Assembly: GCA_947625055.1 (NCBI GenBank)
Contig: CANQMT010000017.1
Coordinates: forward strand, 1 to 55,790
Origin: an uncultured Monoglobus sp.
GTDB taxonomy: Bacteria > Bacillota > Clostridia > Monoglobales > Monoglobaceae
DNA: 55,790 nt
Direction of reading: 5' to 3'
Part shown: positions 1 to 55,790 of the stretch, in pieces
Layout: each line of letters opens with the position of its first letter
Numbering within the stretch: the stretch's first letter is position 1
Translations under genes and position numbers: made by a program
Notes under the pieces: model-generated
Database searches by the model: none
What the model saw: the letters and a program-made list of their open reading frames with translations, nothing else
What the model was told of the DNA's origin: nothing

Positions 1-62
1 AACCTCACTGAATTTCTGCACTTTTTCCTTGCTTTGATCAATGTTACAACTTTGTTAATAAA

Positions 63-146
63 TTAGATTGACGTGGCAAATACCAGATGATACTTGCAAT
101 TCCACGTTGTGTGTGATAAACTATTATTGCTTTGTGATTTACTCAT
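63..146 (-). pseudogene. tnpA: IS200/IS605-type transposase TnpA, N-terminal fragment
   Basis: A 27-codon frame starts at an ATG (144-146) with an AGGAGG site 8 bases upstream and a sigma-A promoter at 193-221. It encodes a Ser/Asn-rich start followed by HTTWNCKYHLVFA, the highly conserved beginning of Y1 transposases of the IS200/IS605 group. In that family the sequence continues PKYRR; here it becomes TSI and stops. The HUH motif and catalytic Tyr are therefore absent. Bases 1-62 carry no recognisable continuation. The fragment is an inactivated remnant. The N-terminal motif is seen directly; the family assignment rests on recall of that motif. Confidence 0.8.
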
Positions 147-192
147 TAAGCTTTCCTCCTTGCTATTTTGTTGCAGTCGCCAAACTGTTTTC

Positions 193-221
193 ATTATAGC
201 ATTGGAGGTTTTCTTATGCAA
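193..221 (-). promoter_or_regulatory. Sigma-A promoter of the tnpA remnant
   Basis: On the minus strand: TTGCAT (216-221), 17 bp spacer, TATAAT (193-198), about 45 bases upstream of the tnpA start. The control region survives although the gene is truncated. Confidence 0.6.
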
Positions 222-250
222 TCACTTGAAGCTAAAGCTTTTTCGGAACT

Positions 251-267
251 CACCCGCATAGCGGGTG
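251..267. mobile_element. Probable end hairpin of the IS200-like element
   Basis: A perfect 7-bp stem (CACCCGC / GCGGGTG) with a 3-base loop lies about 105 bp upstream of tnpA. Subterminal hairpins at this distance are recognised by TnpA in IS200/IS605 elements. A short frame (216-341, 41 codons, GGAGG 7 bases before its ATG) crosses the hairpin and the next terminator and is probably not a gene. The exact element boundary cannot be seen. Confidence 0.5.
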
Positions 268-297
268 GTTTATTTTTATTAGCATCACAACGAAAAC

Positions 298-324
298 AAA
301 AAGGCGGTGGTCAGCCGCCTTTTT
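298..324. terminator. Bidirectional rho-independent terminator
   Basis: Stem of AAAAAGGCGG and CCGCCTTTTT around a 7-base loop, with runs of A and T on the two sides. It lies just downstream of the minus-strand frame ending at 378, so it could end that transcript, or reads coming from the IS remnant. Confidence 0.75.
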
Positions 325-377
325 GTTTAAAAATCATCTAAATTCAAAATCACACGCTTTTTGTTAAAAACTCCGGA

Positions 378-602
378 CTACCGCCGCGGTGTGCCTATAT
401 TGTCGGAAAGCACCCGCAGAAATGTGCCGCGCCTGTTAATACTGCGCCTTGTTTGGTTGTGGTGAAATTTTAAACACATTAAATCAGTTTTAAACTCCCG
501 CGCGCAAAAATCAAAATGATTTGTTTTATCGTTCCAACAATAATCCGCGTGCTCGGACATTATTTTATAAAAACCGGCCTCCCTTCGATATTTTTTAATC
601 AT
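378..602 (-). CDS. Hypothetical small basic protein (74 aa)
   Basis: Not recognised. The frame has an ATG at 602 (or a TTG at 620) and encodes a basic protein with several Cys, His and Trp residues (YCW, DFC, MCLKFHHNQTRR) and no signal peptide or membrane segment. Support for a real gene is contextual. A good minus-strand promoter (TTGACT-18-TATAAT) lies just upstream and a terminator lies 55 bp past the stop, making a self-contained unit divergent from the LytTR-PAS gene. Against it, neither start has a visible ribosome binding site. It could be a decayed fragment. Confidence 0.4.
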   Translation of the reverse strand: MIKKYRREAGFYKIMSEHADYCWNDKTNHFDFCAREFKTDLMCLKFHHNQTRRSINRRGTFLRVLSDNIGTPRR

Positions 603-643
603 TACAAATAATTCACGCAAAATTATTATTGAGCTTTAATCAC

Positions 644-673
644 ATTATATTATAATATTTTTTTTAAAGTCAA
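644..673 (-). promoter_or_regulatory. Minus-strand sigma-A promoter
   Basis: TTGACT (668-673), 18 bp spacer, TATAAT (644-649) on the minus strand, reading toward the small ORF ending at 378. It diverges from the promoter at 767-795. The stretch between them (674-766) is more than 85% A+T and holds three near-repeats of the form TATTTTTTnTTAAAAA, which could be protein sites or simple AT bias. Confidence 0.6.
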
Positions 674-766
674 GTATTTTTTGTTAAAAAATAGGTATTT
701 TTTAAAAATAAAATAAAAGTCTTTAAAATATTTTTTAAAAACTCTGTATATTTTAAAGAAAAGTAT

Positions 767-795
767 TTGACTTTTATTTTATCTTATGCTATAAT
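767..795 (+). promoter_or_regulatory. Sigma-A promoter of the LytTR-PAS gene
   Basis: TTGACT (767-772), 17 bp spacer, TATAAT (790-795), followed by AGAAGG at 815-820 and the ATG at 829. All elements are close to consensus. Confidence 0.75.
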
Positions 796-828
796 AATTA
801 TATAAAAATCATACAGAAGGTGATCAAT

Positions 829-1527
829 ATGCTGAATAAGTGTTCCAACCTTTTTAAGAAAAACGAAATAAACCCAAAGGACATTATCTATATCAAACGA
901 GACGGCAGGAACAACGCGCTGCATTTGATTGACGGCCGCGTGATTCCCACTTACATCCCCGCCAAAACCGTTGCGGCGGAATCTTCCGACGATGTGAACA
1001 TGCTGAACGTCAACAAGGGAGTTTATTTATCGGAAAACTATATCGTAAGCGTTGAAAAAGGAATCTACACCATGAGCGACGGGGCGACATTCAAAGGCAG
1101 GGTACGCACCCCCGGCGAACACAAGCTGAACGCGGAGCGCATCAAAAACAGCCCGCGTGAAAAATCGCGCTTGACCTATGAGCGGATACGCCAAAAATTT
1201 TCCTGCGTTGACGATTTGCCGGTGGCGTTCTGCGTAATTGAACTCAAATTTGACGAGGCGGGACACGGCGTTGATTTTATTTTCCGCTACTGCAACAAGC
1301 AAATGGAAGTGATCGAGGGCAAAACAATCGAGGAAATGACCGACCGCTCGTTCTATGAAGTATTCACAAACGGTGACAAGAGATGGCTGGTTGTGTACGC
1401 GGATGTGGCTTTAAACGGCGGCCAACGCGAAATGCACTGCTACAGCCGCGAGGTCGACAAGAACCTTTACATAAAATGCTTCCAGCCCGAGGAAGGCTTC
1501 TGCGGCTGTGTGCTGCTTGAGGAATAG
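829..1527 (+). CDS. LytTR-type DNA-binding protein with C-terminal PAS-like domain
   Basis: The 232-aa protein begins at ATG 829 (AGAAGG 8 bases upstream); an in-frame GTG at 820 overlaps that site and is less likely. Residues about 15-100 look like a LytTR DNA-binding domain: DIIYIKRDGRNN, LHLIDG, VNKGVYLS, then a beta-rich VYTMSDG-type stretch. The second half (about 120-232: LPVAFCVIEL, FIFRYCNKQMEVIEGKTIEEM, SFYEVF) resembles a PAS sensor. There is no receiver domain, so activity would be set by the PAS ligand or partner rather than phosphorylation. It stands alone between its own promoter and a terminator. Domain calls are by pattern; the target genes are unknown. Confidence 0.65.
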   Translation: MLNKCSNLFKKNEINPKDIIYIKRDGRNNALHLIDGRVIPTYIPAKTVAAESSDDVNMLNVNKGVYLSENYIVSVEKGIYTMSDGATFKGRVRTPGEHKLNAERIKNSPREKSRLTYERIRQKFSCVDDLPVAFCVIELKFDEAGHGVDFIFRYCNKQMEVIEGKTIEEMTDRSFYEVFTNGDKRWLVVYADVALNGGQREMHCYSREVDKNLYIKCFQPEEGFCGCVLLEE

Positions 1528-1540
1528 ATCTTACCCATAT

Positions 1541-1572
1541 AAATACGCGCTCCGTTTTCGGGGCGCGTATTT
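1541..1572. terminator. Bidirectional terminator between convergent genes
   Basis: Stem AAATACGCGC / GCGCGTATTT with a 12-base loop, shared by the LytTR-PAS gene (plus) and metA (minus), whose stop is at 1574. Confidence 0.8.
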
Positions 1573-1573
1573 G

Positions 1574-2497
1574 TTATTTAATGTCGCTGATATTATAAGG
1601 CGTGGTCTGGTAAACAAAGTAGTTGAGCCAATTCGAGTAGAGCAGATTGGCGTGGGCGCGCCATGTGTTCTTGGGCTCGGTCGCCGGGTCGTCATTTTCA
1701 AAATAGTTTTTCGGCACTTTTATGTCAAGCCCCTTTTCCTTATCCCTGAAATACTCGTTTGCGAGCGTGATGTTGTCATACTCGGAGTGTCCGGTCACAA
1801 AGAACTGCCGCTCGCTCTTGGCTGTCACAATATACACTCCCGCCTCGTCGGAAACGGCAAGGATCTCAAGTTCCGGCACTTTTTCGATATCCTCGGCGCG
1901 AACTTCGGTATGCCGCGAATGAGGCGCGTAAAACTTATCGTCAAAGCCCCGCAGCAGGATCTTGCGCTTCTTTTCAGGCACTACATAATGCTCGTAAATA
2001 CCGAACATCTTTTCTTTTAAGTCATATTTCGGAATTCCGTAATGGTAGTAAAGCGCGGCCTGAGCGCCCCAGCAGATATGGAAGGTTGACGTGACATTGC
2101 TCTTTGACCATTCCATTATCTCGCACAGCTCGTCCCAGTAATCAACTTCCTCAAAAGGCATTTGTTCGACCGGCGCTCCGGTTATGATGAGGCCGTCGAA
2201 CTTCTTGCTTTTATACGCCTCAAAGGTGTTATAGAACGAGTCCAAATGACTTTTGGGCGTATTTTTTGACTCATAGCTCTTGGTGCTCATCAGGCTGATA
2301 TTTATCTGAAGCGGAGTGTTGCCGAGCATTCGCATAAGCTGCGTCTCGGTATCTATCTTGGTCGGCATGAGGTTCAGGATCAGGATCTCAAGCGGTCTGA
2401 TCTCCTGAGTTATGGCGCGTGTCTCGGTCATAACAAAAATATTCTCGTTGTTCAGTATATCGGTCGCCGGCAAATCATTTGCAATTTTAATAGGCAT
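1574..2497 (-). CDS. metA: Homoserine O-acetyltransferase (MetA family)
   Basis: Acylates L-homoserine in methionine biosynthesis. The 307-aa length is typical. Catalytic residues are visible: Cys142 in [12 protein letters not shown], and His237/Glu239 in VTGHSEYD. Position 111 is Glu ([15 protein letters not shown]). In the MetA family Glu at this position specifies acetyl-CoA and Gly specifies succinyl-CoA, so this enzyme should make O-acetylhomoserine despite the common annotation as succinyltransferase. The start has GAGGTG 6 bases upstream. It is the last gene of a minus-strand cluster, 4 bp after trmFO; no SAM riboswitch or T-box precedes it. Confidence 0.93.
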
Positions 2498-2501
2498 TGT
2501 A

Positions 2502-3797
2502 TCACCTCATTTTTTCAATTATATTCAAAGAACGCTCGGCTGTCATTTCAGCCTTTTTTCGCTTATCCCTGACCCTCTCGCCGAGAGGGGATATTATCCC
2601 GTAGTTCACATTCATGGGCTGGAACCCGCTTATGCCCTCGTTTGAAACGTAGTGCGAGAGCGCGCCGATCGCGGTCTCCGGCGGCAGGATATCGGGCGCG
2701 TTCCCTTTTAGCCGCTCCGCGGCGTAACGCCCCGCGAGCAATCCGCTCGAGGCGGACTCAACATAACCCTCGACTCCGGTTATCTGGCCCGCGAAAAAGA
2801 TGTTTGGATTTGATTTAAGCGAGTAGTCCGCGGCGAGCAGCCCGGGCGAGTTTAAATAAGTGTTCCGGTGCATAACGCCGAAGCGCGCAAACTCGGCGTG
2901 TTCGAGACCGGGTATCAGTCCGAAAACGCGCTTCTGCTCCCCGAACTTCAAATGAGTCTGAAATCCGACTATGTTATACATAGACGCGGCGGCGTTGTCC
3001 TGTCTGAGCTGAACAACGGCGTAATATTTCTCGCCGGTCTCGGGGTTATCAAGTCCGACCGGTTTCAGCGGGCCGTAGCGCATCGTGTCCTCGCCGCGCT
3101 TCGCCATTACCTCGATCGGCATGCAGCCCTCAAATACCTTGTTGTTTTTTTCAAATTCATGAAGCTCGGCGGTCTCGGCCGAGACCAGCGCCTTATAGAA
3201 TTTGAGGTACTCATCCTTTGTCATGGGGCAGTTGATATAATCCGCGCCTCCCTTACCGTACCGCGCGGCTTTGAAAGCCTTGGTCATATCTATGCTCTCG
3301 GCGGTAACAATGGGAGCGGCCGCGTCAAAAAAGTGCAGATATTCGCTGCCCGTAAGCTTTGATATGCTCTCCGCCAATCGGTCCGAAACAAGCGGCCCCG
3401 CGGCGATTATAAAGTCCTCGCCGGAGTCGATCTCCGTCACCTCGCCGTATTCGACGCTGATACTCTCATGCGCTTTGATCCTCTCGGTCACGGCTTTGGA
3501 AAATCCGCCTCTGTCAACTGCCAGAGCGCCTCCGGCGGGGACTTTATGCTCATCGGCGCAGGCCATGATAAGCGAGCCGAGTCTGCGCATTTCCTCTTTA
3601 AGAAGCCCCACGGCGTTATATATGCCGTCCGCCCTTAAAGAATTGCTGCAAACCAGCTCGGCGAACTCGGGCGTCTTATGGGCCGGAGAATATCTTTCCG
3701 GCTTCATCTCGCAAAGCGTGACGTCGATCCCACGCTCCGCCGCCTGCCATGCGGCCTCGCAGCCCGCGAGTCCCGCTCCTATTATTTTAAGCTTCAT
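2502..3797 (-). CDS. trmFO: Folate/FAD-dependent tRNA (uracil-54-C5-) methyltransferase TrmFO
   Basis: Makes ribothymidine at position 54 of tRNA using methylene-tetrahydrofolate and FAD. The 431-aa length fits the family. An N-terminal FAD-binding [17 protein letters not shown] is visible, followed by [28 protein letters not shown], a family signature, and a C-terminal [23 protein letters not shown]. It starts 2 bp after the topA stop, with GAGGAA inside the end of topA. The topA-trmFO pairing is common in Firmicutes, which supports translational coupling. Confidence 0.95.
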
Positions 3798-3799
3798 AT

Positions 3800-5929
3800 T
3801 TATTCCTCGTCGGTTTTCTTTTTCGATTTGCTTTCGGGCTTTTTCACATACCCGCAGTCCTCGTTATAGCAGACATAGCTGATCGGGCCTCTGCGGAACG
3901 CCCGTTTTTTCATCAGCACGCCGCCGCACTGCGGACATTTTTCGTTTGTCGGCTCATCCCATGATATAAAGTCGCACTCGGGCGAGTTTTCGCACGAATA
4001 GAACGTCGCGCCCTTTCGGGATTTACGGACAAGGACCTTGCCGCCGCATTTCGGACACGGCGCGTCAAGCTCGACCGTTATGGCCTTGGTGTTACGGCAC
4101 TCCGGAAAGCCGGGACAGGCCAGGAACTTCCCGAATCTGCCCTGCTTATATACCATGCGGCGTCCGCACTTCTCGCAGATAACATCGGATTCCTCATCTT
4201 TTATATCAACGCTGCCGATTTTTTCCTCGGCGTCTTTAAGAGACTTTTCAAACGGGCCGTAAAAGCCGCGAACGACCTCGTGCCAGTCGTTTGTTCCGTT
4301 TGCGACATCCTCGATCTTATCCTCCATGTTGGCGGTGAATTTAAGATCGACAATGTCTTTGAAATTCTCTTTCATAAGATCGGTCACTATATATCCGAGC
4401 TCGGTCGGGAACAGCGTCCGCTTTTCCCTCGCGACATAGCCTCTGGCGGTTATAGTGGCGATCGTGGGAGCATAGGTGCTCGGCCTTCCGATCCCTTCTT
4501 CCTCCATTGCCTTTACCAGAGACGCCTCGGTATATCTCGGAGGCGGCTGAGTGAAATGCTGCTCGGGCTTGAGCTCGGAAAGCTTGAGCTGCTGGCCTTC
4601 GGTGAGGGGCGGGAGCTTCTTGAGCTTCTCCTCCTCGGTGTCCTTGCTCTCGACATAGAGAATGGTGAAGCCGGCGAACTTGACCGAGCTTCCGCTCGCC
4701 TTAAACATATATTTGCCGGCAGCCACGTCAACGCTGACCGTATCATAGACCGCGTCAGACATCTGGCTGGCCATGAACCGCTGCCAGATCAGGCGGTAAA
4801 GCTTATACTGGTCGGGTTTGAACGTCTCTTTGTACTTTTCGGGATCGTTGGCCGCAAACGTGGGCCTTATAGCCTCGTGAGCGTCCTGCGCCGATTTTTT
4901 TGCCTTGTAAATTTTAGGGGCTGACGGCACGAACCCGCTGCCGTACTTTTCGGCAATGTACGAACGCGCGTCATTTCTGGCAACTTCGGCGATACGCAGA
5001 GAGTCGGTCCTCATGTATGTTATAAAGCCCATCTCGTAAAGCTGCTGGGCCGCCATCATCGTGCGGCGTGTGGTAAAGTTCAGCTTGCGCGAGGCTTCCT
5101 GCTGCATGGTGCTTGTGGTAAACGGCGGCGCGGGACGGCGCTTTGTCTCTTTTTTTGTTATTTTCGCAACCTTAAAGTCCGATCCTTTAAGCTCCTTAAC
5201 GATAGCGGACGCGGTCTCTGCGTCCTCGATAGGGAGCTTCTTGCCGTCGGCTGTGCCGTAGAACTTCGCGATAAACGGGAGCTTTCCCTTGTCGTTGGTC
5301 AGTTTCGCATCTATCGACCAGTATTCCTGCGGCACAAACGCGTCGATTTCGCGCTCACGGTCAACGATCATCCGCGTCACGGCCGACTGAACGCGTCCGG
5401 CGCTCAGCCCCTTTTTGACTTTTTTCCAAAGAAGCGGACTTATCTGATAGCCCACGATCCGGTCAAGAATTCGGCGGGCCTGCTGGGCGTCAACCAGATC
5501 CATATCAATGGATCTCGCGTCCTTCACCGCTTCTTTTACCGCGTCTTTGGTAACTTCGTTAAACGTTATTCGGCAGGCGCTTTTTGGGTCAATGCCCAAA
5601 ATATGCGCCAAATGCCACGAGATCGCTTCGCCTTCCCGGTCCGGGTCGGTCGCAAGATAAACAGCCGACGCGGACTTGGCCTTTTTTTTGAGCTTCGCGA
5701 TGACGTCGCCCTTGCCTCTGATAGTTATATACTTAGGCTCAAAATTATTGTCAAAGTCTATGCCTATCTGACTTTTTGGCAAATCACGAAGATGACCCAT
5801 CGTCGCCTCTATGTTATATGAACTGCCGAGATATTTTTTAACGCTGCTGACCTTTGTGGGCGACTCCACAATGACCAGCTTCTTTTTCCTCTCAGCGGTC
5901 TTTTTGGTTGTCTTTCTTTTTTCAGCCAT
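3800..5929 (-). CDS. topA: DNA topoisomerase I (type IA)
   Basis: Relaxes negative supercoils through a 5'-phosphotyrosine intermediate. The 709-aa protein has an N-terminal Toprim domain (LVIVESPTK near 18-26, DPDREGE at 95-101), the active-site Tyr305 in [10 protein letters not shown], and three C-terminal four-Cys zinc fingers (about 585-611, 625-652 and 665-692), ending in a Lys-rich tail. The start has GGAGG 7 bases upstream. It sits between dprA and trmFO with 2-bp gaps, so the genes are very probably cotranscribed. Confidence 0.97.
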
Positions 5930-5931
5930 AA

Positions 5932-7116
5932 TTATCCTCCGTTATATTCAAGCGAATACATATTTCCGGCGCGCTGCCTCAATTTACCCTTGAGCTGCAG
6001 CAGCACGACCAGGCTGTTTGCCTCGGAAGGTTTAAGCCCGGTATTTCTTATTATTTCATCAATATGCGCGGGAGCTCCGAACTTGAATAAAAATTCAAGA
6101 ATTTTTCTTTCGTTTGGTGTGCAGTCATTAAAATCGGGAGTTTTCGCGGGCTCGGGCTTGTCATTCTTTTTATTTTCCTGTTCCGGCGCCGCACTGTCGG
6201 GCGGTTTGATCTCCATAACTCCGCGCTGAAGCAAATTCTCAAAACGCTCGCCGTACTCGTCAAGCACATCGTCCGCCGAAAGCGTCGTTATCGCGCCGTC
6301 ATGGATCAGCGCGTTCGGCAGTGCGGCGTTATCATCCGCCGGTCTGCCCGGGACCGCGAATATATCGCGGTTATACTCCTGCGCGTACTTCACAGTGATA
6401 GACGTCCCGCTTTTCACGCCGCCCTCGGTTATCACCGCTCCGTAGGAAAGCCCCGCGATAATACGGTTGCGCTCCTGATAGAAATAACCGCGGCCTTTCA
6501 TTCCGGGCGGCCGCTCAGAGATTATCATTCCCCGTTCCGCTATCCTTTCATACAATCGCGCGTTCTCACGTGGATACACAAGATCGACTCCGCCCGCGAG
6601 GACCGCCGCGGTGATCTGACCCGCGTCCAAGGCTCCCTTATGCGCCTCGGCGTCCAGGCCCTTCGCCATACCGCTTACTACCACGATCCCCTCCTCGGCC
6701 ATTTCACGGCAGAGCTTCCGCGTGAACTTCTTCGCGTCGCCGCTCGCCTTTCGCGTACCGACAACGGAGATCGTCAGGAAATCGTTCAGATCCGCGTCAA
6801 TACCCTTGACGTAAAGGATCTGCGGCGGAGCGTAAGTGTTTTTTAAAAGCCGCGGATATTCGGGATCGGAAATATGGATCAACCTGATATTTTTGCGGCG
6901 GCAGCTCTCAAGCAGCTCCTCAGCCTCTTTTAGATCCCTGCGGCGGTATTCAAGATTTTTAAGCCCCAATGTTTCCTTAATCGTATTCTTATCGGCCCCG
7001 CCGTCAAAAATCGTCTCCGCGCTTCCCAAAGTTTTCACGCATTTGTCTATAAAGTGCGGTGAATGGCCGCAAAAGCAGTTGAGCCACAGGCATTTCAGCA
7101 GCTTTTCCTCGTCCAT
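5932..7116 (-). CDS. dprA: DNA processing protein DprA/Smf
   Basis: Loads RecA on incoming single-stranded DNA during natural transformation. The 394-aa protein has an N-terminal SAM-like region, a Rossmann-fold core from about residue 115 (SVVGTRKAS, VVSGMAKGLDAEAHKGAL, AVLAGGVDLVYP, RNRIIAGLS, GVKSGTSITVKYA, FAVPGRP) and, after a charged Lys/Pro linker (about 305-330), a C-terminal winged helix (ERKILEFL...HIDEIIRNTGLKPSEANSLVVLLQLKGKLRQ). GAGGT precedes the ATG. The dprA-topA-trmFO order is standard in Firmicutes. No com genes are in this window, so competence itself cannot be judged. Confidence 0.95.
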   Translation of the reverse strand: MDEEKLLKCLWLNCFCGHSPHFIDKCVKTLGSAETIFDGGADKNTIKETLGLKNLEYRRRDLKEAEELLESCRRKNIRLIHISDPEYPRLLKNTYAPPQILYVKGIDADLNDFLTISVVGTRKASGDAKKFTRKLCREMAEEGIVVVSGMAKGLDAEAHKGALDAGQITAAVLAGGVDLVYPRENARLYERIAERGMIISERPPGMKGRGYFYQERNRIIAGLSYGAVITEGGVKSGTSITVKYAQEYNRDIFAVPGRPADDNAALPNALIHDGAITTLSADDVLDEYGERFENLLQRGVMEIKPPDSAAPEQENKKNDKPEPAKTPDFNDCTPNERKILEFLFKFGAPAHIDEIIRNTGLKPSEANSLVVLLQLKGKLRQRAGNMYSLEYNGG

Positions 7117-7130
7117 ATCAATACCTCCGA

Positions 7131-7910
7131 TTATTCAAACAGCGCATACATCAGGATCCCCGCGGCGACGGCTGCGTTCAACGACTCAACACGCCCCTTC
7201 ATAGGTATCCTGACGTTGACATCCGACAAACTCAGGATCTCGCGCGAAACGCCGCGCGCCTCGCTGCCGATAACAGCGACGGTTTTTGACCCTTTGGCGG
7301 ATACGGCGTACTCAAACAGATCAACGCTCCCGTCAAGCGCGGCAGCCGCGATTTTAAAACCTTCCGCCTTAAACCTTTTTATATCCGAAGCCCCGCAGCC
7401 GGTCCTGAATCTGACGCGGAATATCGAGCCCATGGTAGAGCGCACCGATTTCGGATTATAAATATCCGCGCAGCCTTTCATGAGGCACACCATATCGGCG
7501 CCCGCCGCTTCGGCGGTCCGTATTGCCGCGCCCACGTTTCCGGGCTCGGAGACTCCGTCAAGCACCAGAATGTTTGACATTTCAGACGTCGGCGCCGCAT
7601 CCTCGGGAAAGACCTCAACAAGCGCGGCGATCCCCTGAGGGTTCACGGTCGATACCGCCGCGCGGAACAGCTTGTCCGGCACGACATAAACCTCATGACC
7701 CCTCTTTGAGAGTTCCTCGGGCAGAGGATCCGCAAACGCGTCGGAGGCGAACACGCATCTGATCCTGTCCGCCGCGAACATGGCGGCCTCCTCGACCATG
7801 CGTCTGCCTTCGACCGGGAACAGACCATGCTTTTTCCTGCCTTTAGGAACCGAGACCGCGCTCAGGAGTCTGAATTTTTTATTGTCCTTTGAAGTTATCG
7901 AATGTATCAT
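7131..7910 (-). CDS. TrmH/SpoU-family RNA 2'-O-methyltransferase
   Basis: SAM-dependent ribose methylase of rRNA or tRNA. The start is taken at 7910, where GGTGAGG lies 3-10 bases upstream; a frame open to 7937 has no such site. The 259-aa protein has an N-terminal substrate-binding domain (KKFRLL, GLFPVEGRRMVEEA) and the three SpoU motifs: NVGAAIRTAEAAGAD, IGSEARGVS and IPMKGRVESLNAAVAAGILMY. The conserved Asn, Glu/Arg and Asn are present. Its position after infC-rpmI-rplT is typical for this rRNA-methylase-like group. The substrate cannot be deduced, so no symbol is given. Confidence 0.88.
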   Translation of the reverse strand: MIHSITSKDNKKFRLLSAVSVPKGRKKHGLFPVEGRRMVEEAAMFAADRIRCVFASDAFADPLPEELSKRGHEVYVVPDKLFRAAVSTVNPQGIAALVEVFPEDAAPTSEMSNILVLDGVSEPGNVGAAIRTAEAAGADMVCLMKGCADIYNPKSVRSTMGSIFRVRFRTGCGASDIKRFKAEGFKIAAAALDGSVDLFEYAVSAKGSKTVAVIGSEARGVSREILSLSDVNVRIPMKGRVESLNAAVAAGILMYALFE

Positions 7911-7946
7911 AACCTCACCTTTAAATCCCGTAATCAAAATATAGCA

Positions 7947-7979
7947 AAAGTTATACCCGCTTGTCTTGGGTATAACTTT
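7947..7979 (-). terminator. Hairpin after rplT
   Basis: Perfect 12-bp stem (AAAGTTATACCC / GGGTATAACTTT), 9-base loop, starting 6 bp past the rplT stop. The T-rich tail is weak (TTTTGCTATATTTT), so it may attenuate rather than block read-through into the methylase. Confidence 0.65.
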
Positions 7980-7985
7980 GTGATA

Positions 7986-8330
7986 CTATTTTACCTTCTC
8001 AACAAGCTGTGTGAAAGCTTCCGGGTCGGATATAGCGATCTCTGACAGCATCTTTCTGTTGATGTTTATGTTGTTTTTCTTGAGCCCGTTCATAAACTGA
8101 CTGTAGCTTATGCCGTTCTGTCTCGCGGCGGCATTTATACGGGCGATCCAAAGCTGTCTGAATTCTCTCTTTTTCGCCTTTCTGTCTCTGTAAGCGTAAG
8201 CGAGAGACTTCATAACAGCCTGATTTGCTGTTCTGTACAGCTTGCTCTTAGCGCCTCTGTAGCCCTTTGCAAGCTTCAAAACCTTCTTGCGTCTTGCACG
8301 CGTCTTAACCGCGCCTTTTATTCTTGCCAT
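7986..8330 (-). CDS. rplT: 50S ribosomal protein L20
   Basis: Binds 23S rRNA early in large-subunit assembly. The 114-aa length is standard. It begins [24 protein letters not shown]-like, strongly basic, with [27 protein letters not shown] in the C-terminal domain. AAAGGA precedes the ATG. It is the last gene of infC-rpmI-rplT. In Firmicutes L20 represses this operon by binding its leader, and a matching leader attenuator is present upstream of infC. Confidence 0.98.
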
Positions 8331-8378
8331 AGTAATTTTCCTTTCTGATTTTTAAGAGTTTAAACAAAGCGTTTCGGC

Positions 8379-8576
8379 TTATTTGTAAGGCATCATAGAC
8401 TTGATCGTAGCCTCGTTGGCCTTAGCGAGATAACCGCCCTTTCTGAGCTTTCTCTTTCTTTTTGTTGACTTCTTGTTAAGAATGTGGCTTCTGTAAGCCT
8501 TACCTCTCTTCACTTTGCCGTTCTTGGTAACGCTGAAACGCTTCGCCGCGGCTCTGTGTGTCTTGATCTTAGGCAT
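8379..8576 (-). CDS. rpmI: 50S ribosomal protein L35
   Basis: A 65-aa, highly basic protein of the large subunit ([35 protein letters not shown]), the family's usual length. GGAAGGAG precedes the ATG. It lies between infC (54 bp) and rplT (48 bp). Confidence 0.98.
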
Positions 8577-8630
8577 TGTCTTTTCTCCTTCCGTTTTAAA
8601 ACTTAATTAATGCATAAAATGCAATCTCTG

Positions 8631-9146
8631 CTACTTCTTTTTGGGTGTGATAAACATAGCCATGTTCCTGCCTTCCATTTTAACGCCCTTGTCAACGTCG
8701 CCGTACTCGGCGGCGCCTTCCTTAAACTTCATAAGCATATCTCTGCCCAAGGACGAATGGGTGATCTCACGACCTCTGAACCTTACCGACACCTTGACCT
8801 TGTCGCCGTTTTTAAGGAACTTAATACCGGCCCTGAGCTTGGTCTCAAAGTCATGATCGTCAATATTCGGGCTCAGTCTGATCTCCTTGATGGCAACGAC
8901 CTTCTGGTTCTTGCGGTTTTCCTTCTCGCGCTTTGAAAGCTCAAACTTATGCTTGCCGTAGTCCATAATTTTGCACACCGGCGGCTTGGCCTGTGGCGCG
9001 ATCTTCACCAGATCAAGGTTTTTCTCATCAGCCTTTGCCTGAGCTTTGGCGCTCGACATAATTCCGAGCTGCTCTCCGTCCGGCCCGATAAGACGAACCT
9101 CCTTGTCTCTGATCTCGTCGTTGATCATCAAATCCTGCTTAGCTAT
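8631..9146 (-). CDS. infC: Translation initiation factor IF-3 (AUA start codon)
   Basis: Controls start-codon fidelity on the 30S subunit. The protein shows both IF-3 domains: N-terminal INDEIRDKEVRLIGPDGEQLGIMS and C-terminal VKVSVRFRGREITHSSLG, then EGRNMAMFITPKKK. The start is inferred to be ATA at 9144-9146: an exact GGGAGGTG lies at 9153-9160, 6 bases upstream of the ATA, and the first product residues would be (M)AKQDLMINDEIR. The nearest ATG is five codons further on, too far from the site. Non-AUG starts are a known autoregulatory feature of infC, because IF-3 rejects them. Length would be 171 aa, close to the norm. Confidence 0.93.
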   Translation of the reverse strand: MAKQDLMINDEIRDKEVRLIGPDGEQLGIMSSAKAQAKADEKNLDLVKIAPQAKPPVCKIMDYGKHKFELSKREKENRKNQKVVAIKEIRLSPNIDDHDFETKLRAGIKFLKNGDKVKVSVRFRGREITHSSLGRDMLMKFKEGAAEYGDVDKGVKMEGRNMAMFITPKKK

Positions 9147-9160
9147 ACAAAACACCTCCC

Positions 9161-9292
9161 AGTATTTTAACGCGCAAAAAACGCGGGGCAAAAGCACACC
9201 GCGATATAAAATCAAATCATATATAATTCAAATTTTATGACCCTTTTGCTGTTCACTGAGGGGAGAAGCGGCAACTTCTGCTTTATTTAACG
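9161..9292 (-). promoter_or_regulatory. infC leader with attenuator (L20-type)
   Basis: About 130 nt of untranslated RNA lies between the promoter and infC. On the minus strand it contains a CGCGG...CCGCG stem followed at once by TTTTTTG (about 9174-9209), an intrinsic terminator just before the ribosome binding site, and an upstream GAAG/CTTC hairpin region (about 9262-9282) that could form the alternative pairing. L20-responsive leaders of this arrangement are known before infC-rpmI-rplT in Firmicutes. The pairing is read by eye. Confidence 0.65.
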
Positions 9293-9298
9293 TATGCT

Positions 9299-9327
9299 AT
9301 TTTAGCACAAACATATATATATGTCAA
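9299..9327 (-). promoter_or_regulatory. Sigma-A promoter of infC-rpmI-rplT
   Basis: TTGACA (9322-9327), 17 bp, TAAAAT (9299-9304) on the minus strand. It is divergent from the promoter at 9388-9416. Confidence 0.8.
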
Positions 9328-9387
9328 GGGTTTTTTTAAAAAATTTTCAAAAATTCACCGCCGCGCTCCATTTGAATTAAAAAAGAC

Positions 9388-9416
9388 TTGTCAAAAATTG
9401 TCGAATATGTTATACT
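9388..9416 (+). promoter_or_regulatory. Sigma-A promoter of the DHHW gene
   Basis: TTGTCA (9388-9393), 17 bp, TATACT (9411-9416). The predicted transcript start falls at or inside the GGAGG at 9424-9428, so the mRNA would have almost no leader. Confidence 0.65.
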
Positions 9417-9434
9417 TTGCAACGGAGGATCTTT

Positions 9435-10784
9435 ATGTTAAAAAATATCACCGAAAAATTCCGCGCGCTTTCGGAAAAACTCAGAGTTTTAAAACGGAAA
9501 GCCGAAATACGGCCCGGCTCGGAGAAGTCTGCGGACCGCTCGAAAAATATGACAGATCAGGAAAAAACGTTCTCGGATCGTGCGAAAACTTGGTCGCATA
9601 GGGCGAAAGCTTTATTGAAGAAACCCGACCCGAAAAAGTGCTCGGATCTGCTCAAAAACAAAAAATTTATAGTCTGCTCGGCGGCCCTTATCATACTGAT
9701 ATGCGCCGCTATCGCCGCGTGCTCGACAGACACGGGCGAAGGCGAAAACACTGCTGTTGTCGTTGAGGACGAACCTGTCGAGACTCCGAAAAATCCTATG
9801 GACGGGGCGTCAGTCGCCGACGATTACAGATACGCAAATTATCTCGGCGCCTGGAACGGGGTCAGCGTGTTTTCAAACGGCTCCGAGAACTTCGGCATGG
9901 AACTTCTGAGCATCCGCGACCAAAGCGGGGCATACGCCTCCGCTGTTGCGGGGATCGCGCTCAGCGTGCCTGATGTTAACGTCTATGACGTTCTGGTCCC
10001 CACGGCTCAGGAATTTTACGCGCCGAACTCAAGCCGCACCAATCAGACGGCCGGGATAACCGACGTATATCAAGACCTTTTAAGCAGGAATATCCCCAAC
10101 TTAACTCCCGTAAACATTGTGTCTGCGCTTTCGGAACACGCGGCGGAAAAAATTTATTTCTGCACCGACCACCACTGGACACAGCGTGGCGCATATTACG
10201 CATATGCCGAATACTCGCGCAAAAATCCGGACATCGCCGAACTTGATCCCCTCGAGACCTACCGCACCGAAAACAATTACGGATACAAAGGTTCGCTTTG
10301 CAGCTTCACAAACGGTACCGACGGCAGCGCGCTGCTTTCGCAAAATCCCGACATGCTTCAGTTTTTTTATCCGAAGCCCGAGTATGAGGCCGCGGTGTAT
10401 TCCGACCCGTATATGACCTCGTATATGCAAAACGTGGAAGCGATCTGCCCGCGGCTTATGAACTACAGCAGCTTTCTGCAGGGTGATTTTCCTCTTGAGG
10501 TTTACAAAACAAATGTGAACAACGGGCGTAAGCTCTGCATAATAAAGGAGTCATACGGCGACGCGTTCTCGGTTTGGGCGCTCAACAATTACGAGGAGAT
10601 CTACATAGTCGATTACAGGATGTGGAACGGCGGGACTTACGGGGGATATGACAGCAGCAATATCGCCTTTAAGATCAAGGATTTCCACGATTTCGCAAAA
10701 TTTGACGATCTTATCATAATCAGCTATCCGGTGTCCGTTTCGGTTGATGCCCAGACGAGCCTGCTGGCGGCAATGTCAGCTTAG
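9435..10784 (+). CDS. Membrane-anchored DHHW-family (AlgX/SGNH-like) protein
   Basis: A 449-aa protein starting at ATG 9435 (GGAGG 6 bases upstream). Residues 1-75 are cytoplasmic and very basic, with repeated short charged segments. Residues about 80-95 (IVCSAALIILICAAIAACS) form one membrane helix. The rest would be outside the cell. The YFCTDHHWTQRGAYYAY motif near 240 is the hallmark of the DHHW family, relatives of the AlgJ/AlgX SGNH-type acyl esterases/transferases; IIKESYGDAFSVW near 375 could be the second block. Acetylation or deacetylation of a surface polysaccharide is an inference. It has its own promoter and is not clearly coupled to ung. Confidence 0.8.
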   Translation: MLKNITEKFRALSEKLRVLKRKAEIRPGSEKSADRSKNMTDQEKTFSDRAKTWSHRAKALLKKPDPKKCSDLLKNKKFIVCSAALIILICAAIAACSTDTGEGENTAVVVEDEPVETPKNPMDGASVADDYRYANYLGAWNGVSVFSNGSENFGMELLSIRDQSGAYASAVAGIALSVPDVNVYDVLVPTAQEFYAPNSSRTNQTAGITDVYQDLLSRNIPNLTPVNIVSALSEHAAEKIYFCTDHHWTQRGAYYAYAEYSRKNPDIAELDPLETYRTENNYGYKGSLCSFTNGTDGSALLSQNPDMLQFFYPKPEYEAAVYSDPYMTSYMQNVEAICPRLMNYSSFLQGDFPLEVYKTNVNNGRKLCIIKESYGDAFSVWALNNYEEIYIVDYRMWNGGTYGGYDSSNIAFKIKDFHDFAKFDDLIIISYPVSVSVDAQTSLLAAMSA

Positions 10785-10879
10785 CGACCGGCGAACGCGA
10801 CAAAAATCTGATCTCTTTATAAAAAGGCTTTGTCCGTCATCGAACGGAAACCAAAAAACGCAAAAAGGAGGACTGTTTT

Positions 10880-11551
10880 ATGGTACATATAGGCAACGAC
10901 TGGGATGAAATTCTGAGCGATGAGTTCCAAAAAGAATACTATTTGCGGCTGCGCGCTTTTCTGGCAAAAGAATACCGCAGCGGTACCGTCTATCCGGACA
11001 TGTATGACATATTCAACGCTCTGAAATACACGCCTTACAAAGACGTAAAAGCGGTCATACTCGGTCAGGATCCGTACCACGGCCCGGGTCAGGCTCACGG
11101 TCTGTGCTTCTCGGTATTGCCCGGGATCGTGCCGCCTCCGTCGCTTAAAAATATTTACAAGGAAATATACGATGAGTACGGTACCCCGCCGCCGGAGAGC
11201 GGAGAGCTGACAAACTGGGCAAGGCAGGGTGTGCTGCTGCTCAACACGGTGCTCACAGTCAGGGCGGGCATGGCCAATTCCCACCGCGGCATGGGCTGGG
11301 AGATCCTGACCGACAAAATCATTTCGCTGCTCAATGATCGCGAGGATCCGATTGTGTTCATGCTTTGGGGTGCGAACGCGAGGCAGAAAACGGCGCTTAT
11401 AACAAATCCGCGCCATCTTGTGCTTACCGCGGCGCACCCGAGCCCGCTCTCGGCGTACAACGGATTTTTCGGCTGCGGACATTTCAGAAAATGCAACGAT
11501 TTTCTGGCTCTGAACGGAAAGGATGAAATAAATTGGCAAAAAACGGTCTGA
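10880..11551 (+). CDS. ung: Uracil-DNA glycosylase, family 1
   Basis: Removes uracil from DNA as the first step of base excision repair. The 223-aa protein shows the water-activating loop GQDPYHGPGQAHGLCFSV (catalytic Asp), the LLLNTVLTVRAGMANSH segment, and the minor-groove loop HPSPLSAYNGFFGC with its catalytic His. The length matches the family. GGAGG lies 8 bases before the ATG. No obvious promoter is seen in the 95-bp gap after the DHHW gene. Confidence 0.97.
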   Translation: MVHIGNDWDEILSDEFQKEYYLRLRAFLAKEYRSGTVYPDMYDIFNALKYTPYKDVKAVILGQDPYHGPGQAHGLCFSVLPGIVPPPSLKNIYKEIYDEYGTPPPESGELTNWARQGVLLLNTVLTVRAGMANSHRGMGWEILTDKIISLLNDREDPIVFMLWGANARQKTALITNPRHLVLTAAHPSPLSAYNGFFGCGHFRKCNDFLALNGKDEINWQKTV

Positions 11552-11590
11552 AAAGACCTTTTGGTGAATATAATTACAAGAGGTAATGCT

Positions 11591-12052
11591 ATGAAAAGAA
11601 TATTAAGACCCGCGGCTCTGATTGCCGCTGTATCAGTGATCATAATGTGCGTTTCCGGCTGTTCTTTGCTTTCGCGGATCAAAGGGGATAACCCCTCTCC
11701 GGCGCAGACGGAGACTCCCAAACAGGAATCGGTCGCAGGCTCATGGACTCTCGATAAGATCCTTGACAAAAACGGCGTCGAAGTCGCACCGGACGATATA
11801 AATATACCCATAAAACCGTTTAGCGAAATGTCCGGCCTCACGGGAAGCATTTTGAGCGGCGCCGAGTTTAAATTCAGCGAGGACGGCAAAGTATCATTTC
11901 TTTTCGTCTCGGGCGATTATACTTACGAAAACAACACTCTGAGCATCTCGGTTCCGCAGTTTGAGGAAACGCTGAATGCGCCGTGCGAGATAAGCGACTC
12001 AAAAATGAGCCTGAAGCTCGGCGGCTATGAATTCATATTCAAAAAGAAGTAA
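11591..12052 (+). CDS. Small lipoprotein, lipocalin-like beta domain
   Basis: A 153-aa secreted lipoprotein. The start at 11591 has GAGGT 7 bases upstream. Residues 1-24 are a lipoprotein signal (MKRIL..., hydrophobic core, VSGC lipobox; Cys24 would be lipidated). A short Pro/Gln/Thr linker precedes a domain starting VAGSWTLDKI and alternating short beta strands (FKFSEDGKVSF, YTYENNTLSIS, ISDSKMSLKLGGYEFIFKK), the layout of small lipocalin-like lipoproteins in Clostridia. No enzymatic motif is visible; the function is unknown. It starts 40 bp after ung and may be cotranscribed with it. Confidence 0.75.
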   Translation: MKRILRPAALIAAVSVIIMCVSGCSLLSRIKGDNPSPAQTETPKQESVAGSWTLDKILDKNGVEVAPDDINIPIKPFSEMSGLTGSILSGAEFKFSEDGKVSFLFVSGDYTYENNTLSISVPQFEETLNAPCEISDSKMSLKLGGYEFIFKKK

Positions 12053-12056
12053 CTTA

Positions 12057-12095
12057 AAACCGCGCGGAGATCAAAAGATCCCTGCGCGGTTTTTA
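12057..12095. terminator. Terminator after the lipoprotein gene
   Basis: Stem AAACCGCGC / GCGCGGTTT with inner GGATC pairing and a TTTTTATT tail, 5 bp past the stop. It lies between convergent genes and can act in both directions. Confidence 0.85.
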
Positions 12096-12103
12096 TTATC
12101 GGT

Positions 12104-12745
12104 TCAAGACTTTGACAAAACAAAGTCGCTCAATATTTTCGCACTGCCGTCGATACCCAGCGCCGAGCTGTCGATCGTGATATGATAATTCCTGACGTCG
12201 CCCCACTCGCGGTTGGTGTAAAAATTATAGTAGTTGGCGCGTTTTTTGTCGGTTTTCTTCATAAGATCAACGGCTTCTTTCTCTTTTTGCTTGTATATCC
12301 TCATGACCCGTTCAAGCTTAAATTCCTCGGACGCGTGAATAAAAATGTTCACGACCCCGGGAAAGTCGCGCAGCACATAATCAGCGCAGCGGCCCACGAT
12401 AACGCATGATCTCTCGATCGCCAAATTTTCGATGATCTGCGCCTGTATTCTGAAGACTGTGTCGGAGTTTATGATCTCCCCAGCGTGATAAAGGCCGTGT
12501 CTGTCGGACTGAAGGCCCATGACCAGCGAATATAAAAGGCTGTTGGTGGGTTTTTCGTCGATCCCGTCAAAAAGATTTTCCGAAAGGCCGCTCTCCTTGG
12601 CCGCGATAGCGATAAGCCCCTTGTCATAAAAATCTATCCCAAGCAGATCGGCAAGCTTTCTGCCGATCTTGCGTCCGCCCGAGCCAAACTGCCTTCCGAG
12701 AGTGATCACATATTTTTTGTTAAGACCGTTAATTTCGCCGCTCAT
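12104..12745 (-). CDS. Cytidylate-kinase-like P-loop protein
   Basis: A 213-aa protein of the cytidylate kinase-like family: P-loop near residue 14 (TLGRQFGSGGRKIGRKLA), then DFYDKGLIAIAA, CVIVGRCADYVLRD and FIHASEEFKLERVMR. This family is distinct from canonical Cmk and its substrate is not established. The start is uncertain: AGGAAGG lies 11 bases before the ATG at 12745, while an ATG at 12754 is only 2 bases from it. It has its own promoter and is a single-gene unit convergent with the ung-lipoprotein pair. Confidence 0.82.
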   Translation of the reverse strand: MSGEINGLNKKYVITLGRQFGSGGRKIGRKLADLLGIDFYDKGLIAIAAKESGLSENLFDGIDEKPTNSLLYSLVMGLQSDRHGLYHAGEIINSDTVFRIQAQIIENLAIERSCVIVGRCADYVLRDFPGVVNIFIHASEEFKLERVMRIYKQKEKEAVDLMKKTDKKRANYYNFYTNREWGDVRNYHITIDSSALGIDGSAKILSDFVLSKS

Positions 12746-12777
12746 ATGCAACATCACCTTCCTGATTTGGTTTTTTT

Positions 12778-12806
12778 ATTCTAACACATATTTCACAAAA
12801 TTGCAA
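12778..12806 (-). promoter_or_regulatory. Sigma-A promoter of the cytidylate-kinase-like gene
   Basis: TTGCAA (12801-12806), 17 bp, TAGAAT (12778-12783) on the minus strand. Confidence 0.65.
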
Positions 12807-13048
12807 AGAAAAACGCAAAATTTAATGTATAAAAAAGGCTGTCCCGAATTGTGCAAAATAACTAACGTTAAGGAACTTTTCAGAGACTTTTCCGCGTCTG
12901 TTTTAATATCGTAATTTCAAAATAATCTGAGAATATATATGATTATACAACAATACACAATAATTTACAATAAGCCTTACGTGAAAGTCGCTTTTTTGAG
13001 CGTAAAACTCTTTTTTGACATAAAAATATATCCCAAAAGGCTACCGGG
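12807..13048. other. AT-rich intergenic stretch without a gene
   Basis: About 240 bp between the promoter of the cytidylate-kinase-like gene and the whiA terminator. It contains only very short frames, AT-rich runs and no clear repeat or RNA structure. I see nothing that can be assigned. Confidence 0.5.
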
Positions 13049-13056
13049 TGCAAAAC

Positions 13057-13087
13057 TCAAGACGGCCGCTCGTGACGGCCGCCTTGA
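13057..13087. terminator. Terminator of the hprK-whiA cluster
   Basis: Stem TCAAGaCGGCCG / CGGCCGcCTTGA (one mismatch) with a 7-base loop, 12 bp past the whiA stop. The T tail is short (GTTTTG). Confidence 0.7.
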
Positions 13088-13099
13088 ATTACGGCGGGC

Positions 13100-14023
13100 T
13101 CATTGCCTGCCGGATGCAAGCTTCATTATTTTTTTCAGTCGGTGGTTTACCCCCGATTTGGTCAGAGGCGGGTTAAGCCGCTTTCCGAGCTCGCTCAAGC
13201 TGAGATCCTTGTATTGAAGACGCAGCCGCGCGATCTCCCTGAGGTCATCGGGCAGCGCGTCAAGCCCCGCAGTGTCGCGGATCTTATGTATCGCCCTAAT
13301 CTGATCCACTGAGGCGTTTATAGTCCTCGAAAGGTTTGACGTCTCGCCGTTGGCGCCGCGATTGGCGTCGTTGCGGATCTCTTTTTCGATCTTTATGTTA
13401 ATAAGCTCCATCTGCGAGGCGCAAGCGCCCAACAGAGCCAGTATATCCTCAATAACCTCGCTGTTTTTCACATATGCAACATACTTTTTTTTACGGGCGA
13501 TCATCTGAAGCTTAAACCCCAAATCGGAGAACAGGCGCGCCGCATCGGCGCACAGTTCGCGGTTCGGAGCCGAGATCTCAAGAGCGTAATTTTTGTTGGG
13601 ATCGATAACCGCTCCGGATCCCATAAAAGCGCCGCGAAGAAATTCGCGTCTGCAGCAGCTTTTGTTTATATCTCCGGCGCGCATGAGGATCCCGCCGCTC
13701 TCATCCAGCATTTTAAGATCATAGAGAAGCTGAGCGATCTTCACGCTGTCGCGCACAACGGCGCTGTATTTTACGCCGCCGTTACCGCTCTGTCTGACGT
13801 CGGCCTCTATTCCCAAAAGCCTTGACAGCTCGACAAAACAGCCGACAACATCGGGATTGTCGCTTACGAGCTTGATCTCGCTCATTGAGACCGAAGCGGC
13901 GCCGAACAGCACAAGTCCCTTAAATCTTGAGCGGACGCAGCACATCTCGCCCGGATCGATCCGATAGATCTCCCTCTTGATTTTTCTGGAAAACGACTGT
14001 TTTTCATTCTCATTATCCGGCAA
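13100..14023 (-). CDS. whiA: DNA-binding protein WhiA
   Basis: Conserved Gram-positive protein acting in sporulation, cell division and carbon/NAD metabolism. It has an N-terminal LAGLIDADG-like fold (LVLFGAASVSMSEIKLVSDN; FLRGAFMGSGAVIDPNKNYALEIS) and a C-terminal helix-turn-helix (LSLSELGKRLNPPLTKSGVNHRLKKI). The start is best placed at TTG 14021-14023: GGAGG at 14032-14036 gives 8-base spacing, while the upstream GTG at 14030-14032 overlaps the site. That gives about 307 aa, as expected. It overlaps the end of glmR's ribosome site, in the conserved rapZ-glmR-whiA order. Confidence 0.95.
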   Translation of the reverse strand: MPDNENEKQSFSRKIKREIYRIDPGEMCCVRSRFKGLVLFGAASVSMSEIKLVSDNPDVVGCFVELSRLLGIEADVRQSGNGGVKYSAVVRDSVKIAQLLYDLKMLDESGGILMRAGDINKSCCRREFLRGAFMGSGAVIDPNKNYALEISAPNRELCADAARLFSDLGFKLQMIARKKKYVAYVKNSEVIEDILALLGACASQMELINIKIEKEIRNDANRGANGETSNLSRTINASVDQIRAIHKIRDTAGLDALPDDLREIARLRLQYKDLSLSELGKRLNPPLTKSGVNHRLKKIMKLASGRQ

Positions 14024-14028
14024 ATTGA

Positions 14029-15159
14029 TCACCTCCGTCTGTGTTCGGGAGTGTAAAGCAGGACTCCCTCACCGCTGACCTTTTGACCGTGCTCATTTCT
14101 GTTTATGCTGATAATATCCACAAGCGCGTCCGCCAAAGCGTAAGTATTGTGGCGGACATGTCCCTCGGCGTCGACCGAGACCATATCGCGCTCGATCACA
14201 TTAATGTTTGTTGACGCAAATCTCACCTTGTCATATTCGACCGGCGCGGCTCCGTCGGCCTTATAGCGCTCTATAAGCTCCGGGCTGATCCCGCCGGTGT
14301 TCACAATACAGTAATCCAAAAAATCATCGAACGTGTGGTCCAAAATGGCCAGAGCGTGGTCAAATGCAGTATAGCCGTCAGTCTCGCCCGGCTGAGTCAT
14401 TATGTTGTTTATGTAAACCACGGGCGCGTCCGATTCCCTGACCGCGCTCTTAAGATCGTCGATAACAAGGTTCGGCAGCACGCTGGTGTATAGGCTGCCC
14501 GGGCCGAGAGTGATAAGATCGGCGGTTTTTATATCATCAACGACCTCGCTCAGTGTCTCGACCGGCATAAGGTTGCCGAACTTTTTGCGAAGCCGGACCT
14601 TTTTTATCGCCGAATGACGCTCGCTGACCGCCCGGCCTATGCGCGATTCTCCCACAACCGTGCTGCCGTCCTCCATTGTGGCCACAAGCTCAACGTTTGA
14701 CGCTGTTACCGGAAAGACCTTTCCGGTGATGTTCAAAACCTCGCACACGTTGCGCACCGCCTCAACAAAGTCGCCGCTGAAGGTCCCGGTCATCGCGGCC
14801 AGGAACAGATTGCCGAAACTCTGACCCTTGAGCTGGCCGCTGTCAAATCTGTAATTCAACAGTTTTTCCATCACCGGCTCGACCTCTGACAGAGCCAAAA
14901 TACAACTGCGGATATCGCCCGGCGGCGGAATGTTCAGATCCTGGCGCAGCACTCCGCTGCCTCCTCCGTCGTCGGCAACGCTGACTACCGCCGTAATATC
15001 GGTGGTATAGCGCTTGATACCCCTCAGCATGGCTGACAAACCGGTGCCGCCTCCGATCGAGACGATCTTCGGGTTAAAGCTCTGAAATCCGCCGCGGTTC
15101 CGACGCTGCAGATTCTTATATTTTGATCTGTCGTATCCGCGGATGTCCGAATTATCCAT
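14029..15159 (-). CDS. glmR: Gluconeogenesis factor GlmR/YvcK (CofD-like)
   Basis: UDP-GlcNAc-binding regulator that directs carbon to cell-wall precursors. The 376-aa protein begins with about 28 hydrophilic residues, then KIVSIGGGTGLSAMLRGIKRYTTDITAVVSVADDGGGSG, the CofD/YvcK nucleotide-sugar binding signature, PGDIRSCILALS, FGNLFLAAMTG and ADLITLGPGSLYTSVLPNL. AAAGGG precedes the ATG. It follows rapZ by 2 bp and precedes whiA, the standard Firmicute order. Confidence 0.95.
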   Translation of the reverse strand: MDNSDIRGYDRSKYKNLQRRNRGGFQSFNPKIVSIGGGTGLSAMLRGIKRYTTDITAVVSVADDGGGSGVLRQDLNIPPPGDIRSCILALSEVEPVMEKLLNYRFDSGQLKGQSFGNLFLAAMTGTFSGDFVEAVRNVCEVLNITGKVFPVTASNVELVATMEDGSTVVGESRIGRAVSERHSAIKKVRLRKKFGNLMPVETLSEVVDDIKTADLITLGPGSLYTSVLPNLVIDDLKSAVRESDAPVVYINNIMTQPGETDGYTAFDHALAILDHTFDDFLDYCIVNTGGISPELIERYKADGAAPVEYDKVRFASTNINVIERDMVSVDAEGHVRHNTYALADALVDIISINRNEHGQKVSGEGVLLYTPEHRRR

Positions 15160-15161
15160 AT

Positions 15162-16025
15162 CTACACACCCTTTTGAATATCTCTGTGGCTAATGCTGAC
15201 GTTGTTCTCGTCATCGCTCTTTAAAAACTTGTAAAGCTCCTCGGCCAGCGTCACGCTGCGGTGGTGTCCGCCGGTGCAGCCGATAGCGATAACAAGCTGG
15301 TTCTTGCCCTCTTTGACATATTCCGGCACAAGGAAATCTATCATAGCGGTGAGCATATTCAAAAATCTGCAGCTTTCATCAAAGCTCATCACATAATCAT
15401 GGACATTGGTCTCAAGACCGGTGCTGTGCTTGAGTTCCGGAATGTAAAACGGATTTGGCAGGAAGCGCACGTCAAACACCAGATCCGCGTCAAGAGGAAT
15501 GCCGTACTTAAATCCGAACGACATAACATTAATAATGATCCCCGTGCGCTGACGGGGCGAAAACATTGATTTTATCCGCGCCGAAAGCTGGCTCGCGGAC
15601 AAATCGCTTGTGTCTATCACATAGTCGGCTCTGAGCCTCGCGTTGTTCAGCAGCCTGCGCTCGCTCGCGATCCCGTCAACAATGCGGCCGCCCGCGGCGC
15701 CCGGATGCAGCCTCCTGGTCTCCTTGTAGCGTTTTATAAGCGTTTCATCGGACGCGTCAATGAACAGGATCTCATGGTCTATCCCCATTTCCTCAAGCTC
15801 TCCGATTGCCGCTTCAAAACCGCCGAACATATCTTCGCCCACGCGAATATCACTCACAATTGCGACGTAACTCATAGCGTCGCCCGCCTTTGCGCCGATC
15901 TCAACAAACCTCGGTATCAACTCGGGGGGCATATTGTCAATGCAGTAAAAACCTATATCCTCAAGAGCCTTTATGACCCCGGTCTTACCCGCGCCGCTGA
16001 GGCCGGTAACGATCAAAACCTTCAT
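15162..16025 (-). CDS. rapZ: RNase adapter / nucleotide-binding protein RapZ (YvcJ)
   Basis: A 287-aa P-loop protein: Walker A GLSGAGKT at 8-15, YCIDNMPPELI, LFIDASDETLIKRYKETRRLHP, VMSFGFKYGIPLDADLVFDVRFLPNPFY and the C-terminal AIGCTGGHHRSVTLAEEL, all family signatures. In enterobacteria it delivers small RNAs to RNase E; in Bacillus YvcJ hydrolyses nucleotides and influences competence. GGAGG lies 9 bases before the ATG. It is part of the glmR/whiA cluster. Confidence 0.96.
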   Translation of the reverse strand: MKVLIVTGLSGAGKTGVIKALEDIGFYCIDNMPPELIPRFVEIGAKAGDAMSYVAIVSDIRVGEDMFGGFEAAIGELEEMGIDHEILFIDASDETLIKRYKETRRLHPGAAGGRIVDGIASERRLLNNARLRADYVIDTSDLSASQLSARIKSMFSPRQRTGIIINVMSFGFKYGIPLDADLVFDVRFLPNPFYIPELKHSTGLETNVHDYVMSFDESCRFLNMLTAMIDFLVPEYVKEGKNQLVIAIGCTGGHHRSVTLAEELYKFLKSDDENNVSISHRDIQKGV

Positions 16026-16041
16026 GTTTAACCACCTCCGC

Positions 16042-16953
16042 TCAAAACTCGCCTATAAGCTTGATCTCCGTTTCAAGCTTGACTCCTTTTTTCTCAAACA
16101 CGGTTTCGCGCACATGGTTGATGACCGCCATAACGTCAGCCGCAGTAGCGCCTCCGTTGTTTACCACAAAACCGGAATGTTTATCTGAAACCGACGCGCC
16201 GCCGACCGTATAGCCTTTTAATCCGGCCTCCTCGATCAGCGCCGCGGCATAATAGCCCTCCGGACGCTTAAACGTGCTTCCCGCGCTAGCCTTGTCAACG
16301 GGCTGCTTTGAGACCCGTTTTTCGGTGAGCTGCCTTATATCATCCATAATAACGCTCATGCTCTTATACATAAGCTTCATTTCCGCGCTCAATATGACAT
16401 AATTTTTATCGGTAAAAAAGCTGCGGCGGTATCCGAATCCGCAATCTCCGCCGCTTATTTCGCAAACCTCGCAGTCATCGTCAAGATATGTCACTTTTGT
16501 TATAACATCCTTCATTTCGCCTCCGTAAGCGCCCGCGTTCATATAAACGGCGCCGCCCAGCGAGCCGGGAATACCCGAGGCAAACTCAAGTCCCGAAAGA
16601 CCGTTACGCGCCGCGGAATTTGCAAGCCTGGACAAAAGCACGCCGCTCTCGGCCGTGACCGTATCGCCCGCAAAATTAATGTTGCCGAGTTCCTTGCCGA
16701 TCTCAATGACCGCGCCGCGTATACCCTTGTCTCCCACAAGCAAATTGGAGCCGTTGCCGATGATCTGATAATCCATGCCGATCTGCTTAAAAAGCTTTAT
16801 GACCGACTCAAGCGCGCTTACGCTGCGCGGCTCGACAAAGATATCCGCAGGGCCGCCTATTTTGAATGTGGTGTGGGCGCTCATCGGCTCGTTGATCCTT
16901 GCGTTGGCGTCGCCCACTATTCCCTTTGCCATCGCTATCGCTGTGTTAATCAT
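16042..16953 (-). CDS. murB: UDP-N-acetylenolpyruvoylglucosamine reductase
   Basis: FAD/NADPH enzyme producing UDP-MurNAc for peptidoglycan. The start is at 16953, preceded by TGGAGG with 6-base spacing; a longer frame to 16977 lacks a site and would overlap the preceding stop. The protein (303 aa) shows HTTFKIGGPADIFVEP, IIGNGSNLLVGDKGIRG, GLEFASGIPGSLGGAVYMNAGAYGGEM, YRRSFF and the catalytic-serine region KASAGSTFKRPEGYYAA, matching the type II (YRR) subgroup. It lies between the PHP gene and rapZ; murB next to rapZ-glmR-whiA is common in Clostridia. Confidence 0.97.
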   Translation of the reverse strand: MINTAIAMAKGIVGDANARINEPMSAHTTFKIGGPADIFVEPRSVSALESVIKLFKQIGMDYQIIGNGSNLLVGDKGIRGAVIEIGKELGNINFAGDTVTAESGVLLSRLANSAARNGLSGLEFASGIPGSLGGAVYMNAGAYGGEMKDVITKVTYLDDDCEVCEISGGDCGFGYRRSFFTDKNYVILSAEMKLMYKSMSVIMDDIRQLTEKRVSKQPVDKASAGSTFKRPEGYYAAALIEEAGLKGYTVGGASVSDKHSGFVVNNGGATAADVMAVINHVRETVFEKKGVKLETEIKLIGEF

Positions 16954-16976
16954 AGTTGTCCTCCATTTTTGCGCCA

Positions 16977-17699
16977 TTATATATTCTTTCCGGATCTCCG
17001 CAGAAAATCAATAAACTTATCCGCGGTCGTATTCATGATCAGTTCTTCCGGAAAATCTATTTCCTCAAGCATTTCGAGGGCATTTGAGATGTTTCCGACA
17101 TCCCACGGCGTGTGCGCGTCCGAGCTCACAACGATACCGCAGCCCAGTTCTTTGCACTTTTCCGCAATTTTGCGGCAGTTTTCCGCACTCAGGCTGCGCA
17201 CAGAATAGGAATGATTATTTATCTCAATGCATTTGCCCGCATCTCTCGCCGCCCGCACGACCGTTTCAATGTCATAAGGACAGCGCGGATCGCCGCTGTG
17301 GCCGAGAATGTTCACGTACGGATTTTTTATAACGCCCAGCCAAGTTTCTGTATGATCGGGGATCGCTCTGTCCTCATAGCACGGCTGGTGGATCGAGGCC
17401 ACCACTATCTGCATTTTCTCAATATGTTCAATATCCGGGCTGATATCGCCGTATCGATTCAGAACATTTGACTCGCAGCCTTTCAAGAGCCGCACGCCCT
17501 CGATATAGTCCGGCAGCTCAAGCATTGTTGTGAAGTGCCAAATATGGGGCGAGTCGGGCATGGGCGGAGTGTGGTTCGTCATGCACACAAGCTCAAGCCC
17601 TCTCCCGGCCGCGATCTTCATGTTTTCCCAAATTGTGCCGAAGGCGTGGGCGCTGCAGCATGTGTGGGTGTGGGCGTCCACCTTGATCGTAATACTCAT
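16977..17699 (-). CDS. PHP-domain phosphatase, YcdX-like
   Basis: A 240-aa metal-dependent phosphoesterase. Metal ligands of the PHP fold are visible: DAHTHTCCSAHAF at the N-terminus, MTNHTPPMPDSPHIWHF, GCESNVLN, SIHQPCYED, ILGHSGDP, EINNHSY and SSDAHTPWDVG. The arrangement is that of the YcdX subgroup, whose physiological substrate is unclear. It sits between hprK (19 bp) and murB (23 bp) on the same strand, so it is cotranscribed with the cell-wall/carbon-control cluster. Confidence 0.9.
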   Translation of the reverse strand: MSITIKVDAHTHTCCSAHAFGTIWENMKIAAGRGLELVCMTNHTPPMPDSPHIWHFTTMLELPDYIEGVRLLKGCESNVLNRYGDISPDIEHIEKMQIVVASIHQPCYEDRAIPDHTETWLGVIKNPYVNILGHSGDPRCPYDIETVVRAARDAGKCIEINNHSYSVRSLSAENCRKIAEKCKELGCGIVVSSDAHTPWDVGNISNALEMLEEIDFPEELIMNTTADKFIDFLRRSGKNI

Positions 17700-17718
17700 A
17701 ATTCGCTTTCACCCCGAT

Positions 17719-18651
17719 CTATTCAAACTGATTCATTTGCTCGGTTATTCGACGGTTGAGTTCTTCCGCCGCGTTATATCCCATTCGTTTCTGACGGTTG
17801 TTCATGGCCGCGACTTCAAAAATTACGGCAAGGTTCCTTCCGGGCCGCACCGGGATCGTCAGAGACGGAATATCAAGACCCAGGATATTGGTATACTCGT
17901 CAACAAGGCCGAGACGGTCATACTGTTTGTTGCGGTCCCATGTCTCAAGATGTATGATCATATCAATATTTTCGGAATCCTTGACCGCGCCCATGCCGAA
18001 TATATTTTTTACGTCAACAATACCTATGCCGCGGATCTCGATAAAATGCCGGATAATATCGGGCGCGACGCCGATAAGAGTCTTTGACGACACTTTTTTG
18101 ATCTCGACCGCGTCGTCGGCGACCAGCCTGTGTCCGCGCTTAATAAGCTCAACAGCAGTCTCGCTTTTTCCGACTCCGCTCTCACCGAGAATGAGCACTC
18201 CCTGGCCGTATATCTCGACCAGAACTCCGTGTCTGGTAATGCGCGGTGCAAGCTCAACGCTGAGATACGCGTTTAAAGTGCTTGTGAAATACGATGTCGG
18301 CTGCGCGGTTCTCAGGACCGGGGTCTCGTATTCCTCCGCCAGCTTGAGCATTTCGGCCGATGCGTTTCCGTTTCTTGTCAGAATTATCGCGGAAACGTTC
18401 TTTTCAAAAAGCCGTTTCAGACTGTTATACCTGACCTCGGCCGACAGACCGGCCAAATATGTGTTCTCAACCATGCCGAAGATCTGGATACGGCTGGAAT
18501 CAAAATAGTCAAAAAAACCCGTGATCTGTAAACCCGGACGGTTCACGTCCGCGGTCTCGATCACAATATCCTTATCGGGATAATAGAGCTTATCCAGCTT
18601 CATCTCACGGATAACCTTTTCAAGGCTCACGGTAATAATTTCATTCTCCAT
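17719..18651 (-). CDS. hprK: HPr kinase/phosphorylase
   Basis: Phosphorylates HPr at Ser46 and reverses it, setting carbon catabolite repression in Firmicutes. The 310-aa protein has the N-terminal domain, catalytic His141 (RHGVLVEIYGQG), Walker A GESGVGKS at 156-163, LVADDAVEI, the EIRGIGIVDVKNIFGMGAV signature and a C-terminal GRNLAVIFEVAAMNNRQKRMG. GAGGT precedes the ATG. As first gene of the cluster it is directly downstream of a consensus promoter. Confidence 0.97.
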   Translation of the reverse strand: MENEIITVSLEKVIREMKLDKLYYPDKDIVIETADVNRPGLQITGFFDYFDSSRIQIFGMVENTYLAGLSAEVRYNSLKRLFEKNVSAIILTRNGNASAEMLKLAEEYETPVLRTAQPTSYFTSTLNAYLSVELAPRITRHGVLVEIYGQGVLILGESGVGKSETAVELIKRGHRLVADDAVEIKKVSSKTLIGVAPDIIRHFIEIRGIGIVDVKNIFGMGAVKDSENIDMIIHLETWDRNKQYDRLGLVDEYTNILGLDIPSLTIPVRPGRNLAVIFEVAAMNNRQKRMGYNAAEELNRRITEQMNQFE

Positions 18652-18688
18652 AGACTCTACCTCAAATGCAATAATTTCTATAAAATAT

Positions 18689-18717
18689 ATTATAATTCAA
18701 GCTTAATTGTTTGTCAA
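18689..18717 (-). promoter_or_regulatory. Consensus sigma-A promoter of the hprK-whiA cluster
   Basis: Exact TTGACA (18712-18717), 17 bp, exact TATAAT (18689-18694) on the minus strand. It should be strong and probably drives all six genes. Confidence 0.85.
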
Positions 18718-18832
18718 TCCGTTTTGAAAAAAACGCGGTCAAAAACACAAACCGCGGCAATTTTCCAAAAAATCGCCACAAAATAAAAAAACGCCGATCG
18801 CTTGCGATTTTGACCAAGCGCTTCCTTAGAGG

Positions 18833-19060
18833 TGGATTTCCGCCGCAGGCGGAAAGACGGAGAGAGGTTAACATAGTGATTAGCGAATAGAACCCCTCTC
18901 AGTCGGCTCCGCCGACAGCTCCCCCCTAGGGGAGCCTTCCAAATTTGCCTCCCCTGCCGTTAGGTGGGGGGAGGGGGACCGCTTGCGGTGGAAGGGGACG
19001 CCACGGGCGGCAGATTGCCGCCCCTACAAGTTTCATCACGCCGTTTGGGGCGGGGGAGCC
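18833..19060. repeat. Mosaic of intergenic palindromic repeats
   Basis: A gene-free 230-bp stretch built from several inverted repeats: TTTCCGCC/GGCGGAAA (18837-18855); a three-unit TAG heptamer array (18874-18890); GTCGGCTCCGCCGAC with CCCCCCTAGGGGAG (18902-18932); a C/G-rich hairpin region (18950-18990); and GGGCGGCAGATTGCCGCCC (19005-19023). The last recurs exactly at 46489-46507. No coding frame of merit is present. The elements resemble REP/BIME-type dispersed repeats common in gut Clostridia. Confidence 0.7.
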
Positions 19061-19150
19061 GCTGTCATATACTTATACCATAACCCCTCAAAATGAGGTT
19101 CTATTGTTCCACTCATACTAAGAGCATAATTGCATGAAAATGATGCGATT

Positions 19151-19178
19151 ATAAAAAGGCGCTCCGCAATGGAGCGCC
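19151..19178 (-). terminator. Terminator after the 873-aa secreted protein gene
   Basis: Stem GGCGCTCC / GGAGCGCC, 5-base loop, followed on the minus strand by TTTTTATAA. It lies 35 bp past the stop. Confidence 0.85.
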
Positions 19179-19212
19179 CGCGTATTTATTGGGAAGAATT
19201 ATTTTTTCTTAT

Positions 19213-21834
19213 TTAAAAGTTTATTTCTTTTGTCTCGGCCAAAGGCTTCGCGGAATTGAAACCGCTCCAGACGAAGGCTTTTATCGAGCCGATCTTCTGC
19301 ATCTGAGGCGGGATGTTGAACCCGAATGAATAGTCATAATCGGGCGCGAAGTCGGCGCGGACATAGTCGATATTCAGCAGTATACCCTCCTCGTTATATA
19401 CCGCGACAAATACATAGTCCTTTGAGCTTTCGTCCTTTAGCTTTTTGAGCGTGACTTCCGCCTCAAAGCTTCCGTTTTCGGGCGGCGCGCCGAGAGCTTC
19501 ACCCGACTGCGTGAGTATGGATAAGCCGCTTATTTCGTACCTATAGTTTTTGCTCGGCGCATCGATCGTCACTGTGCCGTATGCCGCGCTTCCGTCTGTG
19601 TACAGGGCGCGCACAGCATATTTTTGACCCGCTTGGGCTGTAAATGTTTTGTCTGTAATTTTTGTTCTGTCTGTTCCGAGAGCGAACAGATCCTCGTCTG
19701 TCGGTTCCGCAATGCCCTCATATCTTTCTTCGCACTTCACATATTCGAGCTTGGCTATATCATCGCCGTCGGGCCGGACATCCACCGTGAATTGGCTGCC
19801 GTCCGATTTTGTGCTGCATTCAATAGGCGGGCGAATATCACTGCTCGGCGAGAGCGTGAACCGTGAAAATGAATAGTTTCCCCATTCGTCCTCAAGGATT
19901 ACCCTGTATTCGCCCAAATCTTTAAGATAATACACTCCGTTGATCGGCTCGATCATCTGACTGTACTTTTGATAACCGGCGATAGTCTGCTGCGTTGCGC
20001 GTATCTCATCAAGTACGCCGGCAGAAGCTAACTCGTGAATAACTCTGTAAACATAAATATTCTTTATGCCGGCATTAGGGTTCTCGACAATATTGTTCAG
20101 TTTTGCTTCGGCGATATATTCTTCGCTGAAATCCGGGTATACATTCAGTTCAACCTCCGCCGATGTCAATTTTATGTTCTTTACCTCAAAAAACTTGAAG
20201 CTTTTGTTTCCGCTCTTATCTTCGGCATATATGATATAGGGGCTGTTTTGATAAACAGTAAAGGTGTTTCCGATCACCTCGGTTGAATAATCGGTATACT
20301 TTTCATCTCCTATGACATTATCTATGAAGGCGCTTAAATAATAGCTCTCCGCAATAATTCCCTGCTCAAGTCCGCCGCAAATTTTTTCTAACTCTTTCAG
20401 TTCTTCCTCACTCGTCTTATCCGAGCCCGGCAGAAAAAGACTGAAGCAATCAACATCATAAGGTACAGAGCCGCTGTCTATCCCGTCTTCGTAGGGCGGA
20501 TACAATCCGTGCCGGCTTTGTGACATTCTGACAAAGCGTACCTGCGCAATATCCTCGTCATCAGTTATGTTAAGATTTACGCTTATCGGGTTCCATGTGT
20601 CATCGGTTTCCGACAGCGTATAACTGATCTTTGGCGCCTCGGTGGGCTTTGGCTCGGCTGTCGCCGAGGGTATAGGCGATGATGTCTCATCAGGCTCATT
20701 TGTCGGTTCGGGCTCATTGTCGATATCCACTCGCTCATAGCTCGCGTTGCCGCTTGTGTCAATAGCGCAGATCACTATGGATCTATCCGTCTTTATTGTT
20801 TCGCCGGAAGCCGAAATCGGTTTTCTCTCTGTCAGGAAAAATTCATCCGTGCCGTTATCGGACTCGCCTATCTGTTTAAACTCAACATCAGCATAATCAA
20901 TTCTCGCAACGCCTATATTATCCGCGGCTGTCACTTTTATTTCCGACGTTTCATTTTCGGACGCGGGTATTGTCACGTCAAAGTCGATCTCGGGCGGCTT
21001 GGTGTCGGCTTGAGACGGTTTTGGCAGCTCCTTCGACACAACCGTGTATTTCCCCTCGGAATCTTCAATAAACAGCTTGTATGAGCCGGTGTATTTTAAA
21101 TTATACACGCCATTTTCATCGGGCTTTACCTCAAGTCCGGAGTTTATGAAACTGTCCATCAGCTTTGAGATCATATCATCATATCGGGCGTTGCAATAGT
21201 CGGGCGGCAAAGATTCCGGCCATGAGCCGGGCGGCAGCAGATAATCTTTTACGAGAGCGTAACGCTTTATCGTCTTTCCCTTGCCGCACTCCATATTCTT
21301 GATCGCGGCCGAGGCGATAGTATCCTTTGAATAATCTCCGAAGTTTTTGAACTCAATATCCGCCATTGGGCGCTCTGTTTCTATCTCGTTTATGTCAACT
21401 CTTTTTATAAACTGCGGCGCTCCGCTCGTATCGGATATCCAGCCGCAGAATATGTATGTGCCGTTTAAACAAATATCAAGGTCAAACCTGATCTTGCAGC
21501 TTCCGCCATACCATTCGGACTGTTTTGTGATCAAATTTTCTTTTTCTTTGTTGTCGGCATAAACTTGATTTAAATCTGCTCCGCTTTCAAGCGCGTCAAC
21601 CCTGAGCCACGACGCTTTTATAAAACGATCCGCAGGGTACGCGCCCGACGTCTGCATTCCGCTGTCAAATACCGCCTGAAGCGTGAACGGGTGCATTGTG
21701 TAGACGTAACCGAGACTGCTGCCGTGCCTCACCGTGACAGAAAGGCTCGGTGCGACATCTTCCGCGAACGCGAGCGGCGCCGATGCGGCGAAGATCATAA
21801 GCGCCGCCAAAATTAAACCGATAAATTTTTTCAT
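19213..21834 (-). CDS. Large secreted multidomain protein of unknown function
   Basis: An 873-aa protein not recognised as a whole. GGAGG lies 7 bases before the ATG. A clear signal peptide spans 1-24 (MKKFIGLILAALMIF... AFA|ED). A beta-rich region follows, including an Ig-like stretch near 280-340 (PPEIDFDVTIPASENETSEIKVTAADNIGV), a Pro/Thr/Glu linker near 372-395, further Ig-like segments (DDTWNPISVNLNITDDEDI; PPIECSTKSDGSQFTVDV) and a C-terminal module (about 770-873: FVAVYNEEGILLNIDYV, FNIPPQ, IKAFVWSGFNSAKPLAE). That last module is also present in both pectate lyases here. No catalytic motif, LPXTG or SLH domain is seen. It lies 118 bp downstream of the pectate lyase gene on the same strand, so a role in pectin binding or adhesion is likely but unproven. 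Confidence 0.75.
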   Translation of the reverse strand: MKKFIGLILAALMIFAASAPLAFAEDVAPSLSVTVRHGSSLGYVYTMHPFTLQAVFDSGMQTSGAYPADRFIKASWLRVDALESGADLNQVYADNKEKENLITKQSEWYGGSCKIRFDLDICLNGTYIFCGWISDTSGAPQFIKRVDINEIETERPMADIEFKNFGDYSKDTIASAAIKNMECGKGKTIKRYALVKDYLLPPGSWPESLPPDYCNARYDDMISKLMDSFINSGLEVKPDENGVYNLKYTGSYKLFIEDSEGKYTVVSKELPKPSQADTKPPEIDFDVTIPASENETSEIKVTAADNIGVARIDYADVEFKQIGESDNGTDEFFLTERKPISASGETIKTDRSIVICAIDTSGNASYERVDIDNEPEPTNEPDETSSPIPSATAEPKPTEAPKISYTLSETDDTWNPISVNLNITDDEDIAQVRFVRMSQSRHGLYPPYEDGIDSGSVPYDVDCFSLFLPGSDKTSEEELKELEKICGGLEQGIIAESYYLSAFIDNVIGDEKYTDYSTEVIGNTFTVYQNSPYIIYAEDKSGNKSFKFFEVKNIKLTSAEVELNVYPDFSEEYIAEAKLNNIVENPNAGIKNIYVYRVIHELASAGVLDEIRATQQTIAGYQKYSQMIEPINGVYYLKDLGEYRVILEDEWGNYSFSRFTLSPSSDIRPPIECSTKSDGSQFTVDVRPDGDDIAKLEYVKCEERYEGIAEPTDEDLFALGTDRTKITDKTFTAQAGQKYAVRALYTDGSAAYGTVTIDAPSKNYRYEISGLSILTQSGEALGAPPENGSFEAEVTLKKLKDESSKDYVFVAVYNEEGILLNIDYVRADFAPDYDYSFGFNIPPQMQKIGSIKAFVWSGFNSAKPLAETKEINF

Positions 21835-21952
21835 AATAAACCTCCTACTTTTTTTAATTTATTGTTCCGCATATTTTCAAACAGCATAACCCACGCTGCG
21901 CCAATAATTTGACGAGGCGGTAAGTATGCGTCAAAATTAGAAATAATTTTTT

Positions 21953-23845
21953 CTAATTGATTACTTCAACCGGCGTGCTACGAGTAGCTTCGCCCTTGTC
22001 GTTATATGCAACAACAGAGAAGTAATAAACATTTATTGGTACTTCTATAGTTTGATTTATACTGCTGCTCTCGAATTCCATCATTTTCTCATCTCTGTTA
22101 TACAAAACGAGTTTTGTTATTTTTGTTCCCGGCTTCGGCGCTGCGGATATATTAAAATTAAGCATTCTGCCTGTTCCTGTAACTTCCAGACTGACGTCAG
22201 GATTTGTGGGATATTCCTGCCGCATCGTCCAATCGTTGACATAGGCTTCGATCCATGTGTAGCCTTTCCACTTGCCGGTTGGCACAATGTCTGTTTCCTT
22301 GGCGCCGTCCATTCCGTTTTCCTCTTTCCAGTCCTGCGGAATTTCAAAGGTTCGGTATACAGGCTCATATTGCATTACGCCGCCGACTTCTTCGGCGCTG
22401 TCTATTATCCTGCCGGTGCCGCATTTAACATCATTGATAACTCTCGCGTCGGTTTCATCGCGCTTAGGGAGCGACGCGCCCACATGGTCGAGAAGCGTAT
22501 TATATGTATCATACGCGCTCTCATACGGTATCTCATTAACCATAGGCACAGGCTCTGTTAAAAAGACCATTCCCTTGTCGGAGTTTATTCTCACGCCTTT
22601 TGTATTGTCGTTTGTAACCTCGTCGCTGCCTTCCATAACATTTCCCGCAAAGTAGAAATATGACGGATGCTCCTTTGGCGAGGATGTGTCAAATATCCGT
22701 GTCCTTAAGTTGCTTTTGGTTCCGGGGCCGGGTTTGTAGTAATTGTTTACCCAGTTGACCTTTGTGTCTGAGCCGTAATATGTTCCGTCATAAGCTGTAG
22801 ACTCGCCTCCGTATGCGGAATTGGTATTGCCCCATTGGTAAATTATATTATTTCTTACATCTGTTTCCTGAAGCTGCCGGTCAAGTCGAGGCGTTCTGCT
22901 GTCGTGGCTCGCCATCAGGTTATGATGATAGCTGGTGTTTGTTCCTCCCCAAATTCCGCCGTAGCCGTGGTTGCCTTTGATATGCACCGACTGCTTCAAG
23001 CTCTCGGAGCTTATGCAGTTTTGAACCGTCATATTGGCTCCGCCATAGAATGTAAGGCACTCGTCAACGCTGTAACTTACAGAGCAATGATCTATTATCG
23101 TATTATCCGATGCCCCGCCGAAACCGTCGATCTCCAATCTGCGAAAGTCGGTCGGTCTGACTCTGATATAACGGACAATACTGTCACCGCTCATTACAAT
23201 ATTCGCTCCTGTTATTGTGATCCCGTCGCCCGGGGCTGTCTGACCCAGTATTGTCACTCCGTATACGTTTCGGATCGTTGTCATCAGGTTTATTGTTCCG
23301 CCAACATCAAAAACAACTATTCTGCCCGGCTTGGAAACCGCGTCTCGGAACGAGCCCGGGCCCTCATCTTCAAGATTTGTCACATGGTAAACCGATATGT
23401 TCGGAAACTCCCTCGCGCCTTTCGCGAACTTGCCTGCGCCCTCGGCCCCGGGGAACGCCAACCCGTAGGCGACTTCAAATGTGGGCATAGGTGTCGGGCT
23501 TAAACCGATTATGTACGGCTCCGCCAAAGGCTCACAGTCCGCTGCGTTATTCCACAGCATTATTTTTGAGCCGTAACTTGGCTTTCTGTCAAGCGGTATA
23601 TTAAAGCTGTTCGTATTTTCGATTTTTCCGCTCTTGAACTGAACGCCGATCAAAACATCATCTTCATATTCAGCGGCAATCAATGTGTACTCGGTGCCCG
23701 ACTGCGTATTCGTGTCCGGAGTTATCGTAACTCCCGCATCGGACACGCCGTCAATTCTCCATTTTAATTCGGTATCCGCCGCAAATACGCCGCAGCACAA
23801 AAGAATAAGCATAATCAAAGTTGTAACAAAAAGCATTTTTTTCAT
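21953..23845 (-). CDS. Secreted pectate lyase, polysaccharide lyase family 1
   Basis: Cleaves polygalacturonate by beta-elimination outside the cell. The start at 23845 has GGAGG 5 bases upstream and a signal peptide (1-22, ...CCGVFA|AD). Residues about 27-113 are the accessory module shared with the other secreted proteins (LIAAEYEDDVLIGVQF, KIMLWNN, EPLAE). The parallel beta-helix lyase domain begins near 127 (LAFPGAEGAGKFAKGAR) and includes GSFRDAV, IVVFDVGGTI, QTAPGDGITITG, IIDHCSVSYSVDE and YHHNLMASHDSRTPRLD, where the Arg is the likely catalytic base. A C-terminal Ig-like region (about 555-630) ends the 630-aa protein. It has its own promoter behind phased repeats and lies downstream of an AgrC/LytTR pair. 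Confidence 0.9.
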   Translation of the reverse strand: MKKMLFVTTLIMLILLCCGVFAADTELKWRIDGVSDAGVTITPDTNTQSGTEYTLIAAEYEDDVLIGVQFKSGKIENTNSFNIPLDRKPSYGSKIMLWNNAADCEPLAEPYIIGLSPTPMPTFEVAYGLAFPGAEGAGKFAKGAREFPNISVYHVTNLEDEGPGSFRDAVSKPGRIVVFDVGGTINLMTTIRNVYGVTILGQTAPGDGITITGANIVMSGDSIVRYIRVRPTDFRRLEIDGFGGASDNTIIDHCSVSYSVDECLTFYGGANMTVQNCISSESLKQSVHIKGNHGYGGIWGGTNTSYHHNLMASHDSRTPRLDRQLQETDVRNNIIYQWGNTNSAYGGESTAYDGTYYGSDTKVNWVNNYYKPGPGTKSNLRTRIFDTSSPKEHPSYFYFAGNVMEGSDEVTNDNTKGVRINSDKGMVFLTEPVPMVNEIPYESAYDTYNTLLDHVGASLPKRDETDARVINDVKCGTGRIIDSAEEVGGVMQYEPVYRTFEIPQDWKEENGMDGAKETDIVPTGKWKGYTWIEAYVNDWTMRQEYPTNPDVSLEVTGTGRMLNFNISAAPKPGTKITKLVLYNRDEKMMEFESSSINQTIEVPINVYYFSVVAYNDKGEATRSTPVEVIN

Positions 23846-23985
23846 AATCTCCTCCTTTAACCATACTAAACCACACGAAAACCTTGACAAAACAGTATTT
23901 TATTACCGCATATTTTGCAATACCTAAAGCGCGAAGATCGGGCCGCCTCGCGAATATGATATGCCGCTGATATATTTCTTTTGTA

Positions 23986-24014
23986 ATTGTATCACATTGG
24001 TAATTATATGTCAA
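23986..24014 (-). promoter_or_regulatory. Sigma-A promoter of the pectate lyase gene
   Basis: TTGACA (24009-24014), 17 bp, TACAAT (23986-23991) on the minus strand, giving a leader of about 135 nt before the ATG at 23845. The -35 box lies 68 bp from the nearest phased repeat. Confidence 0.75.
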
Positions 24015-24081
24015 TAATTATTTTTGTGATTTAAAAAATACATATATTGAAATATTTTATGATGCATTAGACCGCACCTTA

Positions 24082-24153
24082 TATCGCAAGTATAGCGCCT
24101 TATACTTTTTTGTCAATAGCTGTATCGTGAACTACCGTTTTATATCGTGAACT
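24082..24153. promoter_or_regulatory. Phased direct repeats, candidate LytTR operator
   Basis: TATCGTGAACT occurs exactly at 24123-24133 and 24143-24153 (20 bp apart). A diverged copy, TATCGCAAGT, is at 24082, 41 bp away, which is two further turns of the same phase. LytTR regulators bind pairs of about 9-bp direct repeats spaced by two helical turns. The position, upstream of the pectate lyase promoter and next to a LytTR regulator gene, fits an activator site. Confidence 0.6.
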
Positions 24154-24237
24154 GCACTTTTTATTACTTGTTTAACATAAGTTTCTCCACCCTTTTCTCG
24201 CAAACAAATAATAACATAAAAAAACCTAAAAAATTTT

Positions 24238-24273
24238 TTCGTGTAATTTTTAGGCCGTTTCGTGTAATTTTTA
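24238..24273. repeat. Second pair of direct repeats with 21-bp spacing
   Basis: TTCGTGTAATTTTTA occurs exactly at 24238-24252 and 24259-24273. It shares the TCGTG core with the repeats at 24123 and 24143. It lies between the kinase terminator and the first repeat group and may be a second operator. Confidence 0.5.
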
Positions 24274-24276
24274 AGC

Positions 24277-24322
24277 TAAAAAAGAGCAAATCAGGAAATA
24301 ATTTCCCGATTTGCCCTTTTTT
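24277..24322. terminator. Terminator after the histidine kinase gene
   Basis: Long imperfect hairpin (GCAAATC / GATTTGC with GGAAAT / ATTTCC inside), flanked by A6 and T6 runs, 12 bp past the kinase stop. It separates the two-component operon from the pectate lyase gene. Confidence 0.85.
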
Positions 24323-24333
24323 CTATACAAATT

Positions 24334-25623
24334 TTATACGTCAAAAAGCACTATATTTGTTTCGTAAATTCCGTTTTCGCATGATGCGCGCATTATTCCG
24401 TTATACTTTTCAACTACCTCTGTTATGTTTTTTAATCCTATTCCGTGATTTGCCTTATCTGCCTTGTCGGTTTGAGGTATCCCGTTAACAAATTCAATTT
24501 GCTTGCATGTTGAATTTCTTATGCCTACAAACAATTGATTTTGACGGAAGAAAATGTCAAAAACTATCTGTCGCTTAGTCGGCTCAAGTTCCAAACACCC
24601 CTCAATAGCGTTGTCAAACAAATTACCCAGCAGCATACAGCACTCCACACCGTTGAGCTTTAAATCACAGGGCAGTTTCTTGATATTCAAATCAACTTCA
24701 ATATCGTTTTCTTTCGCTTGCTCAATCTTTGAATTTATTATCGAGTCAAGGGCGAGGTTGCCTGTATCCATTACCGCGCATTCTTTTGCAGCTTTTTCAA
24801 TGCCCAGTTCCGATATGTATTTTTTTGCCTCGCCGGTGTGATTGCTGTCAATCATTGAGTCTATAATTTGAAGATGGTTCTTAAAATCATGTTTTATTGA
24901 TGTCATTCTCACATTTTCGGCGTCTGATTGCTTGGCCTGCTTTTCCTGCGCATTCACCTGATTTTCAAGCAGAATATTCTTCATTTTTGTTTCAAAAGAG
25001 TCTATTAATTTGTTAAAAATATAAAAACTGATAATATTGCTGTACATTATACATATCATCAGTATTAATAAAAAAATACTGCTCCTGTTTGAACTTGTTT
25101 CAAAATAATAAGTTACAGATATTATTATAGCTAAGTTTATTATTGGTATTGTAAGTAATGCCAGCCAATAACTTCGGAACATATAGGCATATTTTTTATT
25201 ACCCCAAAGACATATTAACTCAATAATTCCAAACAACACAATTTTTGAAGCAATCATACCAACCATACGAAAGGCAGATTCATTAAACAACTCAACCGGT
25301 TGAATATGATTTAAAATTAACAATACCGCTCCGACCAAATATTCCGCCGTGCCGCTGATTAAAACAAAACCAAGCGAGCAAAAAATCTTTGATTTCAGAT
25401 CCCCGTTATAAAACATGACACCAAAATATGCCGCTGCAAGTGAAATTATTGTAGTTATAACCAAATTTGCGTTTATACAGCTGTTAATTATCATAATGAC
25501 AACAAATCCGGTTTTGGCAATAATCCTATATTTTCTTTTATCGATTGTTAAAAAATTATCGAACAACATAAATGCCGAAATCATTTCAAAGATGATTACA
25601 GCAATATCTAAAATTTTTAGCAT
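24334..25623 (-). CDS. AgrC-like sensor histidine kinase (GHKL), cassette 1
   Basis: A 429-aa kinase. The start is taken as ATG 25623, 8 bases after AGAGGT; a TTG at 25629 abuts the regulator stop. The N-terminal half (1-200) has about six membrane helices and no extracellular domain, as in AgrC-type peptide receptors. A linker coiled coil (about 205-235, Gln/Lys-rich) precedes the H box SIKHDFKNHLQII, the N box LLGNLFDNAIEGC and the G box HGIGLKNITEVVEKYNG, the HPK10/GHKL pattern. It is cotranscribed with the LytTR regulator upstream. The signal is unknown; no agrB or agrD is seen beside it. Confidence 0.88.
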   Translation of the reverse strand: MLKILDIAVIIFEMISAFMLFDNFLTIDKRKYRIIAKTGFVVIMIINSCINANLVITTIISLAAAYFGVMFYNGDLKSKIFCSLGFVLISGTAEYLVGAVLLILNHIQPVELFNESAFRMVGMIASKIVLFGIIELICLWGNKKYAYMFRSYWLALLTIPIINLAIIISVTYYFETSSNRSSIFLLILMICIMYSNIISFYIFNKLIDSFETKMKNILLENQVNAQEKQAKQSDAENVRMTSIKHDFKNHLQIIDSMIDSNHTGEAKKYISELGIEKAAKECAVMDTGNLALDSIINSKIEQAKENDIEVDLNIKKLPCDLKLNGVECCMLLGNLFDNAIEGCLELEPTKRQIVFDIFFRQNQLFVGIRNSTCKQIEFVNGIPQTDKADKANHGIGLKNITEVVEKYNGIMRASCENGIYETNIVLFDV

Positions 25624-25629
25624 TATCAA

Positions 25630-26337
25630 TTACCTCTTTTTCATAATATAATTCAAATATATATTCTCAAATTCTACTCTGCGAGAATCACTGACAGGCA
25701 CGGTTTCACCGTTGTTTAATATAACCTCTACCGCGGAACGCTTTGTGATCGCGGATAAATTCACGCAGAATGAATTGTGGGTCATCGCAAACCCATGCGC
25801 TTCGAAAATATTTTTATAGTCTTTCAATTTACCCATAAATTCATAAGCGCCATCAACTGTATGCAGAACGACTTTACGCATATCGTTATTGACATATATA
25901 ATATTGTCAAAAGGGATCGTGTACTCTTCACGATTGTATTTAAAAGAGAAGCGCGAAGAGTTTTGAGAATCCGCAATCTCCCGATCCAGCAGATCCTTGA
26001 GTTCCTCATAACTTACGGGTTTATTAAGAAATCCCGAAGGAGTGCATTTGAAACAATCGCGCATATATTTTTCATGATTCGTAAGAAAAATAATAGTGAC
26101 GTTTTTATCAAGCTCTCTTATCTTGTTTGCCGTTTCCACTCCGTTAATCTCGTTCATCTCAATATCAGTAATGAGCATATCAAAAACATTGCCGTGTATA
26201 CTGTAATATTTTAAAAGCTCCTCACCGGAATAAAAGACATTCCACTCAAGCTCTTTATAAGTTTTTCTGTACCTAAGAAGATGACTTTCTATATTATTTA
26301 TCCAATTATTGTCATCATCGCAAACCGCAATGTTCAT
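25630..26337 (-). CDS. LytTR response regulator (AgrA-like), cassette 1
   Basis: A 235-aa protein: receiver domain 1-120 (acidic pocket CDDDN at 6-10, phospho-acceptor Asp58 in MLITDIEMNEING, T/S in IIFLTNH and Lys in SGFLNKPVSYEEL) and C-terminal LytTR domain 135-235 (FSFKYNREEYTIPFDNIIYVNNDMRKVVLHT, YEFMGKL, GFAMTHNSFCVNLSAI, ILNNGETVPVS). AAAGGAG precedes the ATG with 9-base spacing. With the adjacent kinase it forms a complete two-component system; the pectate lyase behind the phased repeats is the obvious candidate target. Confidence 0.93.
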   Translation of the reverse strand: MNIAVCDDDNNWINNIESHLLRYRKTYKELEWNVFYSGEELLKYYSIHGNVFDMLITDIEMNEINGVETANKIRELDKNVTIIFLTNHEKYMRDCFKCTPSGFLNKPVSYEELKDLLDREIADSQNSSRFSFKYNREEYTIPFDNIIYVNNDMRKVVLHTVDGAYEFMGKLKDYKNIFEAHGFAMTHNSFCVNLSAITKRSAVEVILNNGETVPVSDSRRVEFENIYLNYIMKKR

Positions 26338-26402
26338 ATATAATCACTCCTTTAGCTGGCGCTGCTTAATACAGCTCTGCGGCCAACGCAGCCGACAGGT
26401 CA

Positions 26403-26525
26403 GATTATGCTGCGAATGGTTGCCGTTTTTTTCCTAAGGTCAACCACAACATCACCGCCGTAAATGTTTGTTTCATCTTCCGGTCTGTCAGTAAACCAAC
26501 CGCTGACTATTAAAATACGTGGCAA
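26403..26525 (-). other. Unassigned open frame upstream of cassette 1 (possible gene remnant)
   Basis: A 41-codon frame (TTG 26525 to TGA 26400-26402) reads like protein (RILIVSGWFTDRPEDETNIY, then GGDVVVDLRKKTATIRSII) but has no ATG and no ribosome binding site. It may be the C-terminal remnant of a gene or the leader of the two-component operon, whose probable promoter (TTGTGT-17-TATATT) is near 26533-26561. I do not recognise it. Confidence 0.3.
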
Positions 26526-26589
26526 ATTAAATATAACACATTTATCCAAAAAACACAATCAAAGTTTTAAATTTATGTAAAAATATCGC

Positions 26590-26745
26590 CAACGGCGCAC
26601 CCCGTAGGTGCGGCCGGAGCCGCGTTAGCGGGTGCGGGACACTATCGGTTTACACATATAAACGAGGCCACAAATCATTAACATTTGCGGACATGTGCGG
26701 ATATTATCCGCCCGTTTTGCCTCCTCCAATCCCTACGGGGTGACA
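26590..26745. repeat. GC-rich palindromic repeats between cassette 1 and dnaJ
   Basis: Contains a double hairpin bounded by GCACCC/GGGTGC (about 26597-26635, with GCACC/GGTGC inside) and a copy of GCGGATATTATCCGCCCG (26697-26714), the element also found at 30209 and 46532. There is no gene here. Confidence 0.6.
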
Positions 26746-26751
26746 TAACAA

Positions 26752-26775
26752 AAAGGACGGCACTCACCGTCCTTT
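26752..26775 (-). terminator. Terminator of the hrcA-dnaJ operon
   Basis: Stem AAAGGACGG / CCGTCCTTT with a 6-base loop and TTTTTG tail on the minus strand, 6 bp past the dnaJ stop. Confidence 0.85.
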
Positions 26776-26780
26776 GAATT

Positions 26781-27935
26781 TTATTCAAAAAATTCTTTGA
26801 ATTTTTCGCCGAAGGTCTTTTTGCGTTTGTATTTTGACGGATCAACATTTTCGTCAAACCGGCGCAAAATATCCTTCTGTTTTTCGTTGAGACCCTTGGG
26901 TATCTCGACCTGCACCTTGACGTACTGATCGCCGCGGCTTGAGCCGTTCAGCTTGACCGCGCCCTTGTTCTTAAGCCTGAACACGGTCCCGGGCTGAGTT
27001 CCCTCGGGAATGTTGTAAGTAACGTTTCCGTCGATAGTGGGCACGCTGACATCTCCGCCCAAAGCAGCCTGAACAAAGGTGATCGGATAGTCGCACAATA
27101 TGTCGCTGCCCTGACGTACGAAAACCTTGTGCGGCTTGACCCGAACTGTGATCAGCAGATCACCGGGCGGGCCGCCGTTTTTGCCTATGTCTCCCTCGCC
27201 GCGGACGTTGAGCGTCTGACCGCTGTCGATCCCGCCGGGAACGTTGACGTTTATCTTTTTGCTCCGACGGAGACTGCCCTCGCCGCGGCATGTCTTGCAG
27301 GGCTCGTTTATGATCGTGCCCTTTCCGCGGCAGACCTCGCAGGTGCGCACCGACTGCATGCTGCCGAAAGGCGTCCTCTGCACGCTCTTGACCTGGCCGG
27401 TACCGCCGCAGGCCGTGCATCTCACGGGATGCGAACCGGCGGCCGCACCGCTGCCGTGACAGTCAGAACAGCTTTCAAGATGACTGACAGTGGTCTCCTT
27501 TTGGGTCCCGAAACAAGCTTCCTCAAAGGTCAGGTCAATGTTCATGTGAACATCTCTGCCGCGCTGAGGCGCGTTGGGGTTTCTCCGCGACGAACCACCG
27601 CCAAAGATACCGCCGAACAGATCGCCCAGATCAAAGTCCTCAAAACCGCCGAAGCCTCCGAAACCGCCAAAGCCGCTTCCGCCGTATCCCGCAGCCGCAT
27701 TCGGGTCAACGCCTGCGTGGCCGAACCGGTCATATCTTTCCCTTTTATCCGGGTCCTTTAAAACTTCATAGGCCTCGCCTACTTCCTTGAACTTGGCTTC
27801 AGCCGCTTCCTTGTCATCCGGGTTCCTGTCGGGATGATACTTTTTTGCCAAAGTCCGATAGGCTTTCTTAATCTCATCGGCCGAGGCGCTTTTACTTACG
27901 CCCAAGACCTCGTAATAATCTCTTTTTTCTGCCAT
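26781..27935 (-). CDS. dnaJ: Chaperone protein DnaJ (Hsp40)
   Basis: Stimulates DnaK ATPase and delivers substrates. The start is at 27935, with GGAGG 6 bases upstream; the frame stays open for many codons further upstream but without a better start. The 384-aa protein has the J domain with HPD at 34-36, a Gly/Phe-rich linker (about 75-115), four CxxCxGxG zinc motifs ([32 protein letters not shown]) and the C-terminal substrate domains. It is separated from dnaK by about 260 bp of repeat-bearing DNA, unusually far for this operon. Confidence 0.97.
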
Positions 27936-28115
27936 TTGTTTCCTCCACTTTGGTAACCACTGACCAAATACCGCCTTACGGCTTGGCACATCGCTTGCTT
28001 GCGATAATTCCGTCATATCGTCCAAAAGCTCCTTGCCATACACAAAGTATGCCGCGTCGCTTTTGAACAACCTGACGAAATTCCTGCCGGCGCAATCGAC
28101 GCACCATATTTGATC
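27936..28115 (-). other. Open frame running in phase into dnaJ; probable repeat relic
   Basis: The dnaJ frame continues without stop for about 60 codons upstream of its start ([37 protein letters not shown]) and has protein-like composition. No ribosome site precedes any start in it, and the normal DnaJ start has a perfect one, so it is unlikely to be translated as a DnaJ extension. It looks like a coding-like repeat or a fragment of an unknown gene. Confidence 0.35.
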
Positions 28116-28131
28116 AGCGCTTACCAGGGAA

Positions 28132-28164
28132 CTAGGGTCTAGGTACTAGGTACTAGGACCTAGG
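28132..28164. repeat. TAG heptamer array downstream of dnaK
   Basis: Five TAG triplets begin at 28133, 28140, 28147, 28154 and 28161, an exact 7-bp period (units TAGGGTC, TAGGTAC, TAGGTAC, TAGGACC, TAGG). It lies 33 bp past the dnaK stop. A reverse-oriented copy with nearly the same units lies at the end of grpE. Confidence 0.8.
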
Positions 28165-28196
28165 CCCCGTCCGTTTTTGTGACGTCATTTTAATTT

Positions 28197-30244
<2,048 letters not shown>

Positions 30245-30262
<18 letters not shown>

Positions 30263-30868
30263 GTTTACCTTAACCATGGAATGGCGAATAACCCGCTCGC
30301 TGTCGCCCGATTTGTAGATATAGCCTTTGGCGAACTCGTCGGTCACAGTGTTGCTTGGCTCGTCGCTCTCGCCGGTCATAACAGCGTTGTGCAGCTCGGG
30401 ATCAAACTCTTTGCCGACCGCCTCGATCTCGCTTACGTTCAGCGCGGCGAGAGCCTCGATAAACTGGCTCCGCACCATCTTGATTCCCTCAAGCAGCGCG
30501 TCCTTGTCGTCGTTCCCCTCGGCAGCGCTTATTGCCCGGTCAAGGTTATCGAGCACCGGCAGCAGCTTCTCGACCGCTCCGCAGAGTCCCAATGTGAAGT
30601 TCTCGGTTTTTTCTCTCGCGGTGCGCTTTTTGAAGTTGTCAAACTCCGCCGCCTTGCGCAGGAATTTATCTTTCGCTTCCTCAAGCATCGCGGCAAGCTT
30701 TTCCTCGGCGTTTTCCTTTTTTTCGGGCTTCTCGTTTTTTTCTTTCTTTTCCCGTTCTTCGCCCTCCTCGGCCTTTGTCTCGGCTGCGGAAGTTTCTTCC
30801 TTTATTTCCTCGCTTGTTTCTACTTCTTTTACTTTCTCCTTATCCTTATTTTTATCTTTTGCTTTCAA
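30245..30868 (-). CDS. grpE: Nucleotide exchange factor GrpE
   Basis: Releases ADP from DnaK. The 207-aa protein has a long, highly charged Lys/Glu N-terminal region (1-60), the coiled coil (AEEKLAAMLEEAKDKFLRKAAEFDNFKKRTAREK) and a C-terminal beta domain (EALAALNVSEIEAVGKEFDPELHNAV; VTDEFAKGYIYKSG-RVIRHSMVKV). The start appears to be TTG 30866-30868, 10 bases after AGGAG; no ATG is in frame nearby. The last codons and the TAG stop fall inside a TAG heptamer array, so the extreme C-terminus has been replaced by repeat sequence. Confidence 0.94.
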
Positions 30869-30870
30869 AT

Positions 30871-31953
30871 TTAACCATCTCCTTTTTCCTCATTCTCACT
30901 TGCGGGGCCTAAGCGGTCGTTAAGCACTGCGCTTAATGTGTCCGACAGATATTTTATTCCCGACATTACTTTGGCATAATCCATGCGCTGAGGGCCGATA
31001 ACGCCCACAATACCGACCAGGTCATCCCCGACGCTGTAGCGCGAAACGATAATGCTGTTTTCTTTAAGCTGGGGCAGCGGGAGCTCGTCGCCTATGTAAA
31101 TGCTCACTCCCTCGCCCTCGGGCGAAATGTCAATAGCGTCGATCGCCTCGCTGAGCACATTTTTGTCATCAAAGAATTCAAGGATATTTTTAATCTTTTC
31201 CACATCATTATACTCCGGGAACCTGAGAATATTCGCCGCTCCCTCAACAAAGACCTGCTTGCTGTCGATCTCGCGCTCGGCCTCGTGTATCAGCTCAAGC
31301 ACCGAAGCGAAGATCTCGGTATTCTCGCCGACCGCGCCGAGAGCTCCGATCAGACTGTCAAGATTAGCGTAGCCGCCCATGCCTATGCCCGAGATATGCT
31401 CGCTGATGATGCGGTTCATCCGCTCGACCTCTTGATCGGTCACTGTCTTTCTGAGCCTCAAAAGCTTGTTCTTGATGATGCCGGCCGAGTTTGACACGAT
31501 AACCATGATGTTTCGCCCGTCAATATTGGCGAGCTTCACGCTCTTTGAGCCGCTTAATCGGCTTATCGGAGTTATCGCGAACGTCGGCATATTGGTCACG
31601 GCCGAAAAGGCCGACGACGCCTCGCGCACGATGTTGTCAAGCTCTTTGAACCTGCCGATAAGCGCCCTTTTGAGCCGCCCGATCTCGATCGCCGTCATCT
31701 GGTATCTGTCCATCAGATTGTCAACATAAAATCTGAGGCCCGCGTTCGACGGTATCCGCCCCGCTGACGTGTGGGGCTGAACAAGCATTCCCATTTCTTC
31801 AAGGTCGCCCATCTCGTTGCGGATAGTGGCGGCGCTCAGATTGAGCCCGGTCTTTTTGGCAATGGTCCTTGAGCCGACAGGCTCGGCATTCTTGATGTAA
31901 TCCTCAACGATTGCCCGAAGAATAAGTTTCTTCCGCTCGTCAAGGTCAGCCAT
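30871..31953 (-). CDS. hrcA: Heat-inducible transcription repressor HrcA
   Basis: Represses class I heat-shock genes by binding CIRCE. The start at 31953 has GAGGTGG 5 bases upstream; the frame open to 31986 would run into CIRCE. The 360-aa protein begins with a winged helix (ERKKLILRAIVEDYIKNAEPVGSRTIAKKTGLNLSAATIRNEMGDLEEMGML) followed by HTSAGRIPSNAGLRFYVDNLM and GAF-like and dimerisation regions (ISPEGEGVSIYIGDE, GVIGPQRMDYAKVM). It is the first gene of hrcA-grpE-dnaK-dnaJ. Confidence 0.97.
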   Translation of the reverse strand: MADLDERKKLILRAIVEDYIKNAEPVGSRTIAKKTGLNLSAATIRNEMGDLEEMGMLVQPHTSAGRIPSNAGLRFYVDNLMDRYQMTAIEIGRLKRALIGRFKELDNIVREASSAFSAVTNMPTFAITPISRLSGSKSVKLANIDGRNIMVIVSNSAGIIKNKLLRLRKTVTDQEVERMNRIISEHISGIGMGGYANLDSLIGALGAVGENTEIFASVLELIHEAEREIDSKQVFVEGAANILRFPEYNDVEKIKNILEFFDDKNVLSEAIDAIDISPEGEGVSIYIGDELPLPQLKENSIIVSRYSVGDDLVGIVGVIGPQRMDYAKVMSGIKYLSDTLSAVLNDRLGPASENEEKGDG

Positions 31954-31979
31954 AAAAACCACCTCGTCTTTTAAATTTA

Positions 31980-32006
31980 TTAGCACTCACTCAATCTGAG
32001 TGCTAA
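31980..32006. promoter_or_regulatory. CIRCE operator
   Basis: Perfect match to the consensus TTAGCACTC-N9-GAGTGCTAA, between the promoter and the hrcA start. It predicts autoregulated, heat-inducible expression of the whole operon. Confidence 0.98.
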
Positions 32007-32015
32007 TCCTGTTTA

Positions 32016-32044
32016 ATAATAGCACCGCCGCTAAAATTTGTCAA
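32016..32044 (-). promoter_or_regulatory. Sigma-A promoter of the hrcA operon
   Basis: TTGACA (32039-32044), 17 bp, TATTAT (32016-32021) on the minus strand; the start point would fall at the edge of CIRCE. Confidence 0.85.
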
Positions 32045-32084
32045 TACCTTTTTTCAAAATTTTTTTGAATTTTTTGTAAACTAA

Positions 32085-32104
32085 AAGGGCCTTTAATCAG
32101 GCCC
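32085..32104 (-). terminator. Terminator of the HEPN/MNT pair
   Basis: Stem GGGCCT / AGGCCC around TTAATC with a TTTTAG tail on the minus strand, just past the MNT stop at 32110. Confidence 0.75.
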
Positions 32105-32109
32105 CGCAT

Positions 32110-32409
32110 TTATATTTCAACGCCATATTTAAGAACCTCGCCGGCAAATCCGCTTTGGTCGGCCGAAATGTCAAGCAAAATCGGTTCAATAATTGTGTTT
32201 ACTCCGTATGTCATACGCCATAATTCGGATGAAGCCTTAAGGCGGTTCCCGTTAAACTTATCAAAAATAACAGCAATATCAATGTCGCTGTCCTCGTTCG
32301 GGGTTCCGTTCACATACGAGCCGAACATCATAACCTTTGAAGGTTCAAAACGCTCCTTAACTCTTTTGGAGTATTCTTTGGCATAATTCAAAGCTTCGAT
32401 TTTATCCAT
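32110..32409 (-). CDS. MNT-type nucleotidyltransferase, partner of HEPN protein
   Basis: A 99-aa minimal nucleotidyltransferase: MMFGSYVNGTPNEDSDIDIAV carries the GS motif (30-31) and the metal-binding Asp42 and Asp44; IEPILLD could give the third acidic residue. The start at 32409 has GGAG 8 bases upstream. It overlaps the end of the HEPN gene by 22 bp, showing translational coupling. In HEPN/MNT pairs the MNT protein usually neutralises the HEPN partner, in known cases by adding AMP residues to it; whether this pair acts as a toxin-antitoxin module is inferred. Confidence 0.88.
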   Translation of the reverse strand: MDKIEALNYAKEYSKRVKERFEPSKVMMFGSYVNGTPNEDSDIDIAVIFDKFNGNRLKASSELWRMTYGVNTIIEPILLDISADQSGFAGEVLKYGVEI

Positions 32410-32771
32410 GAAAACCACTCCTTTGTTTCGGCAAAAATTTCCTCGCATAATTTATCGTCAAGCAGTGATTGCACATCGCCCTTATATGAAGGATATCTCG
32501 CTTCTATATTAAGCGGATTGACCAACGTCAAAAAATCAAGCTGCTTTTCCGTCAAGTCCTCAATAATTTCCGCTTTCTCCGACAGCATCATAAGATTATG
32601 CGATTTCGGCGGAAAAATATTTTTTTCGGCAATAACAGCTTTAATTGACTTTTCAATTACCTGATGACACATAAAACCAACGTATAAATAACGCTTTGTC
32701 TGAAGCATTGCCTCAGCGGTATCCAAATCATACTGTGCCGTGTCGATCCAATATTTTACTCTTTCATTCAT
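32388..32771 (-). CDS. HEPN-domain protein, partner of MNT
   Basis: A 127-aa all-helical HEPN protein (YWIDTAQYDLDTAEAMLQTKRYLYVGFMCHQVIEKSIKAVIA, then IEARYPSY at 89-96). The family's RNase motif R-x4-6-H is not evident here: Arg92 is followed by YPSYKGDV with no His, so ribonuclease activity is doubtful and this may belong to the non-canonical RYP subgroup. It is the first gene of the pair, with its own promoter, and only a weak ribosome site (GGGCGGTG). Confidence 0.85.
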   Translation of the reverse strand: MNERVKYWIDTAQYDLDTAEAMLQTKRYLYVGFMCHQVIEKSIKAVIAEKNIFPPKSHNLMMLSEKAEIIEDLTEKQLDFLTLVNPLNIEARYPSYKGDVQSLLDDKLCEEIFAETKEWFSWIKSKL

Positions 32772-32794
32772 ATTAACACCGCCCTGATAAAACT

Positions 32795-32823
32795 ATTATA
32801 TCATATTAATTCCAAAAATACAA
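32795..32823 (-). promoter_or_regulatory. Sigma-A promoter of the HEPN/MNT pair
   Basis: TTGTAT (32818-32823), 17 bp, TATAAT (32795-32800) on the minus strand. Confidence 0.65.
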
Positions 32824-32844
32824 TAGCTCACCGCATAAAAAATC

Positions 32845-32866
32845 AAGGGCTCCCGCGGGAGCCCTT
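32845..32866. terminator. Terminator after the transaldolase gene
   Basis: Perfect 22-bp palindrome (AAGGGCTCCCG mirrored) with A-rich and T7 flanks, 8 bp past the stop at 32874. Confidence 0.9.
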
Positions 32867-32873
32867 AATTTTT

Positions 32874-33524
32874 TTAGTCTTTGGGAACGGTGGCCCAGTC
32901 TGCGTCAAATCTGGCTATGCCTATGTCGGTCAACGGATGATTGAGCATCTGCATGATAACGGCGTAGGGAACCGTGGCGATGTCACAGCCGACTCTCGCG
33001 GCGTCGATAACGTGGATCGGATTTCTGCACGAAGCGGCGATGATCTCGGTATGGATATCGGGATCGTTCGCGAATACCTCCACGATCTCCTCAATGAGGT
33101 TCATGCCGTTTGTGCCAACGTCGTCAAGTCTGCCGAGGAAGGGGCTGACATATGTAGCGCCCGCCTTCGCGGCAAGCAGCGCCTGCGCCGCCGAGAATAT
33201 CAGCGTAACGTTTGTCTTGATGCCGAGCGCCGTCATCTTCTTGCAAGCCATCAGACCCTCTTTGTTAAAGGGGATCTTGATGATGATGTTCTTATGGATC
33301 TTGGTGAGGGGGATCGCCTGCTCTACCATCGTGTCGGGGTCCTTCGCTGTAACCTCGGCGCTAATGGGGCCGTCAACGATCTGAGTGATCTCTTTCACAA
33401 CGTCCTCGAATTTTCTGCCCGACTTCGCGATAAGCGACGGATTTGTCGTAACGCCGCAGATAACGCCCATGTCGTTGACCTCTTTGATCTCGTCAACTAT
33501 GGCTGTGTCGATAAAAAGTTTCAT
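32874..33524 (-). CDS. Transaldolase / fructose-6-phosphate aldolase-like protein
   Basis: A 216-aa class I aldolase of the small transaldolase (TalC/FSA) group: [21 protein letters not shown], Schiff-base Lys83 in [44 protein letters not shown] and [24 protein letters not shown]. It probably acts in the non-oxidative pentose phosphate pathway. The ATG at 33524 is 10 bases from AAAGGAG; a TTG at 33533 is too close. It lies 21 bp after argH on the same strand, an unusual operon partner. Confidence 0.93.
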
Positions 33525-33545
33525 TTTGATCAATCTCCTTTATAA

Positions 33546-34910
33546 TTAATTTTTATATTTTTCTATAAGCGCCTTAACGGTGGCCGACGCGGGGCCGCCG
33601 ATAAGCTTCCTCTGGTTCACGCAGGTCTCAAGAGAGATCGCGTCGTATATATCCTCGCCGAACAGTTCTGAAAAGCTCTTGAACTCCTCCGGCGAGAGCG
33701 CGTCGATCACGGTGTTTTTCTCAATGCAGTAGGCGACCATTCTGCCCACCACGCCGTGCGCGTCGCGGAAGGGCAAGCCCTTTTTCACAAGATAGTCCGC
33801 CACATCGGTCGCGTTTGTGAACCCGCCCTTCGCGCCCTCGAGCATACGGTCCTTGCGCACCGTCATGGTGGCGATCATTTTCTCAAAAACAGGCAGGCAC
33901 ATCTTGACCGTGTCGATCGCGTCAAAAAGCTGCTCCTTATCCTCCTGCATGTCCTTGTTGTACGCGAGCGGAATTCCCTTCATCACGGTGAGCAGACCCA
34001 TCAGATCGCCATAAACCCGACCGGTCTTGCCTCTGGCAAGCTCCGCGACATCGGGATTTTTCTTCTGCGGCATTATGCTTGAGCCTGTGCTGTAGGCATC
34101 GTCAAGGTCAATGAATCCGAACTCGTGCGAGCTCCAAAGAATTATCTCCTCGGAGAAGCGGCTGAGATGCGTCATGATAACCGAAAGGTCAAACGCCAGC
34201 TCGAGCGCGAAATCACGGTCGGACACGCCGTCGAGACTGTTCATGCTCACGCTGTCAAACCCGAGCTTGTCCGCCACAAACTCACGGTCGAGCGGATAGG
34301 TGGTCCCGGCGAGCGCGCCGCTGCCGAGCGGCATCACGTTGAGCCTCCTGCGGCAGTCGTCAAGCCTCGACGCGTCGCGGCGGAACATCTCGTAATACGC
34401 CATAAGATGATGCGCCAGCGTCACGGGCTGCGCCTTCTGAAGGTGGGTGTAGCCCGGCATGATCGTGTCAAGGTGCCGCTCCGCGAGATCAAGCAGAGTC
34501 GCCTTGAGGGACTCAACGTCCTTCTTTATCACGTCAAGCTCGTCGCGGACGTACATGCGCGTGTCAAGCGCGACCTGATCGTTGCGGCTGCGGCCCGTGT
34601 GGAGCCGTTTGCCGACGTCGCCGATACGCTCGATCAGGATCGTCTCGATATTCATATGTATGTCCTCGGCGTCGATCGTGAACTCGACCTTTCCGTCGTC
34701 GATGTCTTTTTTGATCTCGCCGAGTGTCTTTACTATCAGCTCGGAGTCCTCTTTGCTTATAATTCCCTGCCTGCCCAGCATCTCGGCGTGGGCCATACTG
34801 CCGCGAATGTCCTGCGCGTACATGCGCGAGTCGAACCTGATCGACGAGTTGAAATCGTCAACCAGCGCGTCGGTGGATTTTGAAAAGCGGCCTCCCCATA
34901 ATTTTGCCAT
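33546..34910 (-). CDS. argH: Argininosuccinate lyase
   Basis: Last step of arginine synthesis, releasing fumarate. The 454-aa protein shows [67 protein letters not shown] and the superfamily signature [19 protein letters not shown] with the catalytic Ser loop. It follows argG by 27 bp. Confidence 0.98.
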
Positions 34911-34937
34911 TATCTGTCCTCTTTCCGATATACTTGT

Positions 34938-36152
34938 CTATTTATCCTCTTTTTTCTTCATCAAAGCCCTCACCTTGAGCGGCAGTCCGAACAGATTAAT
35001 GAAGCCCTCGCTATCCTTGTGGCTGTAAAGCTCATGGCTGTCACCGAAGCTCGCGATGTCCTCGTTATAGAGCGAGTAAGGCGACTTCGCGCCCGCGGGA
35101 GTGACGGAACCCTTATAGAGCTTCATGCGAACCTCGCCTGTCACGGTCTCTTCCATTGAATCGACCATAGCAGACAGAGCCTCGCGCAGGGGCGTGTACC
35201 ACTTGCCGTCATACACAAGCTCCGAGAACTTGATCGCGGCCTGACGCTTGAAGGACTGGGTGTCGCGGTCAAGGCAGAGATACTCAAGCTCCTGAAGTGC
35301 GGCGTAGAGAATAGTGCCGCCGGGAGTCTCATAAACGCCTCTTGACTTCATGCCGACCAGTCTGTCCTCAACAATGTCGGCGATGCCTATGCCGTTCTTT
35401 CCGCCGAGCTCGTTGAGCTTTTCAACCAGCTCGCGCGCCTTCATCTTCTTGCCGTCGAGCGACACGGGAACGCCCTTCTTAAATCCGATCGTGATGTATG
35501 TGGGCTCGTCGGGAGCCTTCTCGGGTGAAACGCTGAGCTTGAGCAGATTGTCAAGCTGCGGCTCGTTCGCCGGATCCTCAAGGTCCATGCCCTCGTGGCT
35601 GATGTGCCAGATGTTCCTGTCTCTTGAATACAAGTCCTTCTTGGTAACCGGGATCTCGATATTGTGGGCCTCGGCGTAGTCGACCGCGTCCTCTCTCGAT
35701 TTAATGTCCCAAATTCTCCAGGGCGCGATTATTTTAAGCTCGGGAGCCAGCGCTTTGATAGTCAGCTCAAAGCGAACCTGATCGTTGCCCTTGCCCGTGG
35801 CGCCGTGGCAGATCGCGACCGCGCCTTCCTTCTTCGCTATCTCAACCAGCCGTCTCGCGATGATCGGGCGCGCGTGGGATGTGCCCAGCAGATACTTGCC
35901 CTCATAAACGGCCCCCGCCTTGAGTGTGGGAAATATAAAGTCTTCAACGTACTCGTCTCTCAGATCCTCGATATAGAGCTTGAGAGCGCCCGATCTCTTG
36001 GCTCTCTCCTCAAGGCCCTCGGTCTCTTTGCCCTGACCCACGTCGCCGCATACCGCGATCACGTCATAGTCATAATTCTCTTTGAGCCACGGAATGATGA
36101 TCGAGGTGTCAAGTCCGCCCGAATACGCCAATACTACTTTTTCTTTTGCCAT
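34938..36152 (-). CDS. argG: Argininosuccinate synthase
   Basis: Joins citrulline and aspartate with ATP. The 404-aa protein shows the pyrophosphatase P-loop [15 protein letters not shown] (9-23), [56 protein letters not shown] and [12 protein letters not shown]-type motifs. GGAGG precedes the ATG. It is the first gene of argG-argH-transaldolase, downstream of a good promoter; no ArgR box was recognised by eye. Confidence 0.98.
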
Positions 36153-36204
36153 TTTTATACCTCCAATTTATGTTATGCCCACGCGGGCAAAATTTTCTTT
36201 TTAT

Positions 36205-36233
36205 ATTATATAACAACAAAAGATGATTTGCAA
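36205..36233 (-). promoter_or_regulatory. Sigma-A promoter of argGH
   Basis: TTGCAA (36228-36233), 17 bp, TATAAT (36205-36210) on the minus strand. A small TGCCC/GGGCA hairpin (36176-36189) lies in the leader. Confidence 0.75.
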
Positions 36234-36273
36234 TAGTAAATTTCAAAAAACCGCTATTTTAAATAAAACACCG

Positions 36274-36302
36274 TTGACATTCGGATTATATTGGGATATA
36301 AT
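36274..36302 (+). promoter_or_regulatory. Consensus promoter in front of the regulator pseudogene
   Basis: Exact TTGACA (36274-36279), 17 bp, exact TATAAT (36297-36302). It still stands upstream of a dead gene and could drive read-through into cassette 2. Confidence 0.75.
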
Positions 36303-36355
36303 TTGCCTCGTAAAGAGAAAATAATCAATCTTATTTTAACGGGTGGTGAAACAAA

Positions 36356-36520
36356 ATGACGCTTCGGATAGCCGTATGCGACGATGAAAATTAATGGATA
36401 AATCAAATCGAGGAATATCTTATAAAATTTAAAAAGATTTACAAGGATGTCGATTGGGATATCTTTTATTCCGAAGATTTTTTGAAATATAAAACAACAG
36501 TTGACAAATTTTTTGTTTAA
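36356..36520 (+). pseudogene. Truncated LytTR response regulator
   Basis: From ATG 36356 the frame reads TLRIAVCDDEN, a TAA stop (36392-36394), then in the same frame WINQIEEYLIKFKKIYKDVDWD, IFYSEDFLKY and a terminal stop at 36518. This matches residues 1-44 of both intact regulators (VCDDDNNWINNIESHLLRYR; CDDQDEWVEQIEKYLTRF). The receiver Asp58 and the LytTR domain are gone. The gene has a consensus promoter. Its truncated 3' end now contains the -35 box of the intact regulator's promoter. Confidence 0.88.
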
Positions 36521-36529
36521 ATATATATT
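36501..36529 (+). promoter_or_regulatory. Promoter of cassette 2 regulator
   Basis: TTGACA (36501-36506), 17 bp, TATATT (36524-36529), with the -35 box inside the pseudogene end. Confidence 0.65.
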
Positions 36530-36575
36530 AAATATATAATAAAAGCAGTATCGAATTTGAAAGAGGTGACAACTC

Positions 36576-37304
36576 ATGCGTGTAGCCATATGCGATGATC
36601 AGGACGAATGGGTTGAGCAAATTGAAAAATACTTAACTCGTTTCAAACAAAGTTTCCAAAATATAAAATGGGAATCTTTTTACAGTGCGGAAGAATTTTT
36701 GAACTATATTGGAAACAGAAATAATTTCTTTGATATTTTAATAACCGACATTGAAATGGAAAAAATCAACGGTATAGAACTTGCAAAAAGGGTTAGGGAA
36801 AAAGATAGCGGAATAGTGATTTTCTTTTTGACAAGTCATGACGAATATATACGCCAATGCTTTGCACCGAGACCTCTTGGCTTTTGGGATAAACCTCTTG
36901 AATATGTGCAATTTGAAAAAGATATGACGCAGGCTGTCAACTTTTTGAAAAATAACAGTGATGTTTTCAGCTTTAAAGACAAGAACGGATATATGCGGAT
37001 ACCATACAGCAACATAATATATTTTCGCACTAATGGCAAAAAGATAATCGTGCACACTTTCGATACGGATTATGAATTTTACGGAACGTTTAAGAACCAT
37101 GAGAAAATATGGAAGTCTGCGGGTTTTGTTAAAGCAAACAGATTTTATTATTTGAATTCGGAATTTATTTTCAGATTTAAACCGCCGAATATTTATTTGC
37201 AAAACGGTGAAAAAATCAAGTCAACGCAATCAAGTATAAATACAATAAAAATGATTATTTTTAAATCAGATTGCTACAACGCCGTAATTCAAATGGAGGA
37301 TTGA
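36576..37304 (+). CDS. LytTR response regulator (AgrA-like), cassette 2
   Basis: A 242-aa paralogue of the cassette 1 regulator, aligned without gaps through the receiver: CDDQDEW at 6-12, phospho-acceptor Asp58 in ILITDIEMEKING, FFLTSHDEYI and GFWDKPLEY. The C-terminal LytTR domain covers about 135-242 (FSFKDKNGYMRIPYSNIIYFRTNGKKIIVHT, YEFYGTFKN, GFVKANRFYYLNSEFI, NIYLQNGEKI). AGAGGTG precedes the ATG by 8 bases. The following kinase's ribosome site is inside its last codons. Confidence 0.93.
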   Translation: MRVAICDDQDEWVEQIEKYLTRFKQSFQNIKWESFYSAEEFLNYIGNRNNFFDILITDIEMEKINGIELAKRVREKDSGIVIFFLTSHDEYIRQCFAPRPLGFWDKPLEYVQFEKDMTQAVNFLKNNSDVFSFKDKNGYMRIPYSNIIYFRTNGKKIIVHTFDTDYEFYGTFKNHEKIWKSAGFVKANRFYYLNSEFIFRFKPPNIYLQNGEKIKSTQSSINTIKMIIFKSDCYNAVIQMED

Positions 37305-37306
37305 AA

Positions 37307-38596
37307 ATGTATTATATTATTGACGCGCTGACAATATTATTCGACGTGTATGTTACATTTATATTTTTTGATGATTTGTTAAAATGGAAACCTATAAATA
37401 TCTTTTGGAAAACAGCTATAGGTTTGTTTATTTTTGCCGCAACATTTTTGCAGAATATAGTTGTCGGTAATATGGTTTTTACAATTCTGATAAGTATTGT
37501 CACATTGCATATTGCTGCGTTTATCGGGTTTGAAGGCAAACCGGTAAAAAAAATATTGGTTGTGATCACTTATATGATATTGGTGATCGTATCGGACATA
37601 CTTACAACATTTATTAACATGATTTTTGTAAACGGCGAGAGCAATACACTTCTTAATATCACAGAAAATGCGAAAATTATGGGAATGTTAATGTCCAAGC
37701 CAATTATATTGTTTTTGGTAAAGCTGGTTCCGCTGTTTGTAAATAAAAAAGATTTTAAATTATACCGTGATTGTAATGTGTTATTACTGACTGTTCCCGT
37801 TATCAGTATTGTTTTACTGATAGCCATAGTTAATTTTTTTGATAATATACAAATAAACGACACTAAACCGGTATTTATTGTTTCTCTATGTGTTTTATAT
37901 CAAACGATACTGATTTTTTACTTGTTTGAGCGAATTATGAGTACCGCAAGCTTAAAAAATAAGTATGAAATACTTGAAAATCAGATGTTTATACAGGAAA
38001 AACAGACTAAATCAGAAAAAGGAATTGCGAATAGCTTAAAATCTGTACGCCACGACTTAAAAAACCATTTTCAAGCACTATATAATATGTTGATGGATAA
38101 GCATTATGACAATGCCAAAGAATACATAAAATCAACCGGCTTGGTTGAAGACGTAAAGTATGGTAAAATACACACCGGAGAAATCGCTTTTGACGCCATA
38201 ATCAACAGCAAGCTGTATGAAGCCGAAAAAATGGGCATAGAAACAACCGTCAACTGCAAAATGCCAAGTGATATAGAAATATCGGATATAGATATATGCG
38301 TTCTTTTCGGAAACTTGCTTGACAATGCAATCGAGGGATGTATGCGTGCCGATACGGACAACAAGAAAATATTACTTTATGTTGAATACATAAAAAGCAG
38401 ATTGATTTGCAGAATAAAAAATACCTCAAACAAAACGGAAACAATAAACGGTGATTTTGTTTCATCAAAAAGTGATAAGGAGGAACACGGCATAGGTATA
38501 ATAAATATAAAAAGCATAGTCCTTAAATATGACGGCATATGTAAAATGGGATATGAAAACGGATACTTTCAAACAAATATGACTTTATTCGTTTAG
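37307..38596 (+). CDS. AgrC-like sensor histidine kinase (GHKL), cassette 2
   Basis: A 429-aa kinase, the same length as its cassette 1 paralogue. ATG 37307 is 7 bases after GGAGG; the regulator stop ends at 37304. About six membrane helices fill the first 200 residues, followed by a coiled linker (SLKNKYEILENQMFIQEKQTK), the H box SVRHDLKNHFQALYNML, the N box LFGNLLDNAIEGC and the G box HGIGIINIKSIVLKYDG. This is the HPK10 pattern of peptide pheromone receptors. The next feature downstream resembles AgrB, which supports that reading. Confidence 0.9.
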   Translation: MYYIIDALTILFDVYVTFIFFDDLLKWKPINIFWKTAIGLFIFAATFLQNIVVGNMVFTILISIVTLHIAAFIGFEGKPVKKILVVITYMILVIVSDILTTFINMIFVNGESNTLLNITENAKIMGMLMSKPIILFLVKLVPLFVNKKDFKLYRDCNVLLLTVPVISIVLLIAIVNFFDNIQINDTKPVFIVSLCVLYQTILIFYLFERIMSTASLKNKYEILENQMFIQEKQTKSEKGIANSLKSVRHDLKNHFQALYNMLMDKHYDNAKEYIKSTGLVEDVKYGKIHTGEIAFDAIINSKLYEAEKMGIETTVNCKMPSDIEISDIDICVLFGNLLDNAIEGCMRADTDNKKILLYVEYIKSRLICRIKNTSNKTETINGDFVSSKSDKEEHGIGIINIKSIVLKYDGICKMGYENGYFQTNMTLFV

Positions 38597-38734
38597 GCGT
38601 TCTCATATTATATGACTATACATAGCAATAAGAATTGTCGCTATGTTTTTTATTTCATACCCAAAAAACAGTGTTTCATGCCATGTCACGTTATTTTGAA
38701 AAAAATTGTGATATAATTATAAATCACAGAAAGG

Positions 38735-38857
38735 GTGATTAAAATTATACACGAACTTTCATGTAAAATAACCAAAGCTTTATGCAATGCACAAAATATT
38801 GTTGACAAGAATAAATACGAAGAAATTGCATATGGTATTGTTCACCACCTCAAGTAA
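38735..38857 (+). pseudogene. AgrB-like N-terminal remnant
   Basis: A 40-codon frame (GTG or ATA start, AAAGGG upstream, TAA at 38855-38857) reads IHELSCKITKALC, then AQNIVDKNKYEEIAYGIVHHLK. AgrB peptidases of Clostridia start with the same pattern: LS.KI...L, an Asp/Glu-rich gap, then E...YGI...L. The membrane helices and the catalytic His/Cys that should follow are absent. It lies between an AgrC-like kinase and a pectate lyase gene. The homology is a pattern match by eye and rests on a short segment. Confidence 0.55.
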
Positions 38858-38914
38858 ATTATAGACTATTTTCAACTACTATGGGTAAAGTTGAGAGAAT
38901 TATCAACATTTATA

Positions 38915-38944
38915 TTGACAAGTAGATGAATGTTGCTATATAAT
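38915..38944 (+). promoter_or_regulatory. Promoter of the LRR-pectate lyase gene
   Basis: TTGACA (38915-38920), 18 bp, TATAAT (38939-38944), leaving a leader of about 110 nt. An inverted repeat TCAACT/AGTTGA (38869-38894) lies 21 bp upstream of the -35 box. The exact phased repeats of cassette 1 are not present here. Confidence 0.7.
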
Positions 38945-39060
38945 AAGTAAATAAGTAGATAATATCACTATGGGCGCAAAAATTTTCGCTTATTTCTGCG
39001 ATATAATTATTTTGAAAAAGAAAAAGAAAATGTTAACAAAAAGAAAAAGGAGGAAATTGT

Positions 39061-42000
39061 ATGAAGTTAAAACAAATGTGTTTGGTTTTTGCGGCGGCGC
39101 TGATTTTAAGCCTGGCGGTCTGCACGGCAGCTTTTGCCGAAACCTCGGGTGATTTTCAATACGAGATCAATCCCGACGGCGCGAGCGTGACTATCACAGG
39201 CTACACCGGCAGGGATGAAGTAGTGGTTATACCGCCCGGAATCGACGGGCTCAGCGTTACGGATATAAAATTGTCGGGCTCGGTAAACTCGACCGCGGTG
39301 AGTGTCTCGATCCCCGAAACCGTGACAAACATAACACACAGCTTTTTCACGGTATACAGCAATATGAGCGAGATCATTGTTTCGGATGACAATAAAACTT
39401 ACGCGGCCGCGGACGGAGTGCTTTTTAGTAAGGACATGACACAGCTTATTGGCTGGCCGAGGAAAAAATCCGCGGATACATACGCTGTTCCCGACGGTGT
39501 TAAAACGATCGGCGCTCAAGCGTTTGCAAGTATCTCGGGAATAAAGGCGATCACACTTCCCGAGGGACTTTTGTCGATAAAAACAAAAGCGTTTTTGTCA
39601 TGCGGCGCGGCAGTAAATATCCCCGCGAGCGTGACCGAGATCGATTCGGGCGCTTTCGGAAGAAAAGAACTTAATGACATTGACATATCTGCGGACAACA
39701 AAAGCTTTGTTATCTCGGATAAAGTATTATACAGCGCCGATATGACGCGCGTTCTGCTCTGCTCGACCGAGAAAGCCGACTCGGAACTGAAACTTCCCGA
39801 AACCGCCGTCGTGATCGACGATTACGCGTTTTACGGAAACAAATATCTGATAAGCGCGTATCTGCCCGATACTGTGACTGCAGTCGGAACTTATACGTTT
39901 GAAAACTGCAAAAACCTTCAGGCGGCGAGACTTCCGAATTCAGTCACCGTTATTCCCAACTCAATTTTCAGTTCTTGCGACCTTAAACATTTTGAGGTGG
40001 GTAAGAACGTTACAACGATCGAAAACAGCGCATTCTACGGATGTGAAAATTTAGCGATATCGATACCGGAGAACGTGACCGATATAGGGTTCAGAGTGTT
40101 CTCGCAATCGCCAAGAGGCACAACCACAATATACGGCGTGGCGGGCTCATACGCCGAGACCTATGCTAAGCAGAACAATATTCCGTTCGCGGACATTTCA
40201 ACAATGCCGACACCCGGCCCTTTGCCGTCCGCGATTCCCACGCCCACTCCGACTTCGTCGGATCCGACACCCACGCCGCGGCCGACTTCAAATCCGCGGC
40301 CGACTTCAAATCCGCGGCCGACTTCAAATCCGCGGCCGACTTCAACTCCTATGCCATCCGCGATCCCCACACCGAGTCCGACTTCATCTTATCCGACACC
40401 CTCGCCAACGCCGGTCCCTCCGACTGTTCCGCCGAGAGCGACCAGACCTCCGGCGACTGCGGCGCCGACAGACACGATGCCTTGGAAAATAAACAGCTTT
40501 TACGGAAACTCGATAAGTATATCCGTAGGCGACAATACCGAGGAAGAAACGCCTTTCACCGTGATCGCCGCGAAATACAAGGATAATATTTTGATTGATG
40601 TTTCCGTTGAGACTTTGACAACAAAGTGCCCCGCGGGAATGATATTTAACGCCGATTTGAGCAGCGTTCCGTCCGTTACCGGCGAGGGCGAGTATATAAA
40701 AATAATGCTGTGGGACAATACGGACGGCTGCAGGCCTTTGGCTCTGCCATACACGACGACCCCGCTTCTCACCGCGTTCCCCGGCGCCGAGGGCGGAGGC
40801 AAATATTCCACCGGCGGACGCGGAAGAGGCGGCGCGGAGGTTTACCATGTCACCAACTTAAACGACAGCGGCCCCGGCTCGTTCCGCGACGCGGTGTCTG
40901 AGGCCGGCAGAATAGTCGTGTTTGACGTGGGCGGAACGATTAATCTTGAAAAGTCGATAAGGTATATCGGAGGCGTGACTATCCTCGTTCAGACCGCGCC
41001 CGGCGACGGAATAACGATAACCGGCGCCAATCTGGAGCTTGACGGCGGCAATATTATCCGTTATTTGAGAATAAGGCCGACGTTTAAGAACAAGATCGAG
41101 GCCGACGGCCTCGGAGGATTTGACGACATGCGAACGATAATCGACCACTGCTCGGTGAGCTACAGCATTGACGAATGCATCTCGTTTTATGAGTACACTG
41201 ATTTCACGCTTCAAAACTGCATAAGCTCTGAGAGCCTCAAAAACGGCGGCCACTCCAAGGGCGCCCACGGCTACGGCGGTATCTGGGGAGGCACGAACGC
41301 GAGCTTCCACCATAACCTTTTGGCGAGCCACGACAGCCGAAACCCGAGACTCGCGGCGGGACGCTTCGAGGGCGACTTTGATTATGACATGAGCGAGCAA
41401 ATAACTTTGACCGATCTTCGCAACAATATAATCTACAACTGGGGCGGCAATTCGGCCTACGGAGGTCAGGGAGCGATGGCCGCGAACATAATAAACAGCT
41501 ATTACAAGCCCGGCCCGGCGACAACAAGCCACCGCTCAAGAATATTTCAGACGACGTCCACCGGAAACGGCATAACCTCGAAATGGGCAACCGACCTGTA
41601 TGTTGACGGAAACTATATGGAAGGAAACCAGAGCGTGACCGCCGACAACTCAAAAGGCGTTGATCACGACAGCACAGTCGCGCAATATTATGTCTGGACA
41701 AAGGATAATATAACCGACGAGGCAAAGACGGTTCACTTTAAGTACGAGAACGACTATCCCGTGACTACGCAGACAGCCGAGGAAACATACAATACTCTGC
41801 TCGACCACATCGGAGCGTCGCTCCCGAGGCGCGATGAGACCGACGCGAGAGTGATAAACGATGTTAAAAACGGAACAGGCAGAATAATCGACACCGAGAC
41901 CGAGGTCGGCGGCGTTATGCAATACCCGACGGTGTACCGCTGGTTCGAGATCCCGCAGGACTGGAAAGACGCGAACGGCATGGGAGATGCCTATGAGGGC

Positions 42001-42345
42001 GAGATAGTTCCGAGCGGCAAGTGGAAGGGATACACATGGATAGAGGCGTATGTCAACGAGTGGACGGAGCAGCAGGAAAATCCGACCAATCCCTATGTGA
42101 CGATACAGACAAGCATCGACGGCAATAACATCGCGGTTTCGGCCGAGGCTTCGCCTGTCGGAGAAAGCCCGATAACAAAGATCGTGATCTATGACGGCGA
42201 CAAAATAATATCAGAGCATGAAACGGACAAGGTGAATGTTAACATAGACCCGGTCGCCGCCGGAACACACTATATCTCGGCGTTAGCCTACAACCAAAAA
42301 GGAGAAAGCACAAGAAGCACCATATCGGTGGTTAATGTGAAATAA
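39061..42345 (+). CDS. Secreted LRR-pectate lyase fusion protein (PL1)
   Basis: A 1094-aa secreted protein; GGAGG lies 7 bases before the ATG. Signal peptide 1-26 (AAFA|ET). Residues about 30-375 hold BspA-type LRR_5 repeats (VSIPETVTNI, AFASISGIKAITLPEGLLSI, AFENCKNLQ-like units). About 380-473 is a Pro/Thr/Ser linker with four 6-residue repeats. About 474-565 is the shared accessory module (TVIAAKYKDNILIDVSV, IKIMLWDN, RPLALPY). From 568 the lyase domain runs (TAFPGAEGGGKYS, GSFRDAV, IVVFDVGGTI, IIDHCSVSYSIDE, FHHNLLASHDSRNPRL), ending in an Ig-like tail. It is paralogous to the cassette 1 lyase. The LRR part would give surface or substrate binding; that is inference. Confidence 0.9.
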   Translation: MKLKQMCLVFAAALILSLAVCTAAFAETSGDFQYEINPDGASVTITGYTGRDEVVVIPPGIDGLSVTDIKLSGSVNSTAVSVSIPETVTNITHSFFTVYSNMSEIIVSDDNKTYAAADGVLFSKDMTQLIGWPRKKSADTYAVPDGVKTIGAQAFASISGIKAITLPEGLLSIKTKAFLSCGAAVNIPASVTEIDSGAFGRKELNDIDISADNKSFVISDKVLYSADMTRVLLCSTEKADSELKLPETAVVIDDYAFYGNKYLISAYLPDTVTAVGTYTFENCKNLQAARLPNSVTVIPNSIFSSCDLKHFEVGKNVTTIENSAFYGCENLAISIPENVTDIGFRVFSQSPRGTTTIYGVAGSYAETYAKQNNIPFADISTMPTPGPLPSAIPTPTPTSSDPTPTPRPTSNPRPTSNPRPTSNPRPTSTPMPSAIPTPSPTSSYPTPSPTPVPPTVPPRATRPPATAAPTDTMPWKINSFYGNSISISVGDNTEEETPFTVIAAKYKDNILIDVSVETLTTKCPAGMIFNADLSSVPSVTGEGEYIKIMLWDNTDGCRPLALPYTTTPLLTAFPGAEGGGKYSTGGRGRGGAEVYHVTNLNDSGPGSFRDAVSEAGRIVVFDVGGTINLEKSIRYIGGVTILVQTAPGDGITITGANLELDGGNIIRYLRIRPTFKNKIEADGLGGFDDMRTIIDHCSVSYSIDECISFYEYTDFTLQNCISSESLKNGGHSKGAHGYGGIWGGTNASFHHNLLASHDSRNPRLAAGRFEGDFDYDMSEQITLTDLRNNIIYNWGGNSAYGGQGAMAANIINSYYKPGPATTSHRSRIFQTTSTGNGITSKWATDLYVDGNYMEGNQSVTADNSKGVDHDSTVAQYYVWTKDNITDEAKTVHFKYENDYPVTTQTAEETYNTLLDHIGASLPRRDETDARVINDVKNGTGRIIDTETEVGGVMQYPTVYRWFEIPQDWKDANGMGDAYEGEIVPSGKWKGYTWIEAYVNEWTEQQENPTNPYVTIQTSIDGNNIAVSAEASPVGESPITKIVIYDGDKIISEHETDKVNVNIDPVAAGTHYISALAYNQKGESTRSTISVVNVK
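40276..40347 (+). repeat. 18-bp tandem repeat, four copies, in the linker
   Basis: The unit CCGCGGCCGACTTCAAAT occurs at 40276, 40294, 40312 and 40330 (the last ending AACT). It encodes PRPTSN units of the Pro/Thr linker. Near-identical copies indicate recent slippage, so length may vary between strains. Confidence 0.9.
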
Positions 42346-42373
42346 ATTAATTTCTTCCCAATAAATCCACAAA

Positions 42374-42405
42374 ACGGCTCCGTTTCCGATCGGAAACGGG
42401 GCCGT
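42374..42405. terminator. Bidirectional terminator between pectate lyase 2 and uppP
   Basis: Stem ACGGCtCCGTTTCC / GGAAACGGgGCCGT with a GATC loop, between convergent genes. Confidence 0.85.
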
Positions 42406-42418
42406 GAATTATGCGCGA

Positions 42419-43228
42419 TTAAAATATCAAAAAGTACGCTATAACGACCAGACCGAGAATAATTCTGTACCAGCCGAAGGCTTTGAAGTCATGGCTCTTG
42501 ACGAAATTCACAAGGAACTTTATCGCAAGCATCGAGACTATGTACGCGACCGCCATGCCGATAAGCAGCACGGCCGCCTCGCCGCCGCTCATCACAAGTC
42601 CGTATTTCAAAATTTTCAAAAGGCTCACGCCGAACATGACGGGGATCGCCAGAAAGAACGAGAACTCCGCGGCGATCTCTCTCGAGCAGCCGACGAGCAT
42701 CGCGCCCAATATCGTCGAGCCCGAGCGCGAGGTGCCGGGAATTATCGAAAGCACCTGAAACATTCCGATGAGCAGCGCCGTCTTGCAGGTCATCCCCTTC
42801 ATGTCGTGAACGACCGGGGTTTTCGGATGGTTCTCAAGAATGATAAACGCTATGCCGTAGATGATCAGAGTCGCCGAAACGACCTCCCAGTTTTCAAACC
42901 GCTCCATAATCGGATCAAGCAAAAGGCCTATGACCGCGGCAGGCAGGCAGGCGATCAACACCTTGAGCCACATCTGCCAAGTGTCGGCCTTCTCCTGTTT
43001 GGTCTTGCTCGGGGCGAACGGGTTAAGCTTGCGGAAATAGAGCGTTACTACCGCGAGTATCGCGCCAAGCTGTATAACATACAAATACAGGTCCGAGGCC
43101 GTGAAGCCCGTGTTGTTTATAAGCTCGTTGACAAGGATCATATGTCCGGTGGAGCTTATCGGCAGCCACTCGGTTATGCCCTCGACAATGCCGAGGATGA
43201 CCGACTTAAAGATTTCCAAAAAGTTCAA
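42419..43228 (-). CDS. uppP: Undecaprenyl-diphosphatase (BacA/UppP)
   Basis: Recycles the lipid carrier of peptidoglycan synthesis and confers bacitracin tolerance. The start is best placed at TTG 43226-43228, with GGAGGT at 43237-43242 and 8-base spacing. The product is 269 aa, within the usual range; a frame open to 43291 would begin upstream of that site. Motifs: [18 protein letters not shown] and [19 protein letters not shown] (catalytic Glu, Ser, Arg), with about eight membrane helices. It is convergent with pectate lyase 2. Confidence 0.95.
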
Positions 43229-43262
43229 CTTTGTGTACCTCCAAAAAAATAATGCGCTTATT

Positions 43263-43291
43263 ATTATATACGCAAACAGGCCTTGTATCAA
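43263..43291 (-). promoter_or_regulatory. Sigma-A promoter of uppP
   Basis: TTGATA (43286-43291), 17 bp, TATAAT (43263-43268) on the minus strand. The -35 box lies within the hairpin at 43274-43300. Confidence 0.65.
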
Positions 43292-43300
43292 GACCTGTTT
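43274..43300 (-). terminator. Hairpin after the zinc-ribbon membrane protein gene
   Basis: Stem AAACAGGcCTTG / CAAGaCCTGTTT (one mismatch) with a 3-base loop; the T tail is short. It shares bases with the uppP promoter. Confidence 0.6.
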
Positions 43301-43319
43301 GTTAAAAATTTCTTACAAA

Positions 43320-43733
43320 TTATTGATATAAGTAATAATTAAAATTGTTCAGTTCATTTTGGAGCTCGGGATTTGCGCTCACCCGGCTTATCAGCGCGAT
43401 CAGTCCGCACAGCAGCGCGATGCCGACGACAAGCTTGATCGCCGCAACGATTATCGAGGCAATCGCCCAGTTTTTGGAAGTACGCTCGAATCTGTCGCTG
43501 CATGCCCAGACGATCAACATTATAAGATAAACGAGGCTGCCGACGATCGGGATCCATGAAATAAACTGTCGTCCGACCCAGGCACCCACCGAAACGGGGC
43601 GGCTGAATGGTCTTTCAACGTTCGGAACGCGGTCGGCGCGCAAATACTCGTCGTGCTTGTTCATCGCGTCGCTTCCGCCGCAGACCATGCACTTTCCGTT
43701 AACCAACTCTCCTCCGCAGTTAGCGCATCTCAC
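43320..43733 (-). CDS. Zinc-ribbon membrane protein of unknown function
   Basis: A 137-aa protein: N-terminal zinc ribbon (CANCGGELVNGKCMVCGG, Cys at 3, 6, 15 and 18), a polar segment, then two hydrophobic stretches (about 58-78 WIPIVGSLVYLIMLIVWAC; about 88-115 WAIASIIVAAIKLVVGIALL). Proteins of this layout are common and uncharacterised in Clostridia. It follows the DUF4867 gene by 13 bp, with GGAGG upstream, so the two are probably cotranscribed. Confidence 0.75.
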   Translation of the reverse strand: MRCANCGGELVNGKCMVCGGSDAMNKHDEYLRADRVPNVERPFSRPVSVGAWVGRQFISWIPIVGSLVYLIMLIVWACSDRFERTSKNWAIASIIVAAIKLVVGIALLCGLIALISRVSANPELQNELNNFNYYLYQ

Positions 43734-43746
43734 AGCAAACCCTCCT

Positions 43747-44391
43747 TTATCCGATCAGCCCGGCTATGTCGGTGTTCTCGCCTGTTATGGCAACAACCGC
43801 TCCCTGCTTTGCCTCGGGCGCGTCGGGGTGCGCGATGAGCCACTTGTTGCTCGCGAACAGCCGCTTATCCTCATCATTGGTGATCTCGATTTTGGGCTTG
43901 TCATAATTCGTTCCCTTCGGCAGCACGATCACGACCCTGAAGCCCTCGCCGAGCTTTGCGCTGCACGGCGCGTAATGCATAGTTGTGGCGTAGAGCTCAA
44001 CCGCTGTGCCCTTGGGGCACAGGAAGGCCTCGACCTTTGACGTGTCGTACGAGCCGCCCGCGGCGTCCTGCTGACTGCCGACGAGCAGAACAACATCATC
44101 GGCCGCTATGTCGATCTCGCTGTCCTTGTGATATTCAAGGCAGTTAAGCTTGGTATTTGTACCGTTGCAGTAGCCGATCTGGACCGGCATTCCGCCGTAC
44201 ACATTGTCGGACAGGTATTTTTTCGCGCCGAGCGCCTCAAGCTCGGAGCAGGACGGAACATAAACGACGTCGCCGGGCTTTGGCGAGCAGCTTTCAAGAG
44301 TGCTTAAAAGCTCGCTCCAGTCGTATCCGTCGACCACTCTTCCGTATTTAACGAAATCCGGCCCGCTTACGGGCTTTATTACTAAACTCAT
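43747..44391 (-). CDS. DUF4867 family protein
   Basis: A 214-aa cytoplasmic protein recognised as DUF4867-like from its start (FVKYGRVVDGYDWSELLSTLE), PGDVVYVPSCSELEALGA, the YCNGTNTKLNCLEYHKDSEI centre and VEAFLCPKGTAVELYATTMHYAPC, a probable cupin-like beta barrel. Relatives are found beside sugar metabolism genes, but no activity is established. GGAGG precedes the ATG and it has its own promoter. Confidence 0.75.
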   Translation of the reverse strand: MSLVIKPVSGPDFVKYGRVVDGYDWSELLSTLESCSPKPGDVVYVPSCSELEALGAKKYLSDNVYGGMPVQIGYCNGTNTKLNCLEYHKDSEIDIAADDVVLLVGSQQDAAGGSYDTSKVEAFLCPKGTAVELYATTMHYAPCSAKLGEGFRVVIVLPKGTNYDKPKIEITNDEDKRLFASNKWLIAHPDAPEAKQGAVVAITGENTDIAGLIG

Positions 44392-44428
44392 TTTTCATTC
44401 CTCCGATTTTGTAAAAATTTCTGATAAT

Positions 44429-44457
44429 ATTATACTCCGAACTCGACACACAGTCAA
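44429..44457 (-). promoter_or_regulatory. Sigma-A promoter of the DUF4867 gene
   Basis: TTGACT (44452-44457), 17 bp, TATAAT (44429-44434) on the minus strand, just past the fbp stop at 44465. Confidence 0.75.
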
Positions 44458-44464
44458 CAATTTT

Positions 44465-46435
44465 TTACGATTTAGGCTTAAGCGTTCCGTCGCGGTATGC
44501 GGCAAGCAGAATTTTCAGATCCTCGATCCGCGCCTTTATATCGGCTCCGCTGTCAGTGTCGGCGACCATTTTTCGCTTGCCCGCGCGCTCAAGCACCACG
44601 GTCTTTGAGTGAATGTCGATCTCGTCGCGCACCGCCTTTTCCTTGGACTCAAACGGCTCGTGCGAAACCAGGATAAGGCCGTGGGAGTTATAGAGCAGCG
44701 TGTAGCCCGCGATGCCGGTTTTGGGCTGATAGCCCTTTGACAGGCCGCCGTCGATCACAAACAGCTTGCCGCCCGCCCTGATCGGGCTCTGGCCCTTTCG
44801 TATCTCGACCGGAACATGACCGTTGATTATGTGCGAATCGGCGGGCTTTAAGCCGAACTCTTTTAAGATCATAACAGCGGTCTCGCGCTTTGCCGCGAGC
44901 CGGTAGTACGGATTTTTATTCTCTTTTGACAGCTCCCTGTCGGCGATGAAATAGTTTTCAAACGTGGCGATCCTGTCCTTGCCGAACAGGGGCGACTTCG
45001 CGCCACACCAGAGGTACCACATCAGATCCTCAGCCGCGGTGCGCTCCTTTGTGCCGTCCTTGGTCTTGACTCCGCAGCGAACGCGGAAGTCGATCTCGTC
45101 GAACAAAGCCTTTCCCGACAGCGGAATTCCGAAAAGGTTGACCTTTTCAAACTCGCCGTCCTCGGTCATCGGTATGCAGCCGTGGAACATCAGGTTGGAG
45201 TTATAGCAATTATACAGCGAGCCGCGGTCCGTCATGAACCGCATGTGCTTTTTGAGCCGCTCGCTGCTTATGAACGCGGCGCGCAGCCTGTCCATGACCT
45301 CCTCCTCCGCCTCCGACAGCTTGTAAGGATTTTTCGGGTTTATCGTGGGAAAATTCTTGTCGATCAGCTCATACGTTTCTCCGCCTATCTTGACCGTGCC
45401 GTTTTTATAATCGATCTTGTCGAGCAGCAGCCTCTCGTCCATGCCGTACTCCGGATGGCGCTTGATTATCTGCCCCTCGAGCTTGAACTGAATTATCGTT
45501 ATCGCCTTATGTATTTTTGAGATAAGCTTCTCGTCATGCTTGCTGTATTCTGTGACCTCAAGATGACGTGGGATGAAAACCTCACAGTCGTCGCCCGCGT
45601 AGGTTTCCATGGCGAACACCGCGAGCGGGCGGATGCTTATGCCGTAGTCGCCTTCGATCGTGTTCATGTTGTCGTATCTCGAACACAGGCGTATTACGTT
45701 GGCGATGCAGGCGCGGCTGCCGATCGAGGCGCCGATCCACTCGATGTCATGGTTGCCCCACTGGATATCGACGCTGTGGTGCCGCATCAGCGTGTCCATA
45801 ATTATCGGTGCGCCCGGGCCGCGGTCATAAATATCGCCGATTATGTGCAGACGCGCGATCGCGAGGCGCTGGATAAGCTCCGCCATGGCGATGATAAAAG
45901 CGTCCGCTCTGCCGATTTCGATTATCGTGGAGACGATTTGCTTGTAATACTCGTTTTTGTCTATCTCATAATCCTGCGTGTGCAGAAGCTCGTCGATTAT
46001 GTAGTCAAAACCCTCGGGAAGGGCCTTGCGCACCTCCGAGCGGGTGTATTTTGACGCGCTCGCCTTGCACACCTCGATAAGGCGGTGCAGCGTCAGCATG
46101 TACCACTCCTTAATCTCGGACTTCTTTTTTATTGACTCCTTCACAAGCTCAAGCTTTTCCTCGGGATAGTAAATGAGCGTTGCCAGAGACTTCCGCTCGC
46201 TCTCGGGCAGCGTGTTCTCAAACACCATGTCTATCTTTGATTTTATAACGCCCGAGCCGTTTTTGAGGATATGCGTGAACGACTCGTACTCGCCGTGAAT
46301 GTCGCTCAGAAAATGCTCCGTGCCTTTCGGCAAATTCAGCAAGGCGCTGAGGTTAATGATAGCCTCAGACGCCTTTCTGATGTTTCCGTATCGCATGTGA
46401 AGAAGATTTAGATACCTTAAATCTGCGTTATTCAT
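44465..46435 (-). CDS. fbp: Fructose-1,6-bisphosphatase, class III
   Basis: Gluconeogenic phosphatase of the Firmicute-specific class III, a metallophosphoesterase fold. The start at 46435 has GGAGAA 7 bases upstream; upstream codons fall in a repeat element. The 656-aa protein shows FLSDIHGEYESFTHIL, IGDIYDRGPGAPIIMDTLM, DIQWGNHDIEWIGA and HIINGHVPVEIRKG, the metal-ligand blocks, in the usual length. It is separated from the V-ATPase operon by a 105-bp palindromic element. Confidence 0.96.
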   Translation of the reverse strand: MNNADLRYLNLLHMRYGNIRKASEAIINLSALLNLPKGTEHFLSDIHGEYESFTHILKNGSGVIKSKIDMVFENTLPESERKSLATLIYYPEEKLELVKESIKKKSEIKEWYMLTLHRLIEVCKASASKYTRSEVRKALPEGFDYIIDELLHTQDYEIDKNEYYKQIVSTIIEIGRADAFIIAMAELIQRLAIARLHIIGDIYDRGPGAPIIMDTLMRHHSVDIQWGNHDIEWIGASIGSRACIANVIRLCSRYDNMNTIEGDYGISIRPLAVFAMETYAGDDCEVFIPRHLEVTEYSKHDEKLISKIHKAITIIQFKLEGQIIKRHPEYGMDERLLLDKIDYKNGTVKIGGETYELIDKNFPTINPKNPYKLSEAEEEVMDRLRAAFISSERLKKHMRFMTDRGSLYNCYNSNLMFHGCIPMTEDGEFEKVNLFGIPLSGKALFDEIDFRVRCGVKTKDGTKERTAAEDLMWYLWCGAKSPLFGKDRIATFENYFIADRELSKENKNPYYRLAAKRETAVMILKEFGLKPADSHIINGHVPVEIRKGQSPIRAGGKLFVIDGGLSKGYQPKTGIAGYTLLYNSHGLILVSHEPFESKEKAVRDEIDIHSKTVVLERAGKRKMVADTDSGADIKARIEDLKILLAAYRDGTLKPKS

Positions 46436-46460
46436 AGTTTGTTCTCCGTAAATGAAAATC

Positions 46461-46566
46461 TTACACCCGTTCAGCGGTTGTCTTTGCGGGCGGCAGATTG
46501 CCGCCCCTACAGATTTCACCGCGCCGTAGGGGCGGATATTATCCGCCCGCTTTACACGGGGTGTAA
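46461..46566. repeat. 105-bp palindromic element between ntpD and fbp
   Basis: Outer imperfect repeats TTACACCCGT (46461) and ACGGGGTGTAA (46555) enclose two hairpins, GGGCGGCAGATTGCCGCCC (46489-46507) and GGGCGGATATTATCCGCCC (46530-46548), themselves joined by CTAC/GTAG. The first hairpin recurs at 19005 and the second at 30207 and, in part, at 26697. It looks like a REP-type or miniature mobile element. Confidence 0.75.
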
Positions 46567-46568
46567 TT

Positions 46569-47234
46569 CTACGCCATTTTTGCTCGTTTCTGCTCTATGT
46601 TTTCCTTTATCATCATGTCCTTGACCTTCATGAGGCGTATCTGTGTCGAGCGCTCGTTCTCATCAAGCTTCATGGTGATATATTTGATCTGTCTTTGATA
46701 TTCCGGGATCATAACATGCTCAAGGGCGTTGACTCTGCGGCGCGTTTTCTCGATCTCGTCAGCCATAAGCCGGCACGACTTCTCGCATTCCGCAAGCTTC
46801 AGAAGCTTCGGAAAAATGTCGTTCAGCGAGCGCACTGCGTCGTCCAGATCGCCCGAGGTAAAGGCGAAGCCATAGGAAAATATATCCCCCTCGCCCGGCG
46901 AGCCGGTCTTATAGTCCATTACCGGAATGTCAACGCTCATAACGTTTTTCGCGGCGACCGACACCGAAACGCTCTGCTTCGGCGCGAGCAGCGCGGTCTT
47001 TAAAGCGGGGTCGTTCATAACGGCCGCCGCCAGCACAAAGCGGCGGTTCGCGGCCCTTATTCCCTCCTCGACCTCCTCGCGGAGCTGTTTATTTAATCTT
47101 ACCAGATCCAAAAAACGGCGCATAAGCTCATCGCGCTTGTCTTTAAGCAGCTTGTGGCCGCGGATCGCGGTAACAAGCTTGGACTTCTGCCGCGTGAGCT
47201 CCATTCTGGTCGGATTGACTTGCGTCATTGCCAT
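46569..47234 (-). CDS. ntpD: V-type ATPase subunit D (rotor shaft)
   Basis: Central-stalk subunit that turns inside the A3B3 ring. The 221-aa protein starts QVNPTRMELTRQKSKLVTAIRGHKLLKDKRDEL, the conserved N-terminal coil, and ends in the long C-terminal coil (CRLMADEIEKTRRRVNALEHVMIPEYQRQIKYITMKLDENER). It is the last gene of the nine-gene operon, 17 bp after ntpB. Confidence 0.95.
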   Translation of the reverse strand: MAMTQVNPTRMELTRQKSKLVTAIRGHKLLKDKRDELMRRFLDLVRLNKQLREEVEEGIRAANRRFVLAAAVMNDPALKTALLAPKQSVSVSVAAKNVMSVDIPVMDYKTGSPGEGDIFSYGFAFTSGDLDDAVRSLNDIFPKLLKLAECEKSCRLMADEIEKTRRRVNALEHVMIPEYQRQIKYITMKLDENERSTQIRLMKVKDMMIKENIEQKRAKMA

Positions 47235-47251
47235 TGGTTATCACTTCCTTA

Positions 47252-48625
47252 TTATGCTTCCTTATAATATTTATCAAGGTACTCGTCCTTGATGCGCTTC
47301 AGCTCGCCTCTGGGCAAAATCCCCAAAAGCTCCCATCCTATCTTGAGTGTTTCCTCAATGTCACGGCGGGTCTGATAGCCCTGCGAGACATAGCGCTTCT
47401 CGAACTCGTCGGCAAAGCGCGCGTATTTCTTATCAATATCGGTAAGCGCCGCCTCGCCGAGGATAACCATAAGCTCCTTGGCGTCCTTTCCGCGGGCGTA
47501 GGCCGCGAAAAGCTGGTTCATCGTGTCGGCGTGATCGGCTCTGGTCTTGCCGTCGCCGATGCCCTTGTCTTTAAGACGCGAAAGCGACGGAAGCACGTCG
47601 ATCGGCGGCATGATGTTCTTTCTGTAAAGCTCGCGCGAGAGGATTATTTGACCCTCGGTGATATATCCGGTGAGGTCGGGTATCGGGTGGGTCTTGTCGT
47701 CCTCGGGCATGGTGAGAATTGGGATCATCGTGATCGATCCCTTCTTGCCGTGCTGTCTGCCCGCTCTCTCGTAAAGGTTCGCGAGGTCGGTATACATATA
47801 TCCGGGATAGCCGCGTCGTCCGGGGACCTCTTTGCGGGCCGCGGAAACCTCGCGCAGCGCGTCGGCATAGTTGGTGATGTCGGTCAGGATAACCAGAACG
47901 TGCATATCCTTTTCAAACGCCAGATATTCCGCCGCGGTCAGCGCCATTCTCGGCGTGGCGATACGCTCAACAGCCGGGTCATTGGCCAAATTCACGAACA
48001 TAACCGTTCTGTCGATCGCTCCGGTCTCCTTAAAGCTTTCAACAAAGAAGTTCGACTCCTCAAACGTGATGCCCATAGCGGCAAACACAACGGCGAACTG
48101 CTCGTTGGTGCCGCGGACGCCCGCCTGTCTCGCGATCTGCGCGGCTAAGTTCGCGTGGGGCAGACCGCTTGCCGAGAATATCGGCAGCTTCTGGCCGCGG
48201 ACCAGAGTGTTAAGCCCGTCGATCGCTGAAATTCCCGTCTCGATAAATTCCTCGGGATAGCTTCTGGCCGCCGGGTTCATCGGCAGTCCGTCAACGTCGA
48301 GGCGCTTTTCGGGCAGTATCTCGGGGCCATCGTCTATCGGGCGACCGAGGCCGTCAAACACGCGGCCGAGCATATCCCCGGACACGCCGAGCTCCATGCT
48401 TCTGCCTAAGAAACGCACCTTGCTGGTCGATATATTAATGCCCGTCGAGGGCTCAAAAAGCTGAACAAGCGCGTTGCTGCCGTCTATCTCAAGCACCTTA
48501 CAGCGGCGCTTTTCGCCGTTCGCGAGAATGATCTCGCCAAGGTCGTTATAGTTAACGTTCTCGACGTTTCTGACCAGCATCAGAGGGCCGGCCACTTCTT
48601 CAATCGTTCTGTATTCTTTAGGCAT
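47252..48625 (-). CDS. ntpB: V-type ATPase subunit B
   Basis: Non-catalytic subunit of the V1 head. The 457-aa protein shows [65 protein letters not shown] and [16 protein letters not shown]. The degenerate P-loop (SASGLPHA) is as expected for B. GGAGG precedes the ATG; it lies 1 bp after ntpA. Confidence 0.97.
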
Positions 48626-48626
48626 A

Positions 48627-50396
48627 TCAGTCCGCCTCCCTTTCGGAAAGAATTTGGTTTATCTCGCTCTTTATCTCATCGCGGACTTTTTCATATTCGC
48701 CCGTGATGTTGTCCTCGTTATAGTACTTAAAACGGCCAATCTGCTCGCGCACGGGCATCGCCACCAGCGCCTCAACGTCGGCGCCGACATTGAGCGCCTC
48801 GGTGCAGTTCTTGTAATAGTCGATCATCAGCCGCATCATATAGTACTGCTTCTCAAGCGGCGAGAACGTGTCGATCTCGTGGAAGGCGTTCTGGTGCAGG
48901 AAGTCCTCGCGGACGCTGCGCGCCGCCTCAAGCTTAATTCTGTCGGTGGGCGACAGCGCGTCCATGCCGACCATCTTAACGATCTCGTCAAGCTCCGACT
49001 CCTCTTGGAGCAGATGCATGATCTCGTTCCTCAATTTCATCCAGTCGGGCTGCACGTTCTCGTTGAACCAGCTCTCCATCGTGTCAAGGTAAAGCGAGTA
49101 GCTCGTGAGCCAGTTGATCGCCGGGAAGTGCCTCTTATACGCCAAATTCGCGTCAAGGCCCCAGAACACCTTAACTATTCTCAAGGTCGCCTGAGAAACC
49201 GGCTCGGATATGTCTCCGCCGGGAGGCGAAACGGCTCCGATAACCGAGAGCGCGCCTTCGCTGCCCTCGCTGCCGATCGTTATCACGCGGCCCGCGCGCT
49301 CGTAGAACTGCGCGAGACGGCTGCCCAGATACGCGGGATAACCTTCCTCGCCGGGCATCTCCTCAAGACGGCCCGACATCTCGCGCAGAGCCTCGGCCCA
49401 GCGGGAGGTGGAGTCGGCCATAAGCGCAACCGAATAGCCCATGTCGCGGAAATATTCCGCGATCGTTATTCCGGTATATATCGAGGCCTCGCGCGCCGCA
49501 ACCGGCATATCCGAGGTGTTGGCAATAAGCACCGTTCTCTCCATAAGCGACTTTCCTGTTTTCGGGTCAACAAGCTCGGGGAACTCGTTCAGAACGTCGG
49601 TCATCTCGTTGCCGCGCTCGCCGCAGCCGATATAAACGACTATGTCAGCGTCGGCCCATTTTGCGAGCTGGTGCTGAACGACCGTCTTTCCGCTTCCGAA
49701 CGGGCCGGGAACCGCCGCCACGCCGCCCTTGGCAATGGGGAACATCGTGTCGATAACTCTCTGTCCCGTAACCAGCGGCATCGCGGGCGGAAGCTTTTCC
49801 GCGTACGGTCTGCCGCGGCGCACCGGCCACTTCTGCATAAGAGTGACCTCTTTGTCGCCGTCGGCGGTCTCTATCACCGCGACGGTCTCGTCAACCTTAA
49901 AGCCGCCCGATTTTATCGACTTCACCGCGCCCTCAATTCCCGGGGGCACCATTATCTTCTGCGTAACGACCTCGGTCTCGCGCACGGTTCCGAGCACATC
50001 GCCGCCTGTTACCTTGTCGCCGACCTTGGCCGACGCTTCAAAGTTCCATTTCTTGTCCCGCTTGAGGGAAGGGACTTCAACGCCGCGGCGCAGATTGTTG
50101 CCCGCGATCTTCATTATATCATCAAGAGGCCTTTGTATTCCGTCAAAAATACTTCCGATGAGTCCGGGGCCGAGCTCAACGCTGAGCGGCATTCCGGTGG
50201 TCTCAACGGGAGTGCCGGGGCCGAGCCCCGAGGTCTCCTCGTAAACCTGGACCGAGGCTCTGTCGCCGTGCATCTCGATTATCTCACCGATCAGGTGCTG
50301 CTCGCCGACGCGGACAACGTCGTACATATTGCACTCGCGCATACCCTCGGCGATAACCAGCGGGCCGGCGACCTTTTTAATTATTCCTTTCGCCAT
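48627..50396 (-). CDS. ntpA: V-type ATPase catalytic subunit A
   Basis: Catalytic V1 subunit. The ATG at 50396 is 10 bases from AGGA; a GTG at 50405 is too close. The 589-aa protein has [16 protein letters not shown], the A-specific insert (about 90-190), Walker [14 protein letters not shown] near 230, [66 protein letters not shown] and PPGGDISEP. It is next to ntpG and ntpB. Confidence 0.97.
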
Positions 50397-50428
50397 ATTT
50401 ATCACATCCTAAAAATCTTGATTTTTTA

Positions 50429-50749
50429 CTAATCGTTAAATATTATATCCGAGCCGACAGCTTTTTCAACCGATTTCTTAACGCCCGCAATTCCCATTCC
50501 GGTGTTTCCCGAAACTCCGGGAATTAAAATCACGGCCGGCAGCATGGCCTCGTTATATTTTTCGATCTCGTCGCTGATCATCGCGGCGGCCTTTTCGGTG
50601 ATATAGATCACCGCGTATCTGCCGCTTGACGCGAGCTGTCTGAAGGTTTTCCTTGTTTCCTGGGGCTCGTCTGTAAAACGGGTCTCAAGTCCGAGCGCGC
50701 CGAAACCGGCCACGCTGTCCCTGTCGCCCATAACCGCAATGCTATACAT
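50429..50749 (-). CDS. ntpG: V-type ATPase subunit F (ntpG in Enterococcus naming)
   Basis: Small rotor-associated subunit. ATG 50749 overlaps the ntpC stop (ATGTATAG), giving a 106-aa protein of typical length: YSIAVMGDRDSVAGFGALGLETRF, TFRQLASSGRYAVIYITEKAAAMI, LPAVILIPGVSGNTGMGIAGVKKSVEKAVG. Frames that extend to 50794 would overlap ntpC and are not needed. Confidence 0.93.
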   Translation of the reverse strand: MYSIAVMGDRDSVAGFGALGLETRFTDEPQETRKTFRQLASSGRYAVIYITEKAAAMISDEIEKYNEAMLPAVILIPGVSGNTGMGIAGVKKSVEKAVGSDIIFND

Positions 50750-51710
50750 ACAAATCACGAATCCTTTCTCTGATAAGCCCCATGTCAAGGTCATTCTTTT
50801 TGCCCGAGAGAGCTATGCGCACCGCCCTTGTCTCGTTCCGCTTCGCCAGAATATAGGCGAAGATCGGAGCGATCGTGAACGGATTTGCCTTCTGTCCGCG
50901 GATAAGCTCCATAATTTTGTTATCCGCCCATTTCTCAAACTCGGACATTGATGTTTCTATCGCCTCCGCAGCCTCGCGGTAATCGGTGTGCTCCAGATAT
51001 TTAAAGACTTCGTCGGCGTTCTTTGCCGCCGCGTCCGCGAGGCTTGAAACGTCAAGCGTCCTACACTCGGCCAGCGCACGTTCCGCAAAGCCCTTTGTCT
51101 TTCCGGTGAGGGCCGCCCTGACCGCGATCTTTATGTCGCTGAGCGCCGTCAGAAGCTCGGCGTAATCGCGAATTACCTTAACGCCGGAGGCTTCTCCCTC
51201 CTTCATGATCGTCTCAAGACAGGCCTTGTCGACCGCTATGTCACATTCCTGCCCGTCGCCGGTTTTTAAAAATATCTCGGCCGCGGAGTCCGCGGCGCCT
51301 GCCAGAAACTCGGGCAGATCGCCGTAATTTTTAAGCTTCACCGCCTCGAGAATGACTTCAGGCTCCACGCTTCCTCCGTCCTCAAAGCAGCCCTCGGTAT
51401 TCTCCGAGGTATACACCGCCTTGATTGCGGCCTTGAGGTTGTGAAAGTCGGTCTGCCGCAGCAGCGTCTCAAACGGCTCCTTATCGGGAATGAGCTCGGT
51501 TATCAGCGCCCACATCTTGTCGGTCTCGTCTTTTATCATCAGCTCGTAATCGGAATATTCCTCTCCGTTTCCGTAGCCCTTGCCGGCAAGATAGCGCATG
51601 GCCTCGCGGTAGTCGGCGCTTCCCAAGATCTGCTCGATATCCGAGGCGGAAAGCAGATCAAGCTCTCTGGCGTGAATTCTTGACACCGCGTATGTGTATT
51701 GCTCAGCCAC
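50742..51710 (-). CDS. ntpC: V-type ATPase subunit C (d-type socket)
   Basis: Links the rotor shaft to the membrane ring. The 322-aa all-helical protein begins YTYAVSRIHARELDLLSASDIEQILGSADYREAMRYLAGKGYG and ends with KANPFTIAPIFAYILAKRNETRAVRIALSGKKNDL, both family features. The start is GTG, 7 bases after GGAGG. Confidence 0.93.
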   Translation of the reverse strand: MAEQYTYAVSRIHARELDLLSASDIEQILGSADYREAMRYLAGKGYGNGEEYSDYELMIKDETDKMWALITELIPDKEPFETLLRQTDFHNLKAAIKAVYTSENTEGCFEDGGSVEPEVILEAVKLKNYGDLPEFLAGAADSAAEIFLKTGDGQECDIAVDKACLETIMKEGEASGVKVIRDYAELLTALSDIKIAVRAALTGKTKGFAERALAECRTLDVSSLADAAAKNADEVFKYLEHTDYREAAEAIETSMSEFEKWADNKIMELIRGQKANPFTIAPIFAYILAKRNETRAVRIALSGKKNDLDMGLIRERIRDLYV

Positions 51711-51725
51711 AAAATCACCTCCCGA

Positions 51726-52316
51726 TTATTTAAAAAGTATATTCTGCACCTTTTCCTTGATGCTGTCCATATTGGCGTCCGCCAACTCGGCCAGCGTGCA
51801 GTTTTCCTCTATGTCAATGTCGTCATACACCGCGATAAAGCCCGACTTAACGCGGCTTGAAGCCTCCGCCTCAAGCTTCGGGAATTCGGACTTAACAAAC
51901 TCCTTAAAGTCGTCCGGCATATTTTTTATATCGTTTTCGGACATCAAAAGCCTGCCCGCTTCGTCACCGAGGTACCTGCGGGCCAGATCCTTCAAAAAGT
52001 CATAATAACCGTCGATCCCGCTGATAGACTTGACCGACTCGGATATTACTCCGTCCAGCAGTCTCTGCTTTTCGGCCAGCAGACTCTGGGTCAGGCTGTG
52101 CTCCATAGCGTTTTTGTCGCGCTCCAAAGCGTCGCCGTAAGCCTTGTCCGCGGCGGCCTTTGCCTCGGCGGTTATTTTGTCCGCCTCGGCCTTAGCCGCG
52201 GCCAAAATCCTGTCGGTCTCTTTCTTCGCCTTTGACTCCGTCTCGGCGATAACGGCCTTTGACTCTTTTTCTATCTGATCCAGAATGACGCTGAGTCCGC
52301 CAACTTGGTTTTGCAT
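51726..52316 (-). CDS. ntpE: V-type ATPase subunit E (peripheral stalk)
   Basis: Stator subunit. The 196-aa protein has a long N-terminal Ala/Lys/Glu coiled coil (about 10-90: ILDQIEKESKAVIAETESKAKKETDRILAAAKAEADKI) and a globular C-terminal domain that would bind the A/B head. AAGGAG precedes the ATG. It lies between ntpK and ntpC. Confidence 0.93.
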   Translation of the reverse strand: MQNQVGGLSVILDQIEKESKAVIAETESKAKKETDRILAAAKAEADKITAEAKAAADKAYGDALERDKNAMEHSLTQSLLAEKQRLLDGVISESVKSISGIDGYYDFLKDLARRYLGDEAGRLLMSENDIKNMPDDFKEFVKSEFPKLEAEASSRVKSGFIAVYDDIDIEENCTLAELADANMDSIKEKVQNILFK

Positions 52317-52367
52317 AATATCAAACTCCTTTTTACATCTCTGTTAAGGGACGCCGGAGGGCGCCTC

Positions 52368-52856
<489 letters not shown>

Positions 52857-54893
52857 CTAATTTTCCTCCTTGAATTTATAATATTTTGTATTGGCGGTGA
52901 AGGGTGAAAACTTCTTGCCGCCGCCTTCATAAAATTTACCGAAGAATTCCACAAACTGAAGCCTGTTTGTGTGGACGTAAGCGCCCAAAAGGTTGATCGC
53001 CATATTGAGGGCATGGCCGATCACGAACACCAGTATGAAGCAGATCGCTCCGATCGGGCCTCCGCCGAACATGCTTCCCATCTGATTAAACACCTGCGCG
53101 ATAACTCCGGTCGCGAGACCCAGCGCGAGCAGTCTTGAATAAGACAGAATGTCGCTTAAATAGCTCGTCACGCCGTACAGCTCGTAAAGGCCTTTGGCTA
53201 CGCGCTTCGCTGGGTTCCTTGACGATCTGCCCGCGAACAGGATTATTCCCAGCGCGCCTATGCCCGCGCATATCGCCGCGGCGGTTCCCGCAGCCGGCGG
53301 AAGCTTGAACGAAAGCCCCGCCATATCCACGAACATCTGCATCGACAGCAGATACACAATTCCGCCGCCCACCAGCAAATACCAGAATATAACGTCATAA
53401 ATCGCGCCTTTAACATCGCCGTCCTTGACCATCTGATAAAACTTTATTCCGAGGCCGGTGAATAGGTGGATAATTCCAACCAGGAACGCGAATATAAGCA
53501 TCCGCATCGGGTCCTTGATCGGCTCGAACCAGAGCGCCGGGAATGCGACCTCATGGCCGAAGAACGTTCTTGAGATGACCGGTATCGCGTCTCCGAAAAA
53601 TCCTCCGAACAGAATTCCCCAGATAAACGTTGAAATGCCGCACCAGAAGAACATTTTAAGCGCCTTTCTTGTGCCGGGCGCCATGTCGCGGAACCTGAGC
53701 ACCAAAAACGCGCAGCCGACTATCATCAAAAGGCCGTAGCCCGCGTCGGAGAGCATCATGCCGAACAGGAAATAGTAAAACAGCGACATGATAAACGTCG
53801 GGTCTATCTCAAATTTTCCGGGCATGCTGTATGTCTCAAGCACCGACTCCACAGGCTCCGAAAACGGATTGTTATGAAGCAGCACGGGAGGCTCATCCTC
53901 TTTGCCCGGCTCGCCGATCTCGACCGCCGCGTCATACTTTCGCGTCAGCTCATCCTCAAGACGCGCGCAGTATTTCTCGGGCACATAGCCGTAGATCACA
54001 AAGAATTTTTCCCTCTGATTGGTGTCGCCCAGCGTCTCGTATTTCTCAATTCTCATGTTGTAATAGTCGACCATGAACTTGAGCAGATCCCTGTGCTTTG
54101 TCTGCGTCTCGATACGCTTTGAGTTTTTTTCGATAAGTGCGCGGTCGTCCTTGATCTGTTTTTTGAGTTTCTCCGCTTCCTCAAGCGGCGGTCTGCCCGT
54201 CACATACGCGGGCCTCGCGAAGCCCATGTTCCTGAGGCATGTTTCGATCTCGCCGCTTTTTTCCCTGCGGCAGAATACGCACGCATTTGTGAAGCTCGTC
54301 TCGGCGCGCAGCACATTCACGTCAACCGCGTAAAGCGGATCATCCGCCTTGCCCTCGCCCGCGAGAGCCTCGTTAATTCCATTCAAAATATCGGCGACCG
54401 TCTTTTCCTCCGGAAAGGTTCCGATAAGCGCGCGGGTCTTTTTGGTGCCCTTGAAGTCCATGGGTATGTCAAGGCCCGACCACGGCTCAAGCGACGTTAT
54501 CGCGCTCTCGCACTTTGCTATGTCGGCCTCGAGCTCATAATTGTTTTTTGACAGCTCATTGATCTCTCTGGCTATGTCAAGCGCCCTGCCCGCGTTGTCT
54601 ACCGTGTTGTAATACTGGCTGACGCTCAGCATTTTCTTTCCGCCGAGCATCGACAGCAGCGGCTTCTTCTCCGGAGAGTACCGCTCCAGCACGTCAACCG
54701 CGCCGTTTATGGTCTCCGCCGCTTTGGCGAATGTGGCCGCTGATTTCGCGGTGTCGGTCTTGCTGAATCCGAGCTCGCTCAGATCCTTGCTTATCGGCTC
54801 AAGCACGCCGAACCTTTGCAGCGCCTCCAGAATGGCTTTTCTGTGGCTTTTTAGTCCGTATATGCGGACCTGCTTCATAGGAAGCTTTGCCAT
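52857..54893 (-). CDS. ntpI: V-type ATPase subunit I (a-type, membrane stator)
   Basis: Forms the ion half-channels and anchors the peripheral stalks. The 678-aa protein has a soluble N-terminal half with coiled-coil segments (LEEAEKLKKQIKDDRALIEKNSKRIETQ) and a C-terminal half with about eight membrane helices (MSLFYYFLFGMMLSDAGYGLLMI, SRLLALGLATGVIAQVFNQM, NMAINLLGAYVHTNRLQFVEFFGKFYEGGGKKF). The conserved Arg of the channel is probably in SYSRLLALGLATG. GGGGGT precedes the ATG. Confidence 0.96.
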   Translation of the reverse strand: MAKLPMKQVRIYGLKSHRKAILEALQRFGVLEPISKDLSELGFSKTDTAKSAATFAKAAETINGAVDVLERYSPEKKPLLSMLGGKKMLSVSQYYNTVDNAGRALDIAREINELSKNNYELEADIAKCESAITSLEPWSGLDIPMDFKGTKKTRALIGTFPEEKTVADILNGINEALAGEGKADDPLYAVDVNVLRAETSFTNACVFCRREKSGEIETCLRNMGFARPAYVTGRPPLEEAEKLKKQIKDDRALIEKNSKRIETQTKHRDLLKFMVDYYNMRIEKYETLGDTNQREKFFVIYGYVPEKYCARLEDELTRKYDAAVEIGEPGKEDEPPVLLHNNPFSEPVESVLETYSMPGKFEIDPTFIMSLFYYFLFGMMLSDAGYGLLMIVGCAFLVLRFRDMAPGTRKALKMFFWCGISTFIWGILFGGFFGDAIPVISRTFFGHEVAFPALWFEPIKDPMRMLIFAFLVGIIHLFTGLGIKFYQMVKDGDVKGAIYDVIFWYLLVGGGIVYLLSMQMFVDMAGLSFKLPPAAGTAAAICAGIGALGIILFAGRSSRNPAKRVAKGLYELYGVTSYLSDILSYSRLLALGLATGVIAQVFNQMGSMFGGGPIGAICFILVFVIGHALNMAINLLGAYVHTNRLQFVEFFGKFYEGGGKKFSPFTANTKYYKFKEEN

Positions 54894-54904
54894 ATACTCA
54901 CCCC

Positions 54905-55213
54905 CTAAATCAGTTCATCCATTATTATCTTGATTACCTTGTCTTTCGCGCCTTTGACCTCGCCGCCGAGCTTATCGGCCTGCTTTTTAAGACGCGCGTC
55001 ATACTCGCTTTTAAGCTTTCCCGCGGCCTCGTCGGCCCGTGCCTTGGCGTCCTTCAGCATTTGCGCGGCGTTTTCCTTCGCCTTTTCGACTATCCGCTCC
55101 GCCTCTTCCTTCGCGGCGGAAACGGAAGCCTCGGCAGCGGCCTTGGCCTTGTTCTCGGCCTCATAGGCCGCGTCCTCGGCGCCCACAAGTTTTTTAACCG
55201 TGTCCATAGGCAT
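54905..55213 (-). CDS. ntpF: V-type ATPase subunit G/H (ntpF in Enterococcus naming)
   Basis: Peripheral-stalk coiled-coil subunit paired with E. About 102 aa, almost all Ala/Lys/Glu coil (EAENKAKAAAEASVSAAKEEAERIVEKAKENAAQML). The start is uncertain: GGAGG lies 12 bases before the ATG at 55213 and touches another ATG at 55225; 55213 is preferred. As first gene it sits directly behind the operon promoter. The order F-I-K-E-C-G-A-B-D is that of the E. hirae ntp operon. Confidence 0.88.
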   Translation of the reverse strand: MPMDTVKKLVGAEDAAYEAENKAKAAAEASVSAAKEEAERIVEKAKENAAQMLKDAKARADEAAGKLKSEYDARLKKQADKLGGEVKGAKDKVIKIIMDELI

Positions 55214-55251
55214 AAAAATCACCATCCTCCGATTATTTTCCTTAATTAGTT

Positions 55252-55280
55252 ATTATATCCGTTTTCTGCTCGCTTGTAAA
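55252..55280 (-). promoter_or_regulatory. Sigma-A promoter of the V-ATPase operon
   Basis: TTTACA (55275-55280), 17 bp, TATAAT (55252-55257) on the minus strand, divergent from spoIIID. Confidence 0.75.
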
Positions 55281-55347
55281 GCATTTTTTGTGATTTTTAA
55301 ACTATTTTTAACATTGTTTTCCGACAGCCCGATTTTAATATATATTG

Positions 55348-55376
55348 TAATATTTAAGAAATATACTTCATATGCT
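55348..55376 (+). promoter_or_regulatory. Candidate sigma-E promoter of spoIIID
   Basis: TAATATT (55348-55354), 14 bp, CATATGCT (55369-55376). Sigma-E promoters have KMATATT, 13-15 bp, CATACANT: the -35 matches exactly and the -10 matches at 6 of 8. spoIIID is transcribed by sigma-E in Bacillus. Confidence 0.6.
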
Positions 55377-55406
55377 TTATCAACAATGTTTTGGGAGGCG
55401 AACGAC

Positions 55407-55673
55407 TTGAAAACCTACATAGAGGAACGAACCGTCGCGCTCGGCGAGTACATAGCCGACAGCAAATGCACGGTTCGCGAAGCGGCGAAAAAATTCGGAA
55501 TATCAAAGTCCACCGTCCACAAAGACGTCACTCAGCGCCTGAAAAGGATAAACCCTGCGCTGGCCGCCGAGGTGGGCTCTGTTCTGCTTGAAAATAAAAA
55601 CGAAAGACACATACGAGGCGGCAACGCCACCAAGGAAAAATATAAAACGATAAAAATAAACAAAACCGCATAG
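55407..55673 (+). CDS. spoIIID: Sporulation transcriptional regulator SpoIIID
   Basis: Mother-cell regulator acting between sigma-E and sigma-K. The 88-aa protein matches SpoIIID throughout: YIEERTVALGEYIAD, helix-turn-helix TVREAAKKFGISKSTVHKDVTQRL, then INPALAAEVGSVLLENKNERHIRGGNATKEKYK. The start is TTG 55407-55409, with GGGAGG at 55393-55398 and 8-base spacing; an ATG at 55386 overlaps that site and would add seven residues not found in relatives. Presence of this gene implies an endospore former. Confidence 0.95.
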   Translation: MKTYIEERTVALGEYIADSKCTVREAAKKFGISKSTVHKDVTQRLKRINPALAAEVGSVLLENKNERHIRGGNATKEKYKTIKINKTA

Positions 55674-55682
55674 GCGCTCGAA

Positions 55683-55715
55683 AAAGAGTTATGAAGCGAT
55701 GCTTCATAACTCTTT
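55683..55715. terminator. Perfect hairpin after spoIIID, possibly a transposon end
   Basis: A 15-bp perfect stem (AAAGAGTTATGAAGC mirrored) with a 3-base loop, 10 bp past spoIIID, flanked by A and T runs: a good terminator. The next bases, CAGACTGTCGAAAAAG, resemble sequences seen at the ends of IS1182-type elements, so it may also mark an insertion boundary. Confidence 0.65.
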
Positions 55716-55790
55716 CAGACTGTCGAAAAAGGGAAGAAAAAGCTCAGAAAAGACTGGGCTTTTTCTGTATTTTATGATAAAATATAGGTA
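55716..55790. mobile_element. Possible left end of an insertion element, cut by the window edge
   Basis: CAGACTGTCGAAAAAG (55717-55732) is followed by a second hairpin with GAAAAAGC / GCTTTTTC arms (about 55736-55766) and AT-rich sequence suited to a promoter. No coding sequence is reached before the window ends. The family is a guess from the short end motif. Confidence 0.3.

Follow-up and report, generated by a model that had tools for sequence, protein, structure and literature searches.

Predicted LytTR-type operators of different class stacked upstream of a pectate lyase gene in Monoglobus

Introduction

In the agr P2/P3 operators of Staphylococcus, which are recognized by AgrA, and in clostridial agr-type loci, LytTR direct repeats stand about two helical turns apart upstream of a promoter, as they do at the Monoglobus locus described here. 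The agr loci also share an AgrC-like kinase with this locus, and agrB follows their operator, as in several Monoglobus loci. The VirR boxes of Clostridium perfringens and the RgaR sites of Clostridioides difficile have a CAGTT core and a two-turn pitch, again as seen here; they further resemble the present case in serving a small regulon of directly activated genes and in the partner kinases VirS and RgaS, which are AgrC-like (PMC4963840, PMC10602386). In LytTR regulatory systems (LRS), the repeats lie 11–13 bp apart with a strong bias towards a position 10 bp upstream of the −35 element; the Monoglobus sites may be likened to those of HdrRM and BrsRM of Streptococcus mutans, which have this spacing and position and are two systems that co-regulate shared targets (PMC6193735).

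We analysed a 55.8-kb stretch of DNA from a Monoglobus genome (contig C17; hereafter the window), in which direct repeats precede a pectate lyase gene. The host is a gut bacterium, and pectin is a major dietary fibre. A literature search found no account of LytTR control in Monoglobus or of stacked LytTR operators, nor any account of the control of pectinases in Monoglobus.

Results

Anatomy of the region upstream of the lyase gene

The features of the region follow one another along minus-strand transcription in the order given below, from the regulator gene to the lyase.

25630–26337, minus strand: RR1, response regulator with receiver and LytTR domains (PF00072 and PF04397); proposed reader of pair 2
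24334–25629, minus strand: HK1, AgrC-like GHKL sensor kinase (PF14501, 6e-19; PF14689)
24278–24322, minus strand: terminator hairpin after HK1 (fold z = −7.95; none of 200 shuffles equally stable)
24258–24273, minus strand: pair 2 (class C), distal half-site TAAAAATTACACGAAA
24237–24252, minus strand: pair 2 (class C), proximal half-site TAAAAATTACACGAAA
24164–24178, minus strand: RBS-preceded four-codon frame, ATG-TTA-AAC-AAG-TAA, between pair 2 and pair 1
24143–24153, minus strand: pair 1 (class B), distal half-site AGTTCACGATA
24123–24133, minus strand: pair 1 (class B), promoter-proximal half-site AGTTCACGATA
24089–24116, minus strand: promoter P1, TTGACA-16-TATACT (11 of 12 consensus positions), 6 bp downstream of pair 1
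23986–24014, minus strand: promoter P2, TTGACA-17-TACAAT with TG before the −10 (11 of 12 consensus positions), conserved on contig C5
23900–23985, minus strand: conserved untranslated leader after P2, with similar copies on C5 and in genomes G002, G004 and G005
21953–23845, minus strand: lyA, secreted pectate lyase of 630 aa from the ATG at 23845; RBS GGAGGAG

The lyA product matched the pectate lyase of PDB entry 9buj (E = 3e-52) and the NCBIfam model PelZ, the latter at 1.7e-28, which is under that model's cut-off. HK1 matched the AgrC model NF046015 across most of its length with a score under the cut-off. Cassette 1 (RR1/HK1) thus combines a LytTR response regulator with an AgrC-like kinase, as in agr quorum-sensing loci. 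An LRS consists of a LytTR protein without a receiver domain and a membrane inhibitor; RR1 has a receiver domain and is partnered by a GHKL kinase, which places cassette 1 outside that group. Neither agrB nor agrD is present in cassette 1. The only frame between pair 2 and pair 1 is that of four codons, possibly the stub of an agrB start, to judge from the agrB start in G005 (MFNK...).

Pair 2 comes directly after the HK1 terminator and is followed by an AT-rich stretch with a weak −10. P2 has no operator of its own. For the leader (23900–23985), no Rfam family was matched, and the consensus fold was weak with an unfavourable covariation term and no convincing covariation. The segment that includes this leader (window 23900–24014, minus strand; 9330–9440 of the C5 locus L011) recurs at several Monoglobus loci, at varying positions relative to the operators. 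According to the initial annotation, the repeats separate the LytTR system from the lyase promoter. Both pairs do lie between HK1 and the lyase, but pair 1 belongs to a lyase promoter, P1.

The two repeat pairs and their significance

Pair 1 is an exact 11-nt repeat, TATCGTGAACT, at 24123–24133 and 24143–24153 (pitch 20), as had been annotated. Read in the direction of the lyase (minus strand, 24153 to 24123), it is AGTTCACGATA-taaaacggt-AGTTCACGATA, with an N9 spacer (class B). Pair 2, previously given as 15 nt at 24238 and 24259, is slightly longer: TTTCGTGTAATTTTTA, 16 nt exact, at 24237–24252 and 24258–24273 (pitch 21), or TAAAAATTACACGAAA-cggcc-TAAAAATTACACGAAA on the minus strand from 24273 to 24237 (class C).

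The window has three exact, non-simple repeats that are 11 nt or longer with a pitch of 19–23; 60 dinucleotide shuffles had 0.07 on average. When the region 23846–24333 was shuffled 2000 times, one such repeat arose in six shuffles and two in none. The presence of both pairs is not due to chance. CACGAWA pairs at 18–23 bp were found only three times in the 2.2-Mb genome, namely pair 1, pair 2 and one site on contig C5. This genome-wide motif search, of the kind that the initial annotation had proposed, showed the sites to be rare and phased rather than randomly scattered.

A supposed diverged third copy, TATCGCAAGTA (24082–24092, minus strand), was rejected as a chance likeness: it falls in the −10/+1 region of P1, overlapping the −10 box, and the other class B modules do not conserve its CGATA. 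The TCGTG core taken to unite the repeats exists in both pairs but is misleading, and a single motif for both was discarded, because half-site, pitch, promoter type and genomic distribution differ and mark the pairs as separate classes.

Operator geometry

The 9-mer core of the proximal repeat of pair 1 ends exactly 10 bp before TTGACA, and this distance holds exactly for A, B, D, E and F. Class C deviates, with a weak −35 and a TG-type extension at the −10; pair 2 has no clear −35. The pitches of 20 (pair 1) and 21 (pair 2) fit the LytTR-type direct-repeat spacing of about 20–22 bp. With the broad LytTR consensus, the 9-mers GTAGTTCAC and GCAGTTCAC show only a loose, partial fit; they keep the GTT core and resemble the CCAGTT box of VirR. 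The VirR motif, CCAnTT-N15-CCAGTT, has the CAGTT core in common with class B and a nearly equal pitch (PMC4963840). The class D and F 9-mers, CCCACTTAG and CCCGCTTGG, resemble ACCACTTAA and ACCGCTTAT of the HdrRM and BrsRM systems.

Operator classes and regulator families across the genus

Searches of 12 Monoglobus genomes yielded eight class A sites (GACCRATGYTGCA, pitch 20), eight class B sites, confined to five of the genomes, and 12 class C sites (AATTACAYGAAA, pitch 21). The reversed-pattern controls gave no match to any of the three classes in the 12 genomes. Classes D–F were sought within the retrieved loci only. Across the eight class B modules, conservation was 0.99 in the half-sites and 1.0 in TTGACA, compared with 0.60 at positions 11–50 bp upstream; since the spacer is conserved too, the modules may be recent copies, and this conservation may not be fully independent. 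Beyond the genus, a scan of an 84,980-species collection for the operator matched five Monoglobus contigs and ten other records. The ten were set aside: in nine, inspection showed no TTGACA at the 10-bp distance downstream, and the remaining record, from Nitrosomonas, was a long tandem array.

To match regulators with classes, the region after the kinase gene was checked for every LytTR regulator/kinase pair. Family-specific repeats stood 3′ of the kinase for fam2 (class A), fam13, which includes RR5 (class B), fam4, which includes RR1, and fam9 (both class C), fam6 (class D) and fam7 (class E). Other LytTR regulator/kinase pairs had no such repeat, nor did some members of the repeat-bearing families. 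Based on the 20–21 bp repeats, the 10-bp geometry, the neighbouring LytTR regulator/kinase pairs and these family-specific repeats, the initial reading of the repeats as LytTR operators appears largely right. The architecture supports it, with the amendment that pairs 1 and 2 are predicted to be two operators of different class rather than one.

Class E in this genome (contig C27) and class C in G010 lie directly before agrB (Pfam AgrB, 2.5e-24 and 1.3e-35, respectively), which marks these systems as agr-type. Intact agrB genes were present at related loci in C27, G010 and G004. In G004 (contig C57; L133, about 7180–7350), a 55-aa AgrD-like peptide, ...STCFAIYYQPKMPKSLIESDAEE, is encoded downstream of agrB, and a similar peptide frame, ...QPAVPKTLLETD, follows agrB on contig C3 of G010. 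The window contains a 40-codon frame (38735–38857, plus strand), the first part of which is identical to the intact agrB of G004:C57; it is located after the second LytTR regulator/kinase pair (36576–38596) and before a lyase-like gene at 39061. In several species (e.g. L124, L129 and L123), the gene for the widespread LytTR regulator fam0 is preceded by a further repeat, GCGTGAAATGYGGG (pitch 21).

Stacking of operator classes

Sites of different class were stacked as follows, with the C5 site standing alone.

G002, contig C23: B-C-D-A
G005, contig C3: B-C-A
G005, contig C1: A-B-C
G009, contig C57: C-D-A
G004, contig C27: A-B
G002, contig C2: A-B
G009, contig C6: B-A
G003, contig C22: C-D
Window: C-B
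Contig C5: B alone

The stacks hold two to four different classes. Order and combination vary between loci; each operator-promoter unit stays whole. Of the eight class B sites, seven share a stack with another class; the eighth, on C5, abuts HK5. Where the genes downstream of stacks were read, they mostly encoded lyase-type or leucine-rich-repeat secreted or surface proteins. At one locus of G002 (L043, contig C2, 7374–18750), class A, B and D operators, together with a secreted protein, are interspersed among four consecutive LytTR regulator/kinase pairs.

Probable regulators of the two pairs

The RR1 orthologue of G009 (contig C92; 68% identical) is likewise followed by a terminator and then a class C operator at the equivalent position. 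For this reason, pair 2 is best read as the predicted home operator of the neighbouring RR1, its most likely role.

The whole 31 bp of pair 1, with the spacer, is found at just two places in the 2.2-Mb genome, the window and contig C5. The C5 copy overlaps the stop codon of HK5, the kinase gene of a separate LytTR system (RR5/HK5), and is followed by a GLUG-motif gene and a second lyase-like gene. The GLUG-motif gene (L011, 9470–10983) is split into two frames, 9470–10117 and 10114–10983, perhaps by a frameshift. C5 and C17 share about 260 bp of promoter and leader at ~84% identity, yet identity between RR5 and RR1 is no more than 21%, which means that the operator was not copied together with the adjacent regulator. 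The 84% identity over this promoter region is also what would be expected if the repeats were inert remnants of C5/C17 promoter duplications, read by no regulator. We consider this very improbable, because the flanks of the other modules diverge (0.60 upstream) while their half-sites (0.99) and TTGACA (1.0) do not, because each operator-promoter unit is whole even though class order and combination differ by locus, and because decay has affected the only copy that adjoins a broken HK5.

The initial annotation had assigned both pairs to the cassette 1 regulator. This agrees with the prediction for pair 2 but not for pair 1, whose repeat overlaps the stop codon of the unrelated C5 system (regulator 21% identical). 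RR1 alone could act on two versions of a CACGA-core site, and the position of both pairs between HK1 and the lyase, together with their common CACGA, would suit such a regulator. It would have to accommodate differences in half-site, pitch (20 versus 21) and promoter type, however, and class B stands after the unrelated RR5 (21% identity to RR1) and in stacks with other classes, while class C occurs without B after the RR1-type kinase in G009:C92. We therefore regard control of both pairs by RR1 alone as improbable.

On balance, though this is the least secure part of the scheme, we favour RR5, encoded on C5, as the regulator that would read pair 1 in trans in this genome. This assignment is based on the overlap of class B with the HK5 stop codon in G000 and on contig C45 of G002, where RR5/HK5 carries an internal deletion and is followed, at the corresponding place, by a decayed class B operator. 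An intact RR5 was seen in G000 and G005 alone; the gene is deleted in G002 and was not found in G004 (90% complete) or G009 (96% complete). Intact class B operators persist in these last three genomes, so another regulator may read class B. Gaps in the metagenome-assembled genomes could account for the absence of RR5 from G004 and G009, though not easily from G002. In a phylogenetic profile, no family fitted the class B distribution exactly, and only the widespread fam0 was present in all five B-carrying genomes. The retention of B in G002, G004 and G009 and this co-occurrence would favour a further LytTR regulator, neither RR1 nor RR5, with fam0 as an example. We think this unlikely: fam0 also occurs in genomes without B and has its own repeat, GCGTGAAATG (pitch 21), which is unlike B and precedes the fam0 gene in several genomes, and the stop codon of HK5 is overlapped by B in G000, the position that B also held in G002.

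Discussion

Judging from sequence comparison, the region is likely to be an activator promoter with stacked sites and more than one input, in which pair 2 serves RR1 and pair 1 serves RR5 in trans, both acting on the lyase. The two direct-repeat operators would differ in specificity, each being the site of a LytTR dimer upstream of a lyase-directed promoter. Pair 2 would be the home operator of the adjacent agr-type RR1/HK1; in other species, class C follows related kinases and could drive agrB. Pair 1 would be an operator-promoter module with its home at RR5/HK5 on C5. A phosphorylated LytTR dimer would occupy both half-sites from the same side of the helix and bring RNA polymerase to the promoter that begins 10 bp further on, such that two sensor systems could switch on the lyase, one via pair 2 and the other via pair 1 and P1, with P2 adding expression. 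We observed the repeats, their geometry, their conservation across the genus, their stacking and the LytTR systems beside them, and from these we infer LytTR binding, activation, the matching of regulators to sites and a peptide signal. A cyclic peptide may be the signal, as suggested by AgrC-like kinases and by agrB at sister loci.

More tentatively, and with slightly less than even confidence, we propose that Monoglobus possesses interchangeable operator-promoter modules of at least five specificities, one for each agr-type system, which are stacked up to four deep before pectinase or leucine-rich-repeat genes to combine peptide or other signals, and that a lyase has replaced agrB/agrD in some systems. 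In the second cassette of the window, agrB and agrD appear to have been deleted, with the lyase-like gene standing in their place. If the proposal is true, modular promoters would link pectin breakdown in Monoglobus to more than one agr-type system, perhaps of the quorum-sensing kind, at a time. Pairing operator classes with regulator families would also provide well-suited data from which to learn how LytTR domains select their binding sites.

Unlike in agr loci, the Monoglobus operator would drive a pectate lyase, cassette 1 is without agrB and agrD, retaining at most a four-codon stub, and the stacks bring together operators that belong to different systems. VirR and RgaR each represent one regulator with one motif class; by contrast, several classes are combined at one gene in Monoglobus, and the pitch of pair 1 is 20. 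The regulators of HdrRM and BrsRM act with a membrane inhibitor, whereas those of Monoglobus have receiver domains and histidine kinases. Overall, the stacking of several classes throughout the genus, a variant on the known LytTR and agr-type operators, is the finding of greater interest.
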